In this document: in pieces, positions 1 to 64,000 of the stretch
Position numbering within the stretch: the first letter of the stretch is position 1
Layout: each line of letters opens with the position of its first letter
DNA from: Candidatus Nitrosotalea okcheonensis
Lineage (GTDB): Archaea; Thermoproteota; Nitrososphaeria; Nitrososphaerales; Nitrosopumilaceae
NCBI RefSeq assembly: GCF_900177045.1
Contig: NZ_LT841358.1
Location: 1,611,559-1,675,558 of the forward strand
DNA: 64,000 nt
Direction of reading: 5' to 3'
Made by a program: the position numbers and the translations under genes
The notes under the pieces: generated by a model
Told to the model about the DNA's origin: nothing
Seen by the model: the letters and a program-made list of their open reading frames with translations, nothing else
Database searches by the model: none

Positions 1-27
1 GAAATTCTGAAAATTTCATTATAATAG

Positions 28-57
28 GGTTCTGTCGAGTTGACGGGTGATAAATAA
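28..57 (+). repeat. Terminal inverted repeat, left end of TnpB element copy 1
   Basis: The first 17 bp are identical to the reverse complement of 2413-2429. With two mismatches the match continues to 30 bp against 2400-2429. Confidence 0.85.
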
Positions 58-65
58 TTTGGGCA

Positions 66-835
66 TCATTTCTTCCCTACAACCAACTTGCTTCCATCCA
101 CTCTCAGGATTAGTGGCGTGCCCACGTTCCCGTTCACTGCTTCTTCTGAAAGCCCTCTGGGATGGCAAAACCTACTCCACCCCTTGTAAGATATGTTCAT
201 GGATGCAATTACATCCCTGTCCATCGTTCTCTTACAATTAATGCACAATAATTTTCGAAGTTGAAACCTGTCCTCTTGGAGTCTATCTCCGCATGTTGGA
301 CAGAGTTGGCTTGTGCGTTTAGGATCTATGAAACCAACAGGAATTCCTTCCCATTCTGCCTTGTATTGTATCTGCCTTTGCAGTTCGTAGAACGACCATG
401 AGTTTAATTTTCTGCGATACTTGTTTCCCTGCCCATTTCCCTTTCTGTATAGTTTACGGATTCCTTTTAGATCTTCCAGCACAATCATTGATTTTGTATC
501 CACTGCCCTTGATACAATATCTTTTGATATTTTGTGGAGATATTGTTGTATGCGTCGTGACCTTCGATTGCCCAACCTCTGCTGAAAATGTTTCTTTACT
601 CGTACATCAAATCTTTTGAATGATGACATGACATGTGAGGTGTTTTCCTTTATTGACAGTAACTTGTTGGTCTTGTACATTATGGATTTTTCTCCGTCAA
701 ATGTTGTTATGTTTCTCAGGTTTCTGTCAATTCCGATTACGTTTTCTGGAATGATTTGTGTTATCTCTTTTCTGACTGAGATTGAGACAGAGTTTGGTGT
801 TATCACAAATGATCTTGGTTCTACACTAGTTAATT
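66..835 (-). pseudogene. tnpB: TnpB C-terminal part, disrupted by an IS
   Basis: This is the downstream part of a TnpB RNA-guided nuclease gene. It carries the RuvC-like segments: GIDRNLRN with the first Asp, LEDLKGI with the Glu, and RDVIASMNI with the last Asp. Between the Glu and the last Asp it has a four-Cys zinc finger (CPTCG...CINC). It aligns nearly end to end with the intact copy at 16937-18133. The reading frame runs out of the IS and no native start is left, so this half cannot make a full nuclease. Its stop lies 9 bp from the inverted repeat, so almost the whole element is coding. Confidence 0.9.
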
Positions 836-1961
836 GAGACTTGGGCATAAACATTTCATAAAATATTCTAATTACCAAGCATCAATCGGATGGATCGTGG
901 ATTATTTCCCAGAATACAATTGTAGTATATGACAACCTGATACACAAAGACGCACATAAGTAAATATGATGATACGTTGTTGTATCCAGATACAGGAGAT
1001 GTTGATATCCCAAATGTTTCCTTGATGCTACCAAACAATGGTTCAATAGATACACTTCTACTATGATGTATCTTCCGACCTTTTTTGGATTTGTAAAATA
1101 AAATCAATTCCAGTCTTTCACCTCTTGTATGCCTGTACCTTCGTACCGGACAAACTAACCTTGCACCTCTCTGTCTTGTATACTCGTACAGCTCATGATC
1201 ATCATACCCCTTGTCAGCAACAATATATCGCATATCAGGAAGATATTCTACAAGATTTTGATACTCTTGATTATCTTGTATGTTTGCAGTTGTTATGCCA
1301 GCAGACAGTGGAACTATTAGTTTTCCAGTACTGCATGTCATGTGTAATTTGTATCCAAATATCCATCCACGTGTTCCAGAGAATCCCCATTTGGCATCAG
1401 TATCAATTCCGGATCGTGGAAGATGTCCTGATATCATATGCTTGCGATGCCAAACATGACCATTTTTTGCACGTATCATGGAACTATCAATGGATGTTAT
1501 GGTAGAATCAGCAATTTTTTCTGACACAAATCTTCTTCCCATGATACCAATGATGTTCTGGACCGGCATAACCTTGAATCTTCGGTCAAATGTTCTTCTG
1601 TCTGGTAATGTGTACAATCCACATGATCTCATTATTTTCTTGTTGTGTGTTACAGAAAAATAATGATGCAGGCAATTGTTTGATGGAATTCTAAACCATA
1701 TTCGCACAATGTAGCAGCGAATCATTGTACAAGTAGAATACACATATGGTCTTCCCCTTTTGTCAATATCATCATACAAAGATAGCAAACCTATCAAATG
1801 CAAAATGCCAATAAGGAAGGATTCTGATTGAATCTTGCTGAGGATTTCTTTCTTGATATGCATCTTGACAATGAATATCTGGCAAGGAGATCCAAAGCAT
1901 TTTCCATTAAATTAATTTTGGAACATGATCAAAATATGCCTTGGAATTGTGCCCAACCCTC
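836..1961 (-). mobile_element. DDE insertion sequence nested in tnpB
   Basis: The IS is about 1.12 kb and holds one transposase. The ends share GAG-N2-TTGGGCA-Y-AA in inverted orientation (left end at 836, right end at 1961). The tnpB sequence AGTTAATTGAGA occurs on both sides (828-839 and 1962-1973), so the target duplication is 8 bp (AGTTAATT) if the IS starts at 836, or 12 bp if it starts at 840. The interrupted TnpB residues Ser-Gln-Leu-Thr appear in both halves, which confirms the insertion. Confidence 0.85.
868..1863 (-). CDS. DDE transposase (IS4/IS5-like)
   Basis: The 331-residue protein has the three acidic residues of a DDE transposase: Asp126 in TSIDSSMIRAKNG, Asp217 in VADKGYDDHELYEY, and Glu274 in SIEPLFGSIKETFG. 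The last has the usual Glu-x6-Lys spacing near the C terminus. An N-terminal helical region precedes the catalytic core. It would cut and rejoin the ends of its own IS. The frame is intact and the protein has the usual length for IS5-type enzymes, so the IS may be active. The exact IS subgroup was not determined. No second copy is present in this window. Confidence 0.9.
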   Translation of the reverse strand: MHIKKEILSKIQSESFLIGILHLIGLLSLYDDIDKRGRPYVYSTCTMIRCYIVRIWFRIPSNNCLHHYFSVTHNKKIMRSCGLYTLPDRRTFDRRFKVMPVQNIIGIMGRRFVSEKIADSTITSIDSSMIRAKNGHVWHRKHMISGHLPRSGIDTDAKWGFSGTRGWIFGYKLHMTCSTGKLIVPLSAGITTANIQDNQEYQNLVEYLPDMRYIVADKGYDDHELYEYTRQRGARLVCPVRRYRHTRGERLELILFYKSKKGRKIHHSRSVSIEPLFGSIKETFGISTSPVSGYNNVSSYLLMCVFVYQVVIYYNCILGNNPRSIRLMLGN

Positions 1962-2417
1962 AGTTAATTGAGATACAGTATACTCGTTTAGTTTGACCAA
2001 GAACTTGTCACCGTTTGAGATTGGAAACGAGAGCAACATGCCTGTTATCTTGAAACCATAACATGAAACAAGATATGGTTTTGACACATATGGAGATTTT
2101 GGTGTTCTTCCTTTTTTCATGTCTTTTTTCATTTGTGTAAGCCTTCCTGCTGCCTGAGATATTGCAGTTAATTTGTAGTATGATAGTATTTTGTAATTGC
2201 CCAGTTCCTTGTATGATAACACTGATAGTCTTTTCATGGTTGAACAATTGTTTGCTATTCCAATTCTTATACAGTCATTTACCATTTGCCTGAATGTTTC
2301 CATCATGGACAAAAGTTGAGGTTGTGATTGATATGACTGTTTTATACATTTGGTTGACAATGATGCCCTGCATAGTTGTGTTTTGATGTTATTTATCGTT
2401 TGTTTATCACCAGTCAA
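1962..2417 (-). pseudogene. tnpB: TnpB N-terminal part, disrupted by an IS
   Basis: This is the upstream half of the same tnpB gene as 66-835. It begins at a TTG inside the right terminal repeat and matches residues 30-155 or so of the intact copy, including the segment SPYVSKPYLVSCYGFK. The native sequence ends at Ser-Gln-Leu-Thr; translation then reads about ten unrelated residues into the IS before a stop. The product would lack every catalytic residue. Confidence 0.88.
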
Positions 2418-2429
2418 CTCGACAGAACC
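2400..2429 (-). repeat. Terminal inverted repeat, right end of TnpB element copy 1
   Basis: Inverted partner of 28-57. It contains the TTG used as the apparent tnpB start. It is followed directly by the second TATAATAG duplication. Confidence 0.85.
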
Positions 2430-2437
2430 TATAATAG

Positions 2438-2863
2438 CAAAGTATAAAGCTCAGAACTTTATACTATTAAGCATGAATCAAGAAAAGATTCCTGTAGCTG
2501 AACACAGGAAAACCGCTAGAGCCGCTGATTCTAAATTCTTGTAAATGTTGCTAACAAAAAACTATTTTTTTCCTACCAATAAATTATTTCCAACAACTTG
2601 CAACTGTTCTCTAGTTTCAAAACCCAAATCTATCATGTTTTAGTTTTTCAATAATTATAACAAACAATGACATTCGCTGATCAAAAGATCGACAGATCTA
2701 TAAAGCGGGTTCTGGGAGTCTTGCAAAGACATGGAAAAATTTGAACAATGGTGGAAAGGTTTGGTTAAAGAACTTGAAGAAGATATAGAAACTATGTCCA
2801 GTATCAAATAAAACCGCCAAAGCCTAGAAAGATATATTCAGATCTTCATGCATTTTTCTAAAT
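2438..2863. other. Intergenic stretch with only micro-ORFs
   Basis: No confident gene is visible. Two overlapping plus-strand frames at 2667-2744 (25 aa) and 2731-2811 (26 aa, rich in Glu, Lys and Trp) could be one short gene broken by a frameshift. A 23-aa frame lies at 2473-2544. None has a clear ribosome binding site. The segment may be a gene remnant next to the mobile element. Confidence 0.3.
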
Positions 2864-3022
2864 TTAATGTGTACACTGACAGTCTACAAGTTTTGTGTCA
2901 AATGTACAGTCATGTGGGCCATCTGACCTGGCATCGGTGGGAATTTTTTTCATGCATTCACCATGGCGGCCTTTTCTGCAAAACCAGCAGATTGGGTTGG
3001 TGGCAGTCTTATTGCATTCCAT
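2864..3022 (-). CDS. Small Cys-rich putative zinc-binding protein (52 aa)
   Basis: The 52-residue frame starts with MECNKTATNP and contains a CWFCRKGRHGEC segment, then a DGPHDC motif, and ends CQCTH. The paired Cys/His spacing suggests one or two metal sites. No named family is recognised. It lies 10 bp downstream of the C2H2 protein at 3033-3206 on the same strand, so the two probably share a transcript. The high density of Cys and His in one frame is the main argument that it is real; there is no strong ribosome binding site. Confidence 0.6.
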   Translation of the reverse strand: MECNKTATNPICWFCRKGRHGECMKKIPTDARSDGPHDCTFDTKLVDCQCTH

Positions 3023-3032
3023 GATATTTCAT

Positions 3033-3206
3033 CTAAAAGATGGTTACATCCCCAGGTGCAGAAGAATGACTGTTTGTATCCTGGTGGAATTCGACAAATT
3101 CCTTGTGCGCAATTTCTTGGTGTTTTCTCAACTCTTCAAGATTCTCAAACACATTGCTGCACAGGTAGCACTTTGGCTTGTGCTGATCTACCATTGACAG
3201 TACCAT
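3033..3206 (-). CDS. Small C2H2 zinc-finger protein (57 aa)
   Basis: The protein has one clear C2H2 finger: CYLC, twelve residues, then His-x4-His in the segment LRKHQEIAH. This is the single-finger layout seen in many small archaeal proteins, which may bind DNA, RNA or protein. The start is ATG at 3206 or the internal ATG at 3194; an in-frame stop lies just upstream of 3206. The tail after the finger is short, polar and without predicted structure. The Cys-rich gene at 2864-3022 follows 10 bp downstream. The metal site is seen; the biological role is unknown. Confidence 0.7.
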   Translation of the reverse strand: MVLSMVDQHKPKCYLCSNVFENLEELRKHQEIAHKEFVEFHQDTNSHSSAPGDVTIF

Positions 3207-3251
3207 GATGTCTTATTTGTCCGTCTGTCATACTTGAATCTTTTTTTGGTG

Positions 3252-4169
3252 TCACTGGACTGGAGTAAACCACTCTGAGAATCGCTCATCTTTTCCTCTT
3301 GATGCCTCATAAAAGGCATGTTGCAATTTTCGGGTTATATCTCCTACTTTGCCGTCTCCAATGGTAACATTATCAATTTCTGACACAGATTTTACCTCAG
3401 CCGCAGTACCTGTCATAAAGACCTCGTCTGCTATGTACAAGTCCTCTCTGTCTATTTCTCTTTCAGTAATTACAAGTCCCTCTTGTCTTGCTATCTTGAT
3501 TACACTGTCCCTTGTTATTCCATCTAGTATGCCGGCATTTAGTGGAGGCGTTGATATCTCGCCCTTGTTTACAATGAAAATATTTTCTGCACTTCCTTCT
3601 GATACTTTTCCATGATAATTCAACATGATTGCCTCATCATAGCCATCTCTTAGGGCTTCTACCCTAGCTAGTGCAGCGTTTGCATAATTTGATGCAGCTT
3701 TTGCCTGCATTGGTTGTGACCTGGAATCTATTCTAAGCCAGCTTGATACTTTACATCTTGCTCCATGTATCTTTCCTGCACTGGATTCACCAGTATTCCA
3801 CTCCCAACAGGCTATTGCAACTTCCACCTTGTTTGGAGTTGGTGTAAGGCCCATTACTCCGTGGCCATAATATGCAATAGGCCTGATGTAGCATTCCTTG
3901 AGTTTGTTTGCATTTACTGTCTTGATTATTCCATCAGAGATCTCTTTTTTAGAATAGGGCATTTTCATTGAATACATTTTTGCAGACTTGAATAATCTTT
4001 CTACATGTTCAGGTAATCTGAAGATCATTGGTCCCCTTGGAGTATTATAACACCTAATTCCCTCAAATATTGCGGTTGAATAGTGCAAAGCATGTGTCAG
4101 GACATGGACCTTTGCATTCTTGTATGCAACAAGTTTTCCATTCATCCAAATCTTGCCCTGCTCTTTCAT
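3252..4169 (-). CDS. ilvE: Branched-chain amino-acid aminotransferase
   Basis: This PLP fold-type IV enzyme transfers the amino group between glutamate and the 2-oxo acids of Val, Leu and Ile, the last step of branched-chain amino-acid synthesis. At 305 residues it has the usual IlvE length. It shows the early segment ALHYSTAIFEGIRCY, the PLP lysine Lys157 in QAKAASNYANAAL, and the class IV signature around residues 178-200 (EAIMLNYHGKVSEGSAENIF). The ATG start leads directly into the typical WMNGKLV motif. It is transcribed away from the small membrane protein gene at 4276. It stands alone, not in an ilv operon. Confidence 0.95.
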   Translation of the reverse strand: MKEQGKIWMNGKLVAYKNAKVHVLTHALHYSTAIFEGIRCYNTPRGPMIFRLPEHVERLFKSAKMYSMKMPYSKKEISDGIIKTVNANKLKECYIRPIAYYGHGVMGLTPTPNKVEVAIACWEWNTGESSAGKIHGARCKVSSWLRIDSRSQPMQAKAASNYANAALARVEALRDGYDEAIMLNYHGKVSEGSAENIFIVNKGEISTPPLNAGILDGITRDSVIKIARQEGLVITEREIDREDLYIADEVFMTGTAAEVKSVSEIDNVTIGDGKVGDITRKLQHAFYEASRGKDERFSEWFTPVQ

Positions 4170-4275
4170 ACCGTGGGATGGAACTCTGGTAATTTAAAGA
4201 ATAATAAAAATCACAAAATATCGATATCTGGAGGAACTGTTGTCTTTAAATCACAGAAATCCATAACCTTCCATT

Positions 4276-4482
4276 ATGCCACAGCCTGTACTCTCACTTG
4301 TTTCTGTTGTCTTGTTTGTAATTGGTATTGTGGGAAATGGATTTGAGATGAGAAAAATTCGCATGGCTACAGAAGGGCAGCCTAATCCAAAGAATGTGTT
4401 TCTTGATAAACGCAACTTCAAGTGGTATGCGTTGATTGGTGTTGCCCTTGTGCTCTGGGCAATCAATGGTGCCTATACGTGA
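4276..4482 (+). CDS. Small two-helix membrane protein (68 aa)
   Basis: The 68-residue protein has two hydrophobic segments (about residues 4-22 and 50-66) joined by a polar loop with several basic residues, so both ends are likely on the same side of the membrane. No enzymatic motif is visible and no named family is recognised. It is divergent from ilvE, 106 bp away. Its Thr-x-x-Gly-Gln-Pro-Asn-Pro loop suggests a conserved small protein rather than a chance frame, but function is unknown. Confidence 0.6.
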   Translation: MPQPVLSLVSVVLFVIGIVGNGFEMRKIRMATEGQPNPKNVFLDKRNFKWYALIGVALVLWAINGAYT

Positions 4483-4536
4483 TCTATATAGATCATCTCT
4501 AAATATTTCCTGATCGTATACAACGTAGTGCGTGTT

Positions 4537-4622
4537 ATGGGTAACGCCGGGCTAATTCTAGATAAAGAGGCCCAAGAATAAACCCACTTTGACATCCTAC
4601 AGGTATAGGCTTGTAGGGGTCA
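4537..4622 (+). other. Short 14-codon ORF followed by a hairpin
   Basis: An ATG at 4537 opens a 14-codon frame ending at 4581. About 10 bp later a stem forms between GACATCCTACA (4591-4601) and TGTAGGGGTC (about 4612-4621). The arrangement recalls a leader peptide or a small structured RNA upstream of the basic peptide gene at 4686. Nothing beyond the sequence supports this. Confidence 0.25.
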
Positions 4623-4685
4623 AATGTTCTAAAATTTTCTCATACCAAAGATAAAAATCATGGTACATTTGTCTGAAAACTAGAT

Positions 4686-4760
4686 ATGGTTGCTAGAAAG
4701 ACAGGAAAACACAAGCGCAAGGCAGACCAGCGTGCCACTCGCAGAAAAAGAAAAAAGTAG
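4686..4760 (+). CDS. Tiny highly basic peptide (24 aa)
   Basis: The 24-residue frame MVARKTGKHKRKADQRATRR plus KRKK is more than half Lys and Arg. Such composition is typical of nucleic-acid-binding or ribosome-associated micro-proteins; L41e, a 25-residue basic ribosomal peptide, is an analogue in style only, and no homology is claimed. It sits alone between a small membrane protein and aspartokinase. It is preceded by an AT-rich stretch with no clear ribosome binding site. The frame is short enough to be chance, but the unbroken basic composition argues for a real gene. Confidence 0.5.
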   Translation: MVARKTGKHKRKADQRATRRKRKK

Positions 4761-4814
4761 AACAGCCGTTGTAATTTTATAAAATAAAAATTATCTCGCT
4801 GGTATTATTTTTTG

Positions 4815-6230
4815 TTAAACAAACTTTATTTTCGATCTCTCGGCGTGGACTGTCCTGATTGCTTTCTCTATGCTATCTCCACTATCTTCAATCACTATGA
4901 TGATTCGAGATGTTTCCTCCTGGGCATCCATGTTTAATATGTTCAAGCCTGCCTCGCCTATTCTAGAGCTTGCCTTTGATGCAACCTGTTGCACACGCCA
5001 CATCTCGTCTCCAATCAAGGTGATAACGCCCCTGTTGTAAGTTATCGATGCCAAAGAATCAAATCCCAGAATATATCTTTCGTTGCGCTTGACATAATCA
5101 CCGTCTAGAAATAATATCCTGGTAAACTCTATGTCATCTTTTGTAAATGGAGACAAGACTACAAACTCACTGTATCTCTTGTCCCTGTCAAGTGAATGGA
5201 ACAATCTTTCAGATGCATCTTTCTCAATTCTAACGATGGAACAATTTTTCTTTCCAGTGACTATCTTGAGTGGATGGCCGTTTTTTTCACTGGGTTTTCG
5301 TTCAATTGTTGTAATGTTTTCAGGCTTGCCCATATCAGTAATTATTATTGGTATCTCTACGCCATTTTCTACAATCTCCTTTATTGCAATCGGATCAAGA
5401 ATCTTCATTCCAAACATCCCTGCAATTCTTGCCTCGTTGTATGAGAGGCTGGTGATGCTTTCCAGTTCTTCCTTGACTAGTCGTGGATCTGCGGACAGTA
5501 CCGCACTATCTTTTTCAAAGTCTATTCTGGTGTTGTATTTTTTGTTAAAAAGAATTCCAAGATCAGCTGCAGTTCTATCAGAGCCTCCTCTCTCATAAGT
5601 TGTTTCTATCCCATCTACCGTCTTTCCGATAAATCCTCCTATTGACAAGACATCGTTTTTTTCCAGCAACTCTTCCACTTCTTCCATTCTTTCTGATGAC
5701 TCGGAGGCAAGAAAGTTTGCCGATTCCAAGTTATTATCTGTGATTATGGGCCATATGTCAAATGGAATGACTTCGGATTTTATGCCAGAACTTTTCAGGA
5801 CATGGTTCATTACGTGAGACATTAAAATTTCTCCAGAATATGCAAGCAACCTTGCCCTGGTTTCATTGGCAAACTCTCTTTTTTGTAGAGTTTCTGACAA
5901 AACAGTTCTAGCTTTTTCAAGAAAAAGATCGATGGTTTTGTTACAATCCTCTTGCAGTGTCCTGTCTATCGTTTGAACAATTTTTTGATATGGTTTTCTC
6001 AGAATTTCTGTATCTGGTTTTTCTCCTCTTTCTGCTCTACGCCCAATCTCAAGCGCAATATCTGTAAGAGATCTTTGTTTTTCATTGTATACTGTAAGAG
6101 GAGCAGAAAAGACCGTGATTACCTTGGAATTTTTTTTCAACTCGTTAATCCTTTTGATTATGGTGGGTATCAGTATGCCATCAACGCCCACTGCACTGCC
6201 GCCAAATTTTGAAATGACTAGATTTTCCAA
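4815..6230 (-). CDS. lysC: Aspartate kinase
   Basis: The enzyme phosphorylates L-aspartate, the first step towards Lys, Thr, Met and Ile. At 471 residues it has an N-terminal amino-acid kinase domain opening with ISKFGGSAVG and carrying ERGGSDRTAADL around residues 215-225. The C-terminal part (about 320-471) fits two ACT regulatory domains, including NRGVITLIGDEM and IGEAGLNILNMDAQE. The ACT domains imply feedback control by an end-product amino acid. No other pathway gene is adjacent. It is transcribed leftwards with a 125-bp gap upstream of the gene end at 6356. Confidence 0.93.
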   Translation of the reverse strand: MENLVISKFGGSAVGVDGILIPTIIKRINELKKNSKVITVFSAPLTVYNEKQRSLTDIALEIGRRAERGEKPDTEILRKPYQKIVQTIDRTLQEDCNKTIDLFLEKARTVLSETLQKREFANETRARLLAYSGEILMSHVMNHVLKSSGIKSEVIPFDIWPIITDNNLESANFLASESSERMEEVEELLEKNDVLSIGGFIGKTVDGIETTYERGGSDRTAADLGILFNKKYNTRIDFEKDSAVLSADPRLVKEELESITSLSYNEARIAGMFGMKILDPIAIKEIVENGVEIPIIITDMGKPENITTIERKPSEKNGHPLKIVTGKKNCSIVRIEKDASERLFHSLDRDKRYSEFVVLSPFTKDDIEFTRILFLDGDYVKRNERYILGFDSLASITYNRGVITLIGDEMWRVQQVASKASSRIGEAGLNILNMDAQEETSRIIIVIEDSGDSIEKAIRTVHAERSKIKFV

Positions 6231-6355
6231 AACTTGGTTATCTCTCTTCTGGTCCTTCTATAAAGTATTGGGTATTTTTTATGGTCGCACTAATTCCAAC
6301 TGTGCAAATCATGTACATTGTCTTTAGAGTGCTGATTGATTTTTCAACAAAATAA

Positions 6356-7372
6356 CTAGGCCAAGAAATTTTTTATCAAATCTGATGCCTTTTTTGACCC
6401 ATCAAAAGGTTGAGGGTTTCTCTTCTCATCAATTTTTTTGCGTATCAACCTGTCAAGATTGAAAATATCACCATATGTGTATCCAAGTTCTCTTGCATTC
6501 TCTTCTTGCTCAAAATGACCTTTTATAGGAATGAATATTCCAGGTGTTCCGTAATGCCTTGATTCATCTATGGTAGATTTTCCAGCAAGTGAAACTACCA
6601 AGTCTGACGCAAATATTATTTCATGTAAATTATTTACAAATCCTAAATTTCTAATATCTTTATGATTTATCTTAAATGAAGGACCACTCACAATAACAAT
6701 CTCACAGTCGGGGCTAATTTTTGGATATATCTCAAGAATCTTTTCAATCAAAAATCTACCAGAATCTGTTCCACCTATGCTTACAACAATTGTTTTTTTA
6801 TGGAATGCATATTTTTCCCGTAATGATTCACGTGACTGTGATGTATTTCGTACTATTGGACCCACCCTTGATAAGTTGCCTTCATTTTTGCCATTTTCTG
6901 GCAAAATCACAAGATCACATTTTTCAATTATTTTTTTCATTGACTTGTTCATCTGTCTTTCAATGATTGAGCCAATGCCTTTTGCAAAACTTGTCTTGAG
7001 TATGTCAGTTACTAAGATGGTCTTGATTCCCATCTCCTGAGCCACTACTAGCGATGCAAAATCCTCGTCACTTGCAACAACTCTTGGATGATACATCTTG
7101 AGTATCTCGGATGAAATTTCTTTACATTCCTTGTAGTAGGAATAATATTTGAAGAGCCACTTGAGTGGTTGTCGTAGTATTCCATTCTCAACCTGAAACG
7201 CTGGAGGCATGTACAGGTCATCAGCATCAAAACCATTCTGTGAAATAAGTGTAGAGCCAGCTCTGCCACTCACAAATCTCTTTGATATTCCATCAAGGTT
7301 ATACGATATGGCCACATCGCGCGTGGCATGTCCAAGCCCTATGGGGCTTGAGAAAAAAACTAGGTCTACCAT
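6356..7372 (-). CDS. MurG-like glycosyltransferase (GT28 type, GT-B fold)
   Basis: This 338-residue protein has the two halves of a GT-B enzyme. The N terminus carries the glycine-rich GLGHATRD motif seen in MurG-type proteins. The C-terminal half has VVSIGGTDSGR, then SLAGKSTIDESRHYGTPGIFIP and HFEQEENA, the typical nucleotide-sugar site of the GT28 C-terminal domain. Archaea lack peptidoglycan, so the acceptor is unlikely to be a MurG substrate; lipid or protein glycosylation is more plausible. It is transcribed towards lysC. Acceptor and donor cannot be read from the sequence. Confidence 0.8.
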   Translation of the reverse strand: MVDLVFFSSPIGLGHATRDVAISYNLDGISKRFVSGRAGSTLISQNGFDADDLYMPPAFQVENGILRQPLKWLFKYYSYYKECKEISSEILKMYHPRVVASDEDFASLVVAQEMGIKTILVTDILKTSFAKGIGSIIERQMNKSMKKIIEKCDLVILPENGKNEGNLSRVGPIVRNTSQSRESLREKYAFHKKTIVVSIGGTDSGRFLIEKILEIYPKISPDCEIVIVSGPSFKINHKDIRNLGFVNNLHEIIFASDLVVSLAGKSTIDESRHYGTPGIFIPIKGHFEQEENARELGYTYGDIFNLDRLIRKKIDEKRNPQPFDGSKKASDLIKNFLA

Positions 7373-7460
7373 ATCTTCAATTCTATCTGGATGTGATTTC
7401 TCTATTTTTTATTTTGGATGATTCTCAAAGTTTAAATCTATTTTAATTAGGAGCTTGCTT

Positions 7461-7535
7461 GGGTTCATAGTCCAGGTCGGTTATGACGTCGCCCTTACAC
7501 GGCGAAGATCCAGGGTTCAAATCCCTGTGGACCCA
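7461..7535 (+). tRNA. tRNA-Val (anticodon TAC)
   Basis: All four arms fold. The acceptor stem pairs GGGTTCA with TGGACCC (one G-T pair). The anticodon stem TCGCC/GGCGA encloses loop CTTACAC with anticodon TAC. The T arm is CAGGG-TTCAAAT-CCCTG. The discriminator is A, no CCA is encoded, and no intron is visible. Confidence 0.95.
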
Positions 7536-7748
7536 TACTTACATACGGTATGGATACCCCTCAAAAAAATGACCAAGTTTCCCATTTTTGGACAATGACA
7601 ATTTTTGAAATTTCTGCCAGAATTATTTTTTTGACAATGTGGTACTTGATACCATTTCCTGCATTTTTCCAAGATCTTCTGGTGTTGCATTCTGACGTCC
7701 TTTTTTATTATGTAAGAATTCCCTGATGATGTGAAAACTATGGATCCA

Positions 7749-8627
7749 TTAAAATCCTCTAAGGCCAACGGGCCGGCATAATTCCGGATGATCTCTTAGA
7801 TAAGAAATTTTTTGCAGCATGGACTGTTTGTCCTGTGGAAAAGTTCCTCCTATCGGATAAGCATTTGATCCATGATTTGCACGAAAAACAACTTGTGTAC
7901 TTGGATCTATTTTTGATATCAAAAGTTCCAGTTCCCCTAATGCTTCCGAGTCGTCAATTGGCAAAAACGGCTCTTTGAATTTTGTCAGAAATTCATCACG
8001 GATACCGTCTTCTAGATGCAGAGTCAGGGCTCCAACATAGTGCGGTGCAGAGACGCTTAGCACTTTGGCAGTCTCCTCTATGTGATCCCTCGAGTAAGTC
8101 TTCCCGCCCAAGCCCAAAATTACCATACATGATATGGTATATCCTGCATCTTTTGCTTTTTGGCATGACTTTATGATTGTCTGGCCTGTTGCTCCCTTGG
8201 TGACTTTTTTGAGAATTGTATCTGATCCACTTTCTATTCCAATGTAAAACATTGTCAGTCCTGCAGCATGCAATTTTTTGAGATCCTCTAGAGATTTTTT
8301 CAGAATGTTTTGTGGCATGGCATAGCAAGATATGCGCTCAAAGTTTGGAAATTTTTCTCGCAGATAATCTAAAATCTGAATCATTTTCTGAGTTGACAGG
8401 TTCAATGCGTCACCGTCTGCAAGAAATATCCTGGTACTGTCTGGCATGTGCTTTGAGGCAAGATCAATTTCTGACCTGATCTCTTCCCATGGTCTCTCGG
8501 AATATTCTTTTGAGCGATACATGTTGCAGTATGAACACTTGTTAAACGAGCAACCTAGGGTAACCTGGAAAATTAATGACTTGGCTTCAGACGGAGGCCT
8601 GTATAGAGGATAATCATAATCAAACAT
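7749..8627 (-). CDS. Radical SAM protein, function unassigned
   Basis: The 292-residue protein carries a Cys-x4-Cys-x2-Cys cluster motif (GCSFNKCSYCNMY, residues 26-34) for a [4Fe-4S] cluster that cleaves S-adenosylmethionine. Later motifs include FLADGDALNLS, YIGIESGSD (about 138-146) and MVILGLGG, typical of the radical SAM barrel of Elp3/HemN-like proteins. The four-residue spacing differs from the usual Cys-x3-Cys-x2-Cys. No accessory cluster or B12 domain is present. No neighbour indicates a substrate. It is transcribed towards the tRNA-Val gene, with about 210 bp between them. Confidence 0.85.
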   Translation of the reverse strand: MFDYDYPLYRPPSEAKSLIFQVTLGCSFNKCSYCNMYRSKEYSERPWEEIRSEIDLASKHMPDSTRIFLADGDALNLSTQKMIQILDYLREKFPNFERISCYAMPQNILKKSLEDLKKLHAAGLTMFYIGIESGSDTILKKVTKGATGQTIIKSCQKAKDAGYTISCMVILGLGGKTYSRDHIEETAKVLSVSAPHYVGALTLHLEDGIRDEFLTKFKEPFLPIDDSEALGELELLISKIDPSTQVVFRANHGSNAYPIGGTFPQDKQSMLQKISYLRDHPELCRPVGLRGF

Positions 8628-8780
8628 GTTTTAATCTAATCCTTGTCGATCTTATCAGTTATTCGGTAAGTTCTATCGCGTTTACAATAATAGCGAATCA
8701 AGAAAATTAGGTTTTAGAACAAGCCGCGCAAGTTTTGGATAACCAAGATCTATTAATTAACTTCTAATATACGGAAACAT

Positions 8781-9083
8781 ATGGCTGGAGACCCACATGC
8801 AAAACGCCTATTGTGGTTTGTATTTATGGGCTCAAAAGGTGGCTTGAACAGAATTCGCCTCATTTCTCATATACGCGATAAACCTCTCAATGCAAACCAA
8901 CTTGCAAAAGAGATGGATCTTGATTACAAGGCAATACAGCATCACATAGGAGTCCTTGAAAAAAACAATCTGATAACTCGAGTGGGAGAAAAATATGGTG
9001 CAACATTTTTCATGTCTACGTTTCTTGAGGTAAATCTGCAGGTCTTTGACGAAATTGTAAGCAAATTGGAACAAAGTAAATAA
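8781..9083 (+). CDS. ArsR-like winged-helix transcription regulator
   Basis: The 100-residue protein is a single winged-helix DNA-binding domain. The first helices hold RIRLISHIRDKPLNANQLAKEM, the recognition helix lies near DYKAIQHHIGVLEKNNLI (residues 47-65), and the wing follows at TRVGEKYGATFF. A short C-terminal helix probably serves dimerisation. No metal-binding Cys pair is visible, so ligand sensing is unclear. It heads a run of co-directional genes (9109 and 9427, both membrane proteins), which may be its targets. A TATA-like TAATATAC lies about 15-20 bp upstream of the ATG. Confidence 0.85.
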   Translation: MAGDPHAKRLLWFVFMGSKGGLNRIRLISHIRDKPLNANQLAKEMDLDYKAIQHHIGVLEKNNLITRVGEKYGATFFMSTFLEVNLQVFDEIVSKLEQSK

Positions 9084-9108
9084 GTCAAGTGGAGCCAAGT
9101 GTTTTCAA

Positions 9109-9393
9109 ATGGAAGTCCTAATGACTGCAAGCACAATTGTCTCTGGAGCAAACATGGTAGCTCTTGGAGTACTCATCGGGGTTTTTGCCAAAATGTATTC
9201 CAAAACCAAGGCACAATTGCCCCTTGGGATGATATTTTTTGCAGGCCTATTGTTTTTGCATAATGTAATTGGGGTCTATGCATACTTTACAATGATGGAA
9301 CTTTATGGATCTGCACTGCTGCCATACCTGTTGGCAGTACATGTGGCAGAATTTGCTGGCATACTAATATTTCTGAGAATAACCCTCCAATAG
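9109..9393 (+). CDS. Small membrane protein (94 aa)
   Basis: The protein is almost wholly hydrophobic, with three predicted membrane segments (about residues 8-28, 36-58 and 66-92). A short basic loop follows the first helix. No catalytic motif or named family is recognised. It starts 25 bp after the winged-helix regulator and precedes another membrane protein, so the three likely form a transcription unit. Confidence 0.7.
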   Translation: MEVLMTASTIVSGANMVALGVLIGVFAKMYSKTKAQLPLGMIFFAGLLFLHNVIGVYAYFTMMELYGSALLPYLLAVHVAEFAGILIFLRITLQ

Positions 9394-9426
9394 TTGGTTT
9401 ATTTGTTAGATGAACAAAATTGATCT

Positions 9427-9879
9427 GTGAAGCAAAAGTACAAAGAATATCTAAAACTCAACAAGAATATTCTTTTAGGGTTTCTTGCATCAATTGCAAT
9501 TTCTGCAATGGTTGCGCAAATATTTTCAAATCAGCAAAGTTATGTAAACGCAACCATAAGTTTGGGCGTTGACTATGTTGTGTACTTTTCCACTTTTGGC
9601 TCGCTTTATTACATTGATAACAAGAAAAAATATCTCCTTGAAACAGGCCAGGTAGACAAGGCAGAGCTCAGGCGAGATCTGATAAAGGTGATATCCTCTC
9701 TTGGAATAGGTGAGGTTGTCTATACTGCCTGCAGATGGTCTCTCCAGTATTATCTACTCACAAATTCCTATCAAGCTTATGCGGCATCTATTGTATCACA
9801 GTCCATCTCAACTGTAATCTACATGATAACTGTAAATTTGAGTGTGAAACTCATGAGGCTGTACAAAGATGGTCCTTAG
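9427..9879 (+). CDS. Four-helix membrane protein (150 aa)
   Basis: The protein starts at GTG with a basic N terminus (KQKYKEYLKLNKN) and has about four membrane segments: residues 14-32, 42-62, 85-105 and 115-142. A charged loop around residues 65-82 would face the cytoplasm. Some features recall GtrA-like or flippase-like small membrane proteins, but no family can be claimed. It overlaps the start of the RNase HI gene by 11 bp, so the two are probably translationally coupled. Confidence 0.7.
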   Translation: MKQKYKEYLKLNKNILLGFLASIAISAMVAQIFSNQQSYVNATISLGVDYVVYFSTFGSLYYIDNKKKYLLETGQVDKAELRRDLIKVISSLGIGEVVYTACRWSLQYYLLTNSYQAYAASIVSQSISTVIYMITVNLSVKLMRLYKDGP

Positions 9880-10225
9880 CATATTTGTTGATGGCTCGGG
9901 TGGTCCCAGCTCCGGGTTTGGATTCTTTGTCAAAGAAACAGGCGAGTCATTTTACAAAAAAGAGCCTGGCATAACAAATAACCAGGCAGAATACATGGCT
10001 ATTATTTCAGCTCTGCAAAAATTTACAGGCATTGAAAATGAGATTATCATCTACAGCGATTCAAAAAATACCGTATCACAGTTAAATCATGAATATGCTA
10101 TAAACAATGACAAGTTGCGCAGCCTTGCGAGAGAAACTTGGGATCTTGCAGCCAAGTTTCCAAATCTAAAGATAATCTGGATCCCGCGAAACCAGAATCT
10201 AGCTGGAAAGATGCTTGGCAGCTAA
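9869..10225 (+). CDS. rnhA: RNase HI family protein
   Basis: RNase HI cleaves the RNA strand of RNA-DNA hybrids. The 118-residue protein has the first three catalytic acids: Asp8 in FVDGSGG, Glu41 in NNQAEYMAI and Asp64 in YSDSKNTV. The usual fourth Asp, found in the C-terminal motif N-x-x-A-D, is replaced here: the sequence reads NQNLAGKMLGS at the end. The protein is compact, as archaeal single-domain forms are, and has no hybrid-binding domain. It overlaps the upstream membrane protein gene by 11 bp. Activity is likely but the missing acid leaves some doubt. Confidence 0.85.
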   Translation: MVLSIFVDGSGGPSSGFGFFVKETGESFYKKEPGITNNQAEYMAIISALQKFTGIENEIIIYSDSKNTVSQLNHEYAINNDKLRSLARETWDLAAKFPNLKIIWIPRNQNLAGKMLGS

Positions 10226-10299
10226 TCCATGGTTTGGGATCCAAGCTTTTTCCTTGGATAAACTTATTATACAAATTCATTTGAGTCCATCTCATTAAA

Positions 10300-12405
10300 A
10301 TGAGTGAATCTATTTTCCTGTCTCCAAAATCTATTGCCATAATAGGAGCTTCTGATAAAGAAGGAAGCGTAGGTCGTGCCATTACATCCAACATACTAAA
10401 GGGGTATACCGGAAAGATTCTTCCGATAAATCCAACAAGGGAGACCATATTTGATAAAAAAGCGTACAAGAGTGTTCTGGATGTTCCAGAAGAGATAGAT
10501 CTTGCAGTGGTGGTTACAAAAAATGATGTTGTTCCTGCAGTGCTTGAAGAATGTGGCAAAAAGGGAATCAAGGGAGCAATAGTAATCACTGCGGGATTCA
10601 AAGAAGTGGACGAAGAGGGTGCAAAGCTTGAGAGAAAACTTGCAGAAATTGCCAAGCAGTATGGTATCAAAATCATTGGACCAAACTGCCTTGGTGTGAT
10701 GAACCTTGCACCTCAAACAATGATGAATTCGACTTTCCTCAAAGTGACCCCCAAGTCTGGAGGCATTGCTCTTGTATCACAAAGTGGAGCCATCTGTGCA
10801 GCACTGGTTGAAGATGCCAGTGCGCAAGGAATAGGATTTTCATCCGTAATCAGTATGGGAAATAAAGTTGACCTCAACGAGGTTGATATTCTAAAAATGC
10901 TTGCAGAACACGAGCAGACAAAGGTCATTGTAATGTATCTTGAAGACATGACCAACGGAAGAGAATTTTTGAAAATATGCAAGCAAATTACCAGATTAAA
11001 CGAATCAAGAAAACCTGTGCTAGTTTTAAAATCTGGCCGAAGTCCAGAGGGTGCAAAAGCAGCCATGTCTCACACTGGCGCACTCATGGGCTCTGATGAA
11101 ATCTATGATGCATTACTAACTCAATCAGGCGCAATAAGGGTTGATACCATGGAAGAATTGTTTGATTATGCAACTGCATTTTCAAAGCAGCCACTGCCTT
11201 CCAAGGGAGACTTGGTCATTGTATCAAATGCAGGAGGGCCTGCAATAATTTCCACTGATGCATGTTCCAAAATGGGAGTAAAAATGGCAAATATAGAAGA
11301 CATTAGGCCGCACATAAATGCAGTTATTCCTCCGTGGGGAACCTCCAGAAACCCAGTGGACATTGTGGGAGATGCAGATTTTAACAGATTTGATCATGTG
11401 TTAAATCTCGTACTTGCTCATCCAAATACGGGTTCAGTCATAACAATGTGCACGCCATCTGCTACGCTTGATTACAATAAACTTGCAGAAGTAGTTGTCA
11501 ATGCATCAAAAAAATATAACAAGACAATTCTTGCAAGCCTGATGGGTCTTGATGAGGGAATAAAAAACAAGGAAATTCTGGCAGAAGGTGGCGTTCCATA
11601 TTACGGCTATGCAGAAAAAGCAATCCGTGCTTTAAAGGCAATGCTACGATTTGCCCAATGGTCTGCTACACCAGAAGGAAAGATACAGCAATTCAAAGTA
11701 AACAAGAAAAAGGTAGAGCAAATCTTTGCCAAGGTAAAGTCTGAGGGAAGGAAAAACTTGTTAGAGGAAGAGGGGCAAGAAGTTCTGCGCGCATATGGTT
11801 TTCCTGTACCAAAAAGCATTCTTGCCATAAAGGAAAAAAATGCAACAGCTGCTGCAAAAAAAATTGGATATCCTGTTGTGATGAAAATTGCTTCGCCGCA
11901 AATTATTCACAAGTCTGATGCGGGGGGAGTAAAAGTTGGATTAAAGACACCCCAGGAAGTCAAAAAGGCCTTTAAAGAAATAATCAAAAATGCAAAAAAA
12001 TACAACAAGAAAGCAGTCATCAAAGGTGTACTGGTTCAAGAGATGGTAAAAGGTGGAAAAGAGACAATCATTGGCTCAAAACAAGAACTGGGATTTGGAC
12101 CTGTAGTTATGTTTGGCATGGGTGGAATATACGTTGAGGTACTAAAGGACGTAACATTTCGGATTGCTCCTGTCACAGACTCGGAAGCCGATGAAATGAT
12201 ATCATCAATTAAAACAAACAAGTTACTGCAGGGCGTAAGGGGAGAAAAACCGTCTGATGTCAAAAAACTTGCAGACTGTATACAACGAATTTCACAGCTA
12301 GTGACTGACTTTGAAGAAATAAAAGAACTTGACATGAACCCTGTTCTTGTATTTGAAAAAGGCAAGGGCTGCAAAGTTGTCGATGTAAGAATCGGACTTG
12401 TTTAG
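10300..12405 (+). CDS. 4-Hydroxybutyrate-CoA ligase (ADP-forming) type acyl-CoA synthetase
   Basis: The 701-residue protein joins an N-terminal CoA-binding domain (SIAIIGASDKEGSVG, residues 11-25), a ligase-CoA domain with the phospho-acceptor His in AAMSHTGALMG, and a C-terminal ATP-grasp domain (about 480-700, with KIASPQIIHKSDAGGVK). This one-chain ADP-forming layout is that of the thaumarchaeal 3-hydroxypropionate and 4-hydroxybutyrate ligases. It lies 53 bp upstream of 4-hydroxybutyryl-CoA dehydratase. In Nitrosopumilus maritimus the ligase next to that gene is the 4-hydroxybutyrate enzyme, so that substrate is favoured. It would activate 4-hydroxybutyrate for the carbon-fixation cycle. 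Substrate is inferred from context only. Confidence 0.88.
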   Translation: MSESIFLSPKSIAIIGASDKEGSVGRAITSNILKGYTGKILPINPTRETIFDKKAYKSVLDVPEEIDLAVVVTKNDVVPAVLEECGKKGIKGAIVITAGFKEVDEEGAKLERKLAEIAKQYGIKIIGPNCLGVMNLAPQTMMNSTFLKVTPKSGGIALVSQSGAICAALVEDASAQGIGFSSVISMGNKVDLNEVDILKMLAEHEQTKVIVMYLEDMTNGREFLKICKQITRLNESRKPVLVLKSGRSPEGAKAAMSHTGALMGSDEIYDALLTQSGAIRVDTMEELFDYATAFSKQPLPSKGDLVIVSNAGGPAIISTDACSKMGVKMANIEDIRPHINAVIPPWGTSRNPVDIVGDADFNRFDHVLNLVLAHPNTGSVITMCTPSATLDYNKLAEVVVNASKKYNKTILASLMGLDEGIKNKEILAEGGVPYYGYAEKAIRALKAMLRFAQWSATPEGKIQQFKVNKKKVEQIFAKVKSEGRKNLLEEEGQEVLRAYGFPVPKSILAIKEKNATAAAKKIGYPVVMKIASPQIIHKSDAGGVKVGLKTPQEVKKAFKEIIKNAKKYNKKAVIKGVLVQEMVKGGKETIIGSKQELGFGPVVMFGMGGIYVEVLKDVTFRIAPVTDSEADEMISSIKTNKLLQGVRGEKPSDVKKLADCIQRISQLVTDFEEIKELDMNPVLVFEKGKGCKVVDVRIGLV

Positions 12406-12425
12406 AAAACAAGGACTTGTTATAA

Positions 12426-12436
12426 TATTTATATTA
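12426..12436 (+). promoter_or_regulatory. TATA box upstream of 4-hydroxybutyryl-CoA dehydratase
   Basis: The AT-rich sequence TATTTATATTA is centred about 28 bp before the ATG at 12459. This spacing is right for a leaderless or nearly leaderless archaeal transcript, so the dehydratase may have its own promoter as well as read-through from the ligase gene. Confidence 0.5.
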
Positions 12437-12458
12437 CTTGTAAAGGGTACTAGCAGAT

Positions 12459-13961
12459 ATGCCAATTAAGACTGCCGCTGAGTATATTCAAAGCCTCAGA
12501 GGCCGTGACATGAAAGTTTACCTTTTTGGTGAACTTGTAAAAGAGCCAGTAGATCATCCCATGATAAGACCCTCAATAAATGCAGTAGCAGAGACATATG
12601 ATCTGGCAGAAAAGGAAGCCGAGATGGCAACTGCAAAATCATCCATCACTGGCTTGCAAGTTAACAGGTTTTTGCACATTGCTGAGAGTGCAAATGATTT
12701 GGTAAACCAAAATAAAATGCAGAGAAAACTTGGCCAACTCACAGGAACATGCTTTCAAAGATGTGTAGGCATGGATGCACTAAACTCATTATATTCTGTT
12801 ACTTTTGAAATTGACGAAAAACACAAGACCAACTATCATAAACGACTAGTAGATTTTATCAAGATGATCCAGCAAGAAAATTTTGTCATTGGCGGTGCCA
12901 TGACTGATCCAAAGGGAGACCGAAGCAAGGCACCACACCAGCAAGAAGATCCGGATGTATTCTTACATGTAGTAGAAAAAAATGACAAGGGAATATTTGT
13001 TACAGGTGCCAAGGCTCACCAGACTGGTTGCATCAACTCGCACTGGATAATAGTCATGCCAACAATGAGATTGCTGGAAGGTGACAAGGATTATGCAGTG
13101 GTCGGTGCAATGCCTGCCGATTCTCCTGGGATCACATACATCTACGGACGCCAATCATGTGATACAAGAAGCATGGAAGAAGGAGACATTGATTCAGGAA
13201 ATGCAAAATTTGCAGGTCAGGAGGCCCTTATGGTTTTCGATCGGGTGTTTATTCCATGGGACAAAGTATTCATGTTTGGAGAGTATGAATTTGCCGCGAT
13301 GCTTGTAGAACGATTTACTTGTTATCACAGAAGAAGCTACGTATGCAAGACAGGCTTGGGCGATGTTTTAATTGGTGCTGCTGCCTCAATTGCTGATTAC
13401 AACGGCGTACCTGATGTTTCCCACATACGGGACAAGCTGGTAGAGATGACACATCTTAATGAAACAATATATGCAACTGGCATTGCATCATCGTCTCAAG
13501 CTCATCGCACCAAGTCTGGTGTCTGGCTCAACGATGACATGCTAGCAAATGTTACCAAGCATAATGTAACTAGATTCCCGTATGAAATAGGCAGGATGGC
13601 ACAAGACATTGCAGGCGGCCTTGTTGTCACACTTCCATCTGAAAAAGATTTGAAAAATCCAACAACAGGTCCTATACTGAAAAAATATCTCAGAGGACGA
13701 AAAGGAGTCGATGTGGAAAACAGGATTAGGATATTGAGACTAATTGAAAATATGACACTGGGCAGAAATGCAGTGGGATATCTGACCGAATCGATGCATG
13801 GTGCAGGCTCCCCTCAGGCTCAGAGAATACAGATTGCACGCCAAATGCAGCTTGGATACAAGAAAAAACTTGCTAAAAATCTTGCAAGCATTAAAGAAAA
13901 TTCAGAATCAGAACCTGAACAATCAGATTACTTTGAGCGCGTATTCAAGATACGAAAATAG
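12459..13961 (+). CDS. abfD: 4-Hydroxybutyryl-CoA dehydratase
   Basis: This flavin and [4Fe-4S] enzyme converts 4-hydroxybutyryl-CoA to crotonyl-CoA, a key step of the 3-hydroxypropionate/4-hydroxybutyrate cycle. The 500-residue length fits the family. Candidate cluster ligands are Cys98 and Cys102 (GTCFQRCVG) plus His290 and Cys296 (CYHRRSYVC). The N-terminal segment SLRGRDMKVYLFGELV and the late MHGAGSPQAQR segment are also typical. It follows the ADP-forming synthetase by 53 bp. It is the best single marker for the metabolism of the host. The frame is complete and shows no odd features. Confidence 0.95.
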   Translation: MPIKTAAEYIQSLRGRDMKVYLFGELVKEPVDHPMIRPSINAVAETYDLAEKEAEMATAKSSITGLQVNRFLHIAESANDLVNQNKMQRKLGQLTGTCFQRCVGMDALNSLYSVTFEIDEKHKTNYHKRLVDFIKMIQQENFVIGGAMTDPKGDRSKAPHQQEDPDVFLHVVEKNDKGIFVTGAKAHQTGCINSHWIIVMPTMRLLEGDKDYAVVGAMPADSPGITYIYGRQSCDTRSMEEGDIDSGNAKFAGQEALMVFDRVFIPWDKVFMFGEYEFAAMLVERFTCYHRRSYVCKTGLGDVLIGAAASIADYNGVPDVSHIRDKLVEMTHLNETIYATGIASSSQAHRTKSGVWLNDDMLANVTKHNVTRFPYEIGRMAQDIAGGLVVTLPSEKDLKNPTTGPILKKYLRGRKGVDVENRIRILRLIENMTLGRNAVGYLTESMHGAGSPQAQRIQIARQMQLGYKKKLAKNLASIKENSESEPEQSDYFERVFKIRK

Positions 13962-13968
13962 AAAAAAT

Positions 13969-14622
13969 TTACTTGTCTGGATCTTTGTTCTGCGGCTCGC
14001 TTGTTTTTGGTTCAAGTGCGTTCGAGTCGTTTATGAGATATGATTTGTCACCTGATAAACTGCTGTCTGTACCAGTCCCTGACTTGTCTGAATTTGTCTT
14101 GTCATCGCCTGGTAAGGTATCTGTAGATTTTGGCTTGCCAAATTGTTTTACCAGCATGATTCCTACAATTACAGCTATTATGATATAATTGATGGGGGGT
14201 GTAAGTATTCTTGTCACATAGCCTATCTGGGGTATTACATAGACAACTTTTCCGATATAGTTTTCTTTTGTTATTGGAAAGTCAACTCCGGGTATGGACC
14301 CAGGATTTGCATCTCCCTTTGTTCTGATTATGAGGGGATTCTGGTTCAACACTTCTGCCACACGATGAACTATGACCTTGTCCTCCGACGGTGCATGGAA
14401 AACTATGATATCACCACGTTTTAATTGATCAAAAGCTACATGTCCCTGAACAACAATAACATCAAAGATTTGCAAGTTTGGTATCATGCTTCCACTTGAT
14501 ACGACATAAAATGGATTTTCTGTTCCAAATGCTACCCGGAGACCAATCCAAATTATTGCAATACCGATTGCCACTATTATGATATCCTTTACAATGCCTG
14601 ACTTGAGGGAAAGTTTTTCCAA
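13969..14622 (-). CDS. Signal peptidase I (archaeal/ER Ser-His type)
   Basis: This membrane serine protease removes signal peptides from exported proteins. The 217-residue protein starts with a membrane helix (residues 12-30), then has the catalytic Ser in VVSSGSMIP (about residue 45) and a His in KVIVHRV (about 97), the Ser-His arrangement of archaeal and ER enzymes instead of the bacterial Ser-Lys pair. A second membrane segment lies at about 141-162. The C-terminal 50 residues are polar, rich in Asp, Ser and Lys, and look disordered. It converges with the dehydratase gene, 7 bp apart. Confidence 0.92.
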   Translation of the reverse strand: MEKLSLKSGIVKDIIIVAIGIAIIWIGLRVAFGTENPFYVVSSGSMIPNLQIFDVIVVQGHVAFDQLKRGDIIVFHAPSEDKVIVHRVAEVLNQNPLIIRTKGDANPGSIPGVDFPITKENYIGKVVYVIPQIGYVTRILTPPINYIIIAVIVGIMLVKQFGKPKSTDTLPGDDKTNSDKSGTGTDSSLSGDKSYLINDSNALEPKTSEPQNKDPDK

Positions 14623-14674
14623 TTATCACAAGTTCTTTGAAATCGTAAGATAAATCTTGCTTAACAATGGTGAT

Positions 14675-15340
14675 TCACTTTAATTTGTTACCGCAGCTTT
14701 CACAGAACTTGGAGCCTTGACTGTTTGTGTAATTACACTTGGTGCATTTTAAATTATTTTCAGCAAGCAAGCTCTTAAGCAATACAATCTCGCCAATTTT
14801 TTGTATGTCATCCCACTTTACTGTGATGTCATTTCCATCATTTTTTGTTACAACTAGTACTATGTTTGACTGATCTGGCTGGATGCCCATCTCCTTGACG
14901 ACTCCAACCTTTCTTGCTTCGGTGTCATAAACTGCTAGACCTGTAATTGAGCTAAATGTCTTTACACTGGTAGATGTTTTTGGCTGCTCTTGCAATTGAA
15001 CGCTCTGAGCTGGCGGTGCTGCAACATTTGTGTTGGTGACAGGTATTGCAGCTCCAACTGATGCAGCTTCATCGGGCTTGCTAAAGTTTCTATATTCTGC
15101 AAGAATCGAGCCACATGTTGTACACATGTACTGTCCCTTTTCAAGAAGAACAAGATTTTCTGCCACTATCTCGTTTGGATTTTCATATTCTATCTTTGGA
15201 CTTCCCTCGTATTCTTTTTCACATGTATTGCAGTAATACTTGGAAATTTTTTCTGAATCAAGACGGCCAACTGGAGCAAGAAACAAGTCTGGTCCTCCGA
15301 GATTGCCCTTTCTTTGCTGATCGTCGTTAACTGTTGCCAT
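14675..15340 (-). CDS. PRC-barrel-like protein with two zinc ribbons
   Basis: The 221-residue protein has an N-terminal Cys pair region (YCNTCEKEYEG and YMCTTCGSILAEY), a Pro/Gln-rich linker, a PRC-barrel-like segment (SSITGLAVYDTEARKVGVVKEMG), and a C-terminal zinc ribbon ending CESCGNKLK. PRC-barrel domains often bind proteins or RNA. The start is set at the ATG at 15340 because GGGAGG lies 7-12 bp upstream; an earlier in-frame ATG at 15430 lacks this. The role is unknown. Similar terminal ribbons occur in the proteins at 18596 and 19123. Confidence 0.75.
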   Translation of the reverse strand: MATVNDDQQRKGNLGGPDLFLAPVGRLDSEKISKYYCNTCEKEYEGSPKIEYENPNEIVAENLVLLEKGQYMCTTCGSILAEYRNFSKPDEAASVGAAIPVTNTNVAAPPAQSVQLQEQPKTSTSVKTFSSITGLAVYDTEARKVGVVKEMGIQPDQSNIVLVVTKNDGNDITVKWDDIQKIGEIVLLKSLLAENNLKCTKCNYTNSQGSKFCESCGNKLK

Positions 15341-15611
15341 TATGAAACCTCCCGATCCTCGCAGTTTTTTTAATCGAAGTTCGCTGCTCATGCTTTGATC
15401 TACATAAATCTCAGATAATATGTATATCATTTTGATGGGTCAAATCTATACCACATATCAGAGCAAGAGATTATACAATTTCCAAAAATAACTGAAATTT
15501 TTTCAATATTTTGGAAAGAGTTATTAGAGCCAGAGGGCTACATTAAACAAAAATTGACGGAAATAGGTGATCAAACTTTTCTCTGTCGTTTCAATAAAAA
15601 GATGAATAAAC

Positions 15612-16898
15612 TTGGCAAAATTTGAAGAATTAGGACTAAAGGATACAATACTCACTGCTCTTAATGAAATGGGTTTTCGTGAACCGTTTCCTATCCAGGC
15701 AGGAGCCATTCCAGTACTTCTTTCAGGTCAGGATGTTATAGGTCAGGCACATACTGGAACAGGAAAGACAGCTGCATTTTCACTGCCAATAATACAAAAT
15801 GTCATTCCAAAAGGTGGGGTGCAGGCGCTCATCATTGCTCCAACAAGAGAGCTTGCAGTGCAGATATCTGATGAAATTGTAAAATTCTCAAGGCATTCTG
15901 GAATTCGTAGTGTAACAATTTATGGTGGCCAGAGCATGAATGTACAACTTCAAGAACTTCACCGGGGAGTGGAGATTGTAGTTGCAACTCCTGGACGCCT
16001 TATTGATCACATCAAGCGCGGTTCCATAAAACTACAAAAAGTAAAGTGGGTCATACTTGATGAGGCAGACACCATGCTTGACATGGGATTCATCGAGGAT
16101 ATCAAATTCATCTTGGACTTGGTTCCAGAAGATCACATCAATGCACTATTTTCTGCTACCATGCCTGCTGCAATCTTGATGCTTGCAGAAAAATACATGA
16201 AAAATCCACAAAAAATATTCATCGATTCAGATGATCTAAGTGGAGAGGGAATAGAACAAGCGTTTCTTGTGATAAAAGACAGGGAAAAAACAGATTATCT
16301 TTTTAAATTCATAAAAGAAAATGGCGCCGGTCAGGCAATAGTTTTCTGTTCTACAAAAGACAGGACAAGAAGGGTTGCACATGAACTGGAACAAGGAAGA
16401 TTCAACGTAGTCTCAATTCAAGGAGACATGTCTCAGTTTAGAAGAGACAAGGCAATGTATTTGTTTAAAAAAGGCAAGGCAGACATTTTGGTAGCTACTG
16501 ATGTGGCAGCAAGAGGCATTGATGTGCCAAAAGTTGCACTGGTGATAAATTATGACGTTCCAAACCAGGATATGGTATACTTTCACAGAATTGGACGAAC
16601 TGCACGAGCAGGAGAAAAAGGAAGGGCAATAACTCTGGTATCTTATTCTTCAATTGGAGACTTTAAGGCAATATCAAACCAAACCAAGGTCCAGATGAAA
16701 GATCTAAACAAGGAATTGGGAATTGCGGTAAATATACCAGATCCTCTGAAGAGGGAAGTAAGTCATAGGAGAGGCTTTGGCAGATCAGGTGGTGGTTATG
16801 GAAGATCTGGAGGAGGTTATGGAAGACGTGATGACAGAAGAGATGATCGCAGAAGATCTGGCGATAGAAACTATTACGGCCTAAGAAGTCGTTGGTAG
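15612..16898 (+). CDS. DEAD-box RNA helicase with RGG-like tail
   Basis: The ATP-dependent RNA helicase has all core motifs in order: Q motif (FREPFPIQ), AHTGTGKT (Walker A), PTRELA, TPGR, DEAD, SAT, and HRIGRTARAG near residue 328. The C-terminal 45 residues form a Gly/Arg/Asp/Tyr-rich tail (GRSGGGYGR repeated, then RRDDRRDD), which probably binds RNA. The start is TTG at 15612; the nearby ATG lies in another frame. A TnpB element begins right at its stop codon, so the stop and 3' UTR were touched by the insertion. Likely roles are ribosome assembly or cold-type RNA unwinding. Confidence 0.95.
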   Translation: MAKFEELGLKDTILTALNEMGFREPFPIQAGAIPVLLSGQDVIGQAHTGTGKTAAFSLPIIQNVIPKGGVQALIIAPTRELAVQISDEIVKFSRHSGIRSVTIYGGQSMNVQLQELHRGVEIVVATPGRLIDHIKRGSIKLQKVKWVILDEADTMLDMGFIEDIKFILDLVPEDHINALFSATMPAAILMLAEKYMKNPQKIFIDSDDLSGEGIEQAFLVIKDREKTDYLFKFIKENGAGQAIVFCSTKDRTRRVAHELEQGRFNVVSIQGDMSQFRRDKAMYLFKKGKADILVATDVAARGIDVPKVALVINYDVPNQDMVYFHRIGRTARAGEKGRAITLVSYSSIGDFKAISNQTKVQMKDLNKELGIAVNIPDPLKREVSHRRGFGRSGGGYGRSGGGYGRRDDRRDDRRRSGDRNYYGLRSRW

Positions 16899-16905
16899 AA
16901 AACCG

Positions 16906-16931
16906 GGTTCTGTCGGGTTATCAAGACCTGA
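16906..16931 (+). repeat. Terminal inverted repeat, left end of TnpB element copy 2
   Basis: Matches the reverse complement of 18135-18160 at 25 of 26 positions. The first ten bases equal those of the copy-1 repeat at 28-57. Confidence 0.9.
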
Positions 16932-16936
16932 CGCAA

Positions 16937-18133
16937 ATGGTAAAACCAAGTAACGCTGATATATTTATGATGGCAATCAAGTCAATAAAACAGAATTACG
17001 TATTTCCTAATGACATTGTATTACTCATGGAAACATTCAAGGAAATGGTAAATTTTTGCATCAAAACAGGATTACAGGAAAATATATCAACTCTAAACAA
17101 ATTCTCATCACTACACTACAAGGACTTGTTTCAATTTGACATCCAGTCCAAGTACAAACTTACTGCCATGTCTCAGGCAATGGGAAGGTTGGCTCAGAGA
17201 AAAAGAGACATGAAAAAAGGCAGATTTCCAAAATCTCCATATGTCTCAAAACCATATCTAGTATCATGTTATGGATTCAAGATAAATGGAATGTTGCTGT
17301 CATTTCCAGTCTCAAATGGTGACAAGTTCTTGGTAAAACTAAACGAGTACACTATATCCAAACTTGATGGTACAGAACCACGGTCATTTACAATAACTCC
17401 AAGTTCAATATCAATCTCAGTAAGGAAAGAAATCAAGCAAATAATTCCTGAAAATGTTATTGGAATAGATAGAAACCTGAGAAATGTAACCATATCAACA
17501 AATGACGGAACTGTAATGTACAAGACCAACAAGTTACTATCAATCAAGGAAAACACATCTCACGTATTATCGTCTTTCAAGAGGTTTGATGTAAGACTAA
17601 AGAGGCATTTCCAGCAAAGATTAGGAAATCGTAGATCAAGAAGAATACAACAGCATCTCCACAAGATAACAAAAGACATCATACAGCGAGCAGTAGCATC
17701 AAGAAGCATGATAATATTAGAAGATCTAAAAGGAATCAGAAAATTATATCATAAAGGCAACGGTCAGGGAACAAAATATAGAAGGAAATTAAACTCATGG
17801 TCGTTCTATGAACTGCAAAGACAGATACAATACAAGGCAGAATGGAAAGGAATTCCTGTTGGATTCATAGATCCTAAACGCACAAGCCAACTCTGTCCAG
17901 TATGCGGAGAAAGACTCCAAGAGGATAGGTTTCACAGACGAAAATTGTTGTGCAATAATTGTAAGAGATCAATGAACAGGGATGTAATAGCATCCATGAA
18001 CATATCTTACAAGGGGTGGAGTAGGTTTTGCCATCCCAGAGGGCTTTCAGATGAAGTAGTGAAGGGGAACTTGGACAACTTTCAGCCAATAATCCTTGGA
18101 GTGGATGGAAGCAAGTTGGAGATTCAGAGATGA
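16937..18133 (+). CDS. tnpB: TnpB RNA-guided nuclease (intact)
   Basis: TnpB proteins are RuvC-type nucleases guided by an RNA made from the element end. The 398-residue protein keeps Asp178 (GIDRNLRN), Glu262 (LEDLKGI) and Asp349 (RDVIASMNI), plus the zinc finger Cys320, Cys323, Cys339 and Cys342. The start is set at ATG 16937, just after the left inverted repeat; a TTG at 16892 would begin inside the helicase. Only 1 bp separates the stop from the 26-bp right repeat, so any guide RNA must overlap the 3' coding end. No TnpA is adjacent. The protein appears functional. Confidence 0.92.
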   Translation: MVKPSNADIFMMAIKSIKQNYVFPNDIVLLMETFKEMVNFCIKTGLQENISTLNKFSSLHYKDLFQFDIQSKYKLTAMSQAMGRLAQRKRDMKKGRFPKSPYVSKPYLVSCYGFKINGMLLSFPVSNGDKFLVKLNEYTISKLDGTEPRSFTITPSSISISVRKEIKQIIPENVIGIDRNLRNVTISTNDGTVMYKTNKLLSIKENTSHVLSSFKRFDVRLKRHFQQRLGNRRSRRIQQHLHKITKDIIQRAVASRSMIILEDLKGIRKLYHKGNGQGTKYRRKLNSWSFYELQRQIQYKAEWKGIPVGFIDPKRTSQLCPVCGERLQEDRFHRRKLLCNNCKRSMNRDVIASMNISYKGWSRFCHPRGLSDEVVKGNLDNFQPIILGVDGSKLEIQR

Positions 18134-18134
18134 T

Positions 18135-18160
18135 TCAGGTCTCGATAACCCGACAGAACC
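18135..18160 (-). repeat. Terminal inverted repeat, right end of TnpB element copy 2
   Basis: Inverted partner of 16906-16931. It begins 1 bp after the tnpB stop and is followed at once by the second GAAAACCG copy. Confidence 0.9.
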
Positions 18161-18172
18161 GAAAACCGTTCA

Positions 18173-18181
18173 ATATATTTA
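18173..18181 (+). promoter_or_regulatory. TATA box for the thioredoxin gene
   Basis: ATATATTTA lies about 27 bp before the GTG start at 18204, the spacing of a leaderless archaeal promoter. It sits 5 bp outside the TnpB element, so the insertion spared it but replaced the sequence further upstream. Confidence 0.5.
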
Positions 18182-18203
18182 GGGATTCGGGATTTTATAA
18201 TGC

Positions 18204-18536
18204 GTGGATAAAGCAAAACCTGTAGATTCAAAGAACTGGGAAAAAGAGGTCATGGCTTCTCCAATTCCTGTGTTTGTAGATTTTTGGGCCGAATGGTGTG
18301 GTCCATGCAGGATGGTGGGTCCGGTAGTTGAAGAGCTGGCCGGTGAATATGCAGGAAAGATCAACTTTGTTAAGGTTAATGTTGATGAAAACAACGAACT
18401 TGCATCAAAGTACAATGTCTTTAGCATACCAACACTAGCATTATTCAGCAAGGGCCAGGTTGTAGCGCAACAAGTGGGTGCTGCATCAAAGGGTTCTTAC
18501 AAGAATATGATAGACAGTGCTCTTTCAAAAATCTAA
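18204..18536 (+). CDS. trxA: Thioredoxin
   Basis: This 110-residue thiol-disulfide oxidoreductase has the full thioredoxin fold: VFVDFWAEWCGPCRM with the WCGPC active site at about residues 31-35, the NVDENNELASKYNVFSIPTL segment with the conserved cis-Pro, and a terminal helix. It would reduce disulfides in cytosolic proteins. The start is GTG; the ATG 4 bp upstream lies in another frame. It begins 44 bp after the TnpB element. Before that insertion it probably followed the helicase gene closely. Confidence 0.95.
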   Translation: MDKAKPVDSKNWEKEVMASPIPVFVDFWAEWCGPCRMVGPVVEELAGEYAGKINFVKVNVDENNELASKYNVFSIPTLALFSKGQVVAQQVGAASKGSYKNMIDSALSKI

Positions 18537-18595
18537 ACCTCATTTCTTCTTTTTTCGATCTAAAATAATTAATACCGGTCAAGGAAACAGTCCAC

Positions 18596-19108
18596 ATGTC
18601 ATTTGGAGATATTGATACTCTAAACCTTCTATTTGACAAACTACAGAATCTGTTAAACGATACACAAGGATACTATGAATCGTTTCTTGACGCTAATACA
18701 ATGTACAAGCAAGGAAAACTCTCAGACAAGGAATTCTTTGAGAAACTGGGAGATTATGTAGTATCATATTCATCGCTAGAGTTCCTGTCTGTCAAGGTAA
18801 TCTTTGAGCTAAAGAAATCACTTGACAAAATATCAAGTGGCCGTGCATCTGGCTCTACAATGGCAAGTCCAATGCCTCCTGGCATGGGACCACAAGCATC
18901 ACAAATGGCATCTACACTGCCAGGACCGGGACAGCCTCCTTCAATCATATCTGCTGCTGCAGCGTTTTCATCACCTGGTGAACTTCCTAGGCCAGATCCT
19001 TCATTATTGCCAAAACAAAGCTCGGGTGGTCCTGTCTGCAATTCTTGTGGTTCGAGTCTAAAACCTAATGCAAAGTTTTGCTCCAAATGTGGAAATAAAA
19101 TATCCTAG
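18596..19108 (+). CDS. Helical protein with C-terminal zinc ribbon
   Basis: The 170-residue protein has an N-terminal helical domain (about residues 1-80, charged, no motif), a low-complexity linker rich in Pro, Gly, Ser and Met (80-140), and a C-terminal zinc ribbon with CNSCGSSLKPNAKFCSKCG. The family is not recognised. It follows thioredoxin by 59 bp in the same direction. Together with 14675-15340 and 19123-19539 it is one of three nearby proteins ending in the same kind of ribbon, perhaps a shared binding partner or localisation signal. Confidence 0.75.
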   Translation: MSFGDIDTLNLLFDKLQNLLNDTQGYYESFLDANTMYKQGKLSDKEFFEKLGDYVVSYSSLEFLSVKVIFELKKSLDKISSGRASGSTMASPMPPGMGPQASQMASTLPGPGQPPSIISAAAAFSSPGELPRPDPSLLPKQSSGGPVCNSCGSSLKPNAKFCSKCGNKIS

Positions 19109-19122
19109 TGAAAAATTCTGAA

Positions 19123-19539
19123 TTAGTCTTGGTTTGCACCACATTCTGTGCAGAATTTTGCAACCAGGGATAATTTTGAGCCGCACTCTTGGCAATATTT
19201 TGAGCTTGTTTCAGTTGGTACATTAACACTGCCATACAAGCCACCAATTGTCTTCATTGCACCTGTTGGCACAAATGTATCATCGTCCACCAGAGGCGTT
19301 GGTGCAAAATCTTTTTCTTCTATAAAGTTCATCAATCTGGGCATTTGCTGACCGGGATTTTTTGTATCAGGTACCATGTCACCCAACCAAAATGAAAATC
19401 TAGTTAGTGTAAGCTCTGGTGTGGAAAAAGTCAACGTATGACTTGACATGTAATCATCTGCCGCTGTTTTTCCATTGAACACTTTCATTAAATGCACTAG
19501 TTCGCATGGTTGTATATTGTTTTTTATTTTTGTAGGCAA
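19123..19539 (-). CDS. Unknown protein with C-terminal zinc ribbon
   Basis: The protein is 138 residues from the ATG at 19539 or 121 from the ATG at 19488. Residues 20-70 include a Ser/Thr-rich strand-forming segment (SSHTLTFSTPELTLTRFSFWLGD). The C terminus is a zinc ribbon (CQECGSKLSLVAKFCTECG). No family is recognised. The longer start overlaps the 3' end of the upstream membrane gene at 19524 by 16 bp, so translational coupling is possible. It converges with the ribbon protein at 18596, 14 bp apart. Confidence 0.7.
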   Translation of the reverse strand: MPTKIKNNIQPCELVHLMKVFNGKTAADDYMSSHTLTFSTPELTLTRFSFWLGDMVPDTKNPGQQMPRLMNFIEEKDFAPTPLVDDDTFVPTGAMKTIGGLYGSVNVPTETSSKYCQECGSKLSLVAKFCTECGANQD

Positions 19540-21479
19540 CCATTGCAGCCATTAGTTGTGGCACCAGTAAAGTCTGCTCCTCTAGTATTTGCATCTCTTA
19601 GATCTGCATTTGACAAGTTAGCTCCTGATAGATTAACGCCTGAAAGAATAACGCCTCTGAAATTAGCATCAGATAGGTCTGCTGCTTTGAAATTAGCACC
19701 CGAGAGTGAGGCACCTGACAAATTGACATCATGGAGATTGGCATTAGAAAAATTGACATTTTGCAAATTAGCGCCAGAAAGATTTGCACCTTGTAGGTTG
19801 ATACCTGACAGATTCATACCTTGCATGTCTATTCCAGAAAGATTTGTACCTTGCAGGCCTGAAATTGGCAGTATTGTAATTGTAGTTTGTGGTGATTTAC
19901 TAGCATAAAAGTCAGGAGCGCCGCTATATGATGCAAAAATATGATGTATTCCTATGGGCAGTACGGATGTGCTAAAGACTGACTGACCTCCAAATACTGT
20001 AATTGGGTGTCCTGTGGGCATGTCATCAATATAGAACTGTACTGTTCCTGCGTCAGGTATTGGCAATATCGTTGCAGTAAATGTTGTTGTCATTCCTGAT
20101 ATTGCTATTGTGTTTGATTCTATTGATGTAGTTGTTAGCATTACAGGAGGTGTAAAAGTTATTGATGGGCCAAATGCTGTGGATGAAGAAGGTGGAACCA
20201 TTGTGCTGTTTGACATTGGATTTGAACATGGAATGAAAATTTCCCAACCCTGAGGCACCTCACCTACATAACAATGGTATCTGCCTTGTGGATTGTAAAG
20301 ATCTGTAACATATTTCCAGTTTTCATCTGCAGAAGTTGGTATAAAAAACACGGAACCTATATTCGAAATGATGATTATCATAATAGCTACAAAGAAAAGT
20401 CTGAATGATAATGATTTTCTTTTATCAAATTGCCTGACAACTAGTATGAATAAAAATATGACTGTAAATGACATGAATCTTTCTGCCATGCCGCCTCTTA
20501 CTAGAATTGACAAGAATAATGTTGCAGTTATACAATACAAGGTAAAAATCTCAAATCTTAATCCGCTTTTTATGGAGTTTAGTAAAATAAACGCAACCAA
20601 AATAATTGGTATGAGATAAACCATGTTTCCCAAATATTGATAAATATTAGAAAATATTGTAGTAAAGACAGTGGTGGCACTAGTGGTAAATATCTGTATT
20701 GTTGATCTAATGATACCTGTGGTAACCTGTAATGCAGAGGATTTGAATTGTTGGGAATAATTGATGTATAACAGGGATGTCTGAAATAATAGTAAAACTG
20801 TTGGTATTACACAGCTAACTAGTGTAATCAATTCTCTTTCATTTTTTCTAATCTCACGTATTATGACATAAATTAATGCAGGAAGAAAAACAATTGAAAA
20901 TGCGGAAGACAGAAACGATGCAGAACAGAAAAATGCATAAAGGCATTTCTTTTTCTTGGATTGTTTTTTATATTCTTCATATCTAAATAATAGCAACAAT
21001 ACAAAAAGCATTGTAAATATATTCAAGAACCACTGGATGCTTGAAATGTTGGAATAGATTTCATTAATCCCGGGAGCTGCTACAATGAATAAGGAACAAA
21101 CAGCTCGGAGAAAATCATTTTTAATTATAAACCGAAATTGTTTGGTAGAAAAAAATAATGCACAAAGTGTTGCAATAATTATTGCAGCTACATTCATTGC
21201 TAGGTTTACATTGGAAATACCGAACAAGTATAGGGAAAAAATTGTTACAAGACGTGGAACGAAATGCAAATAATAGTTGTAAACAACAAAAATACTTCCC
21301 CATGAATATTGAATAGCTTCCCTTAATAGAACATCTACATCTTCAACTCTGCCTGGTTGAATCAAAATAAAGATTGGTTTTCTCAGAACAAAAAGTATAA
21401 TGCTTGACAAAAATATGATGGGCAAAAACCATTTTGATTCTATGTTTTCAGAAAAAATAACACGTATTTTCCTACTCAA
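19524..21479 (-). CDS. Membrane protein fused to Ig-like and pentapeptide-repeat domains
   Basis: The 651-residue protein has three parts. Residues 18-380 are a multi-pass membrane domain with about ten segments, similar in outline to GT-C-type glycosyltransferases but without a clear catalytic motif. Residues 385-425 form an external Cys-containing linker. Residues 440-537 look like a bacterial Ig-like domain (TFTATILPIPDAGTVQFYID). Residues 541-640 hold about 20 pentapeptide repeats of the A(N/D)LSG type, ending with CNGC. The soluble part would face outside the cell. This combination is unusual. It may take part in cell-surface glycosylation or adhesion, which is inference. Confidence 0.8.
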   Translation of the reverse strand: MSRKIRVIFSENIESKWFLPIIFLSSIILFVLRKPIFILIQPGRVEDVDVLLREAIQYSWGSIFVVYNYYLHFVPRLVTIFSLYLFGISNVNLAMNVAAIIIATLCALFFSTKQFRFIIKNDFLRAVCSLFIVAAPGINEIYSNISSIQWFLNIFTMLFVLLLLFRYEEYKKQSKKKKCLYAFFCSASFLSSAFSIVFLPALIYVIIREIRKNERELITLVSCVIPTVLLLFQTSLLYINYSQQFKSSALQVTTGIIRSTIQIFTTSATTVFTTIFSNIYQYLGNMVYLIPIILVAFILLNSIKSGLRFEIFTLYCITATLFLSILVRGGMAERFMSFTVIFLFILVVRQFDKRKSLSFRLFFVAIMIIIISNIGSVFFIPTSADENWKYVTDLYNPQGRYHCYVGEVPQGWEIFIPCSNPMSNSTMVPPSSSTAFGPSITFTPPVMLTTTSIESNTIAISGMTTTFTATILPIPDAGTVQFYIDDMPTGHPITVFGGQSVFSTSVLPIGIHHIFASYSGAPDFYASKSPQTTITILPISGLQGTNLSGIDMQGMNLSGINLQGANLSGANLQNVNFSNANLHDVNLSGASLSGANFKAADLSDANFRGVILSGVNLSGANLSNADLRDANTRGADFTGATTNGCNGCLQK

Positions 21480-21597
21480 ATTAACTGAGATTTGCCTGAT
21501 CCGCCCTTAAGCCTATCGGGCATCTTTCTCGAAAATTTTATAATTTTTTACCGAATGATCTTAGATGATATTCTGCATAGAAACTATGAATTCGTAA

Positions 21598-21609
21598 GTG
21601 GACCGAGGG
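21598..21609 (+). repeat. Distal att-like copy of the tRNA-Ala 3' end
   Basis: GTGGACCGAGGG is identical to 25138-25149. The preceding bases are GTAA here and GTAG there. Confidence 0.6.
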
Positions 21610-21675
21610 AATTGAGACGAAGCGTCTTCAATAATTAACATGATTACAATAGTTACACATAGTTTTAATTATTCT

Positions 21676-21693
21676 ACTATGTTATAACATAGT
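21676..21693. promoter_or_regulatory. Palindromic operator of the toxin-antitoxin operon
   Basis: ACTATGTTATAACATAGT is a perfect 18-bp palindrome ending 5 bp before the antitoxin ATG. Its position suggests autorepression by the antitoxin or the complex, as is usual for type II systems. Confidence 0.65.
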
Positions 21694-21698
21694 GTAGT

Positions 21699-21842
21699 AT
21701 GCAACGAGCAGTAAAGCCCAAGAAAATAGATGATATAACACCAGAAGAAAAAGCAGACGTAGAAGAATTCTATAAAGCAAAAGCAAAAGGCGAAACTAAA
21801 AAAAGTTCATTAAAAGAATTTCTCAAAGAACTGCACGAATAG
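21699..21842 (+). CDS. Antitoxin-like protein (47 aa) of a RelBE-type pair
   Basis: The 47-residue protein is highly charged (many Lys, Glu and Asp) and has no hydrophobic core of a stand-alone enzyme. It ends in a helical stretch (SSLKEFLKELHE) that could wrap around a toxin. It lies 62 bp upstream of a RelE-like toxin gene and directly behind a perfect palindrome. Antitoxin identity is inferred from size, charge and position. A separate DNA-binding domain is not obvious; the basic N terminus (QRAVKPKK) may contact the operator. Confidence 0.6.
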   Translation: MQRAVKPKKIDDITPEEKADVEEFYKAKAKGETKKSSLKEFLKELHE

Positions 21843-21904
21843 ATTGTGTGTATCTATATTGACATTGCATCTCATAAATAAGACTAGAATAAAGAATTAC
21901 ATGA

Positions 21905-22168
21905 ATGTGGATTCCAGAGCGAACCAAAAAATTTACCAGACAATACAAATCACTACATTCTGATTTGCAAAAAAAGGTGGATTTAGTGATAGCTGAACTA
22001 GTCGAGTCTGAAAATCCTACCAAATTAGGCAAATACAAACCAAGTATCAAAGCATATGCTTATGTTCTTGACAAAAGCAATAGGATTCTCTATAATGTAT
22101 CATTTAACGAAGATGCGATTGAGTTCATACGTGTAGGCAGTCATAAACAGGTGTATGGCAAGGATTAA
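21905..22168 (+). CDS. RelE/ParE-type toxin
   Basis: The 87-residue protein matches the RelE/YafQ fold by pattern: an N-terminal FTRQYKSLHSDLQKKVDLVI helix pair, a central YKPSIKAYAYVLDKSNRILYNV strand segment, and the C-terminal EFIRVGSHKQVYG strand. The late Arg and His could act in mRNA cleavage. Family members cut mRNA at the ribosome or inhibit gyrase. It pairs with the charged small gene at 21699. It starts at the ATG at 21905. It may have helped to stabilise the island. Confidence 0.8.
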   Translation: MWIPERTKKFTRQYKSLHSDLQKKVDLVIAELVESENPTKLGKYKPSIKAYAYVLDKSNRILYNVSFNEDAIEFIRVGSHKQVYGKD

Positions 22169-22253
22169 GCGAGCCGAGAAAAATCTCATTACCTAGTAGA
22201 CACACTAGGTTGACTCGAAGAGTTTACGACTTGCAATCTTGGGAATGCAAGAA

Positions 22254-22481
22254 TCAGATGTTAGGTGTTGGCTTGTCAAATAACTGGACATAGATTAAAA
22301 TCAACACAAATGAAACGGCAAGAAAGATTCCTGAAATTGAGAGTATTCTTCTTAGAAATTCTTTCAACGCATCCATACTTAGATGACTTCCAACATCCAG
22401 TATTGCATAGAATATCAGAATACCGGAAAGCCCCTCTTCTGTTACATCTAGTTGGTTTGCATCTAAACCAATGAAATTCAT
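22254..22481 (-). CDS. Small membrane protein (75 aa)
   Basis: The protein has an acidic, moderately hydrophobic N-terminal half and one strong membrane helix at about residues 47-67 (ISGIFLAVSFVLILIYVQLF), followed by a short polar tail. No family is recognised. It stands alone in the island, convergent with the toxin gene. No ribosome binding site is obvious. It could be a chance frame, but the sharp membrane segment supports it. Confidence 0.45.
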   Translation of the reverse strand: MNFIGLDANQLDVTEEGLSGILIFYAILDVGSHLSMDALKEFLRRILSISGIFLAVSFVLILIYVQLFDKPTPNI

Positions 22482-22857
22482 TACATTTCAAGATATGAAA
22501 TCATTTGAGTAAAATCGCTGTCACTTAAAATTCCAAATTGTAGACAGTGTCGACAAATAATGTCTACATTGATTTTTGTACTGGCATCTTTAGTAATGAG
22601 ATGATCTTTGCATTATAGGATGGAAATTCTATCTTACAAGACAAGATCGTGCAACAATATCCTTGTCATTTAACAAAGCCAGATACAATTTTATTTTTTA
22701 TAAAGTTCGGATTCCCAATTTTACTTTATAAAGCTATTTTACTTGATAAAAAGAATTCATCCCTGATGAAAAATTATCACGATTCAATCTTTCAAAACCA
22801 TTGATCCCACGGCTAGAAAATTTAGGCTTTTAAACAGAACCCATATTTTAGACATAA
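22482..22857. other. Non-coding stretch in the island
   Basis: No gene is seen. An 8-bp inverted repeat, TGTAGACA (22539-22546) and TGTCTACA (22561-22568), could form a hairpin or bind a regulator. The rest is AT-rich and without structure that I can recognise. Confidence 0.4.
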
Positions 22858-23215
22858 ATGGTGATAAAAAATGCAAAGTTTCTAGAATCTGAGATCCGAA
22901 AACTCGAGAAAAGTACGTGTAACCATAATAACAAAGAACTTGGGATAACATGGATCCCAAAACCAAACGCGAAAAAAGAAGGTGAAGTCATAGGCAATAC
23001 AATTACATCTATCCACAAGCTCTCATATGGCACTAGAAACTCTGAGACACGAATTTTTTGATCTAATTGTTAGCAATGCAATCAGACCATACATGAATCT
23101 GGTAAACGCCCTATTGTCAGTCATTGGAGAGAGCGCCTACGAAAACAAGGAGGAGACTGTCGAGTCACTGTTGTTGCTGTGTCAATCTACAGCAAATGAG
23201 CATCTTGCATCTTGA
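22858..23215 (+). pseudogene. Frameshifted conserved-looking gene
   Basis: Two overlapping frames look like one gene broken by a single-base shift. The first (22858-23061) runs through GITWIPKPNAKKEGEVIGNT. The second, entered by frame change near 23005-23010, reads SSHMALETLRHEFFDLIVS and continues to 23215. Joined, they give about 118 residues with a strand-rich first half and a helical second half. I recall similar GEV-GNTI plus LETLRHEF patterns in archaeal proteins of unknown function, but cannot confirm this. If no shift exists, they are two small genes that overlap by about 35 bp. Confidence 0.5.
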
Positions 23216-23255
23216 AATATTCCTAGTCCATCCAAGTTCCAATTTTAATGAATTT

Positions 23256-23290
23256 ATTACGCTAAAAGGCGTTACGCCAGATGGCGTAAT
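23256..23290. repeat. Nested palindrome at the left edge of the ATPase unit
   Basis: Outer arms ATTACGC (23256-23262) and GCGTAAT (23284-23290) enclose the near-perfect palindrome GGCGTTACGCC (23268-23278). The outer right arm overlaps the first two bases of the long inverted repeat. It could form a cruciform or bind a protein. Confidence 0.6.
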
Positions 23291-23372
23291 ATGTGACCGT
23301 TTTAGTTGCAACACAGTTATGCACTATTAATTTCCCCAAACCCTGTAAAGTTTAAATCATGTAAAGGTTACA
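23289..23372 (+). repeat. Long inverted repeat, left, flanking the ATPase gene
   Basis: Bases 23289-23354 match the reverse complement of 24572-24637 at 63 of 66 positions. Five bases further in, TGTAA-AGG-TTACA (23360-23372) mirrors TGTAA-ATG-TTACA at the right end. Confidence 0.92.
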
Positions 23373-23379
23373 GTATTGT

Positions 23380-24558
23380 GTGTCGTTTACGCTATATTCA
23401 GTAACCGGAGATGACTTCATAGGAAGAAAAGAACTAGTTGACGAATTAACAAGAGAGCTCTCCTCCAAGAATAAAATCGGTTTCTCGTTGTCAGGAATAA
23501 GGCGTATAGGAAAAACAAGTATACTAAAAGAGGTTGAAAGTAGATTGACAAAACAGCGTATACCTGTTATCTATATCTCAATATGGAGAATCTTGCCAAC
23601 TACTATTGATGAATTTACAAGAGTATTGGATAGAGTTGCATTAAGTGCATTTGAACATAAACTACCAAAGAAATTCAAATTTGAAGAGCTTCTAGTAACT
23701 GGCGCAAAAGCATTAGGCAATTTTCTCTCTGGCCTTAATTTATCTGCCAAAGTTGCAGAAGATCTCAAGCTATCCTTATCATATATCAAAAAAGAATCAG
23801 AGGATGTCGAGGAAGCTGTTACAAAATCTATCTCTTTAATAGAACATTTGGCAGAGATGACAAAAACCAAATGTGTTCTGATCATCGATGAATTTCCGTC
23901 CATAGTTGAGCTTACTTACGGAGAAAAAAACAGAAAGATGGGATTCGATATAGTAAAATTGATACGCACATTATTTGAAGACTTCAAGTATACAAAACTA
24001 GTGGTTTCCGGATCTTATCGTGATACGCTAGATAACTTGGTGACAAAAACAAGTGCGCCTTTCTACAAACAGCTACTTCTTCGAGAAGTAGAACCTTTTA
24101 CTAAGGATGAATTTGATAAGTTCATCACACATTATCTTCCAGATCTAAAGTTTATTGACAGTCAAACAAAAGAAGAATTTTACAAGATTTCTAGTGGGAT
24201 TCCATACAATCTACAGCTTTTAGGAAAAGAAATTCAGTTACATGATATGGTAAAACTTGATAGCAAAAAACTTTATGATATTGTTAAAACGATATTAAAG
24301 AAAGAAGGAGAGCAATCATTTAAAGAATTTACAGAAAACCAGACCCCGTCAGAAATTAAGGTGTTAAAGGCACTTGCAAAGTCTCCTGAAAAGAAGCCTA
24401 CAGATATTGAAAAGGATGAATTCATGAGTAATGCCACCATAAGTTCAGCATTAGTTTCACTTTGTAGCAAGGCAGTTTTGAAAAGACGGGAACGTGGAAT
24501 CTACGAATTTACTGATAATCTATTTGCCGAATGGCTCAAAGTATCAGAAATCATGTAA
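23380..24558 (+). CDS. Archaeal AAA/STAND-type ATPase inside inverted repeats
   Basis: The 392-residue protein resembles the archaeal ATPase family (PF01637 type). It opens with DDFIGRKELVDEL, has Walker A in SGIRRIGKTS (about residues 39-48), Walker B in CVLIIDEFPS (about 165-174), a sensor-like VVSGSYRDT, and a C-terminal winged-helix region (about 320-390, SEIKVLKALAKSP). Such proteins are often attached to mobile elements, but their roles are poorly known. The start is GTG at 23380, 26 bp inside the left repeat. The stop codon lies within the right end structure. No partner gene is inside the repeats. Confidence 0.85.
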   Translation: MSFTLYSVTGDDFIGRKELVDELTRELSSKNKIGFSLSGIRRIGKTSILKEVESRLTKQRIPVIYISIWRILPTTIDEFTRVLDRVALSAFEHKLPKKFKFEELLVTGAKALGNFLSGLNLSAKVAEDLKLSLSYIKKESEDVEEAVTKSISLIEHLAEMTKTKCVLIIDEFPSIVELTYGEKNRKMGFDIVKLIRTLFEDFKYTKLVVSGSYRDTLDNLVTKTSAPFYKQLLLREVEPFTKDEFDKFITHYLPDLKFIDSQTKEEFYKISSGIPYNLQLLGKEIQLHDMVKLDSKKLYDIVKTILKKEGEQSFKEFTENQTPSEIKVLKALAKSPEKKPTDIEKDEFMSNATISSALVSLCSKAVLKRRERGIYEFTDNLFAEWLKVSEIM

Positions 24559-24637
24559 ATGTTACATCCTCTAAACTTTACGCGGTTTGGGGAAATTAAT
24601 AGTGCATAACTGTGTTGCAACTAAAACAGTCACATAT
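24554..24637 (-). repeat. Long inverted repeat, right, flanking the ATPase gene
   Basis: Inverted partner of 23289-23372. The TGTAA-ATG-TTACA motif (24554-24566) contains the ATPase stop codon and is 5 bp from the 66-bp repeat, as on the left side. Confidence 0.92.
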
Positions 24638-24669
24638 CATGTATACAAAATTGCATACTTGTCATTTCG

Positions 24670-25089
24670 CTAGACGAGCTTGCAGATCAGGATCCTGCCA
24701 CTTGAAAGCTCTTTTACTATGTCCCAGCCTTTTTTGACGTACAGGACAAGATTGTCTTCATCAATCAGTAGACTATCATATCTTTCGCTCTCTTTTTCTT
24801 TCATTAATTCCTGGATTGCAATCTTGATTGCCTTTAGTATATCGTCAATATATCTTGGCGCATACTGTTTTGATTCAAGGTATGATACATGATCATGTAA
24901 CAAATCTTCAAGCTTTCTTGCATCCTCTTCTCCAATTGATACAAGCTCCTTTGGAGATATGGCATATTGGATACAGAAGAGGTTCAATCTTCGCAGTCTT
25001 ACGCTTGCAGTCAATTTGCTTCCCCTGCAAAGGTTCTCGTACTATCTCCTAACGTCTGCATCTTCAAGGAGTCTTGTGCATTTTTGCAT
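24670..25089 (-). pseudogene. N-terminal fragment of a tyrosine integrase with an amber stop
   Basis: From the ATG at 25089 the frame reads 15 codons, hits TAG (25042-25044), then continues YENLCRGSKLTASVRLRRL and ISPKELVS to a SAM-like helical domain ending near YIDDILKAIK. This is the core-binding domain pattern of archaeal tyrosine recombinases. The TAG lies where the pattern suggests a Trp (VRR-W-YENL), so it is likely a point mutation. The catalytic domain with the Arg-His-Arg-Tyr residues is missing. The last 30 residues (VKKGWDIVKELSSGR) may come from the end of the original gene. It lies 50 bp from tRNA-Ala. Confidence 0.75.
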
Positions 25090-25137
25090 ATTGACAAAAT
25101 TTCTATTGGTTTTAAGGGGTTTCGAACTGTATAGTAG

Positions 25138-25149
25138 GTGGACCGAGGG
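25138..25149 (+). repeat. Proximal att-like site in the tRNA-Ala 3' end
   Basis: GTGGACCGAGGG covers the discriminator base and the last bases of tRNA-Ala plus one base outside it. It is identical to 21598-21609. Confidence 0.6.
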
Positions 25150-25211
25150 GGATTTGAACCCCCGACTTCCGCGTTGCGAACGCGGCATCACTACCACTAG
25201 ACTACCGGCCC
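25139..25211 (-). tRNA. tRNA-Ala (anticodon CGC)
   Basis: Read on the minus strand, the acceptor stem pairs GGGCCGG with TCGGTCC (two G-T pairs). The anticodon stem CCGCG/CGCGG holds loop TTCGCAA with anticodon CGC. The T arm is GGGGG-TTCAAAT-CCCCC. The discriminator is A and CCA is not encoded. Its 3' end borders the island. Confidence 0.93.
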
Positions 25212-25476
25212 TTTTGTTATCAAGAATATCATCTGCTTTTATTCATTTACTGGTTCTATTGCATCTCAAGGCTGATAATTACACTTGGGCTGAAGCTTTG
25301 ATGTATCCATTTCAGAATTACAGGAAACGCATCATTTTTTGTACTAGCATCGCATTTAGAATTGCCAAATCATGGTAATCGTTGCAGATACCGGTTCACT
25401 ACAATCTATGGCTACTAGCGTTTGAAAGAATTCGTTTACTCAAAGAATAATACTAGGTTTTCAAGAAAAATCTCTG

Positions 25477-26859
25477 ATGACTGTAGATGCTGTAATTACA
25501 GGGTCACACGTTATTTTCCAAAATGTAATGGTAAGCAAGAATATTGTAATTGACGAAGGCAAAGTTGTCGGTCTAACAAATGATATTCCACAATGCGATC
25601 TCAAAATAAAAGCAGATGGATTGGTCTCGCTTCCAGGCGTCATTGATCCTCACATACATTATGGAGTCTATTCTCCAATTAACGATGCTGCTGTCACAGA
25701 ATCAAAGGTAGCTGCAATAGGCGGAGTCACCACAATGATGCGGATGCTACGACTGAGTGGCTCATACAAAAAAAATCTAGACTCGCAACTTGCAGAAAGC
25801 TCCAAAACGCATTATGTCGATTATTCAATTCACGCCTCAATACTTTACAGTAGCCAAATCAATGAAATGGAATTTTGCAAAAGCAAGGGAATAACTTCAT
25901 TTAAGATATACATGAATCTTGGCCAAGACATAGGTCATGTCTACATGGACATGCAACCTGGAGACAAATCTCTTCGCGAAGAAAGAATAGAAATGACAAC
26001 TGACATGGTTGAAAAAATAGTTGAAAAAGCGGCATCTCTGAATTGTCCAGTCCTTGTCCATGCTGAAGATTATCCAATGTGCTCATGCGGAATAAAGACT
26101 GCAAAAGAAAAAAAAATGGATGGACTGGCAGCATGGGCGCAGAGCAGGCCTGCAGAATCTGAAGTCAAGTCAATTGTTACAATATCCAAGATTGCAAGAA
26201 AATATGGTTGCAATCTCTATTTTGTACATATTGGCTCCAAGGCTGCAATTGATGCAATATCTGAAGAAAAGAAAAATGGAACCAAGATCCATGTCGAAAC
26301 ATGTCCACACTATCTTACATTGTCATATGAATCACAAAAAGGATATCTTGCAAAAGTTATGCCCCCGATACGCTCCTCCAAAGACGTGGAATTTGTATGG
26401 CATGAAATACAAAGCGGTAGAGTGGATACGATTGGGACAGATCATGTTGCAAATAGACTGGATCTAAAGCTTGGTGGAGAAAATGTATGGAGTGCACTTG
26501 CGGGATTTCCAGGAATGGGTACAATGCTTCCTATATTACTAAGTGAGGGAGTCAACAAGGGAAAGATAACCTTGCAACAGTTGTCAAACATGACCAGTCT
26601 CAATACGGCTAAAATATTTGGAATGTATCCAAAAAAAGGAGCAATCCAGAAAGGTTCTGATGCAGACATTGTTCTAGTTGATCTAAAAAAGGAAGGAAAA
26701 GTGTCTGCTGAAACCATAGATGGTTTTTCTGATTATACCGTTTATGAAGGCTGGAATCTCAAGGGGTGGCCTGTTAAGACAATTGTTCGAGGGAATGTAG
26801 TTGCCGAAGATTCCAAGATTGTTGCAAAACCTGGTTACGGCAAGTTTGTCTCAAGATAA
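25477..26859 (+). CDS. Dihydroorotase/hydantoinase-type amidohydrolase
   Basis: The 460-residue metal-dependent amidohydrolase would open a cyclic amide such as dihydroorotate, hydantoin or allantoin. It carries metal ligands in the expected order: HIH (DPHIHYGV, about residues 60-62), a Lys in ITSFKIYM that may be carbamylated, His in LVHAEDY, His in FVHIGSKA, and Asp in TIGTDHV (about 320). The C-terminal strand (KKGAIQKGSDADIVLVDL) is typical of the family. Length fits dihydropyrimidinase or class I dihydroorotase. It is monocistronic, so the pathway cannot be told from neighbours. Confidence 0.85.
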   Translation: MTVDAVITGSHVIFQNVMVSKNIVIDEGKVVGLTNDIPQCDLKIKADGLVSLPGVIDPHIHYGVYSPINDAAVTESKVAAIGGVTTMMRMLRLSGSYKKNLDSQLAESSKTHYVDYSIHASILYSSQINEMEFCKSKGITSFKIYMNLGQDIGHVYMDMQPGDKSLREERIEMTTDMVEKIVEKAASLNCPVLVHAEDYPMCSCGIKTAKEKKMDGLAAWAQSRPAESEVKSIVTISKIARKYGCNLYFVHIGSKAAIDAISEEKKNGTKIHVETCPHYLTLSYESQKGYLAKVMPPIRSSKDVEFVWHEIQSGRVDTIGTDHVANRLDLKLGGENVWSALAGFPGMGTMLPILLSEGVNKGKITLQQLSNMTSLNTAKIFGMYPKKGAIQKGSDADIVLVDLKKEGKVSAETIDGFSDYTVYEGWNLKGWPVKTIVRGNVVAEDSKIVAKPGYGKFVSR

Positions 26860-26897
26860 ACCTGATGTGGCTAGAAAATTTTTGTTAAATTAGTGTC

Positions 26898-28100
26898 TTA
26901 AATTGTTATAAAGCCAGACTTTACTGCTGACAGGGCAATGTTCAAACCAAACAAAATGAATGTGACACTATACAGAGACAACATGGCGCCTTTCAATACT
27001 TTTTCAGATACTTTCTTTTCAATTATGGTATGAACAAACTTGCCCCCGTCCAATATTGGCAAAGGTAGCATGTTGAATATTCCTATGAAAAACGATAGCA
27101 TCCAAAGCCACAATAGAAACATGAAGACCTCGGGACTCCAGTGAATGTAATAGGGAACCACTGGCTGGTATGATGGAAGTGCCGCTCGTAAAATTCCAAG
27201 CATTCCTTTTTGTGGATCATCCTTGGAAGCAGTTACAACAACAGGAATCTGTAAAGGTTTTCCATCCCTAATTAATGAGACCATGGCAGTGTCTCCAGGC
27301 TTTAATTTTATCTTGGCAAAGTCCTGAGGAAGTAAAACGGAATTTCCATCTATTGCATTTATGATGTCATCTTTTTGCAGTCCAGCTTTTTCAGCACCAG
27401 AGCCTTCCATGACTGAAACTATTGGAACTCCAAGTGGTTCGTGGTAAAACACGCTCCTAATTGGGTCTGGCATGATCAGGGCAAATGATGGATTGAATAT
27501 CAACAGCCCTGCAATTATGAATGAAAACAAGACATTTGATGTGGCACCTGCTCCAATTACTCGAAGGCGTGAGATTTTTTTTGCCTTGACAAACTCCTCC
27601 TCATCTGGCTCTACAAATCCTGCAAATAGCGCAATAAAGACAGCAAATCCTCCCGTCTTGATTTTTATCTTTTCTAGCGTAGCGACAATTCCATGTGCAC
27701 CTTCATGTATGACTAGTACAATTGGTACAGAAAGCAAAAAGTATGCAATGTTTGCGCTTGACTGGATTGTGACTCCTGGTATGAGTACTGTCATCTCCGC
27801 AAATGATTCTGGCTTTACAAAAAAGTTTGACAGGTTGGATGCAAGGTACCAAAATGCAGCTCCCATCATCACAAAACCCAGCACTACGCTTGTGTTGGAA
27901 AAAATTCTAGTTGCCCGCTGGGTCCTGTTTAGAATTCTTGAGAGTATCAACTGAACATTCTGGTTCTTGTATGTCAAACTGTATGGCTTTATTTCAAATC
28001 CGTGCTTGTCAAGTTTTGAGACCTTTGCAACTGCAAACACTATGACCCATGCAATCAAAACATAGATGATGGAATTGTGCGTCAAAAATGTAAAGTCCAA
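26898..28100 (-). CDS. Site-2 protease family intramembrane metalloprotease (M50)
   Basis: This 400-residue membrane zinc protease has HEGAH (in VLVIHEGAHG, about residue 131) within a membrane segment and the third metal ligand in LPLPILDGGKF near residue 345. A PDZ-like domain sits between them (about residues 210-290, VSVMEGSGAEKAGLQKDDIINAIDG). About six hydrophobic segments are visible. Family members cut membrane-bound regulators or signal peptides. It is divergent from cutA, with the starts 44 bp apart if cutA begins at 28145. The substrate is unknown. Confidence 0.92.
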   Translation of the reverse strand: MDFTFLTHNSIIYVLIAWVIVFAVAKVSKLDKHGFEIKPYSLTYKNQNVQLILSRILNRTQRATRIFSNTSVVLGFVMMGAAFWYLASNLSNFFVKPESFAEMTVLIPGVTIQSSANIAYFLLSVPIVLVIHEGAHGIVATLEKIKIKTGGFAVFIALFAGFVEPDEEEFVKAKKISRLRVIGAGATSNVLFSFIIAGLLIFNPSFALIMPDPIRSVFYHEPLGVPIVSVMEGSGAEKAGLQKDDIINAIDGNSVLLPQDFAKIKLKPGDTAMVSLIRDGKPLQIPVVVTASKDDPQKGMLGILRAALPSYQPVVPYYIHWSPEVFMFLLWLWMLSFFIGIFNMLPLPILDGGKFVHTIIEKKVSEKVLKGAMLSLYSVTFILFGLNIALSAVKSGFITI

Positions 28101-28144
28101 ATTAATTGATACTCTTTTTAGTCAGGGCAAATTTATCAGTTGCT

Positions 28145-28501
28145 ATGGGGATTATCATAGTCTCAACATATCCTGACAAAAAATCAATTTCACAAGTGGC
28201 GCATGTTGTGGTACAAAGAAAACTGGCAGCCTGTGTCAACTATACTAACATAAACTCTGTCTATTCCTGGAAAGACAAGATTGAGGATACTGGAGAATTT
28301 TTAGCACTTTTTAAAACTACTGCAAAATCAAAACAAAAACTCAAAGAAGAGATAGCAAAATCTCATCCGTATCAAGTGCCAGAAATTGTAGAGCTAAAGA
28401 TGGATGGTATCAGCGTACCGTACATGAAATGGCTTGACGAGTCAACTTTGGGGGGCAAACCTAAGAAGAGAAATCACTCCTCCAAGAGACGAAACCCGTA
28501 G
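28145..28501 (+). CDS. cutA: CutA1-type divalent-ion tolerance protein
   Basis: CutA proteins are small trimeric proteins linked to copper or other metal tolerance. From the ATG at 28145 the protein is 118 residues and opens with MGIIIVSTYPDKKS, the normal CutA N terminus. ACVNYTNINSVYSWKDKIE and SHPYQVPEIVEL are family hallmarks. A TTG at 28106 would add 13 residues without support. After the usual end (YMKWLDEST) there is an extra basic tail of about 17 residues (GGKPKKRNHSSKRRNP). This tail overlaps the end of pelA on the other strand by 60 bp. Confidence 0.92.
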   Translation: MGIIIVSTYPDKKSISQVAHVVVQRKLAACVNYTNINSVYSWKDKIEDTGEFLALFKTTAKSKQKLKEEIAKSHPYQVPEIVELKMDGISVPYMKWLDESTLGGKPKKRNHSSKRRNP

Positions 28502-29494
28502 TCCTGCATCTGTGGTGGAATCTACTGCATAAACCTCGACTCCTTTTGACTCGACTTGGTTGAGAAACTCTATTATCTTGTCTTCATCTTGCTTTTCAAA
28601 TATCCTGTCTGAAAATACCAGTGATTCTACTGCGCCTACCTCATTTGCCCTTGCAGTCTCCTCAAAACCCATGGTAAACTTGTTGCTTTTCTTGTTTGCC
28701 CTTGTCATGGTTTCATCCAGTATGGCAGAAACCTTTGCAATCTTGCTTGTATCAAGTGTCTGTTTCATAATGTCTGATTTTATAAAAGTGTAAATTCCAT
28801 CCTCTCCTGAAGAATCTATTCCGTCTACTGCCTGTACCTTGTGTCCCTTTATTGATGGAATCTCTGCGAGAAAATTTACCAGCCTCTTCTTGGTCTCGCC
28901 TGGCCCAAATATCACTATGCTGTCTCCATCTCTTATCAATGTCGAGATTGCACTTTGAACGTCTTTGAAAAAGTCCTGTATGTTGAATTTGGACTTGTAT
29001 CTCTTTCCGCTTGCACCCGAATACATGTTTGGCAAAAGTTTGAGATGCGTTCCACTCAATCTTCCCAATCCACAGTCTGTTGTATCTATTGCAACAAGAA
29101 GAAATGCACCATGATCCTTTTTTTCAAAGACCAGTCTCTTTTCAATCTCACTCCAATTCTTCTTGATTAGAGTAACTGCGTCACCAATTTTTAGTGTCAG
29201 GGAGTGGTGTGATCCTTTGCTTACGGATTGATTGTCTGACTCTGCTATGGTACCCTGGACTCTTAATCTATCAACTACCTCATCGATAGAAATTTTTTCA
29301 ACGTCTAGTGCTATGCGGATTTTTATCCTTTCAGCCTTGTCAGGTCTTGCAAAATCTTTCTCCTGCTTGATGGCCCTTGACGTGTCCCCAATTATCCTGT
29401 CACCCTTGTCTATGACACGCCGTAGTGTGAAGAGATCGTCTGATTCCTCTGGTATTAGGGCTACTGTATTGTCATCTATTTTTTTGATAATCAA
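28442..29494 (-). CDS. pelA: aPelota, mRNA surveillance and ribosome rescue factor
   Basis: Archaeal Pelota, an eRF1 paralogue, enters stalled ribosomes and, with aEF1A and ABCE1, splits them. The 350-residue protein has the Sm-like N-terminal domain (residues 1-130, DDLFTLRRVIDKGDRI and VRVQGTIAE-like segments), a central domain with VAIDTTDCGLGRL, and a C-terminal domain with YAVDSTTDAGLRVSSLGGVISLLRF. The GGQ motif of eRF1 is absent, as expected. It converges with cutA and overlaps it by 60 bp. The length matches the family. Confidence 0.95.
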   Translation of the reverse strand: MIIKKIDDNTVALIPEESDDLFTLRRVIDKGDRIIGDTSRAIKQEKDFARPDKAERIKIRIALDVEKISIDEVVDRLRVQGTIAESDNQSVSKGSHHSLTLKIGDAVTLIKKNWSEIEKRLVFEKKDHGAFLLVAIDTTDCGLGRLSGTHLKLLPNMYSGASGKRYKSKFNIQDFFKDVQSAISTLIRDGDSIVIFGPGETKKRLVNFLAEIPSIKGHKVQAVDGIDSSGEDGIYTFIKSDIMKQTLDTSKIAKVSAILDETMTRANKKSNKFTMGFEETARANEVGAVESLVFSDRIFEKQDEDKIIEFLNQVESKGVEVYAVDSTTDAGLRVSSLGGVISLLRFAPQS

Positions 29495-29535
29495 TCTAAT
29501 ACCTTTGTGGAACTGTAATAAAAAAGAAAAGTAAT

Positions 29536-29973
29536 CTAGTTTGTCAACTCGTCAGTCTTGGCTTCTTTCTTTTCTTCTGCCTTTTTTCTCAAATAATTCT
29601 GGACCCATTCCTGTGTCAGTACTCCAGATTCGGTCAAGTTAACAAGCGTATTGGTTGACGCCTCACCCATTACTTTGCCCGTGTTTCTTCTTACCTGTCT
29701 CCACTTTAGGTTCGTATTGCCGCTTTTTGACGAGTAGATTATGCCAAGTACCTCCTTTGCATTCACAAAAGTCATGTCACGAATCTTTTTCAGGGTGACC
29801 TTGTCTGCAGCCTCGACATAAATTGGACCGGGTAATGTCTCACGTTCCGGGAATACCTCGTAATCCTCCAAGTAACTTTCAGGAATAAACGAGTTACAAG
29901 TGCTTAGGATTACAAATTTCCTAAAACTTTCAAGGGAACACGCTGCATCTATTGCTACCATTTGTGTAAGCAA
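29536..29973 (-). CDS. Conserved-looking protein of unknown function (145 aa)
   Basis: The protein has no recognised motif. The start is TTG at 29973 or ATG at 29961; a stop lies in frame a few codons upstream. The central part (about 40-110) mixes strands and helices ([20 protein letters not shown]), and the C terminus is a charged helix rich in Lys and Glu. It lies 41 bp upstream of pelA on the same strand, so both probably form one transcript. A link to translation quality control is possible from position alone. Confidence 0.6.
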
Positions 29974-30138
29974 TGCTCTCGCCTTTTATCAAGCTTCTTG
30001 AAAGACTCAAGTAGGAACAGACAAACTTGTTTGGTTGCAGGCGTTGATGACCAAATCCCTGTTGATTTGATGAGAAGGATCTTGAGTTCTGAGCCTGCAC
30101 TGGATTTTTATCGGTACATGATTCCATTGGCATGTATC

Positions 30139-30558
30139 ATGAAATCATATACTGAATATCTTACGTACAATGTTCCCTCAAGAAGAGGATTTGTAAATAT
30201 TACACCGGAGGTGAGAAAAATAATCCAAAAAAGTGGCATTAAAGAGGGTCTCTGTCTTGTCAATGCAATGCACATCACTGCAAGTGTCTTCATTAATGAC
30301 AACGAGAGTGGATTGCATCAAGACTATGAAAAATGGCTAGAAGGTATCGCTCCACATGAACCGGTATCACAGTATCAGCACAACAATACTGGAGAAGATA
30401 ATGCGGATGCACATCTCAAAAGGCAAGTGATGGGAAGGGAAGTTGTAGTGGCTATGACAAAAGGTCAGCTTGATTTTGGTCCATGGGAGCAGATCTTTTA
30501 TGGAGAGTTTGACGGCAAGAGACCAAAACGTGTTCTAGTTAAAGTGATAGGTGAATAG
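30139..30558 (+). CDS. YjbQ/UPF0047 family protein
   Basis: The 139-residue protein is a compact member of the UPF0047 (YjbQ) family, sometimes annotated as a secondary thiamine-phosphate synthase. Hallmarks are [56 protein letters not shown], and the terminal [23 protein letters not shown]. Conserved His residues may bind a metal or phosphate. The start is set at the ATG at 30139, where the family similarity begins; a longer frame to 29962 has no such support and overlaps the opposite gene. An alternative ATG lies at 30118. Confidence 0.9.
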
Positions 30559-30562
30559 ATCT

Positions 30563-30718
30563 TTAAGATAGGGAGCCTCTCTTCTGGGCTCCTTCTTCTA
30601 ACGGTTTTAGCTTGAAGCTTTGTTCGTGATTTTGAGCACCATGGCTGCACTTTACACATCCGATCTTGAATCCATTGCTATCCTTTACAAAAGTTTCACA
30701 GCCGCAAAAACAAGTCAT
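30563..30718 (-). CDS. Small Cys-rich putative zinc protein (51 aa)
   Basis: The 51-residue frame starts MTCFCGCETF and continues to CVKCSHGAQNHEQSF, giving five Cys and two His that could form one metal site. The C-terminal third is polar and basic. No family is recognised. It converges with the YjbQ gene, 4 bp apart. It belongs to a set of very small Cys/His proteins in this window (also 2864-3022 and 3033-3206). Confidence 0.6.
   Translation of the reverse strand: MTCFCGCETFVKDSNGFKIGCVKCSHGAQNHEQSFKLKPLEEGAQKRGSLS
30572..30600 (+). terminator. Hairpin with T-rich tail after the YjbQ gene
   Basis: GGAGCC (30572-30577) pairs with GGCTCC (30587-30592) and is followed by TTCTTCT. It lies 13 bp after the YjbQ stop. 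It also falls within the coding end of the opposite small gene, so the role is uncertain. Confidence 0.35.
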
Positions 30719-30948
30719 TTGATCTAATGCCTTGTATCTATGATATAACTTTACTCAAATAAAATTTGATACTGTTTATCAAAAGATGCTTATATGAACA
30801 AAGATCAACGCGATCTAATACCGATCATTATTTTTTTGACAACCTATTGATTATCTGAGGGTTGGGCTTGAAATCATGCTCAATCCTCATACAATTATTT
30901 TCTAATCTCTTTTTGCCAATTTTGAAATAAAAAGCCGTGTTCCTCATG

Positions 30949-31398
30949 CTATTTTTTTCTGATGTGTCTAAACCTACCAAGAAGATCTCTTGATGATATG
31001 ATCTCAAGATAATGACTGGCTTTCTTTAACTCCTTGTCATGGGTTACAAGATATTTTGCACCTTTTGCAAGTCCAGTTGCAATTATTATGGCATCAGGCA
31101 ATCTGAGACCTGTATCTGCACGGATCTTTGCTGCAGTATCAGCCGTATCAATGTCAAGTCCAACAATCACAAAACCCTTGGTAGAAATTAGATGGGCAAG
31201 TAACTCCTCTTTACCACTCTTGTCTCCTTGGGAATAATACCCTGTACACAATTCTGCAATCGAGATTACAGATATGATTCCTTGTATGAAGCCGTCTTCA
31301 ACTGCATCCAATATCTGCAAGGACTGTATAGAATGTGGCTCTTTACCATTCTTGGCATTCAGTAAGATGTTGGTATCTAGCACTGCGGTTATTACCAT
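30949..31398 (-). CDS. vapC: PIN-domain toxin (VapC type)
   Basis: The 149-residue PIN-domain ribonuclease has the acidic residues Asp8 (VLDTNIL), Glu49 (SIAELC), Asp102 (LPDAIIIA) and Asp121 (VTHDKEL) in normal order. VapC toxins cleave tRNA or rRNA. Its start overlaps the end of the AbrB-type antitoxin by 7 bp, which is the standard gene order antitoxin then toxin. The frame is intact. Confidence 0.92.
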   Translation of the reverse strand: MVITAVLDTNILLNAKNGKEPHSIQSLQILDAVEDGFIQGIISVISIAELCTGYYSQGDKSGKEELLAHLISTKGFVIVGLDIDTADTAAKIRADTGLRLPDAIIIATGLAKGAKYLVTHDKELKKASHYLEIISSRDLLGRFRHIRKK

Positions 31399-31616
31399 TC
31401 TTTTCGCATTCTCTTTTGAAATCTTATACTATGTTCTTTCCACGGTTTCTGCCTGTGTAAAATCTCCGAGAGCCTCTCCCTTGAAGCTTTTCTTATTATT
31501 GTCTGTCCACCTTCAATTACAAAAATCACTTTATCTCCTTCCTTTAGATCCAGTGAAGCCCTGATCTCCTTTGGAATCGTTATCTGTCCCTTGGTGGTAA
31601 TGGACCCTATGTTCAT
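31392..31616 (-). CDS. vapB: AbrB/SpoVT-type antitoxin (VapB)
   Basis: From the ATG at 31616 the protein is 74 residues. It has the swapped-hairpin AbrB motif (GSITTKGQITIPKEIRASL, then LKEGDKVIFVIEGG) at residues 3-36 and a basic C-terminal tail that would hold the toxin. GGAGA lies about 9 bp before this ATG. An upstream in-frame extension to 31733 is not needed and overlaps the neighbouring gene. A 20-bp perfect palindrome sits 10 bp upstream, the likely operator. Confidence 0.9.
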   Translation of the reverse strand: MNIGSITTKGQITIPKEIRASLDLKEGDKVIFVIEGGQTIIRKASRERLSEILHRQKPWKEHSIRFQKRMRKEW

Positions 31617-31626
31617 CTCTGATATC

Positions 31627-31646
31627 TCCTTACTATATAGTAAGGA
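31627..31646. promoter_or_regulatory. Palindromic operator of vapBC
   Basis: TCCTTACTATATAGTAAGGA is a perfect 20-bp palindrome directly before vapB. It overlaps the GGAG ribosome binding site edge and a TATA-like centre, so bound VapB or VapBC would block the promoter. Confidence 0.7.
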
Positions 31647-31717
31647 AATCCTTGCTATTAAATATTGCATAGGGAAAATTATCAGAAAATGAACTGTTGA
31701 TCTAATATGTTGTCTCA

Positions 31718-32158
31718 TTAATTCTTGCAACAATTTCCGCGTGGAATGTCGTTATCATGTGGACATTTTCTTGGATGCTTGAGCATTGTACATAGTGCGT
31801 CTGTAAATTGTACATTCATGTGGTGCTCAATCCCACAAACCATCTCTTCATCAATGTCTACCTTTAGAGCGCTATCCATTAGTACCTCAAGCAGTCTGCT
31901 ATTTCGCATCATGTTAGAGCCTATCTCCTCACCGTTTTTAGTAAGCGAGACTCCGCTTTTGTTGTAATTTACAAGTTTTGACTCGTTTAATTTTTTTAGC
32001 ATCTGTACTACACTTGGCTGTCTTACGTTTAGCATCTTGGCGATGGTGCTAATTTTTACAGGATTTCCATCTTCCTTGATGTGCCATATTGCCTTGAGAT
32101 ACATCTCGACATGTTCTGCTTCGGCAGTTCCAACAAACAAAACTTCTTGATCTTCCAT
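31718..32158 (-). CDS. DtxR/MntR family metal-dependent regulator
   Basis: The 146-residue repressor has an N-terminal winged helix (EMYLKAIWHIKEDG, then VRQPSVVQMLKKLNESKLVNY) and a dimerisation domain with metal ligand candidates: Glu/His in ICGIEHHMNVQFTD-like segment, and Cys and His in LKHPRKCPHDNDIPRGNCC near the C terminus. It likely senses Fe(II) or Mn(II) and represses uptake genes. It follows the TrmB-like gene at 32169 by 10 bp and is probably co-transcribed with it. The C-terminal SH3-like domain of longer DtxR proteins is absent. Confidence 0.9.
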   Translation of the reverse strand: MEDQEVLFVGTAEAEHVEMYLKAIWHIKEDGNPVKISTIAKMLNVRQPSVVQMLKKLNESKLVNYNKSGVSLTKNGEEIGSNMMRNSRLLEVLMDSALKVDIDEEMVCGIEHHMNVQFTDALCTMLKHPRKCPHDNDIPRGNCCKN

Positions 32159-32168
32159 GACTGGTATC

Positions 32169-32948
32169 CTACTTGCCTGATTTTACATCTTTTGATTCTT
32201 TTAAGAGATATTCAAAATATTCACGGGCAAAGCCTGCCAGGCCAGAGTGGTCTGCCCATATGGCAACTGCTTCCTTTGTTCCCGTTGTGCCAAGCTCCTC
32301 GCCAAGCAGTAACACGACATATCTTTTATCAGAAATAATTCCTCCTCCAAAGAGACCCTTCTTTACTTTTACTGTTGCTAACCTTGATAATGACTTTAGC
32401 GTATCAGCTTCAACGTCTTCTGAGACTAGAATTGTAATATCAACTCCCCTGTCATGCAATAGTCTGATCTTTGGCAAGGCTTCTTTTGCCAGCTCTTCTG
32501 CAACTTTTGGGATTGCAATCATTACCTCATTTCTGCACGAATCTACCATCTCAAGAATCTTTGTTGCAATATTTATCACACCTGAAATTATCCAAATGTC
32601 TGGACGCTCGCTTATCCCACTCTGCTCATAAAGCGGGGTGAGTTCTTTGAGTACAATGTTTTCATTATTTCTAAATTCTGTCTCCATCTGCTGCTTTGAT
32701 GTCTGTATTGCAGTGGCTGGAGATTTTGCAAAATATTGCGTTGGTCTTGAATCATCAGAGCCTATCCACCCCTTCTCTTCTAGGGTGCCTAGAACTTCAT
32801 AGATCTTTGAATATGGCACACCTGATTTCTGACTCAGATCGGAGGCAGTAATGGGACCTGTTTTTAAAAGCGAAGAATATGTCTTGATTTCATAGCTTGT
32901 AAGGCCTATCTTTTCCAGTGATTTTCTTGCCTTGTCAGAGAGACTCAT
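32169..32948 (-). CDS. TrmB family transcription regulator
   Basis: The 259-residue protein has an N-terminal winged-helix domain of the TrmB type (IGLTSYEIKTYSSLLKTGPITASDLSQKSGVPYSKIYEVLGTL split over residues 14-56). A phospholipase-D-like effector domain follows (about 100-250, DIWIISGVINIATKILEMV). Sugar-binding TrmB proteins are longer; this shorter form often lacks a known ligand. It is the first gene of a two-gene unit with the DtxR regulator. It is divergent from the Tes-like gene at 33079, 130 bp away, which it may control. Confidence 0.9.
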   Translation of the reverse strand: MSLSDKARKSLEKIGLTSYEIKTYSSLLKTGPITASDLSQKSGVPYSKIYEVLGTLEEKGWIGSDDSRPTQYFAKSPATAIQTSKQQMETEFRNNENIVLKELTPLYEQSGISERPDIWIISGVINIATKILEMVDSCRNEVMIAIPKVAEELAKEALPKIRLLHDRGVDITILVSEDVEADTLKSLSRLATVKVKKGLFGGGIISDKRYVVLLLGEELGTTGTKEAVAIWADHSGLAGFAREYFEYLLKESKDVKSGK

Positions 32949-33078
32949 CTCTATGATCGGAGGCTCTTTTGATATATATGTCTAGAATTGATTTTCTGTG
33001 AGGAGGTAACCTACCTATTCATCTGGTGTCTAGTAGGAAATGGATTAAATACTATCTACTAAGATATGCGTATAAGAC

Positions 33079-34743
33079 ATGGAATTAATCCAAATATCTA
33101 ATCAAAAGACTCCTACTCTAGGAAAGAAATCAACTATACGATTTACCCAGAGTATCTGTCCTGAATGTAATATGATACTTGATGCAGAGGTCTTTGAGAG
33201 GGATGGCAAGGTCTTCATGACAAAGACTTGTCCAACACACGGAGAATGCGAAGAACTCTATTTTGGCTCTTATGACATGTACAAAAAATTCAGTACATAT
33301 TGGATTGACGGAAAAGGTGCACATGCTCCAAATGTAATGATTGACAAGTGTTCATGTCCTAACAACTGTGGTCTGTGCTCTAACCACCTGTCCCACAGTG
33401 GACTTGCAAACATGATAGTTACAAACAGATGTGATTTGACATGCTGGTACTGTTTCTTCTATGTAAAGAAAGGACTTGAAGGTGCATACATGTATGAACC
33501 CTCACAAGACCAAGTAAGAGCAATGATGAAGACACTAAAGGCGGAAAGACCAATTCCGGGAAATTCAATGCAAATTACTGGTGGTGAACCGATGCTCAGA
33601 GAAGACATTGTTGATGTTATCAAAATAATGAAAGAAGAGGGTGTTGATCACATCCAGATGAATACAAATGGAATAAGATTTGCACTAGACCCAGAAGCAA
33701 TGAGGGAAGTAAGACTTGCAGGTGTAAATAATCTCTATCTTAGTTTTGACGGTGTAACCCCAAGAACAAATCCAAAGAATCACTGGGAAATTCCGTATGC
33801 ACTAGAGAGTGCAAGAAAGACAGGAACTACCGTAGTGTTTGTTCCAACTGTAATAAAATCAATCAATGACCATGAACTAGGTCCAATTATCAGGTATGCT
33901 CAAAAGAATTTAGATGTAGTTCACGCAGTAAACTTTCAGCCTGTATCATTGACTGGAAGAATGGGCAAGAAAGAGCGTGAAAAATATCGTATCACAATAC
34001 CAGACTGTATCCAAAGAATTGAGGAACAGACAAATGGTGAAGTAACAGTAGATGACTGGTTCCCAGTTCCAAGCTGCATGCCTCTAACAAATGTAATTGA
34101 AGCATTTTCTAGCAAGCCAAAATATGAGCTCTCAATCCACTTTGCATGTGGTGCAGGAACATACATCTTTGAAGATGCTGAAACCAAAAAGTTTGTCCCA
34201 CTGACAAGATTTGCTGACATTCAGGGAATGCTAGAACTCTTTGAAGACAAGGCAGAAGAAATCAAGTCTGGAAAGAACAAGTACTTTACAATGCTCGAAG
34301 TGGTAAGAAAACTTTCAAGCTTTATCGATAAAAAGAAACAGCCAGCAGGTCTTGACTTGGCAAAGATGTTCGGTAGTATATTGATGAAGAGATCATTCAA
34401 CTCTGTAGGCTCATGGCATGTCAAGGGATTGTTCTTGGGCATGATGCACTTTCAGGACAAGTACAACGAAGACCTTGAAAGACTCCAAAGATGTGATATT
34501 CACTATCTCACACCAGACTTGAGAATTGTTCCATTCTGTGCCTTTAACGTGATTCCAGAGTGGTACAGAGACAGAATCCAAAAGAAATACTCCATTTCAG
34601 TAGAAGAATGGGAGAAGCGAGTCGGAGTAAAACTCGAAGATGGTCTATACCGAGGAATAATGAGGAGAGGTTCTGGTGACGAGCTTGCAGCAGGCTGTGC
34701 AAAGAGCCAGATGATGCATGAAGCATCACAAGCCTTGTCTTAG
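33079..34743 (+). CDS. tes: Tes-like radical SAM protein (tetraether lipid synthase family)
   Basis: Tes (GDGT-MAS) joins archaeol tails into membrane-spanning tetraether lipids. This 554-residue protein shows its layout: N-terminal Cys27/Cys30 and Cys51/Cys57, a cluster CSCPNNCGLC (91-100), the radical SAM motif CDLTCWYC (118-125), ITGGEPMLR, and further conserved Cys residues in the C-terminal part (FACGAG, RCDIHYL, VPFCAF). Thaumarchaeota make crenarchaeol-type tetraethers, so such a gene is expected. A GDGT ring or related lipid radical SAM enzyme is the main alternative. TTAAATA about 30 bp upstream is a possible TATA box. Confidence 0.75.
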   Translation: MELIQISNQKTPTLGKKSTIRFTQSICPECNMILDAEVFERDGKVFMTKTCPTHGECEELYFGSYDMYKKFSTYWIDGKGAHAPNVMIDKCSCPNNCGLCSNHLSHSGLANMIVTNRCDLTCWYCFFYVKKGLEGAYMYEPSQDQVRAMMKTLKAERPIPGNSMQITGGEPMLREDIVDVIKIMKEEGVDHIQMNTNGIRFALDPEAMREVRLAGVNNLYLSFDGVTPRTNPKNHWEIPYALESARKTGTTVVFVPTVIKSINDHELGPIIRYAQKNLDVVHAVNFQPVSLTGRMGKKEREKYRITIPDCIQRIEEQTNGEVTVDDWFPVPSCMPLTNVIEAFSSKPKYELSIHFACGAGTYIFEDAETKKFVPLTRFADIQGMLELFEDKAEEIKSGKNKYFTMLEVVRKLSSFIDKKKQPAGLDLAKMFGSILMKRSFNSVGSWHVKGLFLGMMHFQDKYNEDLERLQRCDIHYLTPDLRIVPFCAFNVIPEWYRDRIQKKYSISVEEWEKRVGVKLEDGLYRGIMRRGSGDELAAGCAKSQMMHEASQALS

Positions 34744-34804
34744 AGAAATAGATTTAATTTTTCATCTAATACCTTAATACAAGCGAGATAAGATTTTCTA
34801 GATA

Positions 34805-35833
34805 TTGAAAATACTGATTGTTTCACCAACACACCAAGGGATTGGAGGAGTGGCAAGACATGTTCAGGGGCTGGTAAATTTCTTGAAACAAAATGGGCAT
34901 CAAGTAGATATAATATCGTCTGAAAATACATTTACAATTCCAGTTAGAAAATTAAAAAACCCGAGTTTTATGATATCTTCTTTTTTGAAGACTCGGTTCA
35001 AAAAAGACTATGACATTGTGCATGCGCAAAATCCTCCTGCGGCTCTTGCACTAAAAGGTGTTCATGCAAAAAAAATTCTTTCCTTGCATGGAGTACATCA
35101 TGAACAAGTGGAACTTCTACATGGAAATACCGTGGGTGAAGTGGCAAAAGGTTTTGAAAAATATGCTCTAGGTTGGGCTGATGCAATAACTGTATCATCA
35201 CATGAATTGTATGACCATTATACAAAAATGGGATATGCTGTACATTATCTTCCAAACGCGATGGATATTTCCTCTCTGCCAACTGGTGTTGATAGAAAAT
35301 ATGAAAAACAGATAGTCTATGCTGCCCGGATGTCAAGAGAAAAGGGTATAATGGACATACTCAAAATGGCTGAAAAACTACCTGATGATATTCATCTGTT
35401 ACTCTTGGGAAGTGGTCCTGAAGAAGAGCTTGTAAAAAAGGCATGTGAGAACAAGAAGAATCTTCATTTTCTTGGATATCAAGAAAAACAAAAAACAATC
35501 GAAATCATGCGTGGATCTGATATTGTTATACAGCCTTCTATAATGGAAGGGGGGCTAAGCTATACTAGGTTGGAGGCAATGGCATGCAAGGTACCTCTTA
35601 TTTCTACGATTGCGGGAGGCAGCAAGGATGCATTACGTCATATGGAAAATGCGTATCTGGTGGAACCTAATAATCCTCAAGGGCTACTACAAGCAATTCT
35701 TGAATTAATGTCCGATGATAAAAAAAGAAAAGAATTGGCAGAGAATGCATTCAAGACAGTCCAAGAATATGATTGGAAGGTAGTTGGTAAAAGCTATCTA
35801 AAGTTATACAATGAGATTTTAAACAGGTCATAG
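34805..35833 (+). CDS. GT4 family glycosyltransferase
   Basis: The 342-residue GT-B enzyme starts at TTG with KILIVSPTHQGIGGVARHV, the N-terminal glycine-rich loop of GT4 enzymes. The C-terminal half has YAARMSREKGIMDIL, GSGPEEEL and the EMEGG-like nucleotide-sugar segment SIMEGGLSYTRLEAMACKVPLI (about 252-273). It transfers a sugar from an NDP-sugar to a lipid-linked or protein-linked glycan. It is the first gene of the surface-glycan region and 13 bp upstream of the dehydratase gene at 35847. Confidence 0.9.
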   Translation: MKILIVSPTHQGIGGVARHVQGLVNFLKQNGHQVDIISSENTFTIPVRKLKNPSFMISSFLKTRFKKDYDIVHAQNPPAALALKGVHAKKILSLHGVHHEQVELLHGNTVGEVAKGFEKYALGWADAITVSSHELYDHYTKMGYAVHYLPNAMDISSLPTGVDRKYEKQIVYAARMSREKGIMDILKMAEKLPDDIHLLLLGSGPEEELVKKACENKKNLHFLGYQEKQKTIEIMRGSDIVIQPSIMEGGLSYTRLEAMACKVPLISTIAGGSKDALRHMENAYLVEPNNPQGLLQAILELMSDDKKRKELAENAFKTVQEYDWKVVGKSYLKLYNEILNRS

Positions 35834-35846
35834 TATGGTATTGTAA

Positions 35847-36845
35847 ATGAAAATACTAAAAAATAAAACAATTCTTATAACTGGAGGAACAGGTTCAATA
35901 GGAGAAGCACTAGTAAAAAAAGCTCTTTTAGATGGTGCTAAAAAAATTAAGGTTTTCAGTAATGATGAAAATGGCCTTTATGAAATGGAGATAGAATATA
36001 ATAAAGATAATATTGAATTTATTATTGGAGATGTAAGAAATGCTGATACAGTTAATTCAATTGTAAAAAATGTTGATATTGTTTTTCATGCAGCAGCTTT
36101 GAAACATGTGGATAGATGTGAGCTTTATCCCCTTGAAGCATTTGGAGTAAATATTGTGGGAACTAACAATGTAATTCAAGCATCTTTGAAAGAAAATGTT
36201 GATAGAGTAGTTTTGATAAGTACCGATAAGGCGGTAAATCCTATTGGTGTTATGGGCGGAACCAAACTACTTGCAGAAAAATTAATCTCATCAGAGGCAC
36301 ATAAAGACATCTCAACTATATTTTGTTCAGTCCGATTTGGTAATGTTTTACATACACGTGGATCTATATTGCCAAGAATTGAAAAGCAGATCCGAAAAGG
36401 AGGACCAATTACAATAACTGATATCAGAATGAAAAGATTTTTCATGACAAAGGAAGATGCAGTTAATTTAATCATATCTGCAACAGAAATTGCAAAAGGC
36501 GGAGAGATCTTTGTTCTAAAGATGCCAGTAATCAAATTGGTAGATATGTTTGAGACCATGAAAAGTATACTTGCGCCACGCTATGGATTCAAACCTGAAA
36601 AAATTGAAACAAAGATTTTGGGTATAAGACCAGGAGAAAAACTATTAGAAGATTTGATGAATGATTTTGAGATGGAACATGCACTAGAAACAAAAGAATT
36701 TTTCATTATTCCATCGTTATTTAAAAAATATAAAATGACTGACTATGTTGGGGCAAAAAAACCAACTGACATTAAATTATATTTTAAAAATCTTAAACCA
36801 CTTCCAAAAGATGAAGTCGTAACCATGTTTAAGAAAATTTATTGA
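35847..36845 (+). CDS. CapD/PseB-like UDP-sugar 4,6-dehydratase (short form)
   Basis: The 332-residue SDR enzyme has the NAD loop TGGTGSIGEAL (residues 12-22), DVRN, HAAALKHVDRCE and STDKAVNPIGVMGGTK. The Met-x3-Lys in place of Tyr-x3-Lys is characteristic of the CapD/FlaA1/PseB inverting group. It would convert UDP-GlcNAc to a 4-keto-6-deoxy sugar, a first step to pseudaminic-acid-like or QuiNAc/FucNAc sugars. The latter products could feed the aminotransferase and NeuB-like genes at 60-64 kb. It is co-directional with 34805 and 36858, 13 bp from each. Confidence 0.88.
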   Translation: MKILKNKTILITGGTGSIGEALVKKALLDGAKKIKVFSNDENGLYEMEIEYNKDNIEFIIGDVRNADTVNSIVKNVDIVFHAAALKHVDRCELYPLEAFGVNIVGTNNVIQASLKENVDRVVLISTDKAVNPIGVMGGTKLLAEKLISSEAHKDISTIFCSVRFGNVLHTRGSILPRIEKQIRKGGPITITDIRMKRFFMTKEDAVNLIISATEIAKGGEIFVLKMPVIKLVDMFETMKSILAPRYGFKPEKIETKILGIRPGEKLLEDLMNDFEMEHALETKEFFIIPSLFKKYKMTDYVGAKKPTDIKLYFKNLKPLPKDEVVTMFKKIY

Positions 36846-36857
36846 TTTTTCTATATC

Positions 36858-37763
36858 ATGAAATTCATAATTACTGGTGGTGCTGGGTTTATTGGTAGCC
36901 ATCTTGCAGAATTTCTTTCAAGTAAAGGTCATTCGGTTCAAATAATAGATAATCTTTCTAGCGGTAAATTAGCAAATCTTTCTAAAGTACTAGACCAAAT
37001 AGACTTTCTCAAATTTGATATTCTAAATTATGATAAATTAAGAGAAGCAGTCAAAGATATTGATGGAATTTTTCATCATGCTGCTCTCACCTCGGTTCAA
37101 GATTCTTTTTTAAGACCTGAAGAGTACGAGCGTGTTAATGTACAAGGCACAGAAAACATTCTAAGAGCTGCAAAAGAGTTTGAGATTAAAGTGGTATTTG
37201 CAAGTAGCGCAAGTGTTTATGGAAATCCTGAAAAAATTCCAATCAAAGAAGATGCTGAGAGAAGACCATTGAATCCATATGGTCTTTCCAAGTTAAAGGC
37301 TGAAAACTTGTGTGCACAGTACTATGAACTAGGAGTTTCAGTGATAGGATTGAGATATTTTAATGTCTATGGACCTAGACAAACCAAAGACTATGCTGGT
37401 GTTATAACAAAATTCATAGATAATGCACTAGATAAAAAACCTCTTCTGATTAATGGGAATGGTTTTCAAGTAAGAGACTTTGTATCAGTAAACGATGTGG
37501 CAGCTGCAAACTTTTTGGCCATGAAAAGTAATGTAACTTGTGGATTTATCAACATAGGTTCAGGTATTGCTACCTCGATTAAAGAATTGGCAGAAATGAT
37601 TATGCAACTGTCTGGCATGCAATCTGAACCAATTTATGAGGAATTTAAAGAAGGTGATATTAGATTTAGTCAAGCTAATGTTGATCTAGCTAAAGAACTA
37701 CTCGATTGGAAACCAAAAACCATCTTAAAAGACTGGTTAAAAGAAAATGTAAAAAATCTCTAA
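36858..37763 (+). CDS. NAD-dependent sugar-nucleotide epimerase (GalE-like SDR)
   Basis: The 301-residue extended SDR protein has TGGAGFIGSHLAEFL (residues 5-19), a Ser/Tyr/Lys triad with SSASVYG and NPYGLSKLKAE, and RYFNVYGPRQ. This set is typical of UDP-glucose or UDP-GlcNAc 4-epimerases. The exact sugar cannot be read. It is the third gene of the plus-strand run starting at 34805. It converges with the flippase-GT fusion, 5 bp apart. Confidence 0.9.
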   Translation: MKFIITGGAGFIGSHLAEFLSSKGHSVQIIDNLSSGKLANLSKVLDQIDFLKFDILNYDKLREAVKDIDGIFHHAALTSVQDSFLRPEEYERVNVQGTENILRAAKEFEIKVVFASSASVYGNPEKIPIKEDAERRPLNPYGLSKLKAENLCAQYYELGVSVIGLRYFNVYGPRQTKDYAGVITKFIDNALDKKPLLINGNGFQVRDFVSVNDVAAANFLAMKSNVTCGFINIGSGIATSIKELAEMIMQLSGMQSEPIYEEFKEGDIRFSQANVDLAKELLDWKPKTILKDWLKENVKNL

Positions 37764-37768
37764 GTAGA

Positions 37769-40501
37769 TTATTTTATTATCTCTGAATTTAATTTTTCAT
37801 AATTTATCTCATAAATTTTAAGATGATATTTGAATTTCTCATTATATGAATCAAATATCTTGGTTAGGAAAGGATACTTGTTGTCATGATAATACACATC
37901 ATTGAGAAAGGCCGGTCTATTTTTCGCGCCATCTACAACTAAATCGGTTAAGCCTTTGCCTTTGCCAAATTTGATATATTCTGTAAGTGATGTAAAATTC
38001 TTTGTTGGAATTGTAATGGTTTTAAAATCTATGGATGATTCTAAAACAGGCCATTTTTCTGGCAATGATGCAGGAGTGATATATGCATCCTCAGGATGAT
38101 AATCATTAACACCTTTTGCTATTGTTGTAACTTTCTGTGCAATCATAAATGATTCTTCCTGATGATCATAATCAATCTTCTTCAAATCGAGAAAAATAAT
38201 TGATGATACAATTATTGATCCTATGACAAGAAATAATATTACATTCTTATTTTTTTGATGGTTTACAATTTTCTTTATTGTAAATAATGAAATAACACAA
38301 AACAAAGGAAAGAGGGGATAGATGTATCTGGTATCTGGATTTGCTGAAAATGCATAAAGTACAGGTAAACTCATGAAAACTGCTATTGTTATAATTGAAA
38401 TATTGTCTAAATTTCTCTCTCTTAAAATGAAATAAAGACCTGGCGGTAGAATTAGGATAAACATTGGTATCAATGACCAGCCTGACAGTTTTAGTATGTT
38501 TTCGGTAGATGATTGTAAATAACTTTTAAATCCATTTTCTTGTATCTGTGTTCTCAGATCACCAGTACTAGCAAGTATCCTACCAGTTATTGCATCATTT
38601 CCTGTTGTATGAATTCTATAAACTACCATTGGCAAAATCAATAATATGAAAATAGAAATTACTAAAAGACAGTTTAGTATTATTTTTTTTCCTTTTCTGT
38701 TTCTTACAAAAAACATTATCAAAAATGGTAAAAAGACAAAGAATCCTTCAGCTCTAACTAGAGTAGAAAATGCTACTAAAGCAAAGGAGACATACACCAG
38801 ATTCTTTCTAGAACTAAAAAAGAAAAACAGTGCAAGTGTTACTAGTATGATAAAAAGTGGTTCTGTTATACCTAATTCGGAATTTTGTATTATTCTTGGT
38901 TCAAATGCAAAAATTGCAGCGCCAATTATTGCATAAACTGGAGAAAAGAATCTTCTGCAGAGAAGATATACCGGAATTATTGTTAATACTGAAAGAGAGA
39001 CTGTTAATACTCTCTGTAGATTCATGTAATCCAAGACATTGCTAAAATGTGACAAGGAAAAAAATAATGATAAAAAGGCAGGCCATCCATTGTTTGCAAA
39101 AATATAACTTGTTGGCAGATGTCCTAAGACTGTTGCATCACTTGCATATGAAAAATATTGTAATGCATCAAGAATCAACGGAATGTTGTATGGAAAATAA
39201 TATATCCTTAGAAATAATCCAGCTGAAAAAATTATGACAATTGAAAGAATTATGTGTTTTAACGAAAAAATTTTTGTTTCTTGTACTTCACTATGATCTT
39301 CTAAACTAATATTTTGTGTCTGTTTAGAAATGTTCTCAGCCTGTGATTTTCTATTTATCAAACGATCCACATATACAAGATAAGCTGTTTCAATGAATCC
39401 TGATAATACTATGGCAAAAGTGGCTCCATTGATACCATATATTTTTCCTAGTATGATAATAGACGGTATCGCAACTGCCAGTGAAATCCCTGATCCAATT
39501 AATACTATCTTACTTTGTTCTCTGCCAAGAAATTGAGATATATATGTCAAATTTATGGATGCTGGAATTACTGCTAAACTGATAATCTGAAAGATTCTAA
39601 CAGCTTGGGTGTATTTTGGAAATAGGTGGGGAATGATTATGGGGGAAGCTATTATACCAATAACCGCAAGACCTATTGAAAATAAAATCAGGGATTTTTT
39701 TAACTTTTTGTTGGCATTACCACTAGAATCATGTGGTAATATGTATTGGAAAACAACTGTAGGTAATAAACTCAATAAAGATAGAAATTGCTGACCGAGT
39801 TGGTAGTTTCCTAATAAAGAAAATCCAAGTAGTGGCGCAATTATTAATTTGTCCATATTTCCTCCAAAAGCTCTTGAAAGATCCAAAACATAGTTGTTCA
39901 TCATTATTCTGAAATGACTTTTTAACATGGATAGCGAAAACTTAGTTTCTTTCAAACCTCTTATGATTACAAACGAGTATGCCAAAAACGAAAATGCTAT
40001 TCCAAGAATTATTCCTTCAAAACCTATTATGTAATAAAATAATAGGGATAAACCAACCCAAAGAATTTTCTGAGTTATCATATATATTGAATAGTTTTTG
40101 TATTGTTTTTTTCCTAGTATGTCTGCAACAGTTACGTTAAAGATGCCATAGCCTATGATGTACAAACTTACGGTGTAATCATGAAAGATCAGAAATGTTA
40201 CTATGGAACCTATGGCACTTGTAATGGTAATTATGGAAAATAATGTGGCCTGTATCTTCTCGTTTTTAGCACTGTATACAGTTATTGTTGTTCCAGCACC
40301 TAAAAATGAAATTACACCTGCAATACTTCCTATTGAGATAAGGTAGCTTAGTCTGCCATATTCTGAAGTTCCAAGAATTGAAGCAAGATAAAACCAAAAA
40401 ATACCTGAAATTCCTGCAGATGCAATATTTGCAATGCCTAATGTTGTTAAATCTTTAAACCTGGTTACAATACTTCTTATCTTGTTCAAATCGTCTTTCA
40501 T
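37769..40501 (-). CDS. Flippase fused to a GT39-like membrane glycosyltransferase
   Basis: The 910-residue protein joins two membrane modules. Residues 1-383 form a Wzx/MATE-like polysaccharide flippase (TLGIANIASAGISGIFWFYLAS, about 12 helices). A polar linker follows (384-412). Residues 413-910 resemble GT39/PMT-type enzymes, with an early acidic loop (LILDALQYFSYA, Asp445) and about ten helices, then an external C-terminal domain. The fusion would couple flipping of a lipid-linked sugar with its use on the outside. The reading frame is continuous across the joint. Each half has normal family length, so this is a real fusion and not a truncation. Confidence 0.85.
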   Translation of the reverse strand: MKDDLNKIRSIVTRFKDLTTLGIANIASAGISGIFWFYLASILGTSEYGRLSYLISIGSIAGVISFLGAGTTITVYSAKNEKIQATLFSIITITSAIGSIVTFLIFHDYTVSLYIIGYGIFNVTVADILGKKQYKNYSIYMITQKILWVGLSLLFYYIIGFEGIILGIAFSFLAYSFVIIRGLKETKFSLSMLKSHFRIMMNNYVLDLSRAFGGNMDKLIIAPLLGFSLLGNYQLGQQFLSLLSLLPTVVFQYILPHDSSGNANKKLKKSLILFSIGLAVIGIIASPIIIPHLFPKYTQAVRIFQIISLAVIPASINLTYISQFLGREQSKIVLIGSGISLAVAIPSIIILGKIYGINGATFAIVLSGFIETAYLVYVDRLINRKSQAENISKQTQNISLEDHSEVQETKIFSLKHIILSIVIIFSAGLFLRIYYFPYNIPLILDALQYFSYASDATVLGHLPTSYIFANNGWPAFLSLFFSLSHFSNVLDYMNLQRVLTVSLSVLTIIPVYLLCRRFFSPVYAIIGAAIFAFEPRIIQNSELGITEPLFIILVTLALFFFFSSRKNLVYVSFALVAFSTLVRAEGFFVFLPFLIMFFVRNRKGKKIILNCLLVISIFILLILPMVVYRIHTTGNDAITGRILASTGDLRTQIQENGFKSYLQSSTENILKLSGWSLIPMFILILPPGLYFILRERNLDNISIITIAVFMSLPVLYAFSANPDTRYIYPLFPLFCVISLFTIKKIVNHQKNKNVILFLVIGSIIVSSIIFLDLKKIDYDHQEESFMIAQKVTTIAKGVNDYHPEDAYITPASLPEKWPVLESSIDFKTITIPTKNFTSLTEYIKFGKGKGLTDLVVDGAKNRPAFLNDVYYHDNKYPFLTKIFDSYNEKFKYHLKIYEINYEKLNSEIIK

Positions 40502-40523
40502 AATTTGATATCCTTATTGGGAC

Positions 40524-41414
40524 TTAATCAGAATGGCGCTCTCGTACTACGTTAACCAATGAATAAAGCAAAATTGCAGTCATTGTCAACATTGTACCTA
40601 AAATTATTGCTCCTATTCCAATCAATGAGATATTTGTTATGATCTGGCGCGTGGCAGTAAATGCCTGAATAGTCCAGACAATAAAAAATAATCCGATTGC
40701 TAAGAAGACCATTCCTGGTATGCCATAGAATTTCAATGGATGTTCTATTGAGATAAATTTCATAGTGCTAAGTATTACCGAAACTCCGTGAGATACAGGA
40801 TTGTGCGTTGAAGTCTCTCCTTCATACAATATGGTTATTGGAACTTCTTTAAACCGAAAACCACTCTTGTTAGCTTTTATCAGGATCTCTGTTGATACTC
40901 CCATTCCGTACTCTGAAGGAGTAACTTCTTTTAAGACCTTCTTGTTATATGCTCTAAATCCACTTTGTGAATCACTTATTTTAAAATTCATGGAAGAATT
41001 TGTAACATTTGTTATTACTTTGATTCCTATTTTTCTATATTTGGGTACGTTTGTATCATTGGTTTTGTTCAAAAATCTTGAACCTATTACGATATCCGCC
41101 TCGCCTGTTTCGATTGGTCTTATTATATTTTCAATATCTTCTACTCGATGTTGTCCGTCAGCATCAAATGTTACTAACATGTCTGCGTCCAATTCTTTTG
41201 CTTTGGTAAATAGAGTTCGTATTCCTGCACCATATCCTAAATTTTTTTGATGATTTACTACTAGAGCTCCCATCTTCTCAGCAATTGTTCCAGTCATGTC
41301 TGAAGAACCATCATTACATACTACTATAGTATATGAAAATTTTTGTAATTTCGCAATAGTTGAGGCAATATTTTTTTCTTCATTAAATGCAGGTAATCCT
41401 ATTATCACTTTCAT
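40524..41414 (-). CDS. GT2 glycosyltransferase with C-terminal membrane helices (DPM1-like)
   Basis: The 296-residue enzyme has a GT-A domain (residues 1-215) with VIIGLPAFNEEKNI, CNDGSSDMT, TFDADGQH and SGFRAYNKKVL, and two membrane helices at about 231-250 and 262-288. This is the layout of polyprenyl-phosphate sugar synthases. It would load a hexose onto dolichyl phosphate for use by GT39-like enzymes such as the adjacent fusion protein. It starts 22 bp before that gene in the same direction, so a shared transcript is likely. Confidence 0.92.
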   Translation of the reverse strand: MKVIIGLPAFNEEKNIASTIAKLQKFSYTIVVCNDGSSDMTGTIAEKMGALVVNHQKNLGYGAGIRTLFTKAKELDADMLVTFDADGQHRVEDIENIIRPIETGEADIVIGSRFLNKTNDTNVPKYRKIGIKVITNVTNSSMNFKISDSQSGFRAYNKKVLKEVTPSEYGMGVSTEILIKANKSGFRFKEVPITILYEGETSTHNPVSHGVSVILSTMKFISIEHPLKFYGIPGMVFLAIGLFFIVWTIQAFTATRQIITNISLIGIGAIILGTMLTMTAILLYSLVNVVRERHSD

Positions 41415-41493
41415 TTTTTCTTGATAGCTATTTTTTTTGTATTTATATTAAGGTTGATTGAATAGGTGATTACTTAAAGACTCATTATTTACC

Positions 41494-42558
41494 CTATCGT
41501 ATTCGTTTTCTTGCATATTTACTCATTAATAAAAGAAATCTGTTGAAATATTTGTTTGTCATTCCGCTGGATATTTCTTTAGGAACCATTAACTCATCTA
41601 CAAATTTCTCAATTACATGTTTATCTGAAAATTTTCTTTTCTTTTCTAGTTCTTTATATCTTGAGTCGATATACTTTCTGTTCTTTAGAATATCTGCATA
41701 TGCCGATATTTTTTCTCTGATAAAACCTTTGTAAATATAAAAAAACAATATTGTGATTTCGGTCAGAATCAAATATGGTAGTATGCTGTTGTATGTTTTT
41801 CTTGAATAATTGGTTAATAGACAATAATGTCTGTTACGCTCAAGTAAATGGAATTTTTTTGAACTCCATTTAAAATTAAAGCTCTCTTTGTGATATACGA
41901 TTGCTGAGGGTATGTAATAGGAATCAATTCCACTCTTTGCAGCTCTCCATCCAAGGTCCAAATCATCATGATATGCAAAGAGAAAAGTATCAAAATTTCC
42001 AATTTTTTCAATTGTTTTTCTAGATGTAAACAAACAAGCTCCAGACGGATATCCAATTTTCTGAGGCTGATCGTATTGACCATTGTCCTTTTCTCCTCTT
42101 CCTCTTGAAAAACCAAAACCAAAAATATGAATCATATTTCCAGCACTATTGATTCTTGTAATGTCATCCATGGCTAATAATTTTGGTTGATATAGTCCTT
42201 CGCCAAATTTTTGATAAGCATTAATGAATTCTTCTATCCATTGCTTATCTACTGTTGTATCTGGATTCAAAATTATTATGAAATTTCCATCTGCTTTCTC
42301 TAATCCTATGTTGTTTCCTTCACAATATCCTACATTTTCTTTATTTTCTATTAAAAAGACTTTTTGAAATTTTTTTTTACACTCCGTATGACTATTATCG
42401 TGAGAAGCATTATCAACAACAATGATTTCATAATTGGTGTAATTGCTTTTCATGATGGATTCAACACATTGTGAAAGTAAAATTCCAGAATTGTAATTTA
42501 AAATTATGATGCTTATAAGAGGTTCATTTATTCCCATTTTTTTTAAATTGAATTCCAT
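41494..42558 (-). CDS. GT2 glycosyltransferase (rhamnosyltransferase-like)
   Basis: The 354-residue protein has the GT-A motifs ISIIILNYNSG, VDNASHDNS (residues 52-60) and LNPDTTVDKQWI, then GACLFTSRKTI and the ED-type acceptor segment AYHDDLDLGWRA (about 207-218). This pattern is that of rhamnosyltransferase-like GT2 enzymes of polysaccharide synthesis. A hydrophobic segment near residues 266-286 may anchor it to the membrane. It lies next to the dTDP-rhamnose genes, which fits rhamnose transfer, but the donor is inferred. Confidence 0.88.
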   Translation of the reverse strand: MEFNLKKMGINEPLISIIILNYNSGILLSQCVESIMKSNYTNYEIIVVDNASHDNSHTECKKKFQKVFLIENKENVGYCEGNNIGLEKADGNFIIILNPDTTVDKQWIEEFINAYQKFGEGLYQPKLLAMDDITRINSAGNMIHIFGFGFSRGRGEKDNGQYDQPQKIGYPSGACLFTSRKTIEKIGNFDTFLFAYHDDLDLGWRAAKSGIDSYYIPSAIVYHKESFNFKWSSKKFHLLERNRHYCLLTNYSRKTYNSILPYLILTEITILFFYIYKGFIREKISAYADILKNRKYIDSRYKELEKKRKFSDKHVIEKFVDELMVPKEISSGMTNKYFNRFLLLMSKYARKRIR

Positions 42559-42811
42559 GTATCTAATCTTATTGGTAAATAAAATCCATTTTTCTATGGT
42601 TTTTTGTATTTCTAATTAATGTAGTGTCTGATTCATAATTTGAAAGGATCTATTTGATATTACTAACAAATGCTGTATCTCCTAATATCGAAAGAATTTA
42701 ACAATAAGCAGCTTTAGTTTCTAATATATGATATCTAAAGATTTTCAATAGATACTCCATCTGACCAAAACATATTGAAATCTATTTATCTTCTTCACAT
42801 CATTATATCTC

Positions 42812-43366
42812 ATGTCATTTAAATTCACAAAATTAGAAATTCCTGAAGTAATACTTGTGGAATCTCTGGCATATTCTGATGAAAGAGGTTTTTTTACAGA
42901 AATCTACAAAGAATCTATATTTGCTGATAATGGGATAAAAACAAAATTTGTTCAAGACAACTTTTCTTATTCTATTAAGGGAGTGTTACGAGGATTACAT
43001 TATCAAAAATATCACAAAGCTCAAGCTAAATTGGTAATGGTAACAAGTGGAGAAATATTTGATGTTGCCGTTGATATTCGTAAAGATTCACCAACATATG
43101 GGAAATGGATAGGGGAAGTATTGTCTTCTCAAAATCATAAATTGCTTTATGTTCCAGAAGGGTTTGCTCATGGTTTTTGTGTGCTAAGTAATGATGCATA
43201 CGTAACATACAAGGTAAACTCAGAATATTCCCTAGATCATGAGAGAGGAATCATTTGGAGTGATCCTGAATTAAAGATCAAATGGCCCATAGACAATCCT
43301 ATAATGATAAAAAAAGATCAACAACTACCTTTCTTGAAGAACGCTGATAACGATTTTGTATATTAA
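42812..43366 (+). CDS. rfbC: dTDP-4-dehydrorhamnose 3,5-epimerase
   Basis: This cupin-fold epimerase acts on dTDP-4-keto-6-deoxy-D-glucose. The 184-residue length is normal. Motifs are SDERGFFTEIYKES, FVQDNFSYSIKGVLRGLHYQ (with the active His), EIFDVAVDIRKDSPTYGKW, and VPEGFAHGFCVLSNDAYVTYK. It is the first gene of a C-B-D-A rhamnose set. An AT-rich region with possible TATA sequence ATTTATCT lies about 30 bp upstream. Confidence 0.95.
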   Translation: MSFKFTKLEIPEVILVESLAYSDERGFFTEIYKESIFADNGIKTKFVQDNFSYSIKGVLRGLHYQKYHKAQAKLVMVTSGEIFDVAVDIRKDSPTYGKWIGEVLSSQNHKLLYVPEGFAHGFCVLSNDAYVTYKVNSEYSLDHERGIIWSDPELKIKWPIDNPIMIKKDQQLPFLKNADNDFVY

Positions 43367-43454
43367 TAAATTATAAAAAATACACGATTACTTCTATTGT
43401 TATCTTTGTAAAAATCAAAAAAGTCTTATGATTGGTATGTTGTCTAACATTAGT

Positions 43455-44450
43455 ATGGATCTTCTTATCTGTGGCGGTGCCGGGTTTATTGGAAGTGCGT
43501 TTATTCGAAATCATCTAAAAAATAATCCAAAAGATAAAATCATGAATCTTGATAGTTTAACAATAGGATCAAATAAGGACAATCTTAAAGAAATAGAACA
43601 AAATCCTAATTACACCTTTATCAAAGATGATATAAGAAATTTTGAAACGGTATCAAAATTTTCACAAATGTCTGATATTATAATTAACTTTGCAGCAGAA
43701 ACTCATGTAGATAGAAGTATAGCAAATCCTAAACCATTCATTGATACTAATATTGTAGGAACTTATACACTTCTGGAAGCAGCAAGAAAATATGATAAAT
43801 TATTTTTTCATATATCCACAGATGAAATTTATGGTGATGCTGAAACTAATATTTCTTCCTCAGAAGAGGATCCAATAAAACCAAGTAATCCATACTCTGC
43901 TACCAAAGCCTCATCTGACATGTTAGTGGGAGCGTACTATAGGACCTATGGGATGAAATGCATTACAACCAGATGTACAAACAATTTTGGGCCATATCAA
44001 TTTCCAGAAAAGCTAATTCCGAAAACTATCATTAGAGCAACAAGAAATCTGAAAATTCCTCTTTATGATGGAGGATATCAGATAAGAAGTTGGATATATG
44101 TTCTGGATCATGTAGAGGCAATTGAATCATTGATTAAGAATGGCAAGTCAGGTGAAGTGTATAATATTACTGCATGGAACGAGATTACAAACAAGACCGT
44201 CGTCGAAAATATTCTCAAATTACTGAATAAACCACTAGATCTGATAGATACTGTAGGGGATAGACCGGGACACGATAAACGATATTCAATCAATGCCTCC
44301 AAAATACAAAGAACTACAGGTTGGAAACCAAAATATGAATTTGATCAAGCATTAAGAGAAACGGTTTCTTGGTATGAAAACAATGTAAAATGGTGGGAAT
44401 CTCTAGCAAATGAAAAGACTTTGCACCCTCAACCGTGGACTATATCCTAA
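43455..44450 (+). CDS. rfbB: dTDP-glucose 4,6-dehydratase
   Basis: The extended SDR enzyme makes dTDP-4-keto-6-deoxyglucose. From the ATG at 43455 it is 331 residues and opens with LLICGGAGFIGSAF. It has AAETHVDRSI, STDEIYGD, YSATKASSD (Tyr-x3-Lys) and TRCTNNFGPYQFPEKLIP, all hallmarks of RmlB. A frame up to 43428 adds nine residues without family support. It is followed 4 bp later by rfbD. Confidence 0.95.
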   Translation: MDLLICGGAGFIGSAFIRNHLKNNPKDKIMNLDSLTIGSNKDNLKEIEQNPNYTFIKDDIRNFETVSKFSQMSDIIINFAAETHVDRSIANPKPFIDTNIVGTYTLLEAARKYDKLFFHISTDEIYGDAETNISSSEEDPIKPSNPYSATKASSDMLVGAYYRTYGMKCITTRCTNNFGPYQFPEKLIPKTIIRATRNLKIPLYDGGYQIRSWIYVLDHVEAIESLIKNGKSGEVYNITAWNEITNKTVVENILKLLNKPLDLIDTVGDRPGHDKRYSINASKIQRTTGWKPKYEFDQALRETVSWYENNVKWWESLANEKTLHPQPWTIS

Positions 44451-44454
44451 TACG

Positions 44455-45342
44455 ATGAAATTCCTTGTAACTGGTTCTACAGGACTAATTGGAACTCAAA
44501 TAATCAAAGATCTTACAAAAACTGGAAATGAGATCTATGCAGGTTATCATGAATCGAAGCCACTTGGCGGAATACCTGTACAACTTGAACTTACCAATAA
44601 TGAAGATATGCTCAACATTGTTAAGGAAATCCAGCCGGATGTAATATTGCATCTTGCAGCAATGACAAATGTTGATCGTTGTGAAAAGGAAAAAAAATTG
44701 GCATCTCAAATCAATACAATCGCAACAAAAATGCTATCAGAACAATCTTCAAACAATAATTCCTTTTTTGTATATGTATCAACAGATTACGTGTTTGATG
44801 GGGAGCATGGATTGAAAAGTGAATCTGATGCCCCAAACCCTGTTAATCATTATGGTTATTCTAAATATCAAGGTGAACTAGCAGTACAAAATAAAGCATC
44901 AAGATGGTGTATAGTGCGAACAAGTACTCCTTTTGGAATTCATGATATCAAAAAGAGCTTTCCTTATTTTGTAATTGAAAATCTAAAGGAAAGAAAGGAA
45001 ATCAACATTCTTACTGATCAATATACTTCTCCCACATATGTTCCAAATCTGAGTAGGATGGTGATTGAGGTTTCTACAAGACAGATACAAGGAATATTTC
45101 ATCTTGCAGGTGCATCAAGGATATCAAGGTATGACTTGGCTTTGTTGGTATCTGAAAAATTACATCTAGACAAGAATTTGCTAAAACAAACATGTATTAA
45201 TGATATAAAATGGATAGCAAAAAGACCCAGAGACTCATCTCTTGATGTATCAAAATCCGCCAAAATCCTAAAAGAAAAGCCTCTTTCTATAGAAGCAGGA
45301 CTAGATTATTTTATAGATGAAATAAGGTATAAACCAAATTGA
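44455..45342 (+). CDS. rfbD: dTDP-4-dehydrorhamnose reductase
   Basis: The reductase completes dTDP-L-rhamnose. From the ATG at 44455 it is 295 residues, opening with KFLVTGSTGLIGTQI. It has AAMTNVDRCEKE, STDYVFDG, YGYSKYQGE and VRTSTPFG, the typical RmlD pattern. An in-frame start at 44410 would overlap rfbB by 41 bp and is not favoured. The 4-bp gap to rfbB points to one transcript. It is a close relative in type of the SDR protein at 51596. Confidence 0.93.
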   Translation: MKFLVTGSTGLIGTQIIKDLTKTGNEIYAGYHESKPLGGIPVQLELTNNEDMLNIVKEIQPDVILHLAAMTNVDRCEKEKKLASQINTIATKMLSEQSSNNNSFFVYVSTDYVFDGEHGLKSESDAPNPVNHYGYSKYQGELAVQNKASRWCIVRTSTPFGIHDIKKSFPYFVIENLKERKEINILTDQYTSPTYVPNLSRMVIEVSTRQIQGIFHLAGASRISRYDLALLVSEKLHLDKNLLKQTCINDIKWIAKRPRDSSLDVSKSAKILKEKPLSIEAGLDYFIDEIRYKPN

Positions 45343-45373
45343 AATATACCGCATATGTTAAGATGGATTAAAA

Positions 45374-46438
45374 ATGAAAGGCATAATACTACATGGTGGG
45401 CACGGAACAAGACTCAGGCCATTGACGCATGCTGGTCCAAAACAACTTCTGAAAATTGCAAATAAACCAATGTCACAATATGCAGTAGAAGATCTTAGGG
45501 ATGCAGGAATTACTGATCTTGGTATTATAATAGGAGATGTCTATCCAGAAAAGGTAAAAGAATTTTATGGAGATGGCTCAAAGTTTGGAGTCAAGATCAG
45601 CTATGTTTACCAAGACCAACCCAAAGGAATATCACATGCAATAAGACTCTGCAAGGATTTCATCAAGGATGATAGATTTGTTGTATACCTTGGAGATAAT
45701 ATTCTCAGAAAAGGTCTAGTTGAATATAAAAAAAAGTTTGAATTATCAAATTCAGATGCAATGATTCTTTTGTGCAAAGTCGATGATCCTACAAGATTTG
45801 GTGTAGCAGAACTTGATGGAAATAAAATAACAAAAATAGTTGAAAAACCCAAGAATTCTCTATCTGATCTTGCAGTGATTGGAATATACTTTCTTACTCC
45901 ACATATTTTTGACATTATAGATAATCTCAAGCCTTCCTGGAGAGGAGAACTCGAGATAACTGATGCATTAGATATGTTGCTTGCTAGAGGTAAGACAATT
46001 CAATATGATATCGTTACAGGTTGGTGGAAGGATACAGGAACACCGGAGGATATCTTGGATGCAAATCGTCTCATACTTGATACTGTTGGAAAAGAAAATC
46101 AGTTTGAACTTCAGAATGATTCTGAAGTTAAAGGGAATATCGTACTTGGGAAAAATAGCACAATAAGTAGAGATTGTCTTGTTACGGGGCCTGTAATAAT
46201 AGGTCATAATTGTAATATTGGCCCGGCAGTAAAAATTGGACCATACGTTAGCATTGGAAACAATTCTGTTCTAAAAAACTGTGATATTGAAAACTCTATA
46301 ATTATGGATAATTGTGTGATAAATGTACCAGTCAGTGTCATATCTAGTATAATTGCTAGTGGTTCTGAAATAATTGAAAATACTCTTCCAAAAAAATATC
46401 AATTTTTACTTGGAGAAAGATCAAAAATTAAAATGTGA
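45374..46438 (+). CDS. rfbA: Glucose-1-phosphate thymidylyltransferase (long form)
   Basis: This enzyme makes dTDP-glucose from glucose 1-phosphate and dTTP. The 354-residue form has the nucleotidyltransferase domain (GIILHGGHGTRLRPLTHAGPKQ split over residues 3-24, LGDNI, EKPKNS, GWWKDTGTPEDIL) and a C-terminal left-handed beta-helix (about 250-340), as common in archaea. It ends the rfbCBDA run. The second residue of the usual AGGxGTRL is His-Gly-Gly here, a mild variant. Confidence 0.94.
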   Translation: MKGIILHGGHGTRLRPLTHAGPKQLLKIANKPMSQYAVEDLRDAGITDLGIIIGDVYPEKVKEFYGDGSKFGVKISYVYQDQPKGISHAIRLCKDFIKDDRFVVYLGDNILRKGLVEYKKKFELSNSDAMILLCKVDDPTRFGVAELDGNKITKIVEKPKNSLSDLAVIGIYFLTPHIFDIIDNLKPSWRGELEITDALDMLLARGKTIQYDIVTGWWKDTGTPEDILDANRLILDTVGKENQFELQNDSEVKGNIVLGKNSTISRDCLVTGPVIIGHNCNIGPAVKIGPYVSIGNNSVLKNCDIENSIIMDNCVINVPVSVISSIIASGSEIIENTLPKKYQFLLGERSKIKM

Positions 46439-46639
46439 TACTTGTTGCTACATTTTCTTCATACCTATTATTTTCGATGATAGTAAATCTAAGAAATCAA
46501 TGGTTTGTGAACGATTTTTAAATTATTTGTATTATTTAATCAGTTTTATTCTATCGCCTGTAACTTTATAATATATATTTTATTACCTTAAATTGACAAA
46601 ATCAATGCCTAGTTTAATGTGTTAATTTGGTGATGGTTC

Positions 46640-49600
46640 ATGACTATGACTAATATTAGATCGAATTGTAAATTCTTAGACGAATCAAAGAAAAATCACT
46701 TGATCAAAAGTATTGCAGTAACTTACATTCCAATTCTTCTGATAATGATAAACGTTCTTGTCTTTCATAATGTGATTATTGGACTTGTTGCAACATCTGC
46801 ATTTCTAATACTCAATGGTTCTGTTGTATATGAAAAACTAAAATCTGTATTAGGTGAGATTAAGTGGATAGGGATAACACTTGGTGCCTTTATCTTTCTA
46901 GTCAGCATATGTGTAATATCTTCACCATTTGTTTTGTTTTCTGCCTTTTCATTAGAACATCTGGTTGTGATTGTTGCAATATCTGGAATTCCTATTGTTG
47001 TATTTAGAATAAGAGATAATCTTCCAGTAAATCCGATTATCTTCCAAAAGATGGAAAAAATAAATCGGTATGACTTGGGTTTAATTGCTATCTGGATATC
47101 GTTATTGATTCTTGATATTTTTGTATTGTCATCAAATACTACATCAGATTCAACTTTTTTGTGGAAACGGATTCCGTTAACTCATCTCTACGTTTTTTTT
47201 ATATTTTTACTTGTAACTGGTGGAATACTATTTAGAAAAATCAGCATATCTGTTAGAAGTGTAATAATCACAGCTTCAATAATTTTTGCATGTTCTTATG
47301 CAGTTATTGTAGTTCCGACATTATACTCAAATGATACTTGGTTTCTTCTGGGAGAGATTAGAGGTGCTTTAAACCATGATCATTTATACGTCGCACAAAA
47401 CACTCTAGTACAAAACATCTCAACAGTTTCACTTGGTCCATTTAAAATTCCTGAACAATATCTGACTGTTTGGTCACGAGGAATATCTAACACCTTGGGA
47501 CTGTATACTTCGCAATTGCTATCTGATGGTAGTCTGACTTTCTGGAGATTGCTTTCACCTGTGTTTGCTTTGGGTACTACAGCTGTTATATTATTTAGAA
47601 TTGGACATCTTGTATCAAAAAAATATCTTTTCTCACTTCTGTTACCATTTTCATTCTTGTTCTATTCTGGGCTTACATACTACATGTCCCAAACTGTAAA
47701 ACTCTCTCTCTATGCCTTTTTTCGTCTTGGGCCTGCTCTTTTGGACTACTTTTTTATTACAAAAAGACAAGAAAACATTTCTTTTTGCTTTGATTGTTAC
47801 TGTTCTTAATTTTGTTAACTATTCATTATTTTTCCTGATTTTATTCGATGTTATGATAATTTCTATATTTGTTAGATATGTGATGACAAGATCCTCTAAT
47901 TCATCTAGAAAATTGTCTCTTCTATTCATTCCCTTGATTGTTGGTATCTTGTCATTTGTAATTCCTCTTGCACAAATACCTTTAGGTTCATCCTTTTCTG
48001 GCTTTGATATTTCATTACAATTTCCAAAACTAGTTAATTGGATCCAAATAATGTTTGGATATTATCTTCCTCCAGGTCAATCAATTCCATTTAATCAGTT
48101 TATAGCTACTGCTAGTTGGTTTTTTATTTCACATGTTGTATCTTTTATTCTTTTTTTGATCGGCGCTTTTCGTTTTAACTTTAATAAAAACATCCGTTAT
48201 ACTCTTCTTCTAAGTATTTTTACTCTTCACATAAGTGCATATGTGACTATAAATCTCATGACTTTGCCACATGCTTTAGATTATGTTGTTACTGTGTTTC
48301 CAATATTAGAAATACCGTTTGTCGCATTTGGAATTTTATGGTTGTTTGAAAAAGGTACGCATCTTGTAAGAAATACAATTGCAGGTAAAATGCTTATTCC
48401 TCTTCTCTGTATTCTGATTGCAACACTTGTAGAATCTGGAATAGTTCTAGAAACAAATACTGCATGGGTTACTCCAGCTGATGTAGAGGCTACAAAATAT
48501 ATTCTACAAATTCAAAAAAATGATGCTAATTATTCTCTGATCACAAATTCTTGGGGCTCCTATCCTCTGTATTATTTTACGGGTGGTGAAAAATTATATG
48601 GCGGTTTTCATGCCGATATAAGTCCAGGTTTGAGAAATGTGGATAGATCTTTGTATTATTATTCTCTGATGCAAAATTCAACCAACCCTTCAATTGCTAC
48701 TAATGCAATAAATGAAACAAAGAGTTGTACTGTCTACTACATCAAACCTAGTTGGGTAGGAGCTTCTCCTTCTCAAATGCATAATGTCACTTCAATTTTG
48801 GGATTTCCCATAGTTTTCAAAAATGATCACCAAACAACTTTTCTTTTTGGAAAATCTTACTGTGACAAAAATGATCCTCTCCAGTCAACTGGTGGTTATA
48901 TTCAACCTGTATCGATGTTACTTTCAAATCATCACTATGTTGAATCTTTAAAAAAATATGATGAAATGATTGAAAATAAAAAATATGATGATTCTACACT
49001 TGATTCATATGCTGATGTTTTATCCTTTATCCCGCTCCCATCTGATTCTAACAAAATCATTTCTGAATCTGATGTAAAAATGAAATTGCTTGAAAAATTA
49101 GATTCCAAGGCTGAATACTATGCTTCTATTGGTGATCTTAATAGAACTCTCCTTGTTGCAAATAATATGTTAAGTTTAGATGGTTCTAACATATCTGCCT
49201 TGTCATATGTGGTTCTAGATCTGATTTCTAAGGAACATTATAATGGTACAAATCTAGCATTCCGGAATTTTCAGAGTAATTCTGCTTTACTGCGAGATTC
49301 TAAACTGAATGAAGCATTAAACTTGGAAAAAAAGAATGATCTAGATAAATCTTTAATCCTTTACAAAAATATCGCAGAAGATGATCAAAAAACATTCCAA
49401 ACTAAATTAGATATTGCAAAAACCTTTGTTGATAAGAGGCTACTAAATGAAGCAACTGATATCTATTTACATGTTCCAGATATGTACAAAAATCAAGTTG
49501 CAGATTGGGATGCAATAAATAATGTGTATGAAAAACAGGGTAAAATAGATTTTTTGATTTATAAAAACCTGGGACTTGTGCACTTTGATGATCATGATAT

Positions 49601-50474
49601 AAAAAATTCACTTATAGAACAAGCCCATTACTTTTCTAACGTCCCAGATCCTGCTGGACTTTTATTAGTAAGTAATGCAATTCTTTCTATTGATCCACTG
49701 AATACTGTAGGATTAATTGACAAAGCCGCAAGTTTGACTCATTTTAAGAAATATGATGAAGCTCTTTCTATTTTAGATATGGCTATTTCAAATAATCCAA
49801 AAAATATTTCTTATCTTAATGACAAAGGAGGTGTTTATCTTAAAATGAAGGATTATGATAAAGCAATCTCGACATATGATGATGCTCTTGCAATTGAACC
49901 TAACGATGTACCAACTCTTCAAAATAAACTATCTGTGTTCATTACTTTGGGACATGTTGATGACTCAATAAATCTGATAAACAATCTTTTATCAATAGAT
50001 CCAAATAACATAACAACTTTAACGTATGAAAGTATTTTGTTAGCGACCCAAGGAAAATATGATGACTCCTTACTAATAAACGATAAAATATTATCACTGG
50101 ATCCACAAGCTGGACAAAATGTTTTATCTTATGAAGTAGATCAACTTATTGCCGTCAAAAAATACGAAATGGCTTTACCATTTCTGAATAAACTACTAGT
50201 TTTACATCCAACTGATCATGCTGCTGTATATAACAAAATATTCCTTTTGTCAAATTTGGGAAGATATGATGAAGCTCTTTTGGCGATAAATCAATCTTTA
50301 ATGTATGATCCACTAGATATTGGAGTGCTCAAAGCTAAAGCCTCAGTATTGATACAAATAGGTAAACTACCCCAAGCACTTGATGTCTATAATAAAATTC
50401 TATTGCTTAATTCATCTGACACAGATGCCTTAAAATCAAAGAATAAAATTTTATCATATATGTCATCACAATAA
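46640..50474 (+). pseudogene. Giant membrane-TPR protein split by a frameshift
   Basis: Two frames overlap (46640-47809 and 47712-50474). The first has about nine membrane helices; the second continues with further helices, an external segment and about ten TPR-like repeats (residues 520-910 of the second frame, such as MKDYDKAISTYDDALAIEPND). Joined they give a protein of roughly 1280 residues that resembles GT-C-type membrane proteins with a TPR tail. The switch falls at a (CT)5 tract at 47702-47711 followed by T6. Beyond it the first frame loses its hydrophobic pattern. It may be a pseudogene, a sequencing slip or a phase-variable gene. Confidence 0.75.
47702..47711 (+). repeat. (CT)5 simple repeat at the frameshift site
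   Basis: CTCTCTCTCT is followed by ATGCC and a T6 run. A change by one unit would shift the frame by 2 and could join the two halves of the membrane-TPR gene. Confidence 0.7.
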
Positions 50475-50568
50475 TAAAGAAAAACTAATTATTAAAATGG
50501 TGATTAAAATCTTTTTATGTATTATAACAAATGAAATGATTTTAAATCGACCTGAATAAACATATCTG

Positions 50569-51051
50569 TTGAAAAAAGCTATTTTTCTTGATAGAGATGG
50601 CGTACTAAATGTAAAAAGAAATGATTATGTCAAATCAGAAGATGAATTAGAAATAATTCCTAAGATAGAAAAGCAGTTATTACGACTTGTTAATGCAGGA
50701 TATGATTTGTTTATATTAACAAATCAATCTGTAATTAATAGAGGGTTAATCTCTGTTGAAGACGAATCAAAGATTAACAAGAAACTTTTGGATTTTCTGA
50801 CTAACCATGGTGTTAAAATATCAAAAATTTATATCTGTCCCCATAGACCAGATGAAAATTGTCTTTGCAGAAAGCCAAACATTGGTATGATAAACCAAGC
50901 TGTTCAAGAATTTGAGATTGATCTTACCACTTCATGGTTCTTAGGGGATAGTGAATCTGACAAAGAAGCAGCAACTCGTGCTGGTTGTAATTTTGCTCTA
51001 GTTTGTAACAATCTCAATATCGTTGTAGATCAAATTTTGACACAAATCTAA
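50569..51051 (+). CDS. gmhB: HAD phosphatase, D,D-heptose (bis)phosphatase-like
   Basis: GmhB removes the C7 phosphate of D-glycero-D-manno-heptose 1,7-bisphosphate. The 160-residue protein has HAD motifs FLDRDGVLN, ILTNQS and the late LGDSESDKEAA, plus the GmhB zinc loop CPHRPDENCLCRKP (about residues 96-109). The start is TTG at 50569. Histidinol-phosphate phosphatase is the main alternative, but GmhA, HddA and HddC homologues within 8.5 kb support the heptose role. Confidence 0.88.
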   Translation: MKKAIFLDRDGVLNVKRNDYVKSEDELEIIPKIEKQLLRLVNAGYDLFILTNQSVINRGLISVEDESKINKKLLDFLTNHGVKISKIYICPHRPDENCLCRKPNIGMINQAVQEFEIDLTTSWFLGDSESDKEAATRAGCNFALVCNNLNIVVDQILTQI

Positions 51052-51153
51052 AAATGAAAACATTTCTGTTTTCCGATTAATTTTTAAAATATAATTTATT
51101 TGGTTATTAATACATAAGAAAAGTCTTAATATTTTTCATTTTTCTCACTATGT

Positions 51154-51576
51154 GTGGAAAATTCAAGATCTTCTTTTGAAGTAATTAACGAAGGAAGAAT
51201 ACAATTAGCCATTGTTATCTATCATAGTGCTAATGAAAAGGGAGGGCGGTTTTATACTTCTGATCTTGATCAATTCCAATTAGGTTTTCACATTAGAGAA
51301 AAAGGATACAAATCAAAACCTCATTATTATGAAAGAGAACCAGTGACAATCCAAGATCCTATCCAAGAAATTCTTCATATTGTCAATGGAAAGATTCTGA
51401 TGGTATTGTATGGAATTGATAAAAAGACGATCATATCTAAAAAACAACTGAAATCTGGCGATACGATAATACTTACAGGGCATGGGGCTCACGCCACTGA
51501 ATTCTTAGAAGATTCAAAAATACTGGAAATAAAACAAGGTCCATTTACTGGCAACGAACGAGTTGATGTAGTATGA
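51154..51576 (+). CDS. Cupin-fold protein (WxcM/sugar-isomerase-like)
   Basis: The 140-residue protein fits a single cupin barrel: HIREKGYKSKPHYYEREPVT holds the first metal-site-like motif and GDTIILTGHGAHATEFLED the second. Similar proteins occur in nucleotide-sugar clusters as ketoisomerases or acylsugar-modifying partners. The start is GTG at 51154. It lies 19 bp before the RmlD-like gene at 51596, in the same direction. The exact reaction is not known. Confidence 0.7.
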   Translation: MENSRSSFEVINEGRIQLAIVIYHSANEKGGRFYTSDLDQFQLGFHIREKGYKSKPHYYEREPVTIQDPIQEILHIVNGKILMVLYGIDKKTIISKKQLKSGDTIILTGHGAHATEFLEDSKILEIKQGPFTGNERVDVV

Positions 51577-51595
51577 TTCAAAAAGTGGTTTTTTA

Positions 51596-52474
51596 ATGAA
51601 GATATTTGTAACAGGTGCCTCTGGTTTTCTGGGATATGTGATAACGAAGAAAAAAACAATACATGATATAGTTGGAAGCTACTATTCTCATGAAATGCTC
51701 AAAATGATTCATCTTGATGTGTTAGATAAATCTAAAATAGAGAAAATATTTCAAAAAGAAAAACCTGACGTAATAATTCATGCAGCTGCAATGAGAAATG
51801 ATGCTGTAGAAAAAAATAATGAGATGGGTCGCCTGATTAATGTCAAAGGTACTCTAAACATAGTAGAGATATGTAAAAAGATGGGAATCATGCTGGTCTA
51901 TATTTCTACAGATTTGATTTTTGACGGTAAGAAAGGTTTGTATGAAGAAAATGATATACCAAATCCTTTAAGTTATTATGGACTAACAAAATTTGAAGCA
52001 GAAAAAACTGTAATAAATAATTATGATAAAACATGTGTAGTTCGCACAAGTCTGTTATATGGTTGGAATAATTCATTTTCCAATTTTGTAATGTTGGTAA
52101 TACAAAATCTTAGAAAAGGACAACGATTCAATGCTATTAATGATCAATATGTTTCACCTTCATATGCTGAAAATGTAGCAGATATGTTAATTGAAATCTG
52201 CGAAAAACAAATTACTGGAATATGTCATGTTGCAGGTACCACTAGACTGACAAGATTTGAATTTGCAAATCAGATATCGGATATATTTGAACTAAATAAG
52301 GAACTGATTGAACCGATATCGATGACTGAAATGAATTGGAAAACAAATAGGGGAATGGACTGTAGCCTAAGCGTCGAATTAGTAAAAAAAATTTTAAAAA
52401 CTAAGCCCATGTCTACACTTGAAGGACTGAAAAATATGAAAAATCAGGAGAGAACACATGATAAAAAAGAATGA
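51596..52474 (+). CDS. RmlD-like sugar-nucleotide reductase/epimerase
   Basis: The 292-residue SDR protein opens with KIFVTGASGFLGYVI and has HAAAMRNDAVEKN, STDLIFDG, YYGLTKFEAEKT and VRTSLLYGW, which places it with dTDP-4-keto sugar reductases. A complete rfbD already exists at 44455, so this copy may reduce another keto sugar, possibly a heptose derivative. Its 3' end overlaps the heptose kinase gene by 17 bp, so the two are translationally coupled. Confidence 0.85.
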   Translation: MKIFVTGASGFLGYVITKKKTIHDIVGSYYSHEMLKMIHLDVLDKSKIEKIFQKEKPDVIIHAAAMRNDAVEKNNEMGRLINVKGTLNIVEICKKMGIMLVYISTDLIFDGKKGLYEENDIPNPLSYYGLTKFEAEKTVINNYDKTCVVRTSLLYGWNNSFSNFVMLVIQNLRKGQRFNAINDQYVSPSYAENVADMLIEICEKQITGICHVAGTTRLTRFEFANQISDIFELNKELIEPISMTEMNWKTNRGMDCSLSVELVKKILKTKPMSTLEGLKNMKNQERTHDKKE

Positions 52475-53510
52475 AAAAATAAGATGTCGAGTTCCACTTC
52501 GAATAAGCTTTGCAGGTGGCGGAACTGATGTGCCGCCATACTCAACTACTAGAGGAGGAGCAGTCATTGGATCCACAATTTCTAAATATGCGTATTCTAC
52601 ACTAACACAACAAAATTCTGGAAAAAATACTGTGATAATCAGATCTTTGGATTTTGATCTAGTCACTGTTCTTGATTTCAAAGCAAAGTTCTTTGATGTG
52701 TCTTATGATGGAAGGTCTGACTTGGCAAAAGCCGTGCTTAAAGTACTGAAGCCAAAAAAACTTGGTTTTGAGATTATCACGGCATGTGATGCTCCTCCTG
52801 GAACCGGTCTTGCATCTTCTACCGCAGTGATAATCTCTCTGGTAGGTGCTCTAAAAGAATTCATGGAAAAACCTCTAACATCATATGAAATTGCCGAGAT
52901 GGCTCATGCTATAGAACGAAGAGAGCTAGCTATAAAAGGTGGACATCAGGATCAATACGCTTGTACTTTTGGCGGTTTTTATTTTATAGAATTCAAACAA
53001 AATAGTACAATAGTAAATCCCCTGAGAATGAAACAAGAAATAACGCAAGAATTGGAAAGTAATCTTCTTCTTGTTGATACAGGTGTGAGTAGATCTTCCT
53101 CGAAGATTCATTCATTTCAATCAAAATCCCAAACTGATGAGAAAGTTATACAAACATTGGACGAAGTAAAAAAACAGGCTTATGATATCAAATCTGTTCT
53201 TCTAAAGGGTGATGTGAAAAGCTTTGGTGAAATGTTACACAAATCTTGGGAAACTAAAAAGAAGATTTCAGATATCATTTCAAATAATAGGATTGATAAA
53301 ATATATCACAAAATGAGGGTGAATGGGGCAATCGGAGGTAAAGTCCTTGGTGCTGGAGGTGGTGGCCATATGTTATTTTATGTAGAACATGAAAAACGTA
53401 GGGGACTTGAAAAATTGTTATCTGGAATGGGTTGTATTGCAATACCATTCAGCTTTGAAAATAATGGAATTCAAACATGGACTATCGGTGATACAGGAGT
53501 TCGCTCATAA
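52458..53510 (+). CDS. hddA: GHMP kinase, D-glycero-D-manno-heptose 7-phosphate kinase-like
   Basis: HddA phosphorylates heptose 7-phosphate at C1. The 350-residue protein has the N-terminal CRVPLRISFAGGGTDVPPY motif, the ATP loop PPGTGLASSTAVIIS (about 112-126) and the C-terminal GAIGGKVLGAGGGGHMLFY motif. This matches HddA and related sugar kinases such as fucokinase-type proteins. With GmhA (58456), GmhB (50569) and HddC (57727) it completes a GDP-heptose route. It overlaps the upstream reductase gene by 17 bp. Confidence 0.9.
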   Translation: MIKKNEKIRCRVPLRISFAGGGTDVPPYSTTRGGAVIGSTISKYAYSTLTQQNSGKNTVIIRSLDFDLVTVLDFKAKFFDVSYDGRSDLAKAVLKVLKPKKLGFEIITACDAPPGTGLASSTAVIISLVGALKEFMEKPLTSYEIAEMAHAIERRELAIKGGHQDQYACTFGGFYFIEFKQNSTIVNPLRMKQEITQELESNLLLVDTGVSRSSSKIHSFQSKSQTDEKVIQTLDEVKKQAYDIKSVLLKGDVKSFGEMLHKSWETKKKISDIISNNRIDKIYHKMRVNGAIGGKVLGAGGGGHMLFYVEHEKRRGLEKLLSGMGCIAIPFSFENNGIQTWTIGDTGVRS

Positions 53511-53535
53511 AAATATAATTTTTGAATTGATATGA

Positions 53536-54747
53536 TTATTTTTTATCTGTAATTTTTTTTGTAGGATGATTTGTCATTGACGCTTTCTTGAGATACTCTT
53601 CAAAATCTTCAATTTTATTAGTGGATGAATATAGTTTTACGATTGTTTCTCTTGCAATCTGCCCCATCCCTTTAATGTTATCCTTATCTATCAGGATGTT
53701 CTTTAATGTCAAATACAGATTTGTTTTAGTACCATCTACGATGAAACCGCTTTTTTTATCTGTAACTAGCTCTTCATTTGAGTACCCTTTCGTTGTTATG
53801 ATGCATTTACCACATGCCATGTATTCCATCAACTTACCTGCAGGAGCATAGTTCATGGGATGTGGTCTAAGAAAGGGATCAACACATATGTCGCAAGAAG
53901 CAATGATTTTTGGAACAATCTGGTGTTCTAACCATGGCATTGCAAGAATTACGTCTTTTTTGACTCCGTTTTCAATTTTTTTCTTGATTAAATTCAAAAG
54001 TTTATCACGGCAAGATCCCCACCCCATTATGATGATCTGCACCATATGACCTTCTTTATCCAGTTGTACTACATTGTCAATCAAATCTACAAGGTACGAT
54101 ATGTGCCACTCTTCTATTGCACCTGAATATAATATAGAAATCTTGTTCTTGTCAATTCCATATTGTTCTCTGATCTGTTTAGATGATATGGCGTCAAGTG
54201 GCTTGAATATTTCAAAATCGATGGAATGAGTTCCGATTAGTGTAACTTTTTTTCTGAGCTTTTCCTCATAAAACTTACAGAGTGATGGATTTGTACCAAT
54301 TAAAAATTTGCTTTTTTTATATATTGCATGATTTATTTTTATGAATAATCTTGCTACAGTTTTTATCAAAAATGATTTTGCATGAAATGCTACAAGAGTT
54401 TCTAAAACCAATCCTCTAAAAACAAAAATAATTGGTTTTCGTTTTGTGATGTTAGCCATTGAGATTAAAAGAGGGATATACCATCCTCCTTCTACTACAA
54501 TAACATCTGGGTTTTCTTTTTTTATGATAGTTGATAACTTTATTATTATTAGTGGTAAAATGAAAAATGCTTTCATTGGGGATGGTAAAATAGCATGTAC
54601 ATTATCTTGATGATTATTTGAAGAATCTTTTCTTACAATGATAACAATTTCATGATTCAATTTTTTTAATTTCCTTTGTATAGAAAAAAGGTCAATATTT
54701 CCTTTACCTTCTACCTCACTTTCGTTATATAAAAAAACGATTTTCAT
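53536..54747 (-). CDS. GT4 family glycosyltransferase
   Basis: The 403-residue GT-B enzyme has the N-terminal NESEVEGKGNID segment, DVIVVEGGWYIPLL, ILYSGAIEEWHISYLVDLI and the C-terminal site PHPMNYAPAGKLMEYMACGKCI (about 306-327). It would add a sugar to a surface glycan. It converges with the heptose kinase gene, 25 bp apart. The donor is unknown; GDP-heptose is a possibility from location only. Confidence 0.88.
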   Translation of the reverse strand: MKIVFLYNESEVEGKGNIDLFSIQRKLKKLNHEIVIIVRKDSSNNHQDNVHAILPSPMKAFFILPLIIIKLSTIIKKENPDVIVVEGGWYIPLLISMANITKRKPIIFVFRGLVLETLVAFHAKSFLIKTVARLFIKINHAIYKKSKFLIGTNPSLCKFYEEKLRKKVTLIGTHSIDFEIFKPLDAISSKQIREQYGIDKNKISILYSGAIEEWHISYLVDLIDNVVQLDKEGHMVQIIIMGWGSCRDKLLNLIKKKIENGVKKDVILAMPWLEHQIVPKIIASCDICVDPFLRPHPMNYAPAGKLMEYMACGKCIITTKGYSNEELVTDKKSGFIVDGTKTNLYLTLKNILIDKDNIKGMGQIARETIVKLYSSTNKIEDFEEYLKKASMTNHPTKKITDKK

Positions 54748-54909
54748 TGTAGAGTTACTGTTACAACTTGAATATGTATTGTACTGTTAACATTGATCTA
54801 TGGTGAAAATTTATTAGCCTTCAATTTACTTCACGTAACTAATAAATGTCTTAAAAAAGATCTCCATATCTTCTAATTGTAAATCGGATTGTTATAGGCA
54901 ACTAAAAAA

Positions 54910-55215
54910 TCAATATGTGATAACAAACCAGAGAAATGAGAGACCGATTTTAATACCTCTTAACTTCTCATTAGCGCGTAATTTTGATTTATCTATTAGC
55001 CTGTTGAAAGTAATAGGGACTTCAACAACTTTCATATCGTTTTCAACCGCTAACATTGTAAGATACAAATCCTACAGCAATACCCCAGTTGCTTCATCCG
55101 TATTCTGAATGGTTAGTTTTTCAGAAATTTTCTCTAGTACCTCACTTTCATTAATCTGTATACGCATCCAACATCAGTCAGATTTACAAATCCAATATGT
55201 TTCAAATTGAAATAT
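54910..55215 (-). pseudogene. Decayed GT2 glycosyltransferase (C-terminal part)
   Basis: Minus-strand frames read FVNLTDVGCVYRLMK, then after a shift LEKISEKLTIQ, a stop, and finally MKVVEVPITFNRLIDKSKL and GIKIGLSFLWFVITY before a stop at 54910. These pieces are in the order of the C-terminal half of GT2 enzymes (DVGC-RL and EVPITF-R). At least two shifts or stops break the gene and the N-terminal half is missing. Confidence 0.7.
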
Positions 55216-56175
55216 TTGATTGGATTTATTTCGCTAGGTTCGTTGTTTTCTATTTCTATATTTCTTCTAATAAAAAGAATTAACAAATCGTTCCCATGGA
55301 TTGTTTTTGGAACTATGGGAATTTTATCAACAATGTTTACATCTTTGGGACGGTTCAATGTACGACTTCCAGACACAAATTATTTCATCATCATGTCTAC
55401 TTTTACTCAAATTGCCTTGTTGGTTGTAGTGACTATATTATTACTTGAAATAAGAAAATCAAAGAATAAAAAATTGCGTTGGTCTACTACGATCATTTAT
55501 GTTTTCTTTATTGCAATGGAAATGATTGCATTATCAACATCATATCAGGATGGTTTCAAGTATGAAATTGCTGGCTATGAAGCCTTGATTCCGTATCTTG
55601 ATTGTATGCATATACCGTCTAGTCCAGAAAAGTGCAACTATTTTAATGTTTTTGGTGATCCAAAAAATAGCTGGGAATCTGCAAAGGATGTTTCAACAGT
55701 GTTCAATATATTGCTTGAAAGGAAAGCAACATTTTTTCAAATACACTCTTAGAACAAGAAAAAAATGAAATGACTCTAGAAAAAAATGGAATATGTTAGA
55801 TCAAGGAAAAGGAATGGGAGATATAGATCATGTGTATGACCATGAAATCTCTAAAAATGAAACCATTTTGCTTAATGATTCATCTGTGATTATATCTGGA
55901 TGGATAATGAGAGATATGATGGTAAAGTGGACCAAGTCATTTTATTTGTAGACGGTAAACCGTTTTTATCATCTGATCTATTTTGGCCTAGACCTGAGAT
56001 AGTGCAACTACATGATTTACCATACAAAAACCCTGCTATAGGTTGGGGTTTCAAATTCTTCACAGGATTTTTTGAAAATGGATGTCATAAAATATCAATT
56101 GGCGGAATTAATGAAAATAGCAAATTCACTGTAGATGGGGAATTCATCCTGTGTAAAAAACCCTCAATTCTATAA
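55207..56175 (+). pseudogene. Decayed membrane protein with external C-terminal domain
   Basis: A frame from 55207 has four membrane helices and a loop with two Cys, then stops at 55752. Coding-like sequence continues in other frames: TLLEQEKNEMTLEKNGI, then MGDIDHVYDHEISKNETILL, then DNERYDGKVDQVILFVDGK to 56175. The pieces fit one protein with several frameshifts. The N terminus also seems cut, next to the GT2 remnant. The layout recalls the membrane proteins with external domains elsewhere in the region. Confidence 0.6.
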
Positions 56176-56260
56176 TTCGTGATGTAAATCTGAAAAATAT
56201 TTGATTATGAAAATTGGTTTCCTCATAAATTTTTATCCTACATCTAAAAAGATGAAATAA

Positions 56261-56554
56261 ATATATGTTTCTTATCGTGATTCAAATCTCATAACAGTAA
56301 TAAATACTACAAATAAAATTGAAACAAATATCTCAATTGGTGACAACGATCATATGATAACGGTTGATCCGAGCAAAAATCTTGTTTATGTCTCCAATAT
56401 TTCTTCGGTCAATGTAATTGATGGACAAACAAATAATGTGATGGCTAATCTTTATGTCGGTCACATAATCACGGCAATATCTATAGATGGCAAAAATTCT
56501 TTATATGTAGGATATGATGATCCTCTAACAATTGTAGTATCTAGTATTACATAA
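56261..56554 (+). pseudogene. YVTN beta-propeller fragment
   Basis: The 97-codon open stretch reads about two and a half YVTN-type blades (VSYRDSNLITVINTTNKIE, NLVYVSNISSVNVIDGQTN, SLYVGYDDPLTIV). Such repeats build beta-propellers in archaeal surface proteins. There is a stop directly upstream and no start before residue 32, so this is the tail of a lost gene. Confidence 0.7.
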
Positions 56555-56598
56555 CGGAATTATGATTTTAAATTAATTTTTTATTATATCATATTTTA

Positions 56599-57537
56599 TT
56601 AGATGTTTCCATAACGCGAATCTTTTATTATGGCAAATGCCTTCATCAATTCCTTAATTCCAAAATCTAGAGAGTAGATTGGTTTGAAACCCGTTTTCTC
56701 AATCTTTTCATTTGAAACTATGTAATCACGCTTGTCAGGATCCTTTCCTATGTCTGATTCAATATAGACAAAATCGGAACGATATTTTTTTATCTTCTCA
56801 CAAAGCTCTAGCTTTGAAAGATTAGCATCCGATAGACCAACATTGTATGTCTCTCCTTTCAAATTTTCAAAGTTCTTTATACCATGAAGGAAAGTACGAG
56901 CAACATCCTGAATGTGAATATAATTTCGTTTAAAATGACCCTCGAAGATTACCACAAACTTGTCTGTCATTGCACGATGAACAAAATCATTTACTAGCAG
57001 ATCTACACGCATTCTAGGGGAAACACCGAACACTGTTGCCAGTCTAAAACTGATCGAGTTTCCTGCATCTAGTATTTCTTTTTCTGCTTCTACCTTTGTT
57101 TTACCGTATAGAGAGATTGGTCTGAGAGGAGTCTCTTCTGTACAGAACTTGTTTTTCTCTCCTATACCATAACCACTGTTGGTACACGGGTAAAGAATTT
57201 TCTGGTCCTTTGTTCTCAAGGATAACAAAAGTTTTGATGCATCAAGATTGGTTGTTGTAGCAGCAATTTGATCTGCATTACATAGAGGTGCTCCAACAAG
57301 AGCAGCTAAATGAATTATAAAATCCTGTCCTTTCATAGCTGATTGTAATGTTTCTTTATCTCTTATATCACCGCGAATGACGGAAAAATTTTCATTATTA
57401 CAGCAATCTAAAAGACTATTTTGTTCATACATGAATCTATCAAGTACTGTCACAGAATATCCTTGGTTAAGTAGTTCTTTTGTTAGAACCGAACCAATAT
57501 ATCCTGCGCCTCCTGTTATTAGAATTCTATCACTCAT
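56599..57537 (-). CDS. NAD-dependent sugar-nucleotide epimerase/dehydratase
   Basis: The 312-residue extended SDR protein has ITGGAGYIGSVLTKEL (residues 5-20), GDIRD, LAALVGAPLCN, YPCTNSGYGIGEKN and the catalytic SLYGKTKVEAE. RLATVFGVSPRMRVDLLVNDF is a typical substrate-domain segment. It resembles GDP- or UDP-sugar modifying enzymes near GmhA/HddC in bacterial heptose clusters. The product is not determined. It is divergent from hddC, 189 bp away. Confidence 0.88.
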   Translation of the reverse strand: MSDRILITGGAGYIGSVLTKELLNQGYSVTVLDRFMYEQNSLLDCCNNENFSVIRGDIRDKETLQSAMKGQDFIIHLAALVGAPLCNADQIAATTTNLDASKLLLSLRTKDQKILYPCTNSGYGIGEKNKFCTEETPLRPISLYGKTKVEAEKEILDAGNSISFRLATVFGVSPRMRVDLLVNDFVHRAMTDKFVVIFEGHFKRNYIHIQDVARTFLHGIKNFENLKGETYNVGLSDANLSKLELCEKIKKYRSDFVYIESDIGKDPDKRDYIVSNEKIEKTGFKPIYSLDFGIKELMKAFAIIKDSRYGNI

Positions 57538-57726
57538 TTTCTATCTTTCTTTGAATATGATGCTCTCCTGTACTTACTTTAAATGTTAGTGTTAAAGTAT
57601 TTCTATGAATAAACTGATCAAACTTACATTATCTACTGACCGTGTTGTAAAAAATTTGTCAAGCAATGTAGTATTGTAGCTAGTTACCTTTTTACTTTTG
57701 ACATATTCATCAATTTTTAATATATT

Positions 57727-58452
57727 ATGAGTAATGAAAAATTTGAATGTTTAATTTTGGCAGGTGGTAGAGGAACAAGGTTACAAAGAATTGACTCTAG
57801 TAGGCCAAAACCCTTGATATCAGTTCTAGGATTGCCCTTTATTGATTATCAGTTAAAACTATTGCGTAAACAAGGGCTGAAAAGAATCTTGATCTCAACT
57901 GGTTACATGGGTGATCAGATGGATAATTATATAAAAAAATTGAAACTTGAAAATATGCACATCTCTACAATACACGAAAATTACCCCTTGGGGACAGGCG
58001 GTGCAATAAAAAATGCCATTGATTTTCTGGATGATGAAGTTCTTGTGTGTAATGGAGACACAATTGCTTTCTTTGATCTCCGAGAGATGTTTTCTTTTCA
58101 TAAAAAAAGAAAATCAAATCTTACCATATTAATTAGACAAATAGAACAATCTTCTAGATATGGAATAATTTCTCTAGATTTGGATGATGACAGAATTGTT
58201 GCATTTCAAGAAAAATCTGATGCTAGAAAATCTTGGATTAGTGCAGGTTATTTCATACTTGCAAAGAAGAAAATCTCTTGGGATGATTATCCTGAATCCT
58301 TTTCATATGAGGAATTATTATTTCCTGATTTAGTACGGAATGGAAAGGCCTATGGATTTAAATTTGATGATTATTTCATCGATGTTGGAACTCCAGATAG
58401 TTACAATCAATTCATAAATGATGTTACTTCAAAGAGAGTTGATTTCTCTTAA
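57727..58452 (+). CDS. hddC: Nucleotidyltransferase, D-glycero-D-manno-heptose 1-phosphate guanylyltransferase-like
   Basis: The 241-residue protein has the nucleotidyltransferase loop ILAGGRGTRLQ (residues 10-20), PKPLISVLGLPFIDYQL, NYPLGTGGAIKNA, VCNGDT and FIDVGTPDSY. Length and motifs match HddC, which makes GDP-D-glycero-D-manno-heptose. Glucose-1-phosphate-type transferases are similar, but it abuts gmhA (3 bp, convergent) in a region with HddA and GmhB, which supports the heptose function. Confidence 0.88.
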   Translation: MSNEKFECLILAGGRGTRLQRIDSSRPKPLISVLGLPFIDYQLKLLRKQGLKRILISTGYMGDQMDNYIKKLKLENMHISTIHENYPLGTGGAIKNAIDFLDDEVLVCNGDTIAFFDLREMFSFHKKRKSNLTILIRQIEQSSRYGIISLDLDDDRIVAFQEKSDARKSWISAGYFILAKKKISWDDYPESFSYEELLFPDLVRNGKAYGFKFDDYFIDVGTPDSYNQFINDVTSKRVDFS

Positions 58453-58455
58453 AAT

Positions 58456-59016
58456 CTAGTTGACTAGTTCACAGAGAATATGTCCAATCATGATGTGAAA
58501 TTCTTGAATTCTTTGAGTATCATCGGATGGTACTTTTATTATAATATCTGCAATCTTGGCAAGTTTTCCTCCTTTTGCTCCAGTAAAGGAAACAGTCTTT
58601 GCACCAATTTTCTTTGCTTCCAATACTCCTTTGATGACATTTGTTGAATTTCCACTAGTTGAAATTCCAATTACCAAGTCATTTTTATTGACCAGTGATT
58701 TTACTTGCATTGAAAAAATGTCATCAAAACTAAAATCGTTTGATATTGCAGTCAAAGCAGAAGTGTTGGTGGTAAGAGCTATTGCAGGTAAAAATCTTTG
58801 ATATGTTTTAAATTTGCCTGTAAATTCTGCTGCTATATGTTGTGAGTCTGCTGCAGATCCGCCATTTCCAAAAAAGACTACCTTACCTTTCTTCTTTAAT
58901 GTATTTCTGGCATTATCTATTAATTCTACAATTGATGGTATGCATGATTCCTGTAGACGTTGATTTGTTAATCTATTTTCTTTAATTATTTCAGATATTT
59001 TCTTATTCATCTTCAT
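58456..59016 (-). CDS. gmhA: Phosphoheptose isomerase (SIS domain)
   Basis: GmhA turns sedoheptulose 7-phosphate into D-glycero-D-manno-heptose 7-phosphate. The 186-residue protein is a single SIS domain with FFGNGGSAADSQHIAAEF (about 48-65), GISTSGNSTNVIKG and a C-terminal helix with EFHIMIGHILCELV. These are the GmhA hallmarks, including the His/Gln residues that bind zinc and substrate. It opens the heptose route. Confidence 0.92.
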   Translation of the reverse strand: MKMNKKISEIIKENRLTNQRLQESCIPSIVELIDNARNTLKKKGKVVFFGNGGSAADSQHIAAEFTGKFKTYQRFLPAIALTTNTSALTAISNDFSFDDIFSMQVKSLVNKNDLVIGISTSGNSTNVIKGVLEAKKIGAKTVSFTGAKGGKLAKIADIIIKVPSDDTQRIQEFHIMIGHILCELVN

Positions 59017-59046
59017 TAATATTATGTTGATGGTCTGTTAAATCTT

Positions 59047-59763
59047 ATGACAGGTTCTCCAATTGAATATATTATTCAGGAAAGGAGTCTAAAACCTGTT
59101 TTCAATTACTTGTTGAGATTTAGAAAGTTAAGCAAGTTTTTGGATTTATCGCTGGTAACAATCAAAGAATATGTCAGAGAGCTTGAAAAAGATGGATTTA
59201 TAGAAAATCTACGAGATCAAATATCTCAATATCCTGATGTTTCTACTGGTAGTATGATGAGTCCTCTGCGAGGGCCATTGCTTTACATAATAATGCGTAT
59301 GATAAAACCACAAATTATCGTAGAAACTGGTGTTGCAAGTGGTGCTTCTTCTGCCTTTCTTTTGAAGGCACTAGAGAAAAATAATTTGGGACACTTGCAT
59401 TCTATAGACATACCAGCGATCCCTGGAAATGATACCATAGTGCGTTTACCTCCGGACAAAAAACCAGGCTGGTTAGTTCCTGATGATTTGAGGAACAGAT
59501 GGACATATCATGAAGGAAAATCTTCTATAATTTTAAAACCACTATTAGTTGATCTAAAACAAGTCGATGTTTTTATTCATGATAGTGAACACACTTATGA
59601 GAACATGAAATTTGAATATGAAATAGCTTGGCCATTTATTAAACCTGGTGGAATACTAGCTTCTGATGATATTAAATGGAATGCAGCATTTTCTGAGTTG
59701 ATTTCAGAAAAAAGACCAAGTAAAATTCTTGATTTGTACAGCTTTGGAATATTGAAGAAATAA
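59047..59763 (+). CDS. Class I SAM-dependent methyltransferase
   Basis: The 238-residue protein has an unusual helical N terminus (about 1-75), then the SAM-binding loop IIVETGVASGASSAFLLKAL (about 96-115), VDVFIHDSEHTYENMKFEYE and FIKPGGILASDDIKWN. This is the Methyltransf_24-like pattern common among sugar or small-molecule O-methyltransferases of polysaccharide clusters. It could methylate a glycan residue. It is divergent from gmhA, 30 bp apart. Confidence 0.85.
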   Translation: MTGSPIEYIIQERSLKPVFNYLLRFRKLSKFLDLSLVTIKEYVRELEKDGFIENLRDQISQYPDVSTGSMMSPLRGPLLYIIMRMIKPQIIVETGVASGASSAFLLKALEKNNLGHLHSIDIPAIPGNDTIVRLPPDKKPGWLVPDDLRNRWTYHEGKSSIILKPLLVDLKQVDVFIHDSEHTYENMKFEYEIAWPFIKPGGILASDDIKWNAAFSELISEKRPSKILDLYSFGILKK

Positions 59764-59773
59764 ATCCTTGTTG

Positions 59774-60520
59774 TCAATCATTTGATAATGAAATCGTATA
59801 TCCTTCATTTCTCGTATGATGAGAATTAATTTTCATGAGATGTGGTTCTTTTCTTAGCAAATTTAATACATCGTTCATCAAAAATATCTCCTTTCTCTTA
59901 TATAGTCTTGCGTATATATGCCTGATGAATATCAAGTCATCTTTGTAGTCTACCGACCATCTGTATGCCTTCATGTTTTTTCCATTATTTTTCACTGAAC
60001 CGATTTTGAAAATTTTCTTATTTCTCCAAATGTATGGTGTTACATGCTCTCTATCTGATCTCAATTTGGAATTTTTCCAAGCTTTTTTTAGGGCTTTAAA
60101 ACTAAAGACTTCAGTATCTAATCCATCAGGATATGTTTCATTACCATTGGATACATAATCATACTTTCTACTAAGAAACTTTTTTAACACTTTGTTACTT
60201 TCTTGTGGATCTATTAATGGACAATCCGATGTGATTCTCATAATTATATCTGCATCAAACTTATTTGCAGCCTTGTAAAATCTGTCAAGAACATCATTTG
60301 TTCTACCTCTGAAATATTTGATATTTGATTTTTTTGCTATGTTAACTATACTGTTATCGATCTTTCTTCTTGTTGTTGCAACAACTATGTCACAGCTGTC
60401 TATTTTTTTTACTCTGTTAATGACGTGCCACAAAATGGTATTGTCTTCCATTTTTGATAAAACTTTTCTTGGGAATCTCTTAGAGTCTGATCTTGCTTGT
60501 ATTATTATCACACAATTCAT
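59774..60520 (-). CDS. SpsF/NeuA-like cytidylyltransferase family protein
   Basis: The 248-residue protein starts with CVIIIQARSDSKRFPRKVL, the nucleotide-binding segment of SpsF and CMP-sugar synthetases. VVATTRRKIDN, RGRTNDVLDRFYKAA, RITSDCPLIDP and DTEVFSFKAL follow in the usual SpsF order. It probably activates the product of the NeuB-like enzyme at 62988. Four minus-strand genes upstream (60548 to 63756) belong to the same block. Confidence 0.88.
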   Translation of the reverse strand: MNCVIIIQARSDSKRFPRKVLSKMEDNTILWHVINRVKKIDSCDIVVATTRRKIDNSIVNIAKKSNIKYFRGRTNDVLDRFYKAANKFDADIIMRITSDCPLIDPQESNKVLKKFLSRKYDYVSNGNETYPDGLDTEVFSFKALKKAWKNSKLRSDREHVTPYIWRNKKIFKIGSVKNNGKNMKAYRWSVDYKDDLIFIRHIYARLYKRKEIFLMNDVLNLLRKEPHLMKINSHHTRNEGYTISLSND

Positions 60521-60547
60521 TTTTTATCCTATCATATTGAACAACTG

Positions 60548-61831
60548 TTAGAAAGTCATGACTTTTTTCATTTCCTCTCCTTTGAGTAGTGAGGAAACAT
60601 TTCCATTTTCTATTCCCTTCTTGAGAGTGAGCATAGCTTCTCTACAAGATTTTAATGTATTTTCAATATCGTCTTTAGTGTGAGAATAACTAACGAAAAC
60701 GGCACCAGGACCAAACATTATTCCTCTTTCAACAAGTTCTTGTAATAAGATACTTTTTAGTAAATTAGACGGATTTCCATTTTCATCTCTGCAAACAATA
60801 CTACCTCTGATGGGAAATCCACTGATTTCAATATCCAGAGATAATTCAGATGCAATTTTGTTAAATCCTTCTATTAATGCTCTTCCAATATTCCAACAGT
60901 GTTCTATTACAGGCTTGTTTTTAATTTCATTAATGACTGCAAGCGAGGCTGCAAGTGAAAGGGTTTCACCACCATAAGAAGTTGAGTAAAATACTTCATC
61001 AAATTTCTTCATATATTCTTCTTTTCCAGTTATAGCTCCAAGTGGCATACCGTTTGCTATTCCTTTACCAAAAGCTACTATGTCTCCTTCTACACCAAGA
61101 TATTCTTGTGCTCCTCCTTTTGCATATCTGAACCCTGTTACCACTTCATCAAAGATGAGTACTGCGTTATTGTCATGGGTGATCTTTTTCACCTTTTGAA
61201 GAAAATCATCTCTTGGGTTTTCTAACATCAGTGGTTCCATACATACTGCTGCTACGTTATCATTAGATTCTTCAAAAGATATCTTGAGAGATTCTAAATC
61301 ATTATAATTGAATTTTCTTATCATGGATTTCATTATGTAGGGAATTCCTTCACTTCTACTTGTAATTACTGTAAACCAATCATGCCAAACTCCACCTGAT
61401 CCACAATATAGTATGTTGTCTTTCTTTGTAATTGCTCTAGCTGCTCTCACTGCAGCAGTTACTGCATCTGAACCTGTTTTTGAAAATCTTACCATGTCAG
61501 CTCCTGGAATCAGATGATGGATTTCTTCTGATAATTCTACTTCTAGATGGTGTGGCATGGAAAAAGAAATACCCTTCTTCAGTTGTTGTGATATGGCATT
61601 GTCTACGGCTTGATATGCATAACCTAGTGTAACAGGTCCTAATGCTAATATGTAATCTATGAACTCATTGTTGTCTACATCAAAAACATGACTTCCTTTA
61701 CCGCTTTTTAAATAAACTGGATAAATGCCTTTTACATAACTATACGGAGCTTTACTAAAAGTCTGTGATAATGCTGGGATGAGACCTGTTGCTCTTTTGA
61801 GATACTCGTTAGATTTTTTCAAATTTAACAT
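60548..61831 (-). CDS. Class III aminotransferase (glutamate-1-semialdehyde aminomutase-like)
   Basis: The 427-residue PLP enzyme has GSDAVTAAVRAARA, GGVWHDWF, IFDEVVTGFRYAKGG (the Asp that contacts PLP) and GKGIANGMPLGAITG with the catalytic Lys (about 262). It resembles HemL but lies beside an SpsF homologue, a pairing common in surface-sugar clusters, where such enzymes aminate keto sugars. A heme role is unlikely here. It follows the DegT-type gene by 39 bp. Confidence 0.87.
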   Translation of the reverse strand: MLNLKKSNEYLKRATGLIPALSQTFSKAPYSYVKGIYPVYLKSGKGSHVFDVDNNEFIDYILALGPVTLGYAYQAVDNAISQQLKKGISFSMPHHLEVELSEEIHHLIPGADMVRFSKTGSDAVTAAVRAARAITKKDNILYCGSGGVWHDWFTVITSRSEGIPYIMKSMIRKFNYNDLESLKISFEESNDNVAAVCMEPLMLENPRDDFLQKVKKITHDNNAVLIFDEVVTGFRYAKGGAQEYLGVEGDIVAFGKGIANGMPLGAITGKEEYMKKFDEVFYSTSYGGETLSLAASLAVINEIKNKPVIEHCWNIGRALIEGFNKIASELSLDIEISGFPIRGSIVCRDENGNPSNLLKSILLQELVERGIMFGPGAVFVSYSHTKDDIENTLKSCREAMLTLKKGIENGNVSSLLKGEEMKKVMTF

Positions 61832-61870
61832 ATTTCTCTAAACTTCTTTATTGTCATTTAATCATTACCT

Positions 61871-62956
61871 CTAAACCAGTGAATTGACTGTCTTGATGAT
61901 AAAGTCAACATCATCTTTCTTCAGATTTGCATGCATGGGTAATGTTATAACTTCTTTTGCTATGTTATCAGTAACTGGCAGTTTAATTTTCACGTTGTAA
62001 TAAGCCATGGAATGAACAGGTCTATAATGAGAACCTGTTTCAATACCGTGGGAGCGTAGTTCCTTCATGACTTTTTTTCTGTTTTTAACTCTGATCCAGT
62101 ACAAGTGATAAGAACAACCTTTACTCAAAGGCATTTTTTCACTTACATTTAGATCTGAATGATATCTTTTTGCAATCTCAAGTCTGGTCGCATTAAGTTT
62201 ACTAATCTTTTTTAATTGTTCAATACCGATGGCAGCCGAAATTTCATCCATATAGTGATTATAGCCTAAACTGGTCACATCATAAAAAGAATTTTGTCTT
62301 TTGTCAATACCGCACCATCTAAGAGAATTTAATCTCTTTCTCATATTTTTGCTATTTCTGGAGCTGATCGTGATTGCTCCGCCTTTAGGCATTGCAAGAT
62401 TCTTTACAGGATGAAAGCTAAAACTAGTTAGTTCACTAATGTTTCCTATCATTTTGCCTTCATATTTAGAACCACATGCATGTGCTGCATCTTCGGCTAC
62501 ATGAATTGAATTTTCTTTTGATATTTTTGTTATTCTAGCCATGTTGCATGGAAGACCTCCAAAGTGAACCGGAATAACTGCTTTAGTATGACTAGTGATT
62601 TTATTTTCTAGATCATTAGGATCCATACATAACGTTCCAGGTTCTACATCTACAAAGACTGGAATTCCCTCATTATAAAGAATAGAGTGAACAGTTGTGA
62701 CAAAGGTGAGTGAGGGAACCAGCACCTCTTTTTTTTTAATGTCAAGAATATTGAGTGCTAAATGAAGAGCATCAGTTCCATTATTTACTGCTACACATTC
62801 ATCACAGCCTGTGAACTTCTTGAATCTCTGTTCAAACTCTGATACTCGACCAACCCCTGCGCCAGAAGCCCAGAAATGACTTTTCAAAGCATCCTTAGCA
62901 GCATCGATTTCTTTATGGTCAAACTTGGGGGAAAATAACGGGATTCTTCTATTCAT
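61871..62956 (-). CDS. DegT/DnrJ/EryC1 (SpsC/PseC-like) sugar aminotransferase
   Basis: The 361-residue PLP enzyme has the family order: FWASGAGVGRVSEFEQRF, VNNGTDALHLAL, VPSLTFVTTVHSILY, EDAAHACGS, and the PLP Lys in SFHPVKNLAMPKGGAI (about 185). RYHSDL and GSHYRPVHSMAYY close the domain. It would transfer an amino group to a 4-keto sugar nucleotide such as the product of the dehydratase at 35847. It lies 31 bp after the NeuB-like gene. Confidence 0.92.
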   Translation of the reverse strand: MNRRIPLFSPKFDHKEIDAAKDALKSHFWASGAGVGRVSEFEQRFKKFTGCDECVAVNNGTDALHLALNILDIKKKEVLVPSLTFVTTVHSILYNEGIPVFVDVEPGTLCMDPNDLENKITSHTKAVIPVHFGGLPCNMARITKISKENSIHVAEDAAHACGSKYEGKMIGNISELTSFSFHPVKNLAMPKGGAITISSRNSKNMRKRLNSLRWCGIDKRQNSFYDVTSLGYNHYMDEISAAIGIEQLKKISKLNATRLEIAKRYHSDLNVSEKMPLSKGCSYHLYWIRVKNRKKVMKELRSHGIETGSHYRPVHSMAYYNVKIKLPVTDNIAKEVITLPMHANLKKDDVDFIIKTVNSLV

Positions 62957-62987
62957 CTAAGATCTACATCATGAAATGTTGTTATAT

Positions 62988-63728
62988 CTATTGTGTTGGA
63001 AAACTCAGATTTTCTATTCTTCTCAGATGTTTTGCTAACTCTGATAACTCCTTATATGTAATTGCAAAAGAAGCATCCGGACCCTTTGAGGTTTCCAGTC
63101 TTGTGTGTTTTTCAATAAAAATATCGTTCTTTGAGTTGTTTTTCTTTAACGTTGCAAAAACAATTGGAATAGTTATGCCTAAAGTATGATCAGAGAAAAA
63201 GTCATACTTCATAATTTCTTTCCAATCAATATCATTATCAGAAGTTGGATAATTAGATACGCAATAAGTGAACTGATATTTGTCATTCATAAACTGATCT
63301 GAAATTTTTTTTCTATCTCCGCCCTCTCCTACACTTATGTATATTGGTTTTCTCACCTTTGCTACTCTTTGAATAGTTTCGAATGAAAATTTATCCTTTA
63401 ATGTAGAGGTTCTAGATGCAATTTTGTAAATGGGTACATCTAATGTTTCAAGAAAATCAACTGCCTCTGGATAAAATACACTACAAAAAAACCCAATCCC
63501 AATTTTATCTGCAAAACTCTTTAATTCTTTCGCAGCACTTTGTGTAAGTTCTGATTTTGTAATTTCATTCCAATTCGGATGTGATTTATCATAAAGATCT
63601 CTGGCACGCCACATTTGAAATTTGACAAATGAAGCTCCACTCTTCTTGGCTGATTCTATGTGTAACTTGCCTAATTCTACATCTCCCTCCCAATTAGATC
63701 CAATTTCAGCTATGATTTTGGCATACAT
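62988..63728 (-). CDS. NeuB/SpsE-like nonulosonic acid synthase
   Basis: NeuB enzymes condense a hexosamine with phosphoenolpyruvate to a nine-carbon sugar acid. The 246-residue protein has AEIGSNWEGDVELGKLHIESA, FVKFQMWRARDLYD, GFFCSVFYPEAVDFLE, YKIASR, and SDHTLGITIPIVFATL, all in NeuB order. It ends shortly after IEKHTRLE and KGPDASFAI, so the usual C-terminal antifreeze-like SAF domain is absent. The short form may be complete, as SpsE-like proteins vary, or truncated. Its partners are SpsC- and SpsF-like proteins. Confidence 0.85.
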   Translation of the reverse strand: MYAKIIAEIGSNWEGDVELGKLHIESAKKSGASFVKFQMWRARDLYDKSHPNWNEITKSELTQSAAKELKSFADKIGIGFFCSVFYPEAVDFLETLDVPIYKIASRTSTLKDKFSFETIQRVAKVRKPIYISVGEGGDRKKISDQFMNDKYQFTYCVSNYPTSDNDIDWKEIMKYDFFSDHTLGITIPIVFATLKKNNSKNDIFIEKHTRLETSKGPDASFAITYKELSELAKHLRRIENLSFPTQ

Positions 63729-63755
63729 GGACTTTGTTGGACTGTCATCATATAT

Positions 63756-64000
63756 TTACTTATTATTGGTAATTTGATCCAAAAATCTCAATAATTCATA
63801 GGATGCTTTACCTCTATTAGATAGATAATCATTCACAAATCTTTTTCCATTGTTTATCTTAAATTTTGTAAAGTCTTCATCTTTTAGGATTCTTTTCAAA
63901 TTGTCTTCTAATCTTTCAGATGTAGTCACAGTGACTGCATCATATTTGAAAAGCATATCTTCCTCAGGGGAGATAAAATCGTATAACCATATGGATATAG
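63756..64000 (-). CDS. C-terminal end of a surface-glycan gene (cut by window)
   Basis: The frame is open to the window edge and ends at 63756. It encodes at least 81 residues, including LYDFISPEEDMLFKYDAVTV and the terminal helix NDYLSNRGKASYELLRFLDQI. The ATG at 63956 is internal, because coding-like sequence (IWLYDFIS) precedes it. The C terminus resembles the end of GT-B-type glycosyltransferases or nonulosonate hydrolases, but no family can be fixed. It precedes the NeuB-like gene by 27 bp in the same direction. Confidence 0.7.
   Translation of the reverse strand, partial: ISIWLYDFISPEEDMLFKYDAVTVTTSERLEDNLKRILKDEDFTKFKINNGKRFVNDYLSNRGKASYELLRFLDQITNNK

Follow-up and report, generated by a model that had tools for sequence, protein, structure and literature searches.

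An ATPase gene bracketed by iterons within an integrative element of Nitrosotalea occurs in both orientations

Background

Archaeal STAND-like ATPases of the ATPase_2 family (PF01637) are frequent in archaea; to our knowledge, no agreed function has been assigned to them. Few papers in the open literature name the family, and no account of iterons flanking its genes, of inverted ends or of their inversion was found there. Several better described systems offer points of comparison. The orc/cdc6 genes of archaea are sometimes flanked by origin recognition boxes both upstream and downstream (PMC3528665), and Orc1-2 of Sulfolobus is an autoregulatory AAA+/winged-helix regulator which binds its own promoter (PMC9738581). 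Thaumarchaeal integrative elements that target tRNA genes carry an integrase gene overlapping the tRNA gene and are associated with a direct att repeat (PMC6563490). In phase-variation inverters, a segment bounded by inverted repeats occurs in both orientations.

The locus described here lies in a window of 64,000 nucleotides of the genome of Candidatus Nitrosotalea okcheonensis (a single contig of 1.97 Mb, referred to as G000; all coordinates of the locus are those of the window). Like Orc1/Cdc6, its ATPase is a predicted AAA+/winged-helix protein encoded beside repeated sites; however, the iterons of the cassette are palindromes of 15–16 bp placed over the start region and the stop codon, the protein does not match the Cdc6/Orc family, and the gene is mobile, with opposite orientations in different species. 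The surroundings resemble the tRNA-targeting elements, except that an iteron-bounded ATPase cassette sits at the tail-to-tail junction of the integrase gene and a small gene, orfB, an arrangement for which no counterpart was found in the accessible portion of that description. In contrast to phase-variation inverters, the unit has no recombinase, and its promoter is inside the inverted segment, so that flipping would not switch the ATPase gene on or off.

Results and discussion

The ends of the cassette

The original prediction was of an ATPase gene enclosed in long inverted repeats, and this anatomy was confirmed in detail. The two 66-bp arms (23289–23354 and 24572–24637) are identical at 63 positions, with mismatches at 10, 55 and 56; the chance expectation of so good an arm match in the window is about 5e-24. 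Beyond 5-bp spacers (AATCA and TCCTC), the arms continue into TGTAAAGGTTACA (23360–23372) and TGTAAATGTTACA (24554–24566), both of the form TGTAA-N3-TTACA, the right one containing the TAA stop codon (24556–24558) of the ATPase gene. The latter is the sole ORF of the unit, which contains no transposase, and apart from a palindromic ATAT common to both arm ends, no target duplication is visible at the unit ends.

Each 66-bp arm terminates on its inner side in TGTAAAGTTTA, a second copy of TGTAA-N3-TTACA in 16-bp phase (repeat family D1), and the ends of the unit thus each comprise two tandem sites in addition to an outer arm. The bracket is two-layered, with inner pairs of near-palindromic iterons of 15–16 bp and an outer arm of about 50 bp which is specific to Nitrosotalea and was not found around homologous ATPases of other genera. 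The left outer arm (TGTGAC...TTCCCC) occupies 23289–23338 on the plus strand, and its inverted copy, the right outer arm, 24588–24637 on the minus strand. The left iteron pair, TGTAAAGTTTA-5-TGTAAAGGTTACA, spans 23344–23372 (plus strand) and is supported by the D1 spacing of 16, by the alignment of arms and by the tandem test described below; the right pair (24554–24582, minus strand), made up of the stop-codon motif and then TAAACTTTACG, faces inward. Short palindromes occur just outside the unit, namely TTACGCCAGATGGCGTAA on the left (23272–23289) and TGCATAC repeats on the right (24638–24660), the latter being expanded in the related genome G132.

On the 5' side, the alignment of arms places TTTAAA or TTTATA about 27–33 bp ahead of the ATPase start codon. 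Judged from this spacing, the second dyad would lie near the expected transcription start, and the left iterons probably overlap both the TATA box (TTTAAA) and the start; binding to them would consequently repress or tune the ATPase's own promoter.

The ATPase protein

The gene (23380–24558, plus strand, GTG start) encodes 392 amino acids with the P-loop GIRRIGKTS. The protein matches ATPase_2 with 38.6 bits, above the curated Pfam cut-off of 33.2, and no Cdc6/Orc family appeared among the Pfam or NCBIfam results. An AlphaFold model of moderate confidence (pLDDT 78, pTM 0.54) predicts an ATPase domain followed by a C-terminal winged helix. The best match among PDB structures is ORC2 of Aeropyrum (probability 1.0, although with a TM-score of at most 0.33), and a sequence search of solved structures returned a weak match to a winged-helix protein, 6jbx (E = 0.0075), as its sole result. 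PADLOC reported a weak match to the candidate system PDC-S27. The most likely reading of the model is an AAA+/STAND-type ATPase with a C-terminal winged helix, an architecture as in Orc1/Cdc6. That such a protein may act on its own ends, as had been proposed among other possibilities, receives only indirect support, from the predicted winged helix and from the conservation of iterons around the family.

Iterons across the family

Relatives with 60–64% identity are represented by three records outside Nitrosotalea, and those with 31–35% identity by Methanosarcina, Methanomicrobia, ANME and two bacterial records. The members have an MxF[TS]L N-terminus in common and mostly occur as a single copy per genome. 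Their distribution is scattered; in the class of one Methanosarcina (G405), for example, 9 of 238 genomes contain a member. No relatives were found in viral contigs, and phages and plasmids yielded distant matches only (about 24% identity for the plasmid matches).

Tandem repeats of 15 or 16 bp precede the ATPase gene in each of the 17 archaeal members of a small survey (19 members in total, the methanogens among them being partly close relatives and hence not independent), with no more than 4.1% of the locus-control draws attaining the score. Neither of the two bacterial members has upstream repeats; both instead have an array overlapping the stop codon. Downstream arrays are also present in Nitrosotalea, in G216 and in three Methanosarcina, and weakly in Nitrosopumilus (G162) and a Bathyarchaeota record. 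They differ in sequence, keep the same period, and in several cases overlap the stop codon. Ten methanogen and ANME members have no downstream array, which indicates that bracketing on both sides is not required family-wide. Alignment of eleven arms from Nitrosotalea, Nitrosopumilus, G216, G358 and the Bathyarchaeota record showed that TGTAAAGTTTA-N5-TGTAA-N3-TTACA is kept almost throughout. Across the family, the repeat sequence varies by lineage at constant period and position, as would be expected if protein and sites co-evolve. Homologues of other genera thus differ from the original description in one respect and agree with it in another: only Nitrosotalea has the long outer arms, whereas the inner repeats recur in the relatives.

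The iteron pair is restricted to this ATPase family in G000, where it occurs in both arms and in one decayed copy, and in G324; the genome of G132 contains two weaker matches elsewhere.

The near-universal occurrence of upstream iterons in archaeal members, the absence of downstream arrays from many of them, and the scattered, usually single-copy distribution would also suit an ordinary autoregulated gene with a functional upstream operator, the downstream copies and long arms being by-products of local inverted duplication and recombination. We regard this as unlikely, because by-products are not predicted to recur with the same period and different sequences in Nitrosotalea, G216, Methanosarcina and the two bacteria, several times over the stop codon.

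Among the Methanosarcina loci, the ATPase copies of L072 and L111 are flanked by direct repeats of about 140 bp, and that of L068 is located beside a truncated duplicate gene; L121 is a corresponding locus without the ATPase. The occupied/unoccupied pair L072 and L121 documents presence and absence only, as its breakpoints fall within repeats rather than marking out the iterons.

The carrier element

The unit is located between the remnants of an integrase gene and of the small convergent gene orfB of a tRNA-targeting element. The orfB remnant (22858–23215, plus strand; last 62 amino acids, 23027–23215) is frameshifted and homologous to a gene that, in related elements, overlaps the 3' end of the integrase gene. 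The integrase remnant (24670–25014, minus strand) matches residues 67–130 and 421–483 of the 483-residue integrase of G324, its catalytic part being deleted. The G324 integrase found no match among solved structures, and there was no Pfam match; the protein is called an integrase from its position, the att repeat and residues read by eye. In G000, tRNA-Ala(CGC) (25137–25211, minus strand) is the putative integration target of the carrier, and the window contains no att repeat of at least 14 bp for it. The tRNA-Val(TAC) gene (7460–7536, plus strand), unoccupied in G000, is the site of the same carrier element in G324 and is occupied in G132 as well, by a degenerate att copy. An ORF for a ParE-like toxin (21905–22168; PF15781, below the curated cut-off) is located upstream of the carrier remnant.

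The G324 element comprises about 3.1 kb, essentially the ATPase and the integrase only, and is bounded by a 17-bp direct repeat of the 3' end of tRNA-Val (at 6152 and 9257 of its locus; tRNA-Val at 9260–9336). Such a minimal element, with tandem iterons adjoining an initiator-like gene, calls to mind the core of a small integrative plasmid composed of ATPase and integrase, in which the ATPase would be an iteron-binding initiator and the cassette its origin; the Orc1/Cdc6-like top fold match (ORC2, with the low TM-score given above) and the origin recognition boxes on both sides of some orc/cdc6 genes (PMC3528665) would fit. However, relatives of the same integrase occur without the ATPase, which is therefore not needed to maintain such elements, the methanogen and bacterial members lie among chromosomal genes, and plasmid matches are as distant as stated above, making an origin function of the cassette rather improbable.

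Seven integrase relatives (approximately 55–78% identity) have no ATPase gene in the DNA read, and orfB accompanies six of them. In five of these six (L129 and L131–L134), none with an ATPase nearby, the 3' ends of the integrase gene and of orfB, which has an RHEFxDYL motif, share exactly 42 bp in a tail-to-tail overlap. In G000, the frameshifted orfB ends at 23215 and the integrase gene at 24670, with the unit in between and both genes keeping their own 3' ends. Compared with unit-free junctions, there is an extra difference of 73 bp to the left and 32 bp to the right of the unit, and the ends of the insertion are accordingly not exact; as the copies of the former 42-bp overlap are no longer alike, a long target duplication is not demonstrable. 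A unit-free version of the joined G000 flanks was not found in 37 Nitrosotalea genomes, in which these flanks occur only with the unit.

Orientation and exchange

An invertible cassette had been one of the original proposals, and the comparison with the metagenome assemblies G132 and G324 supports it. Relative to G000, the unit of G132 (L023) aligns in minus orientation with both flanks in plus, and that of G324 (L024) is inverted relative to the integrase gene, the ATPase gene running with the integrase as in G132. Both orientations are hence seen at one locus, as a difference between sister species. G324 is without one outer arm, lost right at the iteron, and retains the ATPase gene; this loss makes an assembly artefact due to inverted repeats an unlikely cause of its orientation. 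In-place inversion and replacement of the cassette in the other orientation could each have produced the arrangement, and the two are indistinguishable here.

Between G000 and G132, the segment from iteron through gene to iteron differs at 15 of 1250 positions (1.2%), as opposed to 49 of 586 (8.4%) in outer arms and flanks (Fisher p = 1e-13), and fourfold-site divergence of the ATPase gene is 0.034–0.060 versus 0.14–0.39 in adjacent core genes. The low divergence indicates that the core was exchanged recently. The sharp drop in divergence falls between the outer arm and the iterons and not at the outer end. Moreover, two changes (GTTTTCG and GCATTATT) set the G132 arms, left and right alike, apart from both arms of G000, and the arms within each genome are more alike than either is to its counterpart in the other genome. 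All of these data on orientation, divergence and arm likeness are accounted for by arm-to-arm recombination that flips the unit, converts sequence and replaces the core. The unit itself has no dedicated recombinase, and the integrase lies outside it and is a remnant in G000. It appears improbable that the unit is a mobile single gene whose ATPase recognizes the iterons at start and stop and directs exchange between integrative elements without a transposase of its own.

Copies and iteron sites elsewhere

The G000 genome contains neither another intact unit nor another copy of the outer arm. Matching ends at other loci, for which a search had been suggested, were confined to G132 and G324 among 400 genomes of the order, and the tip of the outer arm had no matches in viral contigs. 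The idea of a non-autonomous transposon, put forward originally, draws on the long and nearly perfect inverted arms, which might serve an unseen insertion sequence as terminal inverted repeats, the unit being its MITE-like passenger mobilized in trans, on the existence of related elements without the unit, and on the recent horizontal movement of the core. It is nevertheless improbable: there is one intact copy, the outer ends are limited to three Nitrosotalea genomes among the 400 of the order, no target duplication is visible, no viral contig matches the arm tip, divergence drops inward of the outer arm rather than at its outer end, and G324 keeps the gene despite the missing arm. Neither a cognate insertion sequence nor a transposase with TGTGACYGTTTTMGTTGCAA ends was found.

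The decayed second 3' end in G000 (G000:C1:1758464–1758523; L005:2465–2524) consists of an iteron pair and the last codons of a related ATPase (..FAECAQISETL*). It has no outer arm, and about 100 bp away there is a palindrome rich in TGCAT that resembles the one next to the unit. In G260, a three-iteron palindrome, TGTAAAGTTTAAAGGGTGTAATATTTACAGGGTTTAAACTTTACA (G260:C43:30616–30672; L028:4617–4673), has no ATPase gene within the 9 kb read and follows a tyrosine integrase gene at a distance of about 300 bp, near a gene for a conjugation-type coupling ATPase; a perfect 40-bp palindrome, TTACATGTACGAAGAAAAAATTTTTTCTTCGTACATGTAA (L028:4513–4552), lies between the integrase gene and the iteron palindrome. 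The three-iteron palindrome was considered as an excision scar and set aside: it fits the predicted product of inner-iteron recombination, but a homologous flank without the palindrome was not found.

Proposed mechanism

The predicted AAA+/winged-helix model, together with the parallels to orc/cdc6 genes and Orc1-2, favors an iteron-binding, self-regulated cassette. We propose that the ATPase binds the iterons flanking its gene on both sides and regulates its own expression, and that the cassette travels in an integrative element, flipping and homogenizing by recombination of its arms; we assign this reading a probability of roughly 0.55. Points that weigh against it are the moderate model with its low TM-scores, the ten members lacking a downstream array, the ATPase-free iteron palindrome of G260 and the inexact insertion ends. 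The ATPase most likely binds the palindromic iterons of 15–16 bp, the 5' sites serving to control its own promoter. The iterons at the stop codon would constitute a second nucleation site, allowing ATP-dependent oligomers to link the two ends of the gene. The cassette, presumably inserted between the convergent integrase and orfB genes, would travel along with the tRNA-targeting element. Its outer arms of approximately 50–66 bp would recombine with each other, probably via homologous recombination of the host, which would flip the cassette, homogenize the arms and enable incoming copies to take the place of the core whichever way they are oriented.

Conclusions

The cassette represents an archaeal gene that occurs in both orientations and, carrying no recombinase itself, is exchanged within an integrative element. 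For the PF01637 family, the phased palindromic sites at the start of the gene family-wide, and at its stop in several lineages, suggest a concrete DNA target for the protein.
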